A DNA stretch of 64,000 bases, taken from assembly GCA_021777555.1 (NCBI GenBank), contig JAJYDK010000012.1:22180-86179 (forward strand), given 5' to 3'. The stretch comes from Pseudomonadota bacterium (GTDB lineage Bacteria > Pseudomonadota > Gammaproteobacteria > Steroidobacterales > Steroidobacteraceae). Within the stretch, counting starts at the first letter, position 1. Each line of letters begins with the position of its first letter. Both the position numbers and the translations under genes were made by a program. The notes under the pieces are model-generated. The model was not told the DNA's origin. It saw nothing but the letters and a program-made list of their open reading frames with translations, and did not search any database. Shown here piece after piece: positions 1 through 64,000 of this stretch.

Positions 1-99
1 TGCGTTCGCGAAACATGTTTCGAAACCGTTGCAGTCCGCTGCGCGCCGTGGGCTCTCCCTTGTCTCCGCAAATCATGCGCTTGCGCGGCCGCAGCCGGC

Positions 100-115
100 T
101 GGCACGGTCATTGCT
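100..115 (+). promoter_or_regulatory. Sigma-54 (-24/-12) promoter TGGCACG-GTCA-TTGCT
   Basis: Exact match to the TGGCACG-N4-TTGC[T/A] consensus with GG-N10-GC spacing, about 97 bp upstream of the ATG at 212; a sigma-54 activator gene lies in the same locus. Confidence 0.8.
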
Positions 116-211
116 TCCTCGGATGCGCAGCCAGGAACCGGCGCCACGCATCGGTGAGTGGCCAAGCCGCGCAGCGCTGCGTTCAACAATCCAATTGCGG
201 AGGTAATTTCC

Positions 212-1912
212 ATGACGACCAATCGCATGATAGCCATGGCGGTCGCCTTGGCGCTGGCGTCGGCGTCCGGACTGGCCATCGCCAGCAACGGAACCGGCAC
301 TCTCAGTAACAACGGGAGCGGCTCTCCGAACCAGTCCCAGACGGCAACGACGAACAAGACGAACACGAGCACGAGCACGAGCACGGACACCAGCACGAAT
401 ACGAACAGCTACAACCCGACGGTGACCATCACCAAGACCATCACGCCGACGGATACGACGACCACGACGAACACGACGGCCAATACCACGACCAATACGG
501 CCACGACGGATACGTGGAATACCACGGTCGCCGCGACGTCGAACCTCAGCGGAACGGTCTCCGGAAATTCCATTTCCGGCATCGGCAATCTCGCCTCGAA
601 CGCCGGCAATGCCAATGGCGCCGCAGGCGGAAACGGTGGCAAAGGTGGCGCGGGCTACGGCGGGGCGAGCGGCAGTTCGGCTGCGAGCATGAACACCAGC
701 GGCGGCAACGGCGCCAAGGGCGCGGTCGGCGCGCCGGGCGGCTCAGTGAGCAATGGCGATACCAGCAACGGCGGCGCGAGCAACGGCAGCGCGAGCGCGG
801 GCAACGGCGGTGACGGCGCCAATGCCATTGGCGCGCGCGGCGGTGCCGGTGGTCGCGGTGGCCATGCGAATGGCGGCAACGCAGGAGATTCCTACAATAC
901 CGGCTACGGTGGCGCGGGTGCGACGGCCGATGGCGGCATGGGCGCCGTGGGCGCGACCGGCGGTGACGCCTCGAACGGTGGCGCGAGCAATGGCAGCGCG
1001 AGCAATGGCAGCGCGACCGCGGGCAACGGCGGCCTCGGCGGAGACGCCGGTCTCGTGAAGACCATCGGCGGCGGCGGCGGCTCGGGCAAGGGTGGCGCGG
1101 CGCTCGGTGGACTGAGTGCAGCCGCCGGTGGTGGCTCGGGCGGCTCGGGCAGCGCCAGCGGCAGTGGCGCGGGCGGCTCGAACGGGTCGACCGGCACCGG
1201 CGGTGGCGGCGGTGCGGGCGGAAGCAGCGGCACCGGAGGCGGCTCGACCGCCGGCAGCGGTACCGGCGGCGGTGCGGCCAACTCGGTCGCGAGCACCACG
1301 ACCGGTGGCGCGGGCGGTGCCGGCGGTACGGCCACCAACGGCAGCGCGACCAACGGCGGCGCCTCGAATGGCAGCTCGACCGCCGGTAGTGGCGGCTCGG
1401 GCGGTGGCGGCGGGTCCGGTGGCGCAGGTGGCGCCGGCGGCTCCGGCGGCTCGTTCACACCCAACCAGGGCACCGGCGGCAACGGCGGCGGCGCCAGTGG
1501 CGGGGCGGGCGGCCTCGCATCCAATGCCGGCGGCACGACGGGCGCGGGTGGCTCGGCCACCAACGGCAGCGCGTCCAACGGCAGCGCCACGGCCTCCCTC
1601 GGCAGCGGCGGAGGAGGCGGGAGCGGCGGCAATGGCGGCAGTGGTGGCGCGGGCACTGGAGGAACGCAAAGCACGACTACCGGGACCGGTGGCGTAGGCA
1701 ATGGTGCGGTGGGCGGCGCCGGAGGTGCCGGTGGCGCGGGCGGTGCGAACACCGTCACGGCCGGAACCTTCGACCTGGCCAACAACATCAGCGCCGCCTT
1801 CACCAACGGCGCCGGGATCACGGTCGCGAGCCAGAACACGGGCATCTCGTCCCTGGTCCAGCAGAGCGTCAACGTGCAAGCGAATCTGTCGTTGTCGGCG
1901 ACAGGGCATTAG
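212..1912 (+). CDS. Secreted Gly/Ser/Asn/Thr-rich low-complexity repeat protein (putative fibre/amyloid-like structural protein)
   Basis: ATG at 212 preceded by GGAGG; N-terminal signal peptide MTTNRMIAMAVALALASASGLAIA; Thr/Asn-rich segment then Gly-rich region with ASNGSA modules; C-terminal VASQNTGISSLVQQSVNVQANLSL. Confidence 0.8.
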   Translation: MTTNRMIAMAVALALASASGLAIASNGTGTLSNNGSGSPNQSQTATTNKTNTSTSTSTDTSTNTNSYNPTVTITKTITPTDTTTTTNTTANTTTNTATTDTWNTTVAATSNLSGTVSGNSISGIGNLASNAGNANGAAGGNGGKGGAGYGGASGSSAASMNTSGGNGAKGAVGAPGGSVSNGDTSNGGASNGSASAGNGGDGANAIGARGGAGGRGGHANGGNAGDSYNTGYGGAGATADGGMGAVGATGGDASNGGASNGSASNGSATAGNGGLGGDAGLVKTIGGGGGSGKGGAALGGLSAAAGGGSGGSGSASGSGAGGSNGSTGTGGGGGAGGSSGTGGGSTAGSGTGGGAANSVASTTTGGAGGAGGTATNGSATNGGASNGSSTAGSGGSGGGGGSGGAGGAGGSGGSFTPNQGTGGNGGGASGGAGGLASNAGGTTGAGGSATNGSASNGSATASLGSGGGGGSGGNGGSGGAGTGGTQSTTTGTGGVGNGAVGGAGGAGGAGGANTVTAGTFDLANNISAAFTNGAGITVASQNTGISSLVQQSVNVQANLSLSATGH

Positions 1913-1976
1913 CACAAGGCAAAGTCCGGGGCGCGGCGCGCGAGCGCGCCCGCTCCGGACGATGCGGGAGGCCGAT

Positions 1977-2486
1977 ATGAACACGCGCGGTGCCTTTGCC
2001 GTGTTTTTTGTTGCCTTGGGCGCACTGAGCGCAGGAGGGCAGGCCGCCGCCGCGCCACCTTCCGGCACGCATGGTGCGAAGAATGTGCAGACTGCGAAGG
2101 TGAGCGCGCCCCGGGCGAGCGCGCAACAGCGCAGCGCTCCGGTGGCGGCGCAGCGCAGCCCGGCGAGAGCCGCGCACGGCCAGCCGAAACGTGCGGATGC
2201 GGTCCACCACAGCACTGCCGCGGATCTTCTGAGCGCGGCAGTCATCAGCGACAAGGAGCTCGCCGGCGATCGTGGCGGAACGGCGGTCGACAATACGAGC
2301 AACGCCACCGGCACGGTGAGCGGCAACGTCGCCTCGCAGCTCACGACCGGCTCGAACACCATCAGCCAGGGATCATTCTCGAATACCTCCGGGATTCCGA
2401 TCGTGATCCAGAACACGGGGAACAACGTACTCATCCAGAATTCCACCATCCTCAACCTGCAGCTGACCAACCCCCAAGCGCCATGA
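1977..2486 (+). CDS. Secreted low-complexity protein with double-glycine-like motif and C-terminal QNTGNN repeat-like segment
   Basis: Signal peptide; ISDKELAGDRGG; GTVSGN and IQNTGNNVLIQN motifs shared with the upstream protein. Confidence 0.75.
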   Translation: MNTRGAFAVFFVALGALSAGGQAAAAPPSGTHGAKNVQTAKVSAPRASAQQRSAPVAAQRSPARAAHGQPKRADAVHHSTAADLLSAAVISDKELAGDRGGTAVDNTSNATGTVSGNVASQLTTGSNTISQGSFSNTSGIPIVIQNTGNNVLIQNSTILNLQLTNPQAP

Positions 2487-3193
2487 CCGGCGGACGCTTC
2501 GGCATACTGCTGCTGTGGACCGCGGTCGTGGCGGCGGGCGTGGCGTGCGCCCGCAGCGCCGCGGCCGTCGTCCAGACGAGCGCGAGCGAGTCGCTGTCGA
2601 TTCCGGTGCGCACCTTCCAGCAGATGAGGCTCGAGCAGGCCTTCAGGCGCACCATCCATCAGCAGTACGACTTCAGTTGCGGCTCGGCCGCGGTGGCAAC
2701 GCTCCTCACTTACCAGTACGGCCGCCCGACGAGCGAGATGTCGGTGTTCAAGGCGATGTATGCCGTCGGCAATCAGGCGCAGATCCGGGCCAAGGGCTTC
2801 TCGCTGCTCGACATGAAGCGTTACCTGCAGAGCCTCGGTTACACGGCCGACGGCGTGCGCGTGTCGCTCAGTACGCTCATCAAGGTCGGCGTTCCCGCGA
2901 TCGCCCTCATCACCGATCACGGCTACCGCCACTTCGTCGTGGTCAAGGGCGCGGATGCGACCCAGGTGGTGATCGGCGATCCGGCGCTCGGTCGCCGTGT
3001 GCTCTCGCGGCGGGCGTTCGAGGCCGCGCGCGTCGGCAACCTGTTCTTCGTCATCCGCAGCGATTTGCATGCGGCGCGGTTCAACCTGGCGTCCGATTGG
3101 GAGAGTTCCACCGCCCCGCCGATGTTTGCGGGCGTCAATCGACGTTCTCTCGCAACGGAGTTCCTCGAAATTCCGAATGCGAGTGTCTTCTGA
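2483..3193 (+). CDS. C39 family peptidase (stand-alone, exported)
   Basis: ATGA overlap with previous gene; QQYDFSCGSAAVATLL (Cys), DHGYRHFVVVKG (His), GDPALG (Asp) catalytic motifs; N-terminal signal sequence. Confidence 0.85.
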   Translation: MTGGRFGILLLWTAVVAAGVACARSAAAVVQTSASESLSIPVRTFQQMRLEQAFRRTIHQQYDFSCGSAAVATLLTYQYGRPTSEMSVFKAMYAVGNQAQIRAKGFSLLDMKRYLQSLGYTADGVRVSLSTLIKVGVPAIALITDHGYRHFVVVKGADATQVVIGDPALGRRVLSRRAFEAARVGNLFFVIRSDLHAARFNLASDWESSTAPPMFAGVNRRSLATEFLEIPNASVF

Positions 3194-3209
3194 GCGATAG
3201 GAGAGCCAG

Positions 3210-4184
3210 ATGCACACGCTCAAACCCCTGATGCTTGGTTTCTGCCTGGCGGCGACCGGCGCCGCCGTGGCCGCCCCCACCTCCCCCTCGGCCAAGCGCG
3301 CGGTGGCCGCATGGCCGGCGGTGCCGGACACGGTCCTCGGGCGGATGCGCGGTGGCATCGATCTCAGCAACCTCGTGGCCTACTTCGCGATCGAACGCAT
3401 CGTCGAGGTGGACGGTGAGGTGGTGGCCCGGGCGGAGATCGTGATTTCCAATCTCGATCGGCTCGCCTCGGGCGGCATGCCGACGATCAGCGTCTCCGGG
3501 CCCCTCGCCCAGGTGATTCAGATCATGAATGGGGGAGGGATCCCGGGCGCCACCCTCGCCCCGAGCTCCGGGGCCGTCGCGGCGCCGTCGACCCCAGGTG
3601 CGGCGCCGGTGGCCGCGCAAATCGCCTCGAGCGCTCCGGTGAGCACTCCCCCCACGCTCGCCGTCACGGCTCACAGCCCCGCTGCGGCACCCACGAGCGT
3701 GGCCCCGCACACCAACGGCACGATTTCCTCCGGCGGGACCCAGAGCGGGTCCATGGCTCAGTTTGGCAGTGCGCTCTCGAGCGCCGTCGCAGTGGCGGCG
3801 AGTGCGACCTCCGCAACGGGCGCGGGTAATGCGACCGCTGAGACACCGTCCGCCTCTGCGGCGTCGCTCGCGAGCGCTCAGCCCGTGGCGCAGGCGAACT
3901 CGAGCGCCGCGAGCGCGCCGTCCACTGCGGCTGGTCCGGTGGCGAGCCCGGCAAGCACGCCGGCGACGGCGGCCAACACGGTGGTAATCCCGACCCCGAT
4001 CATCGTCGTGAGCGATCTGCCGAACGCGACATCGATCACGACTGCGGTGCAGAACGAGGTTCGCGCGACCACCATTCAGACGCAGACGACGATCTCGGCG
4101 ACGCTGAACAGTCTACCGGTCGTCAACTCGTTGGCCCTCGCGAGCGCGATTCAAGCGCAGGTCGCGAGCGCCGTCGGCCACTGA
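3210..4184 (+). CDS. Secreted accessory protein of the fibre locus (Ala/Ser/Thr-rich C-terminal half)
   Basis: Signal peptide; VPDTVLGRMRGG motif; VVARAEIVISNL segment; same strand, 16 bp after the C39 peptidase. Confidence 0.7.
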   Translation: MHTLKPLMLGFCLAATGAAVAAPTSPSAKRAVAAWPAVPDTVLGRMRGGIDLSNLVAYFAIERIVEVDGEVVARAEIVISNLDRLASGGMPTISVSGPLAQVIQIMNGGGIPGATLAPSSGAVAAPSTPGAAPVAAQIASSAPVSTPPTLAVTAHSPAAAPTSVAPHTNGTISSGGTQSGSMAQFGSALSSAVAVAASATSATGAGNATAETPSASAASLASAQPVAQANSSAASAPSTAAGPVASPASTPATAANTVVIPTPIIVVSDLPNATSITTAVQNEVRATTIQTQTTISATLNSLPVVNSLALASAIQAQVASAVGH

Positions 4185-4200
4185 ATGGCGCAGGGATCCT

Positions 4201-5250
4201 TCACAGGGTGAGCGGCAGCCGGACCGTCGCCTCGAGATCCGGCGTGTCGCGGGTGACGCCGATGCCGATGGTCACGTTGAGCAGCGTTCTGCGGTTGACC
4301 TGGTAGGTCACACCGAAGCGCAGGGTGCCGAGCTGCAGGGTTCCCAGGCGCGCAAGCGCCCTCCCGGTGGCGGTGGCCGCCTGCGTCGTCTGTGCGACCA
4401 CGCTGTGCTGGTAGCCGACGCTGAATGAGGCGCGCGAATTGAGGGACAGCCCCATCCCGAGCGTCAGATCGAGGATGCCGCCCGGGTGGATATGGCCGTA
4501 CCCGTAGCCCACGTTGCGGGCGAAACTGTAGGTGTAGTCGACGCCGCCGAAGAATACGGCGGGGTCCGAGGGCAGGAGAAAGGTGATGCCCGGCTGCACG
4601 GCGTAGAAGCCCGAGCCGGTCGCGAGCCGGGTCTGCAGCCCCGTTTTCGCATCGATGGGCTGCTGGAAGACATCGGTCCCGGTCCGCGATTTCATGAGCA
4701 GCGAGCCGATCCAGACCATGTTGTTGCCGTGGAACTGGTTGAGCTGCACGCGAAGCGCGAGCTCGGCATCGCCCAGCCCGCTGCCGGAGGAGTCGAAGAA
4801 GGAGTTGGTGGTCGCGGCAGTCGCGAGCGGCCGGGTCTCGGTGGTGGTGTTTTCGACGACGTACGGCACGCGCGCTTCGATCTCAAGACGCGAGAAGAGG
4901 CCGTAGCGGGCGGTCAGACTGAATGTCGAGAGATTGCTCTCGATTCTCTGGATGTCGATGAGTCCGATGGTGATCGCCGGGAGCACCGTGTAGCCGACCA
5001 GCGCGACCTGGTTGTTGGTCGAGTGAACGTACTGGGCGTCGGGCTCGATGACGAGCGTGCCGCGGGGGGTGAGCACGGTCGGCTCGGCGAAGATCTGCGC
5101 AGCCGGGGCGGGCGCCTTCGGCGCCTCGGGCGCCTGTCCGACCGGCGCGGGCAGCGGGGGGGACTGATTTTCCCCGCCCCAGGCGCAGGCCATTCCCCCA
5201 AGAAGAGTCGGGATCAGTGCGAGTGCCGGGAGGTTTCGTGGTGCGTTCAT
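4201..5250 (-). CDS. Outer-membrane beta-barrel transporter-like protein
   Basis: Start [19 protein letters not shown]; alternating beta-strand pattern ([21 protein letters not shown]..., [17 protein letters not shown]...); ends in hydrophobic strand. Confidence 0.75.
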
Positions 5251-6620
5251 TTTTCTATCTCCGGCTGTGGGGTGGCGGGAGGTTGGCCGCGGGGCGTGAT
5301 GCCGAGCCGTTTCAGCAGTCGGTAGAGGGTGACCCGGGAGACCGACAGCTCGCGGGCCGTGGCCGCGATGTTGTGGCCGGTGCGCTCGAGCGCGGCCTCG
5401 ATGAGTCCGCGTTCCGTGCCGGCGCGCGCATGCGCCAGCGAGCCGTTGGGCCGGGCGCAGACGGGCGCGCCGAGCTGCAGATCGGCGGCCGTGATGAGCG
5501 GGCCGTCGCACATGACCATGGCGTGCTGCACTCGGTTCAGCAGCTCGCGCACGTTGCCCGGCCAGCCGTACCGCTCGATGGCGGTGAGCGCATTGCGCGA
5601 GAAGCCGCGCACGCCGGGCGCACGGCCATTGGCGGAGTGGCGGAAGAAGTGATCGGCGAGGAGCACGCTGTCCTCGCCACGGACCCGCAGCGGCGGTATC
5701 TCGATGCTGAGCACGTTGAGGCGGTAGAACAGGTCTTCGCGGAAGCGGCCCGCGTGGACCGCCTGATTCAGGTCCATGTGGGTCGCGGCAATGACACGCG
5801 CATCGATCCGGATCTCCCGCGTGGAGCCGACACGCATCACGGTCGACTCCTGCAGGAAGCGCAGCAGGCTCGCCTGGGCCGAGCGCGGCAGATCGCCGAT
5901 CTCATCGAGGAAGATGGTGCCCCGGTGAGCGGCTTCGATGGAGCCGATCTGCCGCTCGTGAGCGCCGGTGAAGGCGCCCTTTTCGTGACCGAACAGCAGG
6001 CTCTCGATGAGCGTCTGGGGGAGGGCGCCGCAGTTGACCGGCACGAACGGCCCGCTCGAGCGGCTCGAGCCGAGATGCACGGCGCGCGCGGCGAGCTCCT
6101 TGCCGACCCCGCTCTCCCCGGTGAGCAGCAACGGGGCGTTGGCGCGCATCACCCTCTCGAGCCGGGCGTGCAGGACGATCATGGCGGGACTCTCGCCGAT
6201 CATCCCGTAGCGACCATGCGCCGGCTCCGCGGGCGCGAGCGCCGTATGGCGTAACACGGCTTTGCCGTAGGCGTGGCCGACTGAATACAGCAGTCGCGCG
6301 TCGTCCACCGGCAGCGTGTGGAAATCGAAATAGCTCGATGCGAGGGCGCGCGCAGTGAGTCGGTCACGGGCGCAGTCGCGCGGCAGCACGGCGATCCACT
6401 CCGTGCCGGAGTTCTCGACGAGCTCGGCAAGGCTCTCCGGCGAGCACTCGAGCGCTTGGTCGAATACCGCGATGCCGACGTGACAATCGCCTCGCAGCAG
6501 CGCCTCGTGAACCTGATCCGGCTGGGTCGCCCGCTGTACCCGCCAGTGATGGGCTGCAAGCAAGAGGCCGAGATCAGCAATGGACTCGGCTGCCTGCAGA
6601 ACGATCACGCCCCGAGACAT
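5247..6620 (-). CDS. Sigma-54-dependent Fis-family transcriptional activator
   Basis: [15 protein letters not shown] (Walker A), GAFTGA loop, FLDEIGDLP (Walker B), C-terminal Fis-type HTH; start overlaps downstream gene (ATGA). Confidence 0.93.
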
Positions 6621-6867
6621 GCCCCACCCTTGGCGCGCTGCGACACGAAGGTCGTAGGCTATAGGCTTATGATCCGGGCCAGCAGTTCGGAATTGTACCT
6701 AACGCTGCGCGCTGGCGCGAGTGTTGAGGAGGGGCGAATCCCTCAGTGGCATTTTTTGCCGGACAGGCGCGTCTCGCGGGTTTCCTGGCATATCCTTTGC
6801 TCGCCGACTGTTACACAAATGCTACATGTCACGATTGCGTGGCACCCGCCGCGGAGCTGAGAACTCT

Positions 6868-7143
6868 CTAGCGGAGCTCCTCTGCCGGACCGATGTAGGT
6901 CACCTCGATGCGCGCGCCGCGCATGCCGCAGCGATGGCAACGCAGACGCGCGGCGATGCTCCCGAGAGCGGCCTCGGCACCGAACAGGCGCAGCAACAGC
7001 TCCGTATGCAGCTCGCGCCGGTGCGGGCAGCCGGGGCGGCGACAACAGGCGGTGAGCCGATAGAGCGCGATGTAGGCCCGCAGCGGCTCGCTCGGATGGC
7101 CCGTGCGGATCCCGACACCCAGGCGCGGCTTTCGTGGGGGCAT
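6868..7143 (-). CDS. Conserved hypothetical small Cys-containing protein
   Basis: 91 aa ORF with CxxxxxxC and CHRCG motifs. Confidence 0.45.
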   Translation of the reverse strand: MPPRKPRLGVGIRTGHPSEPLRAYIALYRLTACCRRPGCPHRRELHTELLLRLFGAEAALGSIAARLRCHRCGMRGARIEVTYIGPAEELR

Positions 7144-7214
7144 GGGATCATGATCGGTTGCGATCGGTTCCGCTGTCCATGCAGGACGGAGGCGCTTCGG
7201 GTACTGTATGGTGC

Positions 7215-7883
7215 ATGTGCGCCCGCTACCTGACTCCCGAGCAGGCTGCCGCAGAGCGGTACTGGCGGACGATCTCCCCGCTGTGGCATTTCCACGCGAG
7301 CTGGCGCGTGCTGCCGACCCAACAGGTTCCGGTGGTGCTCGCCATCGACGGCGCGGTCACGGGGCGGATGATGCGCTGGGGACTCATTCCGTACCGGGGC
7401 GAGATTCGCTACCCGCTGATCAATGCCACGGTCGAGAAGCTCGCGAGCTGGTACGGCTGGCGCCATCCCTGGGAGCAGGGCCAGCGGTGCCTGCTCGTGA
7501 TGGCCGGCTTCTATGAGCCGCACGTCTTTCCCGGCGGCCGCAAGGAGCCTTTCGTCGTGCGTCTCACCGATCGGCCGATCTTCGGCGTCGCGGGACTCTG
7601 GGAGCGCCGACGCGCCGAGGATGGCGCCGAGGTGCTCTCGTGCGCACTCATCACGACGCCGCCGAACCGGCTGCTCGCCGAAGTGCACAATGAAAAGCCG
7701 AGGATGCCGGCGGTCCTGCGCGAGGAGGACCATGGCGCGTGGCTCACCGGCAGTCCCGGGGAGGCGCTCGCGGCGCTGCGGCCCTATGAGCCCGAAGGGA
7801 TGCGGGCCTGGCAGGTCGGCCGGGGCTTGTATGCGCGAAAGACCGCCGATGATGCGCGCCTGATCGAGCCCGTCTCGCTCTAG
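7215..7883 (+). CDS. SOS response-associated peptidase (SRAP/HMCES/YedK family)
   Basis: MCARY N-terminus with Cys2, WGLIPYRG, INATVEK, AGFYEP, ALITTPPN...HNEKPRMPAVL motifs. Confidence 0.93.
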   Translation: MCARYLTPEQAAAERYWRTISPLWHFHASWRVLPTQQVPVVLAIDGAVTGRMMRWGLIPYRGEIRYPLINATVEKLASWYGWRHPWEQGQRCLLVMAGFYEPHVFPGGRKEPFVVRLTDRPIFGVAGLWERRRAEDGAEVLSCALITTPPNRLLAEVHNEKPRMPAVLREEDHGAWLTGSPGEALAALRPYEPEGMRAWQVGRGLYARKTADDARLIEPVSL

Positions 7884-8013
7884 CCGGGAGCGTCGCGCGC
7901 GGCGAAGCGCCGCGACGAGGCGACCGTATTGCTCGGTCAGGCGCATGGCGCCGGGCTCGATGGAGCGCAGACTAGGCGGTTATCGCCCCAAGCTGTTTGC
8001 GTAGAGGACTGCA

Positions 8014-11000
8014 ATGCGTCTCCTGCCCGCTTTGACCGCATCGATATTGCTCAGCATTCCGCTGATGGGTGCTGCCGCCCCGGCTGCAGCGCCCGTCAAA
8101 CCGGCCGCTCACGACCCATTTCACCGGCTCAAATTCCGCGAGCTCGGACCGGCGGTCGCGGGCGGGCGCGTGACGAGCGTGCTCGGCGTGGCGGGCGATG
8201 CGGACCTTTACTACGTCGGCAGCGCCGGCGGCGGCGTGTGGAAGACGCAGGATGGCGGCACGACCTGGAAGGCGATCTTCGCCCGCGAGCCCACCCAGTC
8301 GATCGGGGCGCTCGCGCTCGCCGGCGGCAATCCGAACTGGCTGTGGGTGGGCACGGGCGAGGGCAATCCGCGCAATGACATCCTCGATGGCGAGGGCGTC
8401 TACTTCACCCCGGATGGTGGCAAGACCTGGGTCGACAAGGGCCTGCATCAGGCCGGACAGATCGCCGCCATCGCCGTCGATCCGAGCGACACCAGCACCG
8501 TGTTCGTCTGCGCCGAGGGTGATGTGTGGAAGCGCGGGCCGCAGCGCGGCGTATTCATGAGCACGGACGACGGTGCGCACTGGAGCCGCGTGCTGTATCT
8601 GAACGATCATACCGGCTGCAGCACGATCGCCTTCGAGCCGGGCAATCCCAAGGTGCTGATCGCGGGAATGTGGCCCCTGCAGCGGCGGCCCTGGATGCTC
8701 ACGAGCGGCGGCAAATCGGGGGGACTGTACCGCTCGACCGACGGCGGCCGGCACTGGCAACGCCTGAAGCATGGCCTGCCAAAGGGCGACATCGGGCGCA
8801 GCGCAGTCGCCTTCGCGCCGAGTGAGCCCGAGACGGTGTATGCGGTGCTGCAGGCGAAGGGCGGGGTGTTGTGGGTGTCGCACGACCTGGGCGGCCACTG
8901 GTCGAAGGTGAGCAACAATCACAGCGGCGACGTGCGGCCGTTCTACTTCACGCAGCTCGCGGTCATGCCGAACGATCCGCGGCGGCTGTTTCTGCTCTCG
9001 ATGCAGATGATGGAGAGCCGGGACGGCGGCCGCCACATGTTCTATGCCGACAAGGGCGTGCACGTCGATCATCACGCGATCTGGATAGATCCGAAGGATC
9101 CCCGCCGCATCATCCAGGGCAACGATGGCGGCCTCTACCTGTCGCTCGATACGGGCAAGCACTGGCGTTACCTCAACAACCTGCCGATCGAGCAGTTCTA
9201 CCAGGTGGCCGCGAGCGCATCGGCCAAGCCCTGGCCGTACCGGGTGTGCGGAGGTCTGCAGGACAACGATTCCTGGTGCGGCGCGAGCAGCGACTACGAG
9301 CGCGGCGGTGTGACCGGCTACCAGGACTGGCACGACCTCGCCGGCGGCGACGGACAATATGTGGTGCCGGCTCCGAGCAACGCCGCGGTGATCTACTCCA
9401 CCACCGATGACGGCTACGCCGAGCGAATCAACCTCGCGAGCGGGCGCAAGCGGCTCATCAATCCCTACCTGCGCGATGTGCTGGCGGGCCTGTACTTCAC
9501 CGGCAAGCCGATGGCGAAGCAGAAGTACCGGTTCGACTGGACGACGCCGGTGGCGGTGTCCGCGAGCGACCCGGACGAGGTGTATCTCGGGGCCAACGTC
9601 GTGTTCCACAGCACCGACGGCGGCCGGCACTGGCAGGTGATCAGTCCCGACCTGACGCGCAACGTCAAGGCGAAGCAGCAGCCGAGCGGCGGGCCGATCA
9701 ACCGCGACATGAGCGGCGCGGAGACTTATGACACCATCCAGTCACTCGCGCTCGCGCCGAGCGACCCGCACGTCCTCTGGGTGGGGACCGATGACGGCTG
9801 GGTGTGGGTGAGCCGCGACGGCGGCGCGCACTGGCGCAAGGTGACACCTAGGGGCGCTCCGCAGTGGGCGCGCGTCTATCACGTGGCGCCCTCGCCATTT
9901 GCCGCCGGCACCGCTTACGCGGCGTTCGATGCGCATGAGCTCGGCGATGACCACCCCTACCTCTATCGGACCACCGACTACGGGAAGCGCTGGACACGCA
10001 TCACCCAGGGCCTGCCGCTGAGCAGCGTCGAAGTGGTGCGTGAGGATCCCCACCACGCCGGACTGCTTTTTGCCGGCACGCTGTCCGCGGGCGTGTACGT
10101 CTCGTTCGATGACGGCGCGCACTGGCAGCCGCTGCACGCCAACCTTCCGCGGGGACTGTCGGTGTGGGATCTGACCTTTGCCCCGGATCATCGTGGACTG
10201 CTGCTGGCCACGCACGGCCGCGGCATCTGGGCGCTCGATAATCTGCGGCCCCTCGAGCAATATGACGCCGCGGTGGCGCGCGCGCCGTTCCATGTGTTCA
10301 CCGCTGCTCCGGGCGTGCTCCTCTATACCCGCAATACCAATGGAGTCGGGCCCGGCGCCTTCGTGGCCTCCAATGCGCCGCTCGGCGCGCTGATCAGCTA
10401 CCGCCTGGTGAAGGCCATCAAGCCGACCCCGGCCGAGAAGGCGGCGCACCACGGACCGGTGCGCATCGTGATCCGTGATGCCGCCGGCACGAAAGTCGAC
10501 ACGCTCCATGCGCCCGGCAAGGCCGGCATCAACGAGGTGGAGTGGGATCTGAGCTACAGCGGCCCCGCCAGACTCGATCCGCCGCTCGGCAAACCCGGGC
10601 CGCAGGGGCGCGAGCCCGGCCCGAGCGTCGTCCCGGGCACCTATACCGCGACGGTATACGCCGGCGCCGATGCTCAGAAGGTGACAGTGCGCGCGCAGGC
10701 CGATCCCCGCTACGCCGTGCCGCAGTCGGTCTATCGCGCCGATACCCAGGCGGGGCTGAGCGCACGCACCGAGCTCTCGGCGATGAACCGCCTGCTCGAT
10801 CATGTCGCCGCGATGCGCAAGACGCTCGGCGGCGTGCTGGCGCGCGGCCGGGGCGATGCGGGGTGGGCGAAGCGGCATGCGTCCCTCATCAGCCAGGGCA
10901 AGGCGCTCGACAAGGTGCTGGCCGCGTACGAGGACGTGCTGTGGAATCCGCATACACAGCACCATGCCGAGGAGGACTTCCTGCGCCACTTCAGTCGCCT

Positions 11001-11253
11001 GCACCAACACGTCGACACGATGTATCAGTTCGCCTCGGGTCTGTGGGGAGCGAGGCCCGATGCGCAGTTGCAGTCGCTGAGCGCGGCCTATCGCGCCGAG
11101 GTCGGGCGGCTGCTGGCGCATTACAACGGGCAGGTGGTCGGAAAGGTGAAAGCCTGGAATGCCGCCGCCTATGCCGCCGGCGTGAGCACGCTGCCCACCG
11201 GAGGCCCGGTGCGGTTGCGCGCCGCGCCGTCACTGCCGCCCGCCAGTTCCTGA
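8014..11253 (+). CDS. Exported BNR/sortilin-type beta-propeller repeat protein (GH74-like/VPS10-like)
   Basis: Repeated S.DGG.HW motifs, signal peptide, 1079 aa. Confidence 0.85.
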   Translation: MRLLPALTASILLSIPLMGAAAPAAAPVKPAAHDPFHRLKFRELGPAVAGGRVTSVLGVAGDADLYYVGSAGGGVWKTQDGGTTWKAIFAREPTQSIGALALAGGNPNWLWVGTGEGNPRNDILDGEGVYFTPDGGKTWVDKGLHQAGQIAAIAVDPSDTSTVFVCAEGDVWKRGPQRGVFMSTDDGAHWSRVLYLNDHTGCSTIAFEPGNPKVLIAGMWPLQRRPWMLTSGGKSGGLYRSTDGGRHWQRLKHGLPKGDIGRSAVAFAPSEPETVYAVLQAKGGVLWVSHDLGGHWSKVSNNHSGDVRPFYFTQLAVMPNDPRRLFLLSMQMMESRDGGRHMFYADKGVHVDHHAIWIDPKDPRRIIQGNDGGLYLSLDTGKHWRYLNNLPIEQFYQVAASASAKPWPYRVCGGLQDNDSWCGASSDYERGGVTGYQDWHDLAGGDGQYVVPAPSNAAVIYSTTDDGYAERINLASGRKRLINPYLRDVLAGLYFTGKPMAKQKYRFDWTTPVAVSASDPDEVYLGANVVFHSTDGGRHWQVISPDLTRNVKAKQQPSGGPINRDMSGAETYDTIQSLALAPSDPHVLWVGTDDGWVWVSRDGGAHWRKVTPRGAPQWARVYHVAPSPFAAGTAYAAFDAHELGDDHPYLYRTTDYGKRWTRITQGLPLSSVEVVREDPHHAGLLFAGTLSAGVYVSFDDGAHWQPLHANLPRGLSVWDLTFAPDHRGLLLATHGRGIWALDNLRPLEQYDAAVARAPFHVFTAAPGVLLYTRNTNGVGPGAFVASNAPLGALISYRLVKAIKPTPAEKAAHHGPVRIVIRDAAGTKVDTLHAPGKAGINEVEWDLSYSGPARLDPPLGKPGPQGREPGPSVVPGTYTATVYAGADAQKVTVRAQADPRYAVPQSVYRADTQAGLSARTELSAMNRLLDHVAAMRKTLGGVLARGRGDAGWAKRHASLISQGKALDKVLAAYEDVLWNPHTQHHAEEDFLRHFSRLHQHVDTMYQFASGLWGARPDAQLQSLSAAYRAEVGRLLAHYNGQVVGKVKAWNAAAYAAGVSTLPTGGPVRLRAAPSLPPASS

Positions 11254-11304
11254 GCACCGCTCCCGGCGCGCGCGGGTGTTTGCCTGATCGATCGCCTGGT
11301 GGTT

Positions 11305-11341
11305 GTCGGCGCGTGGCGTCAGGGTGACGCCACGCGCCGAC
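11305..11341. terminator. Perfect 17-bp-stem hairpin (GTCGGCGCGTGGCGTCA ggg TGACGCCACGCGCCGAC)
   Basis: Direct inverted repeat with 3-nt loop 52 nt past the stop of the upstream CDS; no clear T-tract. Confidence 0.6.
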
Positions 11342-11387
11342 CGGTGCTAGGGTCAAGTCACTGATCGATCGAAGGAGGGCACGGAGC

Positions 11388-11801
11388 ATGAATTCTTCCC
11401 TCAGGCAAGGCATGATTGCGACGCTGCTCGCCGGGAGTCTCGGCCTCGCGAACGCCACCACCGTGCACGTGATGTTGACCGGCGCGCACGAGGTGCCTCC
11501 GGTGCAGACATCGGCTCGCGGCACGGGAGTGGTCAGGGTCGAGTCCAACGGCAAGGTGAGTGGGGCGATCACCACCTTCGGCCTCAAGGTGACCATGGCG
11601 CACATCCACATCGGGCCGGTCGACTCGAACGGCCCGCCCATCATCTGGCTGAAGCGCGGTCCGCATGACACCTGGGCGGTGCCCTCGGGCGCGAAGCTCA
11701 CCGCGGCACAGTACAAGAGCTTCCTGGCGGGCGAGCTGTACATCAACGTGCACAGCCTGAAGCATCCGGCCGGGGAGATCCGTGGCCAGCTGCTGCCCTG
11801 A
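11388..11801 (+). CDS. CHRD domain-containing secreted protein
   Basis: EVPPVQTSARGTG, AHIHIGP, GELYINVHSLKHPAGEIRGQL. Confidence 0.9.
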   Translation: MNSSLRQGMIATLLAGSLGLANATTVHVMLTGAHEVPPVQTSARGTGVVRVESNGKVSGAITTFGLKVTMAHIHIGPVDSNGPPIIWLKRGPHDTWAVPSGAKLTAAQYKSFLAGELYINVHSLKHPAGEIRGQLLP

Positions 11802-11995
11802 GCGTACCCGCAGGCGCCCAAGCGGTGGCGGCACGGGGCAGCCCCGTGCCGCGGCAGGGTATTGCCGGCCCTGTGGGGTCGTGCGCAGTTTTCGACTCGG
11901 GCTTCAAGTTGACCGATACCGGACCGTTAAGGCGGGGGTATGGGGTATGAACGGCCGATGATCCGATCGGCGGCCCTTGAGCTACTCGGAGAAAA

Positions 11996-12217
11996 GTGAC
12001 TGTGATGCCCGGCACGACACGAACGGTGGAGATTACGCTCGATGACACGGTGGTGATCGAATCGCGCCTGTCGAGCCGAAGACGCCTGCCCAGGGTTCCC
12101 GAAGAGGTCCGGCGCGCCGGTGCCGCCGCGGTCTCGCAGTACCTGGCCTTTCGCACTCGCGCCGGCGAGACCCGCTCGCCGTTCATCGTCGAGCACGTCG
12201 AAGTCGCGACCTATTGA
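11996..12217 (+). CDS. Hypothetical protein
   Basis: 73 aa ORF, plausible composition; start may be 12005. Confidence 0.45.
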   Translation: MTVMPGTTRTVEITLDDTVVIESRLSSRRRLPRVPEEVRRAGAAAVSQYLAFRTRAGETRSPFIVEHVEVATY

Positions 12218-12337
12218 CGGGGGAGCCCGCTCCCGCCGGCCGGCATAGCGGAAAACTGCGCGGCGATCGCAATCCCGCTGCGGCATTTCTTGCGCCCGGT
12301 CACAGCGGCGGGCGGGTGCAGCCCATTATTGTCAATC

Positions 12338-13564
12338 ATGATTTCGCTTTGGCCGAGCCTCGAAGCGCTGCCGGACTCGCCCTATGCGGCGGAGCTGCGC
12401 AAGCAGCCCGCAGGGGCGCGCTTCGCCGCGCCGGTGGAAGGCGAATATCTGCGCAGCAGGCTGCGCGAGGACCGCGCACTCGTGCGGTTCACGTGCACCC
12501 TGGCGCTGCTGCTGATGGCCTTGCGAGGGTCGGAATCGCTGGCCTCCGCGCTGCGCTCATCGAGCGTGTTGCCCGTGTTCGCCGTGGCGCTCGGGTGCAG
12601 CATCGTGCTCGCGTGGCTTGCCTGGAGCCGCTCCTACGAGCAGCGCTACCTGCCCTGGGCCACCGTGCTCGTGCCCCTCAGAAACTGCCTGATCGCGGCG
12701 CAGATCATCCACGTCGCCGCGGCAGGGGAGTACGACCTGCTGATGCTGCTGCCGATGCTGCTCATCGGCCCGTTCTATTTCCTCGGACTCAAGTATCACA
12801 CCTCGCTCCTGACGGCCGTGTGCACGCTGGCGAGCCTGGTGGGCGCGGCCATCGTGTTTCCTCTGCCGTTGGCCATGGCCTTGCGCGGCGGCACGCTGCT
12901 TCTCGTCTCGACGGTGGTGCTGGCGATCGCCGCCCGGCAGATCGAAAAGCGTCTGCGCCAGGCGTTTCTCGAAAACCGGGTCGTGGCCGAGCTCGCGCAG
13001 CAGGACGCGCTCACCTGGACCAAGAACCGGCGGGTTTTCGATGAGTATCTGCCGCGGCTGTGGCGCCAGGCCGTGAGCGATGAGCGATTGCTCGCAATCC
13101 TGGTGATCGACGTCGATCAGTTCAAGCCCTACAACGATCGATACGGCCATCAGGCCGGCGATGCGGTGCTGCGCCGCGTGGCGCTCGCCATCCAGCAGCA
13201 GGCGCGCCGGCCGCTCGATCTCGTGGCGCGCTACGGGGGCGAGGAGTTCGCCGTGATTCTCTACGACACGGATGCCGCAGGGGCCGGCGGCACTGCGGAG
13301 CACATGCGCCGGGCGGTCGAGGAGCTCGCGATCGAACATCGGGAATCGGCGTCAGGCAACGTAGTGACGATCAGCATCGGAGCGGCCGTGGTTTCACCCA
13401 CCGCCGGGCGCAATGCCTTTGGCGCGCTGCAGCTCGCCGACGAGGCGCTCTATCGGGCGAAGTCCAGGGGGCGCAATCGCATCGAGCTGATGGACGACAG
13501 TGAATACCGGCTCATGGTGACGGGCGTATTCGCCAAGGGAGAGCTGTCGGAGCTCAGGCGCTGA
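12338..13564 (+). CDS. Membrane-anchored diguanylate cyclase (GGDEF)
   Basis: Multiple N-terminal TM helices; RYGGEEFAVIL active site. Confidence 0.92.
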   Translation: MISLWPSLEALPDSPYAAELRKQPAGARFAAPVEGEYLRSRLREDRALVRFTCTLALLLMALRGSESLASALRSSSVLPVFAVALGCSIVLAWLAWSRSYEQRYLPWATVLVPLRNCLIAAQIIHVAAAGEYDLLMLLPMLLIGPFYFLGLKYHTSLLTAVCTLASLVGAAIVFPLPLAMALRGGTLLLVSTVVLAIAARQIEKRLRQAFLENRVVAELAQQDALTWTKNRRVFDEYLPRLWRQAVSDERLLAILVIDVDQFKPYNDRYGHQAGDAVLRRVALAIQQQARRPLDLVARYGGEEFAVILYDTDAAGAGGTAEHMRRAVEELAIEHRESASGNVVTISIGAAVVSPTAGRNAFGALQLADEALYRAKSRGRNRIELMDDSEYRLMVTGVFAKGELSELRR

Positions 13565-13750
13565 GGCGCCGCCCGCTTCGCCGTGGCGGGGCCACCGGAG
13601 GGATCCATTGCAGCCCAGGTAGCGCTACAGCTGTTGCATGGCGCTGCGTGTCACATGCGACGCGTGGACTTGGGGGGCGTTGAGGCTAAGATGGCGCATT
13701 CAGCCCATGGCGGCTGAGTGTTGCCGCTCTGAGACGCTGGTCACACCTGA

Positions 13751-14929
13751 ATGTCGGACAGCCCGCCCGATCCCGCCCACTGCGCAGCCGACATCGAACG
13801 GCTGCGGCTCGTCTACGGCAATTTCCCGCTCATGCTGGCCGGCAGCAACACCGCGGGATGCGTCCTCGTGGCGCTGCTTTACGGGGAGGTCTCGCTCGCC
13901 AAATTGTTCGCATGGCTTTTCGTCGTGTTCGCGGCCTCGGTGATGCGCCTGCTCGACTGGCGGGCTTTTCAACGCGCGCCGGCGCAGCGCGATGCGCGGG
14001 CGTGGATCCGGCGGCTGCAGTTCGGCACCAGCGTGTCGGGGCTGCTCTGGGGCATCGGCGGGATCGTGTTCCTCGCCTCCGACGATCTCTCGCACCAGCT
14101 GTTCACGGTGCTCGTGTTCTCCGGAGTGGCCGCCGGCGCCATGACCTCCTATGGCGTGATGTGGCGTGCCTACATGACGTTCCTGATACCTTTCGAGGCT
14201 CTTGTCGAATTGCGGCTGTTGTTCGAGCGCACGCCGCTCCATTACCCCCTGGCGCTCGTGAATGCGCTGTTCGTGAGCGTCGTCATGTACTCGGCGTTCA
14301 AGACCGACCGCACGGTCGGCAGCGCACTCGAGATCACCGCCGAGAACGCCAAGCTCACCCGGGCACTGCAGTACCAGGCCACCCACGATTCTCTGGTCGA
14401 CCTGGTCAACCATCGGGAGTTCAACACGCGCCTGGTCGATGTGGCCGAGCGCGCGGTGACGGCCCATGAGCCTTGTGCGCTCATTTTCATCGACCTCGAC
14501 CGGTTCAAGGAGGTCAACGATCAGGGCGGACATGCGGCGGGGGACGAGGCGCTGCGGCGCGTCGGCCTGATCCTGAAGGAGCACGTGCGCTCGAGCGACA
14601 CCGCGGCGCGAATCGGCGGGGACGAGTTCGCCGTCGTCTTGCCGGGCTGTCCGCGCGAGCGCGCCGAAGGGGTGGCGCAGAGTGTGCTCAGAGCGATCCA
14701 GGAGTTCGTGCTGCATTGGGAGGGAGGGCACTACTTCCGGGTCGGAGCGAGCATCGGCGTGGCGTGCGCGGCGGCCGGCAAGGCGGATGCCGCCGCGCTC
14801 CTGCGGGTGGCGGACGCGGCGTGCTATGCGGCGAAGAACGCGGGTCGCGGCAGAGTGGAAGTACGCAGCGCCGACCCGCGGCCAGAGCCCAGCCCCTTCG
14901 AGCTCGAGGCACTGCGCCGGCCGATTTGA
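13751..14929 (+). CDS. Membrane-anchored diguanylate cyclase (GGDEF)
   Basis: N-terminal TM helices; DLDRFKEVND and RIGGDEFAVVLPG. Confidence 0.92.
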   Translation: MSDSPPDPAHCAADIERLRLVYGNFPLMLAGSNTAGCVLVALLYGEVSLAKLFAWLFVVFAASVMRLLDWRAFQRAPAQRDARAWIRRLQFGTSVSGLLWGIGGIVFLASDDLSHQLFTVLVFSGVAAGAMTSYGVMWRAYMTFLIPFEALVELRLLFERTPLHYPLALVNALFVSVVMYSAFKTDRTVGSALEITAENAKLTRALQYQATHDSLVDLVNHREFNTRLVDVAERAVTAHEPCALIFIDLDRFKEVNDQGGHAAGDEALRRVGLILKEHVRSSDTAARIGGDEFAVVLPGCPRERAEGVAQSVLRAIQEFVLHWEGGHYFRVGASIGVACAAAGKADAAALLRVADAACYAAKNAGRGRVEVRSADPRPEPSPFELEALRRPI

Positions 14930-14954
14930 GGCGGCCGCCGCGCGCGGGCATCCT

Positions 14955-15728
14955 CTAGCCGATCAGATCCCGGTACGCATGCCAGGTCGCGTGTCCGAGG
15001 AGCGGGGCAATCACGATCATGCCGATGAGCGCGGTGAGAAAACCGAGCGCCGTGAGCGCGGCGATCAGCGCGGCCCACAGGATCGTGGCCGGGATGTTGT
15101 GCAGGCAGGCCCGGGCGCTGATGCCGATCGCCTCCGTCGCAGTCGCATGCCGGTCGATGATGAGGGGCACTGCGACGATCGACATCAGGAAGGCGACGAC
15201 GGCGAATACGGCGCCGGAGGAGAAGTAGGCCACGACCTCGCGCAGATCCGCGAAGTTGCCCGCGCCGCCCCACAGGGCGACCGCCAGGGAGGGGATTCTC
15301 AGGTGCAGCGTCGAGCTGAGCAGCGCCATCGAGACGAGGAACCACAGCGCCGCCACCATCGCGAGGATGGCGCCGAACTGAAACAGCCCCTCGGGATTGC
15401 GGCTGACGGCCGAGAGGGATTCATCGAACCCGCGCGGCTCGCGCGCGGCGCGCCGCCTGGAGAGCTCGCACGCGCCCGTGGTCATCAACGGTCCGACCAG
15501 CAGATAACCGCTCACGGCCGCGGCCACGAAGTAAGGGTGTGTACTGCCGATCGCGAGCAGTACCGCGCCGAGCGCCGAGATCAGCACTCCGTGGGCAAGA
15601 CTCGCCCCCGGCCGGCTCCACAGATCGTCCCAGCCGCGCCGCAGCCAGACAAGAGGCTGCCTCATCGGGACGGAGCGCAGCTCGATGTGCAGAAATCGAT
15701 GCTTTCCGAGGGTGATGGATGTACCCAT
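14955..15728 (-). CDS. DUF2189-like integral membrane protein
   Basis: VWLRRGWDDLWSRPGASLAHG plus multiple TM helices; ATG at 15728. Confidence 0.75.
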   Translation of the reverse strand: MGTSITLGKHRFLHIELRSVPMRQPLVWLRRGWDDLWSRPGASLAHGVLISALGAVLLAIGSTHPYFVAAAVSGYLLVGPLMTTGACELSRRRAAREPRGFDESLSAVSRNPEGLFQFGAILAMVAALWFLVSMALLSSTLHLRIPSLAVALWGGAGNFADLREVVAYFSSGAVFAVVAFLMSIVAVPLIIDRHATATEAIGISARACLHNIPATILWAALIAALTALGFLTALIGMIVIAPLLGHATWHAYRDLIG

Positions 15729-15931
15729 GAGCGACTCCCGCGCGGTGCGCCGCGACCTTGCCGGCCACATCGGTCCGCCTGCGTTCCGGGCTCGCGCCCC
15801 GGCCCGGCGCCGGCCGCCGTGGCGCCATCGAGCATACTCCGAATGCGCCGGAGGGTTACCCGGCCTCCGGGGTGTGCGGCTAAACGGCCGAGCATGGGGC
15901 GCCTCGGATCGGTACACTTGCCGCCCTCGGC

Positions 15932-16007
15932 GCCCCCGTAGCTCAGTGGATAGAGCGACCGCCTCCTAAGCGGTAGGTCGTCGGTTCAACTCCGGCCGGG
16001 GGCGCCA
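15932..16007 (+). tRNA. tRNA-Arg (CCT anticodon), CCA encoded
   Basis: Cloverleaf: acceptor GCCCCCG/CGGGGGC, anticodon loop CTCCTAA, T-loop GGTTCAACTCC. Confidence 0.92.
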
Positions 16008-16226
16008 TAAAATCAAATAGTTACGATGATTTCCTCGAGCTCGTCGAGGCGCCGATCAGTCGCTCTCCCGGGTTGCCGTGTGCGCCATACACCGTAAGTG
16101 GCGACCGGCGGATTCGGGGCTGGCGAGCGATACCGGGGTGAGCGCTGTGGCGCGATCGCTCCCCCGATCCCACCGCCCGGGCGGGACCGGCATGGGAGCG
16201 GGAAGTAAGGATCTTCGGCGGCTGCG

Positions 16227-17951
16227 CTACTTCTGCTGATCGGTCTCGGCGATGAACGCGGCGATGTTGTCGTGCAACCGCTCGAGAGAGGGCAGGTGCG
16301 CGTACACCATGTGGCCGGACCTGTAGAAGTGGTACTGGATGTTCGCCTGCAGCTTGCGCGGCATGGGCAGGTGCTTCATCTCGTACACCCCCTCGTAGAA
16401 GGGCGTGGCGAGATCGAAGTACCCGCCATTCAGCATCACCTTGAGTCTGGGGTCGTACTTCATCGCGTTGGCGAGGTCGGGCATCACGTTGAGTGCCTGC
16501 TCGAGCGGCTGTGACTCCCCGGGCGGTTTGTGCCGGAAGCTCCACTGCTCAAAGAGTGAGATCTCGGGCTTGTAGTGCATGCCCATCCCGTAATGCAGAT
16601 CCTTGCGCACGTAATCGTTGAAGGCCGATACGTAGGCGGAGCTGATGGCCGCGGCCTGCGGATCGTAGTGCGCGTTCTCCGAGAGCGGATCGAGCGTGGG
16701 GCCGGAGAAACGCGAGTCGAGACGGCCCGTGGTCTCCTGCAGGGGGCTCAGCAGCTCGTGCTCGAACTGTGGGCCGGTGATGCGCAGATTCGCCTTGAGG
16801 ATGTACGAGACGGGCAGCCCCGTGTACCGGTGCAGCCGCTCGGCGATCGATTCGCGGTCGGCGCGACTCAACGTCGAGCCCTCGCGCAGCGCCTGCGCGT
16901 AGTCGGTCATGGCGAAGCGCTCGACCTGATCGAGCAGCGGCTTCAGCGGCTGGGTGGCCCCGGGCAGCCGGTGGTGGTACCAGGCCGTCGCGGCGTAGGA
17001 GGGCAGCGCCAGCTCGTAGGGCAGATCGATGCCGGGGTTGAACGGGGCGAGCTCGGTCATGTCATCGAAGTTGAGGATCTGCGAGAGCAGGATCACACCA
17101 TTGAAGTCGGTGTCGTCCCGAGTCTCGAGCACATTGATCAGGTTGGCCGTGCGCGGCGTGCCGTAGCTCTCCCCGAGAAGGTACTTCGGGGAGTTCCAGC
17201 GGCCGTACTTCGAGAGGAACCGCATGATGAAGCGCGAGAAGGCGTGCACGTCCTGGTCGGCGCCATAGAAGTCCTTGGCGCCCTCCCGGCCCCTGACCCG
17301 CCCGAACCCCGTGCCGGGGGCGTCCACGAACACCAGATCGCTGGCATCGAGCAGGCTGTAGTGGTTGTCGAGCAGCTGGTAGGGCGCTGGCGGGGAGTGC
17401 GTGTGGTCGGACGTGACGACGCGGCGCGGCCCGAAGGCCCCCATGTGCAGCCAGACGCTCGATGAGCCAGGGCCCCCGTTATAGAGGAAGGTGATGGGGC
17501 GGTGGGCCGGCCTGGCGCCTTCCTTGAAGTACGCGACGTAGAACATCGACGCCTCGTTCGGCACCGCTTTCGCGGCCTTGCCGTGCGTCGATGCGGAACC
17601 CGGCAGCTGTCCGCCGGCCTTTGGCTCCGCGTCATTCCAACCGGCAGGGTGCACGATCAGCAGGCCCGCGACCGCGCGGTAGCGGATGGTGTGGCCCTCG
17701 ACCGTGACCGATCCCTCGGTGGTGCGGGTCGTCGTGCGGAAGTAGGCGTTCCCGGCGTGCATCGGGTGGCCGTGCCGGGGCCGCCGTGCGCTGTGTGCCG
17801 GAGCGAAGGAGTCGGCGTAGGCGGCTTCATCGCCCCTCCGATGGGCCGGCTGCGCTCCTGTGGCGCATCCGGCGAGGAGCAAGGTCAGCGAGGCGGCCGC
17901 GGCGGCGGCCGGGAGGCGATTTGCGATCGTGGCGCGGGCCCGGGTGGTCAT
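16227..17951 (-). CDS. S10 family serine carboxypeptidase-like lipoprotein
   Basis: YNGGPGSSS, GESYGTPR, HMVY (His) motifs; lipobox LLLAGC. Confidence 0.88.
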   Translation of the reverse strand: MTTRARATIANRLPAAAAAASLTLLLAGCATGAQPAHRRGDEAAYADSFAPAHSARRPRHGHPMHAGNAYFRTTTRTTEGSVTVEGHTIRYRAVAGLLIVHPAGWNDAEPKAGGQLPGSASTHGKAAKAVPNEASMFYVAYFKEGARPAHRPITFLYNGGPGSSSVWLHMGAFGPRRVVTSDHTHSPPAPYQLLDNHYSLLDASDLVFVDAPGTGFGRVRGREGAKDFYGADQDVHAFSRFIMRFLSKYGRWNSPKYLLGESYGTPRTANLINVLETRDDTDFNGVILLSQILNFDDMTELAPFNPGIDLPYELALPSYAATAWYHHRLPGATQPLKPLLDQVERFAMTDYAQALREGSTLSRADRESIAERLHRYTGLPVSYILKANLRITGPQFEHELLSPLQETTGRLDSRFSGPTLDPLSENAHYDPQAAAISSAYVSAFNDYVRKDLHYGMGMHYKPEISLFEQWSFRHKPPGESQPLEQALNVMPDLANAMKYDPRLKVMLNGGYFDLATPFYEGVYEMKHLPMPRKLQANIQYHFYRSGHMVYAHLPSLERLHDNIAAFIAETDQQK

Positions 17952-17953
17952 GG

Positions 17954-19561
17954 TCAGTGCCTCGCGACGTTGTCGGTTTGACGGACGAAGGCCGCGACAT
18001 TGTCGTGCAGCTGCTCGAGCGAGGGGAGGTTGGCGTAGATCATGTGTCCCGAGGCGTAGTAGTGATACGAGATGTTCGCCTGCAGACTGCGCGGGATCTG
18101 CAGGTGATGCATCTCGTAGATGCCCTCGTAGAAGGGCGTGCCGAGATCGAAGTAGCCGCCATTCAGCATGATCTTCAGGTCCGGATCGTACTTCATGGCG
18201 GCGGCGAGGTCCGGCATCACGTTGGTGGCGATGGGCATCTTCATCGGTGCGCCCGGCGCCTGATGGCCGAGGTCCCACGCGCCGTTCACCTGGTAGGACA
18301 GCGGTATGTAGCTGAGGCGAGTCCGGTAATGCAGGACCCGGCGCACGTAGTCGTTGAAAGTCGAGACGTACGCGGAGCTGATCGCCGCCCCCTGCGGGTC
18401 GTACTCGGCGTTCTCGCCGAGCGGGTCCATCGAGGGACCGGTGAAGCGGGTGTCGAGGCGGCCCGTGGTCAGGTCCGAGGCATTGAGCAGCTCATGCTCG
18501 AACTGCGGACCGGTCACCTCGAGGTCGGCCTTGAGAAGATAGCCGACCGGAAGCGCGGTGTACTCGTGCAGCTTCTCGGCAATGGCCTGGCGCTCAGGCT
18601 CCGGAAGACTCGCGCCCTCGGCGAGCGCATCGGCGTACTCACCCATCGCGAAGTGCTCCACCTTCTTCAGCAGCTCCGGCAGCGGCGGGGCATTCGCGAG
18701 CAGGTGGTGATACCAGGCGGTGGCCGCCATGCTCGGCAGCTCCACCTCGTAGGGCAGCTCGACGCCGGGGTTGCTGCCCGGATCGTCGGCGCTCAGGTCG
18801 AAGTTGAGGATCTGCGAGAGCAGGATCACGCCGTTGAAATCGACATCGCGGCTGGTCTCGAGCTCGTTGATGAGCACCGCCGAGCGCGGCGTGCCGTAGC
18901 TCTCCCCGAGGAGGTACTTGGGAGAGTTCCAGCGATCGTACTTCGTCAGGAAGTGCGTGATGAACGAGGCGAACGCATGCGCGTCGGGGTCGACTCCGTA
19001 GAACGCCTTGTCCTTGCCCTTGCCCTCGATGCGGCTGTACCCGGTGCCGGGGGCATCGATGAACACGAGGTCGCTGGCATCGAGCAGGCTGTAGGCGTTG
19101 CGCACCATCCCGTAGGGGGCGGGAGGGGTGTGGGTGTCGTTGCGGGTCTCGACGCGCACCGGGCCGAAGGCGCCCATGTGCAGCCAGATGCTCGATGAGC
19201 CCGGGCCCCCGTTGTAGAGGAACATGATCGGGCGCGTGCGCGAAGCGGCGCCCTTCTTGAAATAGGCGACGTAGAACATCGAGGCGACCGGTGGGCCCTC
19301 GGGCGTGCCTGGAGTCGCCTTGCCGGAGGGCGGCGCCGCATCGTCCCAGCCCTTCGGGTGCACGATGATCGTGCCCGCCACCGCCTGGTAGGCGATCGTG
19401 TGTCCCTCGACCGTGACCGAGCCGGTTGTCGTGACGGCCCGGGACACGAACAGATCGTGGTCCGCGGCGTGTGCCGGCTTGGGTTTGCCGGCGCCGAGCG
19501 CCGGGACGATGGAGGCTGCGCACGCCAGCAAACCGGCGGCCAGGACGACGAGCTGTTTCAT
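17954..19561 (-). CDS. S10 family serine carboxypeptidase-like exported protein (tandem paralogue)
   Basis: Same motifs as the neighbour (YNGGPGSSS, GESYGTPR, GYFDLGTPFYEG, GHMIYANLPS). Confidence 0.88.
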   Translation of the reverse strand: MKQLVVLAAGLLACAASIVPALGAGKPKPAHAADHDLFVSRAVTTTGSVTVEGHTIAYQAVAGTIIVHPKGWDDAAPPSGKATPGTPEGPPVASMFYVAYFKKGAASRTRPIMFLYNGGPGSSSIWLHMGAFGPVRVETRNDTHTPPAPYGMVRNAYSLLDASDLVFIDAPGTGYSRIEGKGKDKAFYGVDPDAHAFASFITHFLTKYDRWNSPKYLLGESYGTPRSAVLINELETSRDVDFNGVILLSQILNFDLSADDPGSNPGVELPYEVELPSMAATAWYHHLLANAPPLPELLKKVEHFAMGEYADALAEGASLPEPERQAIAEKLHEYTALPVGYLLKADLEVTGPQFEHELLNASDLTTGRLDTRFTGPSMDPLGENAEYDPQGAAISSAYVSTFNDYVRRVLHYRTRLSYIPLSYQVNGAWDLGHQAPGAPMKMPIATNVMPDLAAAMKYDPDLKIMLNGGYFDLGTPFYEGIYEMHHLQIPRSLQANISYHYYASGHMIYANLPSLEQLHDNVAAFVRQTDNVARH

Positions 19562-19895
19562 CTGCGGGGTGCTCCTGCGCGCGCCCCTGTCCGGGACTTC
19601 GAGAGTTGCGGGGCGCGGGCCGCGGCTATGATGCCAGGGTCGTGCGCGGGCGAGACGGCGCGGGGCGGGCGAGGCGGCGGTTCTGCGGCAGATGGCCTGC
19701 CGGGCGCGACGAAACGAGGTGGCATGCCGATGCACGGGCTCGAGGTGTGCACCGCGCTCACCCCGGGCACCGCCGCTGTCATCGCGGCGCCACACAAGGA
19801 CCTTTACAATGATCGGCTGCGACCGCGATGAGCGCCGCCGGAAGGTCCCGGAGCGCCCGTCACGGCCATCCGCCACATCACCCAGGGGAGATCGC

Positions 19896-21527
19896 ATGCG
19901 TATCGTTTTGCCGCTGGCCCTGTGCGCCACCGTCCTCGCCACCTGCGGCGTGCCCGCGCAAGCCCATGGCCGCGGCCGCCGCGCCGATGAGCTGCCCACG
20001 GCCACGCCCATCAAGCACCTGGTGGTGATCTACGACGAGAACGTCTCCTTCGATCACTACTTCGCCACCTATCCGCATGCGGCCAACGTTCCGGGCGAGC
20101 CCCGCTTCATCGCCGCGCCCGGTACGCCCCGGGTGAACAACCTGCGCAACGCGCACCTGCTGACCCGCAATCCCAACTTCACCAACCGCCTGAACGGCAA
20201 AGGGGCGGCCAACCCCTTCCGCCTCGATCGCACCCAGGCGAACACGGCCGATCAGAACCACGGCTACATGGCCGAGCAGCAGGCCTATGACCACGGCAGG
20301 GCGGATCTCTTTCCGCGCTACACCGGGGCCGGCACCCCGGGCGGCGCGGGCACCTTCGGGACCCCGGGACAGGTGATGGGCTATTTCGACGGCAACACCG
20401 TCACCGCGCTCTGGAACTACGCGCAGCACTTCGCGATGAGCGACAACGCGTACACCGACACGTACGGACCCTCGACGCCCGGTGCGCTCGAGGTGGTCTC
20501 CGGGCAGACCAATGGCGTGCTCGCGATCAAGGGACCGCAGGTCTCGAAACAGATCATCCCCGATGGCGCCGGTGGCCATACCCTCATCAGCGACATCGAT
20601 CCGGCCTACGATGTGTGCTCGAACCCGCGGTATCAGGTGCGCATGCTCGGGCGCAACATCGGCGACCTGCTCAGCGCGCATCGGGTGAGCTGGGGCGGGT
20701 TCATGGGGGGATTCAATCTCGAGCACACCAACCGCAACGGCACCACCGGCTGTCAGCGCGATATCTACTCGCGGGTGGTCGAGGCCAGGGTGCGCGACTA
20801 CGCCCCGCACCACAACTGGTTCCAGTACTTCAAGTCGACGGCCAATCCGACACATGCGCGCCCGGCCTCGATCACGGCCATCGGCCACACCTTCAATGCC
20901 AGCGGGAAGCGCGATCCGGCGAACCACGAGTACGGCCTCGGGGATTTCTACGCCGCGGTGAAGGCGGGCAATTTCCCGGCGGTGAGCTATCTGAAGGCGC
21001 GCGCGTACCAGGACGGCCATGCCGGCAACTCCGATCCGCTCGATGAGCAGGCCTGGATCACGCACGTGATCAACTTCCTCGAGCGCCAGCCGCAGTGGCG
21101 CGACACGGCGGTGATCATCGTCTGGGATGACTCGGACGGCTGGTACGATCACGCCTTCGCCACCCCGAGCAATTCCTCGTACAACAAGCAGGCGGACCGG
21201 CTGGATGGCATCGGCGTGTGCGGCACGGGCACGCCCCGTGCGGGCCTCGCGGGCCGGCCGGTGAACGGCCGCTGCGGGCCGGGCACGCGCATCCCGTTCT
21301 TCGTCATCTCCCCGTACGCCAAGGTCAATTACGTGAGCCACGTGCGCATCTCCCAGGCCTCGGTGGTGCGCTTCATCGAGGACAACTGGCTGCACGGGCA
21401 GCGCCTGGGCGGGGGCTCCTTCGATGCCACGGCCGGCAGCATCCGCGGCTTCTTCGATTTCTCCAGGGGCCATCGTCCCGATCCGAAGCTCTTCCTCGAC
21501 CAGAGGACGGGCGAGCCGGGGCGCTGA
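19896..21527 (+). CDS. Phosphoesterase-family protein (acid phosphatase / phospholipase C-like)
   Basis: HLVVIYDENVSFDHYFATYP N-terminal motif, DNAYTDTYGPSTPG, VIIVWDDSDGWYDHA. Confidence 0.87.
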   Translation: MRIVLPLALCATVLATCGVPAQAHGRGRRADELPTATPIKHLVVIYDENVSFDHYFATYPHAANVPGEPRFIAAPGTPRVNNLRNAHLLTRNPNFTNRLNGKGAANPFRLDRTQANTADQNHGYMAEQQAYDHGRADLFPRYTGAGTPGGAGTFGTPGQVMGYFDGNTVTALWNYAQHFAMSDNAYTDTYGPSTPGALEVVSGQTNGVLAIKGPQVSKQIIPDGAGGHTLISDIDPAYDVCSNPRYQVRMLGRNIGDLLSAHRVSWGGFMGGFNLEHTNRNGTTGCQRDIYSRVVEARVRDYAPHHNWFQYFKSTANPTHARPASITAIGHTFNASGKRDPANHEYGLGDFYAAVKAGNFPAVSYLKARAYQDGHAGNSDPLDEQAWITHVINFLERQPQWRDTAVIIVWDDSDGWYDHAFATPSNSSYNKQADRLDGIGVCGTGTPRAGLAGRPVNGRCGPGTRIPFFVISPYAKVNYVSHVRISQASVVRFIEDNWLHGQRLGGGSFDATAGSIRGFFDFSRGHRPDPKLFLDQRTGEPGR

Positions 21528-21718
21528 GGGCAGAGGACCCCGCCTCACCCGCGCTTCCGGGACGCGCTATCCTCGGGGCCGGAACCGGCGCGGCCGGATC
21601 CGGCCCCGGGACGGGGTGCCCCCGCTGCGATGGGCATCACAGTTCGACCCGTGCCGGCCGGGCCGCGCTCCCGCGCGGCCCTACAATCCCCGTGCCGCCA
21701 CAGCCGAAGCCCCGCACC

Positions 21719-22207
21719 GTGCCCCAGTTCTTTCGCCGCTCACGCCGCTCCGCGAGCCCACCCCCGGGGCCGGAGCGCCGACTCGGGGCCGACCGGCGCG
21801 CGAGCGTCGCCAAGGCGCTGCTCTACGGCGGCTTTCGTCCCCGGCGCCAGGGGCCGCGGCGCGCCGGCGAGCACCGGCTGGGCGCCTTCGACTGGCATCA
21901 CCCGTGGTGGCTCGCGCTCGCGATCCTCATCCTGCTGCTCTCGTGCACCGATGCGGCGCTCACCCTGGTGTTGATCGGCCGCGGCGCCTTCGAGATCAAC
22001 CCGCTGCTCGCGCCCCTCGTGAGAGACTCGCCCGTCGCCTTCATCCTGGTGAAGGTTGGCCTCACCGGTTTCGGCATCGTGTGTCTGACGCTGCTCGCCA
22101 GAGTGAAGGCCTTCGGGCGTATTCCCGCAAGAGCGCTCTTCTACGCGGTGCTGATGGGATACGTCGTACTTATCGCCTACGAGCTGAAGCTTCTCACTCT
22201 GCTGTGA
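21719..22207 (+). CDS. DUF5658-like small membrane protein
   Basis: GTG start candidate; SCTDAALTLVLIGRGAFEINPLLAPLV and two TM helices. Confidence 0.6.
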   Translation: MPQFFRRSRRSASPPPGPERRLGADRRASVAKALLYGGFRPRRQGPRRAGEHRLGAFDWHHPWWLALAILILLLSCTDAALTLVLIGRGAFEINPLLAPLVRDSPVAFILVKVGLTGFGIVCLTLLARVKAFGRIPARALFYAVLMGYVVLIAYELKLLTLL

Positions 22208-22349
22208 GAGCGCTGACTACGCAATTGGAGAGAGCGCGTGGGGACGCCAAACTGAATTCCCGTTAATTTCCAAGGCTTGATGCACGAATTGAATATTTCG
22301 CGCCTCGCCCCTTTCCGTTACACTAGCCGCTCGCGCTTCCTACTCCAGC

Positions 22350-25241
22350 ATGCTTCAACCTACACCCCTTTTCGGCGGCAACGCCGCCTTCCTGGAAACT
22401 CTCTACGAGCAATATCTCCGCGATCCAGCGAGCGTAGAGGAACGCTGGCGCAACTACTTCGAGCAGCTGCCGGGCCCGACGGGCCACGAGCAGGCGCAGG
22501 GCCCGATCGAGGCCGAGCTCGCCGAGCGAGCCAGGCAGCCCCGCGCGCTCGCGGCGGCGCCGGCGGCCTCGGGGGACGCCCGCCAGGCGGCCGTCTCGCG
22601 CTTGATCCAGATCTGGACCAATCGCGGACACCTCGTCGCCAAGCTCGATCCGCTCGGGCTCACCCAGCGCCCGCGACCGCACGTGCTCGATCTCGAGTAC
22701 TACGGCCTCTCGAATGCGGACCTCGAGGCGGAGTACTTCACCGGCAGTCGCACCGAGGCGGTGCCACAGCGCATGAAGTTGCGCGACATCCTGCAGCAGC
22801 TCGAGGCGATCTACTCCGGCACGGTCGGGGCGGAGTTCACCCACGTGTCGAACTCCGAGGAGCGCCTGTGGCTGCAGGACCGCTTCCAGGAGAGCAGGCT
22901 GCGCCAGCGCCTCAGCACCGAGGAGAAGCGCAACATCCTCTGGCAGCTCACCGCCGCCGAGGGACTCGAGCGCTACCTGCATACACGGTTCGTCGGCCAG
23001 AAGCGCTTCTCGCTCGAGGGTGGGGAGACGCTGATCCCGATGCTCGATGACCTGATCCAGTGCTGCGGGCCCTCCTCGATCGAGGAAGTGATCATCGGCA
23101 TGGCCCATCGCGGGCGCCTTAATGTCCTGGTGAACCTGCTCGGCAAGCCCCCCTCGCTGCTCTTCTCGGAGTTCGAGGGCAACTACGACCTGAGTCACCT
23201 CAAGGGCTCGGGCGATGTGAAATACCACAAGGGCTTCTCCGCCGACCTGCGCACGCCGGCGGGCAACGTGCATGCCGTTCTCGCCTTCAACCCCTCGCAC
23301 CTCGAGGTGGTGAACCCAGTGGTGGAGGGCTCGGTGCGCGCGCGCCAGGAGCGGCGCAACGATGCGAGGGGCGAGCACGTGCTGCCGATCCTGGTGCACG
23401 GCGATGCGGCGTTCGCCGGCCAGGGCGTCGTGATGGAAACGATGCAGCTCTCGCAGGCCCGCGGCTACTACACCGGTGGCACGCTGCACCTGGTCATCAA
23501 CAACCAGATCGGCTTCACCACCTCCGCGGTGGACGACGCCCGCTCGACACTCTATTGCAGCGACGTCGCCAAGATGCTGGAAGCTCCGATCTTCCACGTC
23601 AATGGCGACGATCCGGAAGCGGCGGTGTTGGTCATGCGCCTCGCGCTCGAGTACCGGGAGCGCTTTCACAAGGACGTCGTGATCGACCTCGTCTGCTATC
23701 GGCGTCTCGGCCACAACGAGGCCGACGAGCCGGCGGCGACCCAGCCGCAGATGTATCAGGTGATTCGCCAGCACCTCACCACGCGCAAGCTCTACGCCGA
23801 GCGCCTGGTGGCCGAAGGGGTCATCGCCGAGACTGAGCCCGCCACCCTCGCGGATCGCTACCGCGACGGACTCGATCAGGGCAAGCCGCTCGCGCGCGCC
23901 GCGCTCGGCTTGATCGGCAACCAGTACACCGTCGACTGGACGCACTACGCGCAGGCGGACTGGACCGAGCAGGTGATCACCGGAGTCGAGCTCGCGCGCC
24001 TGAGGTCCCTCGGGGAGCGCTTGGGAAGGCTGCCCGAGGACATGAAGCTGCATCCGCGCGTTGCGCAGGTGATGGCCAACCGCGGCAAGATGCTCGCCGG
24101 CGAGCTGCCGCTCGACTGGGGCTGCGCCGAGACGCTCGCCTATGCCGCGCTCATCGAGGACGGCTACTCGATTCGCGTCTCCGGGCAGGACAGCGGCCGT
24201 GGCACCTTCTTCCATCGGCACGCGGTGCTGCACGACCAGGCCTCCCCGCGCCTCTACCTGCCGCTGCAACACCTCGCCGAGGGTCAGCCGCGGGTGCAGA
24301 TCATCGACTCGGTGCTCTCGGAGGAGGCCGTGATGGGCTTCGAGTACGGCTACTCGACCACCGAGCCCAAGTGCCTGACCATCTGGGAGGGCCAGTTCGG
24401 CGACTTCGCCAACGGCGCCCAGGTGATCATCGACCAGTTCATCAGCTCGGGCGAGGCGAAGTGGGAGCGCTACTGCGGCCTCACGCTCTTCCTGCCGCAC
24501 GGCTACGAGGGGCAGGGGCCCGAGCACTCCTCGGCGCGCCTCGAGCGCTACCTGCAGCTGTGCGCCGAGAACAACATGCAGGTCTGCGTGCCTTCCACTC
24601 CGGCGCAGATGTTCCACATGCTGCGCCGGCAGATGCTGCAACCGTTCCGCAAGCCGCTCATCGTCATGACGCCCAAGAGCCTGCTGCGCCACGATCTGTC
24701 GGTGTCGAAGCTCGAAGAGCTCACCCACGGTGGCTTCGCGCGCGTGATCGATGAGACCGACGAGATCGAGCCGGCCGAGGTGCGCCGCGTCGTGTTCTGC
24801 AGCGGCAAGGTCTACTTCGATCTGCTCAAGACGCGCCGCAACGACGGTCTGCGCGATGTGGCGCTGGTGCGTATCGAGCAGCTCTATCCGTTCCCCTCGG
24901 AGGAGTACGAGGCGATCCTCGGCCGCTATCGGAGTCTTCGCGAAGTGGTCTGGTGTCAGGAGGAGCCGCAGAACCAGGGCGCCTGGTACCAGATCCGTCA
25001 CCGGCTGCAGGAGCCGCTCGAGAACCGCCTCACCGTGCTTTATGCGGGCCGTGCGCCCGCCGCGGCGCCGGCTACGGGCATCGGCAAGATCCACGACGCC
25101 GAGCAGCGCACGCTGGTCGATGCGGCGCTGCACTCGACGGTCGCCGAGAAGTCCGCGCGGCAGACGAGCCGCCTCTCGGGCAGCGCCTCCGCCTCGCGCG
25201 GCCGAAAGACCGCAGCGACTCCCATCAGAAAGAGCTCTTAA
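22350..25241 (+). CDS. sucA: 2-oxoglutarate dehydrogenase E1 component
   Basis: Full-length thiamine-dependent E1 motifs ([51 protein letters not shown]). Confidence 0.97.
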
Positions 25242-26464
25242 TGACGACCGAAATCAAAGTCCCCCAGCTTCCGGAGTCCGTGACCGACGCCACCCTCGTC
25301 GCCTGGCACAAGCGCCCGGGCGATGCCGTGAAGCGCGATGAGAACCTGGCCGACCTCGAAACCGACAAGGTGGTGCTCGAAGTGCCGGCCCCCGCCGATG
25401 GCGTGCTGCGGGAGCTGAAGGTCGAGAGCGGCACCGTGGTGAGAAGCGGGCAGCTGCTCGCGGTGATCGAAGCCGGCGCCCAGGCGGCCGCGGCACCCAA
25501 GGCCGCCCCCGCCGCGGCGGAGGCGAAGAGTGAAGCCAGGGCCGACGGGGAGGCCTCGAAAGACAAGTTGAGCCCCTCGGTGCGCCGCCTGGTGGAGGAG
25601 AACCGTCTCGATCCGGGGGCGATTCCGGCGAGCGGCCGCGATGGACGTCTCACCAAGTCCGACGTCGTGGATTTCCTCGGCAAGCAGCCTGCACCGACGG
25701 CCGCGCCAGGCGCCCCCGCGGCCAAGCCTGCGCCAGCCGCCAAGCCGGCACTGCCCGCCGGCGCGCGAGCCGAGCACCGCGTGCCGATGACCCGGCTCCG
25801 CCAACGCATCGCACAGCGCATGGTCGAGGCGCAGTCGACCCAGGCGCTGCTCACCTCGTTCAACGAAGTCGATCTGACCGCGGTGAATGAGCTGCGCGCC
25901 CGCTACAAGGATCGCTTTGAGAAGGAGAACGGAGTGAAGCTCGGCTTCATGTCGTTCTTCGTGAAAGCCTCCATCGAGGCGCTGAAGAAGTTCCCCGTGG
26001 TCAACGCCTCCGTCGACGGGAGCGACATCCTCTACCACGAGTTCTACGACATCGGGGTGGCGGTCTCGACCGAGCGCGGCCTGGTCGTGCCCGTCGTGCG
26101 GGATGCCGACGTCAAGGGCTTCGGCGCCATCGAGAAGGAAATCGGCGAGTACGCGAAGAGGGCGCGCGCGGGCTCGCTTGCGATCGAGGACCTGACGGGC
26201 GGCACGTTCACGATCACCAACGGCGGGGTGTTCGGCTCGCTGATGTCGACCCCCATCGTGAACGCACCGCAGAGCGCCATCCTCGGCATGCACAAGATCC
26301 AGGAGCGACCGATGGTGGTCGGCGGGGAGATCCGGATCCGCCCCATGATGTACATCGCCATCACCTACGATCACCGCATCATCGACGGCCGCGAAGCCGT
26401 GCAGTTCCTGGTGACCGTCAAGGAGTGCCTGGAGGATCCGGGCCGCATGCTGTTGGGAATCTGA
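25241..26464 (+). CDS. sucB: Dihydrolipoyllysine-residue succinyltransferase (E2)
   Basis: Lipoyl domain [12 protein letters not shown]; catalytic [15 protein letters not shown]. Confidence 0.97.
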
Positions 26465-26476
26465 TAAGGGCACACC

Positions 26477-27904
26477 ATGGCTGAATCCTTCGATGTCATC
26501 GTCATCGGCGGGGGGCCCGCGGGCTATCCCGCCGCCATCCGCGCCGGCCAGAACAAGCTCTCCGTCGCCTGCATCGACGAGTGGCGCAACCGCGATGGCA
26601 GCTACGCCTTCGGCGGCACGTGCCTCAATGCCGGATGCATCCCCTCCAAGGCGCTGCTCGAGTCGAGCGAGCTCTACCACCGCACCCGCGAGGAGTTCGC
26701 GGTGCACGGCATCAAGGTGAGCGGCGTCAGCGTCGATGTGGCGCAGATGCAGAAGCGCAAAGCCGGCATCGTCAAAACCAGCACCCAGGGGATCCTGGCG
26801 CTGTTCAAGGGGGCCGGCGTCACGCCGCTCCAGGGTCACGGCAAGCTCCTGCCGGGCAGGCGGGTTGCGTTCACGGGGGCCGACGGCGCCACCCGCGAGT
26901 TGAGCGCCAAGCAGGTGATTCTCGCCTCGGGCTCGGTGCCGGTGGAGCTCAAATCCGCGGCCTTCCAGGCCCCACACATCGTCGATTCCCAGGGCGCGCT
27001 CGAGTTCGACTCGGCGCCGAAGCGCCTGGGAGTGATCGGCGCGGGCGTGATCGGCCTCGAGCTCGGAAGCGTCTGGCGACGCCTGGGGAGCGAGGTGACG
27101 GTCCTCGAGGCGCTGCCGGAGTTCCTGGGCATCGCCGACCAGCAGCTCGCGAAGGAGGCCGCGCGGCACTTCAAGAAGCAAGGGCTCGACATCCGCCTGG
27201 GCGCCAAGGTCACCGGCGCCAAGGTCGTGGGAGATGCCGTCGAGGTGAGCTACGAGGATGCCAAGGGCTCTCACAGTCTCACGGTGGACCGCCTGGTCGT
27301 CGCGGTCGGACGCCGGCCCTTCACGCGCGATCTGCTCGCAAACGGCACCGGCGTCGAACTCGATGAGCGCGGTTTCATCAAGGTCGACCACCAGTGCCGC
27401 ACGGGCGCCGAGGGCGTCTGGGCGGTGGGCGACTGTGTGCGCGGACCCATGCTCGCGCACAAGGGCAAGGAGGAAGGGGTCATGGTGGCCGATCTCATTG
27501 CCGGGCGCTACGGCGAGGTCAACTACAAGACCATTCCCTCGGTCATCTACACCGCCCCCGAGATCGCCTGGGTGGGGGAGACCGAGGAGCAGGTCAAGGC
27601 GAGCGGCCGCGCCTACAAGACCGGCGTGTTCCCGTTCCTCGCCAGCGGCCGGGCTCGCGCGATGGAGCAGGCACAGGGCTTCGCCAAGGTCATCGCCGCG
27701 CAGGATGATGACGAGATCCTGGGCGTGCACATCGTGGGTCCCATGGCCGGCGAGCTGATCGCCGAAGCGGTGCTCGCCATGGAGTACTCGGCGAGCAGCG
27801 AGGACCTGCAGCGCACCATCCACGCGCATCCGACGTTGTCCGAGGCGGTGCACGAGGCCGCCCTCGCCGCCGACAAGCGCGCGATCGACTCCCTCAATCG
27901 CTGA
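26477..27904 (+). CDS. lpdA: Dihydrolipoyl dehydrogenase (E3)
   Basis: GGTCLNAGCIPSK, FAD/NAD Rossmann motifs, HAHPTLSEA. Confidence 0.97.
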   Translation: MAESFDVIVIGGGPAGYPAAIRAGQNKLSVACIDEWRNRDGSYAFGGTCLNAGCIPSKALLESSELYHRTREEFAVHGIKVSGVSVDVAQMQKRKAGIVKTSTQGILALFKGAGVTPLQGHGKLLPGRRVAFTGADGATRELSAKQVILASGSVPVELKSAAFQAPHIVDSQGALEFDSAPKRLGVIGAGVIGLELGSVWRRLGSEVTVLEALPEFLGIADQQLAKEAARHFKKQGLDIRLGAKVTGAKVVGDAVEVSYEDAKGSHSLTVDRLVVAVGRRPFTRDLLANGTGVELDERGFIKVDHQCRTGAEGVWAVGDCVRGPMLAHKGKEEGVMVADLIAGRYGEVNYKTIPSVIYTAPEIAWVGETEEQVKASGRAYKTGVFPFLASGRARAMEQAQGFAKVIAAQDDDEILGVHIVGPMAGELIAEAVLAMEYSASSEDLQRTIHAHPTLSEAVHEAALAADKRAIDSLNR

Positions 27905-27919
27905 GTCAGCGTCAATCGC

Positions 27920-30040
27920 TCACCGCGCGCGGCGGGCCGAGGTCACGTTCGGCACCGCCGCGAGGCGGTGCAGTACACGAGCAAGCTGCTCCTGATCGCC
28001 GACGCCCACCGTCAGGCGCACGTTCGCGACTCCAGCGGCAGGATCGGTCGTCGTGTTCATGGCCTGGATGCTCAGTCGCTCGACGGCCAGCACATCCGTC
28101 AGGTCCCGGATCAGTCCACGGCGGTCGTAGGCCTGGATGGAGATCTCGACGGGCAGCTGCTCCGCCTCGTGCGCGCTCCACTCGACCTTGAGCACGCGCT
28201 CGGGCCTGACCGAGCGCATCCGCGCAAAACCCGGGCAGTTGGCGCGGTGGATGGTCACTCCGCGCCCCACGGTGACGTAGCCGACGATGGGCTGCGGCCG
28301 CAGCGGGGAGCAGCACCGCGCCAGTGTGATCGGCAGGTCCCCGACGCCTTCGATCTCGACGGGTGAGCCCCCATGTGCGCTGCGCGTGCGTTTCGGAGCG
28401 GGCGTCGGGGGCTCCCTGAGAGAGCCCAGCAGCCTTTCCACGGCATGCGCGAGCTGCGCCACCGTGATCTCGCCTTCCCCGAGCAGCTGGTGAAGGTGAT
28501 CCGCATCGCGCGCCTTGAGCTCCTCGATGAGCCGCGGCAGCTGCTGCGCCCCCACACCGAGCTTGCCGAGCTCCCGCTCCGCGATGAGGCGTCCCGCGCC
28601 GCGGTTGTCGGCCGCATCGAGCTTGCGAAACCATGCACGCACCTTGGCGCGGTTGCGCCCGGAGACGAGGAAGCCGAGCTCGGGGGCGAGCCAGTCGCGG
28701 CTCGGCGCCCCCTGCTTGGCGGTGATGATCTCGACCACCTCGCCGTTGGCGAGGACGTGGGTCAGGGGCACGATGCGGCCATTCGCCTTCGCGCCGCGGC
28801 AGCGATGGCCGAGCGAGGTGTGCAGGGTGTAGGCGAAGTCAAGAGGGGTCGCGCCATGGGGCAGGTCGATGACCTCGCCCTTGGGTGTCAGCACGTACAC
28901 GCGGTCCTGGAAGAGCTCCGCGCTCACCTGCTCGAGGAACTCGCGATCCGCATCGAGGCCCTCGCGGCTCGGCTCGAGCAGGCGGCGCACCCACTCGATC
29001 TTGCGCTGATACTGCGTATCCGCGGCGCCGCCTTCCTTGTACGTCCAGTGCGCGGCCACGCCGAGCTCGGCGTGCTCATGCATCTCGCGGGTGCGGATCT
29101 GCACCTCCACGCTCTTGCCCTCGGGACCGATCACCGCCGTGTGGATGGAGCGGTAGAAGTTGCCTTTGGGCGTTGCGATGTAGTCGTCGAATTCGCCGGG
29201 AAGGTAGGTCCAGAGGCCGTGCACCACCCCGAGCGCGCCGTAGCAATCGGGGATCGACTCGACGATGATGCGCACCGCGCGCACATCGAAGAGCTGCTCG
29301 AACTCGAGGTGCTTGCGCTGCATCTTCCTGTAGATGCTGTACATGTGTTTGGGACGGCCGGTCACCTGAGCCTCGATGCCGGCCTTCTCGAGCTCGGCCC
29401 GCAGGGCGCGGCAGAGCTCCTCGATGTAGCGCTCCCGGTCGGTGCGCCGCTCGTTGAGCGCGGCGGCAATGCGCCGATACTCCTCGGGCTCGAGGTAGCG
29501 GAACGACAGATCCTCGATTTCCCATTTCAGCTGCCAGACGCCGAGGCGATTGGCCAGCGGCCCGAAGATGGCGCGCGCCTCGAGCGCGAGCCGCTCGCGC
29601 GCCTCCGGCGATGCCTCGCGGGCATGGCGCAGGCTCACCAGCTGCTCGGCCAGTCTGGCGAGGATCAGCCTTGGATCGCTCACGACCGCGAGCAGCATCT
29701 TGCGCAGCGTCTCGGCCTGGCGCGCCGAGAGGCCCTGCGCCGGCGACCAGCGCGGTCCGAGGCCGATCTCGCCGAGCCTCGAGAGCGCTCCGGCGATCTC
29801 ACTCGCCGCGGGTCCCACCCGGGCGGCAAGCGACTCTGCGGTGAGGCCACGGGCGAGGGCGGCCTGGACCAACACGGCCTTGGCGAGATCCACATCCTCG
29901 GTGAGCGCCCCCAGGATTTCGGCCGCCTCGGCGGCTTCGGCGAGCGCCTCAGGCGCCAGCGCAGCGCCGTCCAGGATCTCGCGCCGGGCGGCGGAGATCG
30001 ACTCGAGAATCTCGGGCGGACAGCGCTGCGTCGTCTCCAC
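27920..30040 (-). CDS. relA: RelA/SpoT-family (p)ppGpp synthetase, RelA-type
   Basis: Degenerate HD domain, EFDDYIATPKGNFYRSIHTAV synthetase motif, TGS, ACT domains. Confidence 0.93.
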   Translation of the reverse strand: METTQRCPPEILESISAARREILDGAALAPEALAEAAEAAEILGALTEDVDLAKAVLVQAALARGLTAESLAARVGPAASEIAGALSRLGEIGLGPRWSPAQGLSARQAETLRKMLLAVVSDPRLILARLAEQLVSLRHAREASPEARERLALEARAIFGPLANRLGVWQLKWEIEDLSFRYLEPEEYRRIAAALNERRTDRERYIEELCRALRAELEKAGIEAQVTGRPKHMYSIYRKMQRKHLEFEQLFDVRAVRIIVESIPDCYGALGVVHGLWTYLPGEFDDYIATPKGNFYRSIHTAVIGPEGKSVEVQIRTREMHEHAELGVAAHWTYKEGGAADTQYQRKIEWVRRLLEPSREGLDADREFLEQVSAELFQDRVYVLTPKGEVIDLPHGATPLDFAYTLHTSLGHRCRGAKANGRIVPLTHVLANGEVVEIITAKQGAPSRDWLAPELGFLVSGRNRAKVRAWFRKLDAADNRGAGRLIAERELGKLGVGAQQLPRLIEELKARDADHLHQLLGEGEITVAQLAHAVERLLGSLREPPTPAPKRTRSAHGGSPVEIEGVGDLPITLARCCSPLRPQPIVGYVTVGRGVTIHRANCPGFARMRSVRPERVLKVEWSAHEAEQLPVEISIQAYDRRGLIRDLTDVLAVERLSIQAMNTTTDPAAGVANVRLTVGVGDQEQLARVLHRLAAVPNVTSARRAR

Positions 30041-30144
30041 GGGGCTAAGTGCCTGATTAATCTAATGTCTCAAGGGGCGCCTTGCGGCTATCATACCGGT
30101 CGTTTCCGGCGAAAGAGCGCGAGTTTGGCGGCGGTCCAGCTGAG

Positions 30145-30711
30145 ATGACCAGCGATCCACAGTGGGCGAATGTCCAGCACGTCAAATGCTTGCGCGACGG
30201 GACACCTCGCGCCGAGCGCTCGAGGTGCGTGCGCTACGAGGGCTATGGCCCGGGCGGATCGGCGCTGCTCGTCGACTGCTGCACGGACGATCCCGAGGGC
30301 ACCCGCACACGTCTGAGGCGCTCATTCCGTGAGCACGGCGGGTATCTCGGGGCCGAGGGCTCGGTGGGCTACCTTTTCGATCACGTCGGCGTGTTGCGCT
30401 ATCGCTCGGGACCGAGTCCGCAATGGCTCACCCAGGCGGCGCTCTCGGCCGGCGCCGAAGCCGTGATCGGTGCAGAGCGCTCGATCGAGGTGTTGACCGA
30501 CCCCCGGGATTTCGATGGCATCCGCGCCGAGCTGCGACGAGGAGGCTTCGCGCCGCTCACCGCCGAGGTGACCGAGCGCGCAGCGGTCACGGCGCCCCTC
30601 GGCGGCGAGGCGGCCCGTCACATGGTGCGGCTCATCGAGGCGCTGACCGAGCTCGATGACGTCTGTGATGTCTACACGAATGCCGAGCTGATCGGTGCGC
30701 CGCCGGGCTAG
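30145..30711 (+). CDS. YebC/PmpR-family protein with internally shortened N-terminal domain
   Basis: WANVQHVK then directly RYEGYGPGGSALLVDCCTDD, GGYLGAEGSVGYLFD; about 188 aa vs about 245 aa for typical YebC. Confidence 0.75.
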   Translation: MTSDPQWANVQHVKCLRDGTPRAERSRCVRYEGYGPGGSALLVDCCTDDPEGTRTRLRRSFREHGGYLGAEGSVGYLFDHVGVLRYRSGPSPQWLTQAALSAGAEAVIGAERSIEVLTDPRDFDGIRAELRRGGFAPLTAEVTERAAVTAPLGGEAARHMVRLIEALTELDDVCDVYTNAELIGAPPG

Positions 30712-31196
30712 AGCGCCTCGAGCTGTTGAGCGAGCTCGCGCAACCGGGCCGCGACGATTCTTGCTCGGGACGGCAATCGGTCCCCAGGGATTGCGCACTC
30801 GAGGATCCGGGACAACACGTCTTCGAACGTCGTCCGGTTCAGCTCCGTGCGCACATCCCGGCTGGTCTGAACGCAGTAGGTGAGTGTGAGCGGCTCGGTC
30901 TTCTCCCCGCGCTCGAGATAGGGAAGCTCGACGCAAAGCTCCGGCCAATCGCCGTTGTTCCCGTCGCCGAGGCCCTTCAGCCAATACTCGATGGTCTCGT
31001 CCACGGCGAACTCCACCATTTTCCTTAGACGGCCGTGGAGGAAAAACGAGAACCCGTTCTCGAGGGATTCCGTTTCCGTGCCCTTGCGGCGCGCGATGGC
31101 CGCGAGCTTCTCGATCAGCTCGTATTCGATGTCATCAAATCGTGGCAACTCCCATTCCGGGAGATGGAGAAGGTTCCGGCGCCACCTTTTGCTCAT
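30708..31196 (-). CDS. Hypothetical protein
   Basis: ORF with M at 31196 (MSKRWRRNLLHLPEWELPRFDD...). Confidence 0.5.
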   Translation of the reverse strand: MSKRWRRNLLHLPEWELPRFDDIEYELIEKLAAIARRKGTETESLENGFSFFLHGRLRKMVEFAVDETIEYWLKGLGDGNNGDWPELCVELPYLERGEKTEPLTLTYCVQTSRDVRTELNRTTFEDVLSRILECAIPGDRLPSRARIVAARLRELAQQLEAL

Positions 31197-31667
31197 GTTT
31201 CCCGTCCCATGTGTATTTCCTTCACGCCGATGATCGCAGTTTGGCCGCACAACATCAGTCCCCTTCAGCAGGTTCCGGCGAATGTAGTTCGAACCGGGCG
31301 GCAAGATAACCCCGCATATGTGATCAATTTGTGTCATTTTGCGGCTTGACCTGCGGGTCATTTTATGCCTCTGCGCACTTCCCTGGCCGTGGCCGCGCTA
31401 CGTCGATGATCGAGGCGGGACAAGCCTGTGGCGCCGCTCGCGAAGGCTCCGAGGATCGCGCAACGCGTCTCGCACGTCCGTAGGTCAGCCATGTTTTCAG
31501 CATGACTGTTGAGTCTGTTGGTGAAGTTGTATACCGTTGAGAGATGAAACGCAGCGGGAGCATCGATCATGGCAGTTGTCCGTCAGGAGACAAGTAAGTA
31601 GGCGATGTCGTTTGCGCCTGCCAACTTGAGCATGGTCATGGAAACGAGCTGCTGTCAGAGTCGTATC

Positions 31668-31907
31668 ATGGAAGGCAACCGCGCCCGGCTGCAGATGCGT
31701 CTCGCTGAGGTCATCCGGCGTCACCGTGAAGCGACCCGCTTCAGTCAGGAGACTTTCGCGGATCACATCGGGATGCACCGCGCACAGTATGGGTTCATCG
31801 AACGAGGGCGAAGGGACTTGCGGCTGACGACGCTCGAGCGGGTGGCCAAGGGATTGAAGGAGCCGCTCTGGGCCATTCTTCGGGAGGCCGAGGAAGGGTA
31901 TCGGTGA
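31668..31907 (+). CDS. XRE-family helix-turn-helix regulator
   Basis: RFSQETFADHIGMHRAQYGFIERGRRDLRLTTLERVAKGL. Confidence 0.8.
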   Translation: MEGNRARLQMRLAEVIRRHREATRFSQETFADHIGMHRAQYGFIERGRRDLRLTTLERVAKGLKEPLWAILREAEEGYR

Positions 31908-31988
31908 TGGTGAAGGATCGGGGGGCGCCGGCGGAGGGCCACACGAGAAGATTTCCGGGCCGGCGTCCCTTGCGGCGGTGGGAAGGGC

Positions 31989-32597
31989 ATGCGCAGCGCT
32001 GACTCGAGCGTCGAGCGTGAGGTCGTGCCGGAGAGTTCCGAGCGGGCGAGTGTGGGCGTGGACGTCTCGGTGGCCCATGAAGACCGCGCCCAGGCCCTGG
32101 CGGATATCGCCCGGAATCATCATGCGGCGCTCGTGCGGTTCCTGATGGCGCGCACCGGATCGAAGGAGGAGGCCCGGGAGGTCGCGCAAGAGGCCTATGC
32201 CAAGCTCCTGGCGCTCGACACGCAGGGGCCGATCAGCTTTCTCGCGGGCTACCTCTGGCGCGTCGCCGCCAATCTGGCGATCGACGGAAAGCGTCGGCGT
32301 GCGGTCCGTGAGCGCTTCGCGGGGTGCGAGGGTCAGGACGGTGAGGGGCTCGAGCCCTCGGCCGAGCGGGTGGTCGAGGCGCGTCAGCGGCTGGCCATCG
32401 TGGAGCGCGCCATCGAGGAACTGCCGTCCCGGTGCCTCAAGGCGTTCCAGCTTCGGGTGCTGAATGGTCTGCGGTTCGAAGAAGTGGGCCGCGAGATGAG
32501 AATCAGCGACCGAATGGCCAAGACCTACGTCGCACGCGCTCTGCAATTCCTGCAGAGCCGTCTCGATGCGGCCGATGCACCGGCGGGACGCCGGTGA
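31989..32597 (+). CDS. ECF RNA polymerase sigma factor (FecI-like)
   Basis: Region 2 (AREVAQEAYAKLLAL...FLAGYLWRVAANLAID) and region 4 HTH (LPSRCLKAFQLRVLNGLRFEEVGREM). Confidence 0.88.
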   Translation: MRSADSSVEREVVPESSERASVGVDVSVAHEDRAQALADIARNHHAALVRFLMARTGSKEEAREVAQEAYAKLLALDTQGPISFLAGYLWRVAANLAIDGKRRRAVRERFAGCEGQDGEGLEPSAERVVEARQRLAIVERAIEELPSRCLKAFQLRVLNGLRFEEVGREMRISDRMAKTYVARALQFLQSRLDAADAPAGRR

Positions 32598-33706
32598 GCG
32601 AGGGCATGGCACAAGGGCTGCGGGCTGGCCCCTGGCTGGAGGCGCTCGAGTGGCACATCACGCTGCACGAGGCCTCCGATACGGAGTGGACGGACGCCAG
32701 GCTCTCCGAGTGGCGGCGTTGGTACGCGGAGCCGGAGCATCGTCAGGTCTTCGAGCAGGTCTGCCAGTTGCTCGATGACCGCCACGCCTATCGCCAACCG
32801 CATCGGCGCCCGAGGGAGGCCGACGCCGACCCCTGCGACCCGGACGTGCGCCGAGGCAACACCCGCCGGGGCGCGTGGATCAAGGCATCCGCGGGCATGC
32901 TGCTCGCCGGTGCCGCCCTGGCGTGCGCGGGACTCGTGCTTCGAGTGCGATGGTCGGGGACCGGAGCTCACCCGCCCCCCGCGATCGTGTATCAGACCGG
33001 CGTCGGACAGCTGGAAACCGCCCACCTGAGCGACGGATCGACGGTGACGCTCGGCGCCCAAACCCGGTTGACGGTCGATATCACAGCGCAGCGGCGCGTC
33101 ATGCGATTGCTCCACGGAGAGGCGTGGTTCCGCGACAAGGACATTCCGGGCCGGCCGTTCAGCGTGCACGCCGGGCACGGAACAATCACCGCCATCGGGA
33201 CCTCATTCGTCGTCAATCGCGATGCCGATCGAGTCGTCGTCACGGTGACCGCGGGCACAGTGGAAGTCTCCACCGTGCGGGCACCTTCGCGGAGGCCTGC
33301 CATCGCACCGGGCACACGGACACGGCATCCGTCCGCCGTCCGGATGGCCCGAGGAGAGGCACTCAGCTATAGCGACCGCGGCGACCTCGGGCCCCTCATC
33401 CCTGCCAGCGCTCACGCCGCCACCGCCTGGACCCAGGGACGCCTGATCTTCGACGGCGTGCCTCTGCGCGACGTCGTCGAGAATGTCGGCCGCTATTGGT
33501 CCCGGCGCCTGACCATCGGCCCCCGGGCCGGACGCCTTCAGTTCAGCGGTCTGATCTACGAGAACGGCATCGAGGACTGGCTGAGCGGCCTGAGCACCAT
33601 CTTTCCGGTGTCGGTCGAGGAAACCCGCTCTTGCATCCGCATTCACCTGCGCACCCCGAGCGACGCGCAATCCGACCAAGCCACACGCCCGCAATCGCGA
33701 CGCTGA
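32594..33706 (+). CDS. FecR-family anti-sigma/transducer protein
   Basis: GTGA overlap with sigma gene; TM; LSDGSTVTLGAQTRLTVD, GEAWFRDKDIPGRPFSVHAGHGTITAIGTSFVV. Confidence 0.92.
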   Translation: MSEGMAQGLRAGPWLEALEWHITLHEASDTEWTDARLSEWRRWYAEPEHRQVFEQVCQLLDDRHAYRQPHRRPREADADPCDPDVRRGNTRRGAWIKASAGMLLAGAALACAGLVLRVRWSGTGAHPPPAIVYQTGVGQLETAHLSDGSTVTLGAQTRLTVDITAQRRVMRLLHGEAWFRDKDIPGRPFSVHAGHGTITAIGTSFVVNRDADRVVVTVTAGTVEVSTVRAPSRRPAIAPGTRTRHPSAVRMARGEALSYSDRGDLGPLIPASAHAATAWTQGRLIFDGVPLRDVVENVGRYWSRRLTIGPRAGRLQFSGLIYENGIEDWLSGLSTIFPVSVEETRSCIRIHLRTPSDAQSDQATRPQSRR

Positions 33707-33821
33707 CGCTGCAATTGCGTGACGACACCGCGTTCGAATTTCGCGCGTCCTGAGACGTCAGCCGCTCACGTCCAGTCCGGACGCCAACTGATTCACATTT
33801 CCCGAAATCACCCGTCTACAA

Positions 33822-33839
33822 ATCAGATCGAGATCTGAT
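33822..33839. promoter_or_regulatory. Perfect palindrome ATCAGATC-GA-GATCTGAT upstream of the TonB-dependent receptor
   Basis: 18-bp inverted repeat, about 75 bp upstream of the receptor start codon. Confidence 0.45.
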
Positions 33840-33913
33840 CGACTCGATCCGATCGAAACAACAGCTGGCGCCGCACCCGCTCGCGGCGTGCGGCTCGTCC
33901 ATGAACAACGGGG

Positions 33914-36559
33914 GTGATGGGTATGACATCTGTCGGCAGCGCTCGGCGAGGATCTCGCGCAGATCGAACACGTACAAAGAACCATTTCCGCGCAGCATGT
34001 GCCGTGATGCTCGGCATCGCCGGCTGGATGCCGTGTCACGCCGTTCTGGCTCGCGATCCGAGCCGGGCCGTGCGTTTCGACATCCCCGCGCAGCCCCTGA
34101 GCCGGGCTCTCCTTCAGTTCGCCCGCCAGGCGCACGTGCCCATCATGTTCTCCTCGACCCTGACGCGGCGCCTGAGCGCACCAGCGCTGCACGGGAAATT
34201 GACCGAACATCAGGCGCTCCAGGAGCTCCTGAAGAACTCAGGGCTGGGCTTCGTCCGGCAAGGTGCCGCCGTCAGGATCGTGGCGTTGAAAGAGGGCAGC
34301 GACGCTGCACACCCTGCATCGAAGACTCACCCTGCGCACAAGCACCATGCCGCGCAGGCGATTGCCCTGCAGGAAGTGGTGGTCACCGGCTCCCACATCC
34401 GCGGCGGTCCGCCCCCGTCCGCGCCCATCATCACCATCACGCGCCGGGACATCGAGGAGTCCGGCTACCAATCCGTCGAGCAGGTGATGGATGCGCTGCC
34501 CGAGAACTTCGCGTCGGTGGGGTCGGGACAGACCTTTGATCTCGCCGCTCAAAACGACTCGGGCAATATATCGAATGGCGCGGCAGTGGATCTCGACGGC
34601 CTGGGGTTTGACTCCACCCTCGTGCTGGTGAACGGGCATCGTCTTGCGCCCAGTGGAACCAGAGGGGCGTTCACGGACATATCCGTCATTCCGATCAGCG
34701 CCATCAAGCGAATCGACGTGTTGACAGGCGGCGCCTCGGCCATATACGGAGCGGACGCGATCGGTGGGGTCGTGAACTACGTGCTTCGCTCGCACGAGCA
34801 GGGCGCGGAAACCGACTTGGAATATGGATCGGTGACTCAGGGCGGCCTCAGGGATTATCGCGCCTCCCAGTCCGCCGGGATGAGCTGGACGGGCGGAAAT
34901 CTGTTTGCCGCATACGAATTCCACAAGCGCACGGCGCTGTCCGCTGGCGACAGGTCCTTCAGCAGCTCGGCCGGGCCCTATTCTCTATCGCCCGATTCGA
35001 CGCAAAACAACCTTTATGTCACGGCAACCCAGAACATCGGGCGAAAGACGAGTCTGGAGGGTGACCTGTTCTATGAGCAGCGCCGTAACCAGAACGCATT
35101 CCCGTACTACGGCCTTCTGGTCGGCTCTAGCGCGCATTCGCACCAATATTCCGCGGGATTTGAGGCAATCAGAACACTGGGAAACACGTGGCACGGACAT
35201 CTGCGGCTCCAGTACGGAAAAAGCGGAAATTCGCTTGAGGACGTTTTCGGCACGGAGCAGGGCAACTCTCGATTGCTGACGGCATCCGTCGGTGCGGACG
35301 GGTCGCTATTCCACACGAGATCTGGAGCCGTACGAGGTGCAATCGGCACGGAGGTGCGTCGTGAGTCATTTTCGAGCCGTTACACGGGCGTATTCGTCTC
35401 CGAGAACAATCTGGACGAGCAGCGGACAGTTGATGCGATTTATGCGGAAACCAGGATACCGCTTCTGGCGCGGAGACCGGGCACGAGTCGCGGCCCTCTG
35501 CTCAGCGCGGATCTTGCGGGTCGATTCGAGCATTACAGCGATTTCGGGTCGTCGCTGAATCCCATGGCTGGGCTGGCGTGGAAACCGACACGAGGTCTGC
35601 GTTTTCGGGGGACGGTCAGCTCGTCATTCAGGGCGCCAAACTTCTATGAGCTGTACGGCGCGAGTCAGGCGGAGTTGTTCAATTCGCCCTATCCGGGAAG
35701 CCAGGGCGGCACGGAGGCCGTCTTGATCCGAGTTGGGGCGAACCCGGCTTTGAGGCCCGAAAAGTCCACGGAATGGACACTCGGCACGGATATTTTGCCG
35801 GCGCGGACCGGAATGGACATGAAACTGACGTACTTTCACGTTCACTTCAAGGATCGCATTGCATCTCCGAACATACCTTTGCTGAGCGCCCTAGACCAGG
35901 GGCGGACATTCGCTCCCTATCTCCAGTGGAATCCTCCCCTGAGCCAACTGGAGTCATCGGCGAGCTCGGCCGAACAGTTCTACAATATAACGCAATATCC
36001 CGGTTTTGGTCCGGCGCGCTCCCTTTCGGATGCCGTGGCCATCGCCGACGACCGGCTGCAAAACGTTGGTGTCACGAATGTCAGCGGGATCGACGCGGAT
36101 GTGAGCCAGGTGGGGCAGTTCGCTGGGGCAACCTATCGGTTGAGCGCCCAGACGACTTATCTACTCCGATACGAGAACATTTTCGTTCCAGGCGCGCTTC
36201 CGAACAACGTCCTGAGCACATTTCAGAATCCCGTTAACTTCCGCGCGAGACTCATGGCGGGGGTCACTCTCGGCAGGGTCTCCGGAAATTCAGCGCTGAA
36301 TTATACAAATCACTATACCGATACGACGCAATCGGTTCCGGTGAGGGTGGCATCATGGACGACTGTCGATCTGCAGGTTGCGTATCGGATACCGGTGTAT
36401 CGATCCTTCGGAGGATTGACGGCATCTCTTAGCTGCCAGAATTGCATGAACAGGTATCCGCCGTCTTTGAGGACGACGACATACCTGCTCGGATACGACC
36501 CGGCTAACGCCAATCCGCTGGGGCGCTTTGTGAGTCTGACTTTGCGGAAAAGATGGTAA
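33914..36559 (+). CDS. TonB-dependent receptor with N-terminal STN (signalling) domain
   Basis: RFDIPAQPLSRALLQFARQAHVPIMFSS (STN), plug domain GGASAIYGADAIGGVVNYVLR, C-terminal barrel. Confidence 0.93.
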   Translation: MMGMTSVGSARRGSRADRTRTKNHFRAACAVMLGIAGWMPCHAVLARDPSRAVRFDIPAQPLSRALLQFARQAHVPIMFSSTLTRRLSAPALHGKLTEHQALQELLKNSGLGFVRQGAAVRIVALKEGSDAAHPASKTHPAHKHHAAQAIALQEVVVTGSHIRGGPPPSAPIITITRRDIEESGYQSVEQVMDALPENFASVGSGQTFDLAAQNDSGNISNGAAVDLDGLGFDSTLVLVNGHRLAPSGTRGAFTDISVIPISAIKRIDVLTGGASAIYGADAIGGVVNYVLRSHEQGAETDLEYGSVTQGGLRDYRASQSAGMSWTGGNLFAAYEFHKRTALSAGDRSFSSSAGPYSLSPDSTQNNLYVTATQNIGRKTSLEGDLFYEQRRNQNAFPYYGLLVGSSAHSHQYSAGFEAIRTLGNTWHGHLRLQYGKSGNSLEDVFGTEQGNSRLLTASVGADGSLFHTRSGAVRGAIGTEVRRESFSSRYTGVFVSENNLDEQRTVDAIYAETRIPLLARRPGTSRGPLLSADLAGRFEHYSDFGSSLNPMAGLAWKPTRGLRFRGTVSSSFRAPNFYELYGASQAELFNSPYPGSQGGTEAVLIRVGANPALRPEKSTEWTLGTDILPARTGMDMKLTYFHVHFKDRIASPNIPLLSALDQGRTFAPYLQWNPPLSQLESSASSAEQFYNITQYPGFGPARSLSDAVAIADDRLQNVGVTNVSGIDADVSQVGQFAGATYRLSAQTTYLLRYENIFVPGALPNNVLSTFQNPVNFRARLMAGVTLGRVSGNSALNYTNHYTDTTQSVPVRVASWTTVDLQVAYRIPVYRSFGGLTASLSCQNCMNRYPPSLRTTTYLLGYDPANANPLGRFVSLTLRKRW

Positions 36560-36637
36560 CGGGGTAGTTCCCTGCAAGCGAATAAGGCAATGGTGTTCAG
36601 CGATGAGCCGTCAAACGCTGCTTGGGGTGTGAGTCTG

Positions 36638-38719
36638 ATGAGAAGAGTTTTGGGTTTGCTGTCTGCCGTCACGGCAATGTGGATGGTCGGTGGTCCGATG
36701 GTCCGCGCGAACGGTCGTGCCATTCGTCAAGAGACTACCCTGCACCGCGGGGTGATTCAGGAATTTTCCATTTCGCCGGACGGCACAAATTTGGCTGAAG
36801 TCGTGTCCAATACGGTTGCGGACCGGTCCGTCTCCTCTATCGTCATTCTAAATCTGGTGGATTCCGGCCGAGCGGGCCGAGAGATCTACTCGAGAGCCGG
36901 CGTGTCAAGCGTCATCTGGCTGACAAATCGGTCTATTGCGTTCGTCGTGCCGGGTCGAAAAGGGGGCATATTTCAGCAGAATACGCAAACCGGAAAGCTG
37001 ACGATCTTGCGGCCAAATGGTACCGGGGTCGCAAATCTGCTGTTCGACCGTCAATCGCAGTCGCTGGCCTACGAGCATGTGGCTCCCTGGTGGTGGGACG
37101 GCCGGGTGTCGGTCCGCGTAGGGAAAGACCAATGGCCGCTACAATTCATTTCACCCAAATGGGCACAGCAGGAGAGGGTTACGGTCAGGGCGCTGCGCCT
37201 CGAGGGTGGTCGAAATCGCGGACTGCACAGGAAGTATCCAGTCTCCTCCGTGGCATTCCCAGTGTCGCAAATAGCCTGGAGAAGGAATCGCCTGGTCGTA
37301 TTGCGCTCATCGCGGGGATCTTTCAAGTCGGATATCGTGGATGCGGCCACGGGGCGCGTGTTGTCAGACCGGTGGCCGCTGTATCGGGTGGGATCGATGG
37401 CGGTTTCCCCCAAGGGGCGCATTGCAGTGACCTCGATGCGGCTCTGGAAGAATCGGCCAAGACCGATGTGCGGATGCAGCGGCCGGTGGGGACTATACGT
37501 ACTGGGGCACGGGGGTGAGGTGCATGCGGTCACCGCGCTGGCCTCGGGCCAAATCGACTACATCAGTCGCCTCTGGTGGGCCGGGGAGAATCGGATTTTC
37601 GCGCAAATTCTGGGTGCCGATACACCGGGCGGCGCCCTGTACTGGAAGGTGGTGGAAGTCGATTGGCGACGAAATGCGCTGATCCGGGCCTTTCGGTGGT
37701 CAAATGGGGATCTGGGAACGCTGGATTCCCCATGTAGCCTGAGTGCGGATCGCGCTACTGCGGTTTGTATTGCGCAGACGTTGTCGTCGCCGCCCCGGCT
37801 GGTGCGCGTTGATTTGCATACGGGGGTGATGCGGACTCTCGAGAAAGTCAACCCCGGACAGCATAGGCTGGCTCTTCATTTCAAGGACATTCGGGTCAAA
37901 GCCCGCCGAAACGAGATGGCCACGGGATTTTTGGCACTACCGCGCGCGGCACGCAGCGCCGCTGTGCCGTTGGCGGTAATGCTGTATGGCTTCGACAAGG
38001 AATACTCAAGAGATGCCCAGTGGATCACGTCTTATCCTGTGGCCCGCATGGTGCACTCCGGCATCGCTGTGCTACTGCTGAATTGGCCCTACAGTCCGGA
38101 CCCGGCTCGCGAGAGCTTTCAGACTACACTAAGGGGCATGAATACGATCGTGTCGTTGATCGCAGATGCCGTGCCCGCGGTGCGGGCTACGGGAGTGAGG
38201 GTCACCAGAGCGATGATCATGGGCTGGAGTTTTGGAGGGCTTTATGCGGCTCATGCGATCCAGCGGCTTCACGAATACGTGGCGGCCCAGGTTGGGGATC
38301 CAGCGGCTTTTAACAGCACTGAGTATGCTCTGGCAGGCGGGCTGTTGGATAATGCCATCGACTGGACCCTGGGTGGGCCGCCTACCCGACGGTATATCGA
38401 TCATTACCTGACGCTGGATCCGGCCGCTGACGGCAGACCCTCCAATGGCCCGATTTTGTTGGAATTCGTGAGCCGAAATCCGGATGCCGGACAGCTCTTG
38501 CAGGAGTGGCGCGCGGACGGAACGCAGGTCGAGGCGTTCGTGTACCGCCATAGCGTCCACTGGCTCAATGTACCCGCTGAGGCTAAAATTTCCCGGGCAC
38601 GAAATCTAGATTGGGCGAAGTTGAATCTGTTTGGTCCGCAGTCCGTATCGCCGGCAGAGCTGCGCAAGGTGGGGTTGACGGTGCCTGAGAATGGGTGGTG
38701 GAGTCATCGAGCGAAATAG
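36638..38719 (+). CDS. Atxe2-type lasso peptide isopeptidase (prolyl-oligopeptidase-like)
   Basis: N-terminal propeller-like region; GWSFGG nucleophile elbow; HSVHWL; located between TonB receptor and lasso biosynthetic genes. Confidence 0.85.
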   Translation: MRRVLGLLSAVTAMWMVGGPMVRANGRAIRQETTLHRGVIQEFSISPDGTNLAEVVSNTVADRSVSSIVILNLVDSGRAGREIYSRAGVSSVIWLTNRSIAFVVPGRKGGIFQQNTQTGKLTILRPNGTGVANLLFDRQSQSLAYEHVAPWWWDGRVSVRVGKDQWPLQFISPKWAQQERVTVRALRLEGGRNRGLHRKYPVSSVAFPVSQIAWRRNRLVVLRSSRGSFKSDIVDAATGRVLSDRWPLYRVGSMAVSPKGRIAVTSMRLWKNRPRPMCGCSGRWGLYVLGHGGEVHAVTALASGQIDYISRLWWAGENRIFAQILGADTPGGALYWKVVEVDWRRNALIRAFRWSNGDLGTLDSPCSLSADRATAVCIAQTLSSPPRLVRVDLHTGVMRTLEKVNPGQHRLALHFKDIRVKARRNEMATGFLALPRAARSAAVPLAVMLYGFDKEYSRDAQWITSYPVARMVHSGIAVLLLNWPYSPDPARESFQTTLRGMNTIVSLIADAVPAVRATGVRVTRAMIMGWSFGGLYAAHAIQRLHEYVAAQVGDPAAFNSTEYALAGGLLDNAIDWTLGGPPTRRYIDHYLTLDPAADGRPSNGPILLEFVSRNPDAGQLLQEWRADGTQVEAFVYRHSVHWLNVPAEAKISRARNLDWAKLNLFGPQSVSPAELRKVGLTVPENGWWSHRAK

Positions 38720-40589
38720 AGGACTTCTGTGCGGCGGCGGGGCGGTGGTTTAGCCATCCCTGCGCCCAGGTTTCGGCTGAGATACAGGCTAACAGGGGGA
38801 AAATAGCTGTTACGGCAATTGGAGCATCCGTCCGCAGGATGGGGGCCAGCGCGTTCAGATTCAGCAAATCGTGGTTCGCCAGATGACCTTCCAGGATCGC
38901 GGGACTCAAAAACCGTGCGCTGCGGCGGAGGAGTTCAAGGGTGAAGCGTGTGGTCTGGCCCTTTTGCTCCCGGGCGACGATGGGCGCGGGCAGTATGTCG
39001 CGGAAGGCGATGCGTGCCAATCCACGTGTCTTTCCGCCAGTAGACAGCTGGTATACCGGGATTCGAAGACATAGCTCTATCAATGGCTGCGAGAGTAATG
39101 GATGGAATTCCTGCACTGTTTGCAGGCCGTAGAGCGGCCGGTGGCGGTTCAGGACTTCGGCAAGGAGGACGATTTGATATCGCTTCCCAGGCGGGAGGTG
39201 CGCGGAGGCCGTCAGCCAGGGGTGGCAAATGTACTCCGGCAAGGCCGCAGAATAGGCGTCCGAGCTCAGGAAGAGCGACTGAGCGGTCATTTTGATGGTA
39301 TCGAGAAAGTGCGCCGATGAGGAATCCCGGGCGAACGTGTCAGTCAATATGTCGACGACGATATGCGGTACGGAGCGGCCTGTCAGGCTTGTCGCCTCCA
39401 AGAGGGCGGCAAACAGTCCTCGCTCGAAGCCGTGATGGCGCCAATAATCCACCGCGCCCAGGGTGGTTTGGGCTGCCCAGAACAGGTGATCACCGCCCTG
39501 TCCGGTCCATATTGCATCCACTGGTCCTGTTCTGCACAGGGTGTTGTAGACAGGCGCGTCTAGGCCGTTGAGCAGATGAGGAATAGTGGGCTTGGCCGTG
39601 AGCGGTAGCGCGAGGCAGCTTTCGTCGAGAGCAGGCGTATCCCATGCGTGCTCGATAAGCGTGGTGCCGGTCGTGTCGGCGACCAGGCGGGCGTAGCGCC
39701 GCTCGTCCTCTCCTGGTCCAAAGGCAAATGCGTTGAGGCAGGCGACATTTGGCCGACGAGGAGCCCGCGTGAGCAGCGCCAGCACAAGTGAGGAGTCGAA
39801 TCCACCGGACAGTCGGTGTAGAACACGGTCCTGAACACCAGCCCAGGCGTTGATGCAAGACTGGGTGATGTGACGAAGGTCGCGCGACGCCTCCTCGAGG
39901 CAAGCCCCACGATGGTGTTGGGCAAGCGCTATGGGATCCCAGAGTGAGCGAACAGTTGGCGTGCTTCCGTTGGATTCCAGAGACTCCCCTGCCAGCAGCT
40001 CGTAAATGTTCTTCAGGCCGGTTTCTCGAATCTGCATCTGGCTGGAGGCGAGGAATCCGACGATGTACCTCCAGTTGATCTCGAGCGAAATGAGCGCTCC
40101 GTGCGGAGTCGAAATCTCACATAGTGGCTCTATATCCCGAACATCGGAAAACGCAATAGTGATCCCTTCGACGGTGATGTAGTAGCAAGGAATCATTCCA
40201 GAGCAGTCCCTCATGAGGAGCCAGTCTCCTGGGCGAGGGCCCGCCATAAACGCCACGTAGGCTCCCCAGTAGTGCTGGGTTAGATGTGCTCCCCAGCTGG
40301 CTTGGCAAGAATTACCAAAATACCTGTTCTCAACAATATCTCGCGGCCTGATTGGACTGTTGTCGTTTTGCCGGAAGAGAGCGCCGAGCACGAGGCCCAG
40401 TTGGTCCGGGAGCGGAAAGGCGTCCAGAATATGTGTATGAGGAGTTCGTATAAATGCAATGAGACCGTCGCGCTGCAGCGATTGGTGCCAGTGTCCGCTG
40501 GAGTGGATTCCGGACGCCAGGCGCTCTGCAAATTTCGCATGTTCTGGGCCGCTGGGCGTCCACAGCAGCGCAACGTAGGGGTATTCCAT
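38583..40589 (-). CDS. Lasso peptide macrocyclase (asparagine synthase-like, C protein)
   Basis: SGGFDSSLVLALL PP-loop, WTGQGGDHLFW, N-terminal Ntn-like region; downstream of B protein. Confidence 0.9.
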   Translation of the reverse strand: MEYPYVALLWTPSGPEHAKFAERLASGIHSSGHWHQSLQRDGLIAFIRTPHTHILDAFPLPDQLGLVLGALFRQNDNSPIRPRDIVENRYFGNSCQASWGAHLTQHYWGAYVAFMAGPRPGDWLLMRDCSGMIPCYYITVEGITIAFSDVRDIEPLCEISTPHGALISLEINWRYIVGFLASSQMQIRETGLKNIYELLAGESLESNGSTPTVRSLWDPIALAQHHRGACLEEASRDLRHITQSCINAWAGVQDRVLHRLSGGFDSSLVLALLTRAPRRPNVACLNAFAFGPGEDERRYARLVADTTGTTLIEHAWDTPALDESCLALPLTAKPTIPHLLNGLDAPVYNTLCRTGPVDAIWTGQGGDHLFWAAQTTLGAVDYWRHHGFERGLFAALLEATSLTGRSVPHIVVDILTDTFARDSSSAHFLDTIKMTAQSLFLSSDAYSAALPEYICHPWLTASAHLPPGKRYQIVLLAEVLNRHRPLYGLQTVQEFHPLLSQPLIELCLRIPVYQLSTGGKTRGLARIAFRDILPAPIVAREQKGQTTRFTLELLRRSARFLSPAILEGHLANHDLLNLNALAPILRTDAPIAVTAIFPLLACISAETWAQGWLNHRPAAAQKSSISLDDSTTHSQAPSTPPCAALPAIRTADQTDSTSPNLDFVPGKF

Positions 40590-40598
40590 GCGCGGATC

Positions 40599-41312
40599 TC
40601 ACACGGTCATGATGGGCGTAAAGCCGCAGACGTGATCCAGGTGATCGTTCAGAACCAAGGTACCGGCCTGGACCCAGCAGTGCGCATTGAAAGGATCCGC
40701 CTGAACCGCAAACACCCAGTCGGGGAATAACTGGAACCCAGACAGAAACCGGAGTAGTGCCAGGGAGTCGAATAGGCAGCAATAGTTGCGGGGAAAGAAC
40801 GGGCGGATCTTCAGAAAGGCCGCTGTCAGGCGGGCGGCCTCGTTGCAGTCCGTCGGGCCCGAGATGGCGGCCGAGTACTTAGTCTTTTGCACTGCCCTGA
40901 CGATTCTCGAGATCGATGCCGTCTGCAATTCCCAGCTTGCGCGAGATAGCGCGGTCGTCGCGAGAAAAAAAGGGCGGACAGATCCTCCCTCTAGGGCTTC
41001 AGGTGATATTGATGCGAGATCCTGAGCGGCCGCTGCAGCTCTGTGCGGCAATTCAATGGTTGTGGGGGCGCGTTCGGTCAGGATGCCTGCTCTCAGCAAC
41101 TCGGCGGCGAGTGTGACCGTTGAGTCTGGGGGTGGAGTGCTCGGTGATGGACCACACCGCGTCAATGACCAATTCTGGATCCATGGAGTGAGTGCTTCAA
41201 TGTCCTCGCGGGGGACGGAGAAGTAGCTATCACGTTGCAAGTCTAGGAACATGCAGTGGCGCCCGCTGAGGCAGGCGAATACCTGCGGAGAAAGGTGGTA
41301 CTTGGTTTCCAC
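40599..41312 (-). CDS. Lasso peptide biosynthesis B protein (RRE-like N-terminus + B2 transglutaminase-like protease)
   Basis: RNYCCLFDSLALLRFL...DWVFAVQADPFNAHCWVQAGTLVLND; GTG start at 41312 (AGGA upstream) favoured over GTG at 41354, which lies within a hairpin. Confidence 0.85.
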   Translation of the reverse strand: METKYHLSPQVFACLSGRHCMFLDLQRDSYFSVPREDIEALTPWIQNWSLTRCGPSPSTPPPDSTVTLAAELLRAGILTERAPTTIELPHRAAAAAQDLASISPEALEGGSVRPFFLATTALSRASWELQTASISRIVRAVQKTKYSAAISGPTDCNEAARLTAAFLKIRPFFPRNYCCLFDSLALLRFLSGFQLFPDWVFAVQADPFNAHCWVQAGTLVLNDHLDHVCGFTPIMTV

Positions 41313-41332
41313 CGAGCATTCCTGATCGAGAA

Positions 41333-41362
41333 GGCGGTGCGCGGCTGACGCCACGCACCGCC
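41333..41362 (-). promoter_or_regulatory. Intercistronic hairpin between lasso precursor and B gene
   Basis: GGCGGTGCG-C-GGC tgac GCC-A-CGCACCGCC: 12 bp paired, one mismatch, 4-nt loop. Confidence 0.7.
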
Positions 41363-41372
41363 AGTCTCGAGG

Positions 41373-41465
41373 CTAGCCCACCTGCTGGCCCGGCTGGCCC
41401 GCTTCGACGAGCGCGGGAATGAACCCCTTCGTCTCCTGCTTCACACTGCCTTCGTAGTGAATCAT
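41373..41465 (-). CDS. Lasso peptide precursor (A): MIHYEGSVKQETK/GFIPALVEAGQPGQQVG
   Basis: Hand translation; AGGAG RBS 5' of ATG; in-frame TGA just upstream; Thr at leader -2, core Gly1 and Glu8; immediately 5' of B and C genes. Confidence 0.88.
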   Translation of the reverse strand: MIHYEGSVKQETKGFIPALVEAGQPGQQVG

Positions 41466-41753
41466 GGTCTTCTCCTGTCACGAGATGATGGTTGGTTGTG
41501 CCTGCCACTCACGGGTTGGCGCCGGCTCCCGTGATGGTGCGAGTCAGCATGCGAAGAGTTGGAGATCGCGTCAACGGGGCCTGCGTGTTGTGCAAGCTGT
41601 GCTCACGCATGATGCGAGCGGACGAGGCACTCGATAGAGGGTGCGGATGGTCCGCCGCGTGGATCCATCTTGCGTGGGAAATTCTTACGAGATATCACTG
41701 GCTTGGCGTCACCCAACCTGGGTGGCATCGCCTGGGTGAAGAGGGCTTGCGTG

Positions 41754-43568
41754 ATGGAATGCGGGCGAAAGAGCGCGCGAGTGGGTCTGCGCGAGGTCGT
41801 GCGGATGGTGGGCTCGGAGCTTGCGCCGCCCGTCAAGGCGCGGCTCCTTGGCGTGCTGGCGCTCGTGGTCACCGCGTCGGTCTTGACTGCGATCGCACCA
41901 GTGGCGTTGAAGCTCGTCGTCGATCGGTTGACCGGTCAAAGAGGCGGCTGGTCGGTTTCTCCGCTGCTTCTTGTGACGCTGTACGTGATCGCGTTATGGC
42001 TTGGGAGGACTTCGAATGAGGTGCGCAGACTGTTCTTCGCCCAGGCGGAGCAACGCATCTTCCGGACCCTCAGCGAGCGGCTGTTCTCGCACCTGATGCG
42101 CCTGCCGCTGCGGTATCACCTCGACAGGAAGACGGGTGCTGTCACCCAGACGCTGGACAACGGTCTGGAGGGGATGCGCATCATTCTGCATCACCTGGTT
42201 TTCACGTACGTCCCGGTCGCCGTGGAACTCGGCACCATTTTGGTGGTGCTCGTCGATGTGGTGACGCCGCCGTTTCTATTCCTGTTCTGCGCCGCGCTCT
42301 TGTGCTACCTGGCGGTGTTTTCATACTCCGCGGCCACGATCACCCCCGCGGCCCGAGGGGCGTCCTCGGCGCGGGTGGAAGCATCGGCGGCGATGACGGA
42401 TGGTCTGCTGAACTACGAGACGGTGAAGTGCTTCACCGCCGAGGCGCTGGTCGAGGGCCGCGTGTCCCGCGCGCTCGGACGGTCGGAGGCCCAGTGGGTC
42501 GGGTTCTACCGCCGCTATGCGCTGAACGGGGTCCTGATCGCGGGCATATTCGCCGCCTTCATGGCATGCACCGTCTTCTATGCCACGGTGGAGGTGCTGC
42601 GCGGGCGTATGACGGTGGGCGATTTCGTTCTGATCAATGCCTACATGCTTCAGATCGTGCGTCCGGTGGAGATGCTGGGTTACGCCATGCAGGGGCTCTC
42701 GCACGGGGTGGCCATGCTCGAGAAGCTGGTGCAGCTCTTGCGGGAGCCGACGGAGGCGGGGCTTCAGATTGGGTCCGTGTCCGGGTCCGGTGCCCCCGCG
42801 GGTGCGGGCTCCCTCGAATTCGAGGCCGTGAGCGTTTCGTACGGGCCCGGGCGCGCGGTGCTCAACGGGGTGAGTTTCAGGATCGTCGCGGGGCGCACAC
42901 TCGGCATCGTGGGTGCGAGCGGGTCGGGAAAATCGACGATCGTTCGTCTTTTGATCCGGCTGCTGGAGCCGGATTCCGGGCGTATTTTGCTCGATGGCGT
43001 GGAGATTGCGGACCTGAGGCTCGAGGACCTGCGCCGCTCCATTGCGGTCGTGCCGCAGGAGACGACGCTCTTCGATGACACGCTGAGCTACAACATCGGA
43101 TTGGGGCGCGCGGGAGCCGGACCGCAGGAGATCGAGGCGGCCGCCCGGATGGCGCGATTGCACGAGTACATCGTGACGCTGCCCGAGGGATACGAGACGG
43201 TGGTGGGCGAGAGGGGAGTGAAACTCTCCGGCGGGGAGCGGCAGCGCGTGTCGATTGCCCGCGCCGTGCTCAAGTCGCCGCGAATCTACGTGTTCGATGA
43301 GGCGACGTCCTCGCTCGACAGTCGAACCGAGCAGGGGATCCTGAGCAGCCTGAGAGTGATTTCCAGGCGCAGCTCGACGCTGGTCATTGCGCATCGACTT
43401 TCGACGGTCGTGCACGCTGATGAGATCCTCGTGCTCGAGCAGGGCCGGATCGCGGAGCGGGGCACTCACCAGTCACTTCTGCGGGAGAACGGACGCTATG
43501 CCGCCTCATGGAGGGCGCAGCGAGATGGCGCGGCAGTGGCGCGAGCGGAATCAGGAAGACGTCTTTGA
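41754..43568 (+). CDS. ABC transporter (TM+NBD, ATM1/MsbA-like), probable lasso peptide exporter
   Basis: Six TM helices; GASGSGKSTIVRLL, LSGGERQRVSIARA, VFDEATSSLD. Confidence 0.92.
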   Translation: MECGRKSARVGLREVVRMVGSELAPPVKARLLGVLALVVTASVLTAIAPVALKLVVDRLTGQRGGWSVSPLLLVTLYVIALWLGRTSNEVRRLFFAQAEQRIFRTLSERLFSHLMRLPLRYHLDRKTGAVTQTLDNGLEGMRIILHHLVFTYVPVAVELGTILVVLVDVVTPPFLFLFCAALLCYLAVFSYSAATITPAARGASSARVEASAAMTDGLLNYETVKCFTAEALVEGRVSRALGRSEAQWVGFYRRYALNGVLIAGIFAAFMACTVFYATVEVLRGRMTVGDFVLINAYMLQIVRPVEMLGYAMQGLSHGVAMLEKLVQLLREPTEAGLQIGSVSGSGAPAGAGSLEFEAVSVSYGPGRAVLNGVSFRIVAGRTLGIVGASGSGKSTIVRLLIRLLEPDSGRILLDGVEIADLRLEDLRRSIAVVPQETTLFDDTLSYNIGLGRAGAGPQEIEAAARMARLHEYIVTLPEGYETVVGERGVKLSGGERQRVSIARAVLKSPRIYVFDEATSSLDSRTEQGILSSLRVISRRSSTLVIAHRLSTVVHADEILVLEQGRIAERGTHQSLLRENGRYAASWRAQRDGAAVARAESGRRL

Positions 43569-43574
43569 GGTCGG

Positions 43575-44459
43575 TTAGACGGCTCCTGCTTCGAGGATCC
43601 GCACCATGGCTCGCTTGAGCGCCTCGCGGCGCTCCGGACTCAGGAGGGTCTTCGGGATGATGTACAGGACATGCTCGAGCCGATCCTGTTCGTGAAAGAG
43701 CACGCCATGGGCGGCGCCATGGACGGGGATGTTGCGGTACGAGCGGTGATTTCTTGGCTTTCCTCCGGATGGGGTGATGAGCAGCTCGTAGATCGCCCGG
43801 GCTGAAAGGCGGGAGGACCTGTTTGAGATTGCACGGGCCCGGGCGGAGATGACATCTCGCCTGTCGTCCTCGTTCCACAGCTTGAACAGCTCGACCCCCC
43901 AGCCTTCGCGGATGTCGGCGGAAGATGGGAAGGCGCTGACGATGAGGCTCGGCAGTTGCGCCAGCATCAGCAGCCGTGAGACGGCGGAGTGGGAGAGACC
44001 GAAGGCCCGGGCGAGGTCCTCCTGGGAGGGATAGGTGTCCGAGCGGAACGCCCGCCAGAGAATCTGTCCGCGCACATACGGACTGTCTTCTTCCCGGAGG
44101 AGGTTTTCCTCGTACATCGCGACGTAGGCGTCGGCATCGCTCATCTGTCGAACTTCCACGAGAAGATCGCGTCCGAGGGTGCGGGCGACGGCGTGCCGCC
44201 GCGCACCGCAGATGATCTCGATGTCGCACTCGGGGTCCTCGCTCACCGGGCGACCCAAGGCGGGTTGATGCTGGCCATTGCGGGCAATCGACTCGCGCAG
44301 CGATTTGCAGGCGTCGTCGGTCAGCTGCTCCTCGGGACGGCTGTGCTGGATCCATACACGGCAGCGGAATGGGCTCACGATCCGGCGCGCTCCGCGGCGC
44401 TCGGCCGTTGGTTCCTGCCGAGATGCCCCGCGCATCAGGCGCTCTGCCCCGACACTCAC
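43575..44459 (-). CDS. Orphan ParB/RepB/KorB-like DNA-binding protein
   Basis: IICGARRHAVAR, EENLLREEDSPY, HTH (SQEDLARAFGLSHSAVSRLLMLAQLP); GTG start overlaps the upstream stop. Confidence 0.85.
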   Translation of the reverse strand: MSVGAERLMRGASRQEPTAERRGARRIVSPFRCRVWIQHSRPEEQLTDDACKSLRESIARNGQHQPALGRPVSEDPECDIEIICGARRHAVARTLGRDLLVEVRQMSDADAYVAMYEENLLREEDSPYVRGQILWRAFRSDTYPSQEDLARAFGLSHSAVSRLLMLAQLPSLIVSAFPSSADIREGWGVELFKLWNEDDRRDVISARARAISNRSSRLSARAIYELLITPSGGKPRNHRSYRNIPVHGAAHGVLFHEQDRLEHVLYIIPKTLLSPERREALKRAMVRILEAGAV

Positions 44460-45349
44460 GCGCCCGCCCGATAGAAGACCTTCAGCTCTTCGGCAATCGC
44501 CTCCGGGAGGGCGTCAAGCGCCGGGAGGGTGTGCGAGGTGCTCTCAAAGAGCACTGCGGGATTCTGTCCCTCGTACCCGCCCAGGTTTGGCCGATGGATG
44601 CGGTAACCGAGCAGGTCGCGCAGCGCGCTCGGGAACTGCCGGGCGAGCTGCGGGGGATAGCTGAGGAAGGCGTTTTCGTACTGCTTCAGCCAGCCCAGGC
44701 AGTAGCTCACGATGAGCCCGGTTCGCGGCGCGTCCGCGCGGTTGGCGCCGCCACAGTGGGTGAGTGAGCCCAGGTAGACCAGTGCCGACCCTCTGGGCAT
44801 TTCCGCCACCGTGGCCCGTGCAAGGTCGAGTTCGCGCGTGGGCCCGTCCATCGCGGCGTGAGGCCAGAGGAGCGTGGCGCCATTTCGGGCGGTGAAGTCC
44901 GTGAGCGCCCACATCACGTTGACCAGGTATTCGATACCGCTCTTCGGGCAGGGCCACATTTCCTCATCCCGATGGGGCACCTGCTGCCGCTCTCCCGGAT
45001 GCAGCCGCACCGCCTGAGTCAGGTTGAGCTGATACCAGTCACAGTGCGGTCCGAGCACACCGTCCATGAGGGACAGCATCAGGGGATGCAGCGCCAGGGC
45101 GTGAGTGCTCGCAGACTTGAGCAGCACGGAGCCGAATCGAGTGGTACTCCAGCCGTAGAAATCACCCTGACAACGCGGCGTCGCCGCGAACCAGGGCTCG
45201 AGCTCCTCACACAGGTGCTCTACGGTCTGCTCCGGCAGCAGCCTGTCGAGTATGACGTAGCCGTTCGCGCGCAGCAGCTCGAGCGGTGTGATTCCAGGGT
45301 CGCTCGCGGCAGAGGCGTCAATGCGGATCGACGATGGGGCGTCAGCCAT
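44456..45349 (-). CDS. Phytanoyl-CoA dioxygenase (PhyH)-family Fe(II)/2OG oxygenase
   Basis: NGYVILDRLLP; HRD facial-triad motif (VPHRDEEMW) with distal H (SLTHCGGANRADAPRTGL). Confidence 0.85.
   Translation of the reverse strand: MADAPSSIRIDASAASDPGITPLELLRANGYVILDRLLPEQTVEHLCEELEPWFAATPRCQGDFYGWSTTRFGSVLLKSASTHALALHPLMLSLMDGVLGPHCDWYQLNLTQAVRLHPGERQQVPHRDEEMWPCPKSGIEYLVNVMWALTDFTARNGATLLWPHAAMDGPTRELDLARATVAEMPRGSALVYLGSLTHCGGANRADAPRTGLIVSYCLGWLKQYENAFLSYPPQLARQFPSALRDLLGYRIHRPNLGGYEGQNPAVLFESTSHTLPALDALPEAIAEELKVFYRAGA

Positions 45350-64000: not shown

What the first reader, a model, noticed from the sequence alone, without database searches (positions are those of the whole stretch)
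41373..41465. Unannotated 30-aa lasso peptide precursor with an unusually short leader
Seen: complement(41373..41465) translates to MIHYEGSVKQETKGFIPALVEAGQPGQQVG, with AGGAG just upstream of the ATG and an in-frame TGA 15 nt before it. It lies directly 5' of the B and C genes on the same strand and is too short for the supplied ORF track. Established: proteobacterial lasso precursors have a conserved Thr at leader position -2 and a core with Gly1 and an acidic residue at 7-9. Inference: core GFIPALVEAGQPGQQVG forms a Gly1-Glu8 eight-residue ring, giving a neutral monoisotopic mass of about 1648.86 ([M+H]+ about 1649.86), by hand summation of residue masses. The 13-aa leader is short and cannot be extended because of the upstream stop.
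Basis: partly seen in the sequence, partly recalled or inferred. Interest (0 to 1): 0.95.

Follow-up and report, generated by a model that had tools for sequence, protein, structure and literature searches.

The report
Short-leader lasso peptide precursor gene
This tiny, unannotated gene almost certainly encodes the starting material of a knotted "lasso" peptide; its unusually short 13-residue leader is real, but it is shared by a whole branch of uncultured relatives and by several other bacterial groups rather than being unique to this genome.

Summary
The ORF is exactly as described: 41465-41373 (-), MIHYEGSVKQETK|GFIPALVEAGQPGQQVG, AGGAG 6 nt before the ATG, in-frame TGA 15 nt upstream, 18 nt before the B ORF. 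The predicted mass is right (1648.857; [M+H]+ 1649.865). It is the only ORF of its kind in the 64-kb window (0.03 expected by chance). The decisive evidence is comparative. Nine related B genes have a precursor at the same place with a 12-residue leader; across the ten, Gly-8, Val-6, Thr-2, Lys-1, Gly1 and Glu8 are invariant, the leader is conserved and the core diverges. Glu8 is the only acidic residue in the core, so a Gly1-Glu8 ring is essentially forced. The short leader is therefore genuine, but a lineage trait: 12-15-residue leaders also occur in Steroidobacter, Peristeroidobacter, Woeseiaceae and some alphaproteobacteria. It matches the C-terminal part of longer leaders, the part known to suffice for microcin J25. 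The cluster (A-B-C, convergent isopeptidase, TonB receptor, divergent ABC transporter) is the known isopeptidase type. New member of a known kind. Side finding: LuxR-LuxI-PhyH-ParB genes sit beside the cluster, here and in relatives. Threading, export and function are untested.

The parts
41373..41465 (-). lasso precursor gene A (30 aa, includes TAG stop)
   Evidence: ATG with AGGAG 6 nt upstream; conserved in nine related loci
41427..41465 (-). leader, 13 aa MIHYEGSVKQETK; Gly-8, Val-6, Thr-2, Lys-1 invariant among ten precursors
41376..41426 (-). core, 17 aa GFIPALVEAGQPGQQVG; predicted Gly1-Glu8 macrolactam (Glu8 is the only acidic residue)
41472..41476 (-). ribosome-binding site AGGAG
40599..41354 (-). 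B gene: fused RRE + B2 leader peptidase (likely start GTG 41312)
   Evidence: (NF033537 above cut-off, PF13471), AlphaFold model pLDDT 92 and match of the N-terminal domain to TbiB1-leader structures, prob 0.97
38583..40589 (-). C gene: asparagine-synthetase-like lasso cyclase, SGGFDS motif at residue 261
36590..38719 (+). lasso isopeptidase (Ser 547 in GWSFGG), 3' end overlaps C gene antisense
   Evidence: NF033523, below cut-off; 5jrk/5jrl
33914..36559 (+). TonB-dependent outer-membrane receptor
41754..43568 (+). divergent ABC transporter (permease-ATPase fusion), conserved beside the cluster in the genus
43575..44459 (-). ParB-like protein, linked module (role unproven)
44456..45349 (-). 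PhyH-family 2-oxoglutarate oxygenase, linked module
45342..46091 (-). LuxI-family AHL synthase, linked module
46217..47008 (-). LuxR-family AHL receptor, linked module

Best explanation
The ORF is the substrate of the B and C enzymes encoded next to it. The 13-aa leader binds the RRE half of B, Thr-2 positions the K-1|G1 bond in the cysteine-protease half, B releases the 17-aa core, and C activates Glu8 with ATP and joins it to the amine of Gly1, giving an 8-residue ring with a 9-residue tail (neutral mass 1648.86). The leader is short because only the recognition segment found at the C-terminal end of longer proteobacterial leaders is kept. The product is probably exported by the divergent ABC transporter, retaken through the TonB receptor and opened by the isopeptidase. 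Shown: gene, leader/core conservation, enzyme families. Inferred: binding, cleavage, ring, threading, transport.
For: Ten precursors (window plus nine) lie just 5' of B with invariant Gly-8, Val-6, Thr-2, Lys-1, Gly1, Glu8; codon differences synonymous/nonsynonymous are 153/137 in the leader against 64/243 in the ring, as expected for a constrained leader and a diversifying core. A model of these precursors finds the ORF and its same-genus counterparts at E 1e-12 to 2e-15 and nothing else convincing (best other hit E 0.07) in 37 genomes. B and C families, B fold and RRE match. A-B-C-isopeptidase-TonB plus divergent ABC gene order recurs in the genus. For microcin J25, removal of up to 28 of 37 leader residues still gave product, and a model places leader residues -12 to -10 on the RRE sheet and Thr-2 in a pocket (PMC11420955).
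Against: No product has been seen. The tail (AGQPGQQVG) has no aromatic or otherwise bulky plug residue, so threading may be weak or heat-labile. The window leader carries Lys at -5 and Glu at -9 where relatives have Ser and Leu/His/Tyr, and one extra residue. C and isopeptidase score below the curated NCBIfam cut-offs.
Confidence: 0.92

Rival explanations
1. The peptide is processed by B and C but gives an unthreaded branched-cyclic peptide, or a lasso that unthreads readily, because the tail has only Gln/Val as possible plugs.
For: Core sequence lacks Phe/Tyr/Trp/Arg in the tail; several relatives have Phe or Tyr after the conserved Gly13.
Against: An 8-residue ring can be held by Gln or Lys in at least one described lasso peptide (benenodin-1; own knowledge). 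The linked isopeptidase family is reported to act only on threaded lassos (PMC13352647).
Confidence: 0.12
2. Another ORF in the A-B region is the real substrate, or the leader is longer through another start.
For: A 92-aa GTG ORF (41230-41508) overlaps in another frame.
Against: In-frame TGA 15 nt upstream of the ATG; strong SD only at this ATG; nine homologues conserve this frame and start; no other ORF in the intergenic region has the pattern with an SD.
Confidence: 0.03
3. The cluster is a decaying relic and A is no longer processed.
For: Window leader deviates from relatives at -5 and -9.
Against: A, B, C, isopeptidase, TonB and ABC frames are all intact, and key residues of B, C and isopeptidase are present.
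Confidence: 0.04

Closest known systems
Isopeptidase-type proteobacterial lasso clusters (astexin, sphingopyxin, xanthomonin type)
   Same: Fused B, C, convergent isopeptidase, TonB receptor; leader end G-x-[AV]-S-x-[ED]-T-x|G
   Different: Leader 13 aa, against 23-29 for the xanthomonad, rhodanobacter and sphingomonad loci compared here; divergent ABC transporter; unrelated core
Microcin J25
   Same: Gly1-Glu8 ring, Thr-2, Lys-1, fused B protein
   Different: 37-aa leader, no isopeptidase in its four-gene cluster; only laboratory-truncated leaders reach this length (PMC11420955)
Metanodin (soil metagenome, Steroidobacterales; PMC12670498)
   Same: Classical A-B-C with isopeptidase in a gammaproteobacterial MAG lineage; A gene missed by antiSMASH
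   Different: Metanodin core starts with Asn; window core with Gly. Its leader length could not be compared (figure only)
Lasso loci of Steroidobacter agaridevorans and Peristeroidobacter agariperforans (L061, L070)
   Same: 12-aa leader M(I/V)KLGKVSKETK with strong SD
   Different: B proteins in another clade; Glu at 9, 9-residue ring

Membership tests
Lasso peptide biosynthetic cluster | Precursor with Thr at -2 of the leader | tested here: met
   T-2 in window and all nine related precursors
Lasso peptide biosynthetic cluster | Core residue 1 small with Asp/Glu at 7-9 | tested here: met
   Gly1 and Glu8, both invariant in ten precursors
Lasso peptide biosynthetic cluster | B protein: RRE plus cysteine peptidase | tested here: met
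   NF033537 above cut-off; Cys178 and His210 invariant in 36 B proteins; RRE fold match to TbiB1 at Foldseek prob 0.97 though E 0.08
Lasso peptide biosynthetic cluster | C protein: asparagine-synthetase-like cyclase | tested here: met
   PF00733, SGGFDS; lasso cyclase model NF033535 hit only below its cut-off
Lasso peptide biosynthetic cluster | Threaded, isopeptide-closed product | not testable with these tools
   needs expression and MS/NMR
Isopeptidase-type lasso cluster | Dedicated lasso isopeptidase | tested here: inconclusive
   NF033523 72.9 bits against a cut-off of 400; best and only PDB sequence hit is 5jrk/5jrl, identified from own knowledge as the sphingopyxin isopeptidase; active-site Ser motif present
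Isopeptidase-type lasso cluster | TonB-dependent receptor adjacent | tested here: met
   33914-36559, PF00593/PF07715
Typical lasso precursor | Leader of 20-40 aa (descriptive, not definitional) | tested here: not met
   13 aa here, 12 aa in relatives; range quoted in PMC13352647

The most novel reading that the evidence does not exclude
The locus is an AHL quorum-sensing-controlled lasso system with a naturally minimal leader: LuxR-LuxI, the PhyH oxygenase and the ParB-like protein are functional parts that time its production, and 12-13 residues are all the leader the fused B protein of this lineage can read.
Probability: 0.3. Interest if true: 0.6.

Novelty: new member of a known kind. Interest (0 to 1): 0.38.

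Why it matters
It adds a testable lasso peptide with an exact predicted mass. It also shows that natural lasso precursors with 12-13-residue leaders are common in several lineages, so mining tools or ORF tracks that drop ORFs of 30 aa or less will miss them. Natural minimal leaders give a direct test of how little leader the RRE needs, a question so far approached by truncating microcin J25. Cultured Steroidobacter and Peristeroidobacter strains with the same leader type make the question accessible.

Tried and rejected
Pfam and NCBIfam have no family for the 30-aa ORF. Sequence search of the B profile against PDB found nothing; fold search was needed. A search for a precursor of the second B'C' cluster by shared small ORFs gave only out-of-frame coding noise. 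A search for the relatives' luxI-promoter palindrome beside A in the window found none. A single origin of the short leader is not established: the B tree needs about 4 changes, one origin is not excluded. The nearest metagenome hit (L130, 50% B identity) has no recognisable precursor in the 253 nt before B.

Full report
OBSERVATION. The minus strand reads ...TGA CAG GAG AAG ACC ATG ATT CAC..., so the ATG at 41465 has AGGAG 6 nt upstream and an in-frame TGA 15 nt upstream. The ORF 41465-41373 translates to MIHYEGSVKQETKGFIPALVEAGQPGQQVG and ends 18 nt before the B ORF. In the whole window exactly one ATG ORF of 24-60 aa combines a Thr-x-Gly...Asp/Glu lasso pattern with a well-placed AGGAG/GGAGG; first-order Markov randomisations give 0.03 per 64 kb.

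SURROUNDINGS. B (40599-41354, -) carries the lasso B2 domain above its curated cut-off. An AlphaFold model of B is confident (mean pLDDT 92.4), and its N-terminal part matches the leader-bound RRE protein TbiB1 (Foldseek prob 0.97, though E about 0.08). C (38583-40589, -) is an asparagine-synthetase homologue with SGGFDS. Convergent to it lies an S9-type hydrolase whose only PDB sequence relative is 5jrk/5jrl, the sphingopyxin isopeptidase (identity of the entry from own knowledge) and which hits the Atxe2 isopeptidase model below its cut-off. A TonB receptor follows. An ABC transporter diverges from A on the other strand. The same order recurs in other genomes of the genus.

HOMOLOGUES. B genes of the same genus and of public genomes have, at the same place and with the same AGGAG context, short precursors: MQYLGSVSEQTK|GSEIGGSEVLGLPNTRQAS, MTYHGSVSQQTK|GIQPGVGEHKLRPGYAA, MMYYGSVSQETK|GLKADTIESNGEVGVQQR, MQYLGNVSTETK|GIVGQYPEGNLNFGAEQA, MQYLGNVSTQTK|GTPGSALEQGVIVGFDPR, MQNLGHVSTETK|GTPGSATEQGAIVGFDPR, MTYHGSVSYDTK|GIDTQQTESLGVPGYQF, MMYHGSVSQETK|GLKADAIESNGEVGVQHP, MQYHGSVSAETK|GFAPETIENGVELGQKQL (in the first and the seventh an upstream ATG two codons earlier is also possible, giving 14 aa). 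With the window that is ten. Gly-8, Val-6, Thr-2, Lys-1, Gly1 and Glu8 never vary. Codon differences are 153 synonymous to 137 nonsynonymous in the last ten leader codons, against 64 to 243 in the ring. These are raw pairwise counts over related sequences, not a formal rate test, but the contrast is the one expected of a recognised leader and a diversifying product. In the window Glu8 is the only acidic residue of the core, so the ring size is not a choice among alternatives.

THE SHORT LEADER. A 2026 review gives 20-40 aa for lasso leaders (PMC13352647). Start sites judged by Shine-Dalgarno match give 12-15 aa here, in four Steroidobacter/Peristeroidobacter genomes, in some Woeseiaceae MAGs, and in alphaproteobacteria such as Emcibacter and Eilatimonas (some with weak SD), against 23-29 aa in xanthomonad, rhodanobacter and sphingomonad loci. 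Two metagenome loci have 13-aa leaders like the window's. In a tree of B proteins the window's clade (10 rows, support 100/99) has only short leaders; over the whole tree about four changes are needed and one origin is not excluded. Long and short leaders share the same last 11 or so residues (e.g. IELGVASVETQ versus MIKLGKVSKETK), so the short class lacks only the N-terminal extension. This fits microcin J25, where up to 28 of 37 leader residues can be removed and a model puts residues -12 to -10 on the RRE sheet with Thr-2 in a pocket (PMC11420955). Whether someone has already remarked on this class I could not establish; the open-access searches did not show it.

MECHANISM AND LIMITS. Leader binding to the RRE, cleavage at K-1|G1 and closure Gly1-Glu8 follow from family knowledge; none was tested. 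The tail has only Gln and Val as possible plugs; relatives place Phe, Tyr, Gln or Val after a conserved Gly near position 13-14, so Gln14/Gln15 are my guess, and the knot may be heat-labile. Recapture through TonB and linearisation by the isopeptidase is the current view for such clusters (own knowledge).

A LINKED QUORUM-SENSING MODULE. LuxR, LuxI, PhyH and ParB genes (43575-47008, -) lie beyond the ABC gene. LuxI homologues (57-63% identity) occur in four other genomes of those searched, each beside PhyH (76-81%) and, where the contig allows, ParB and an ABC transporter. In L122 the module is contiguous with another lasso A-B-C. No paper retrieved describes an AHL-linked lasso cluster, but the library is partial. 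PhyH is more conserved than LuxI or ParB although the linked cores differ completely, so it probably acts on something other than the core; that is inference.

VERDICT. The finding is real and its reading is sound. It is a new member of a known kind, with a leader length that is outside the textbook range yet shared by a sizeable group.

Noticed in passing
window 43575-47008; L122, L123, L124, L125, L129: LuxR-LuxI-PhyH-ParB (plus ABC transporter) module conserved in five genomes of the genus and contiguous with lasso A-B-C in the window and L122; PhyH is the most conserved member.
   Followed up: partly
L122:7807-7902 (-): Predicted precursor MITLGKVTTETQ|NAKISFTPEPVSPQQYLPL: 12-aa leader, Asn at core position 1, Glu9, 19-aa core, a candidate second Asn1 lasso after metanodin.
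   Followed up: partly
L063 and L064, just upstream of B: Genomes of the isolates Peristeroidobacter soli JW-3 (MIKLGKVSQETR|DTKFLTDPETDGLPQIFF) and Steroidobacter gossypii S1-65 (MIKLGKVSEATR|TGKDSIFTEIADVPQFSL) predict Asp or Thr at core position 1.
   Followed up: no
L034 (G000:C110), also L031, L032, L033, L039, L040: A second lasso-like B'-C'-TonB set in this genome and its relatives, often back-to-back with the first across the ABC gene, has no recognisable precursor next to B'.
   Followed up: partly
window 38583-38719; L043, L044, L047, L050: The 3' ends of the C and isopeptidase genes overlap antisense by about 100-140 bp in the window and relatives.
   Followed up: no
L122:11578-12558 (-), L123:9220-10233 (+): Conserved ~330-aa gene between ParB and the ABC gene; looks like a REP-associated transposase by eye, but no Pfam match. 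No such gene lies between ParB and ABC in the window.
   Followed up: partly
L055, L057, L058, L060: Woeseiaceae precursors with 12-aa leaders whose cores hold two cysteines (GCG...C), suggesting a disulfide-bearing lasso.
   Followed up: no
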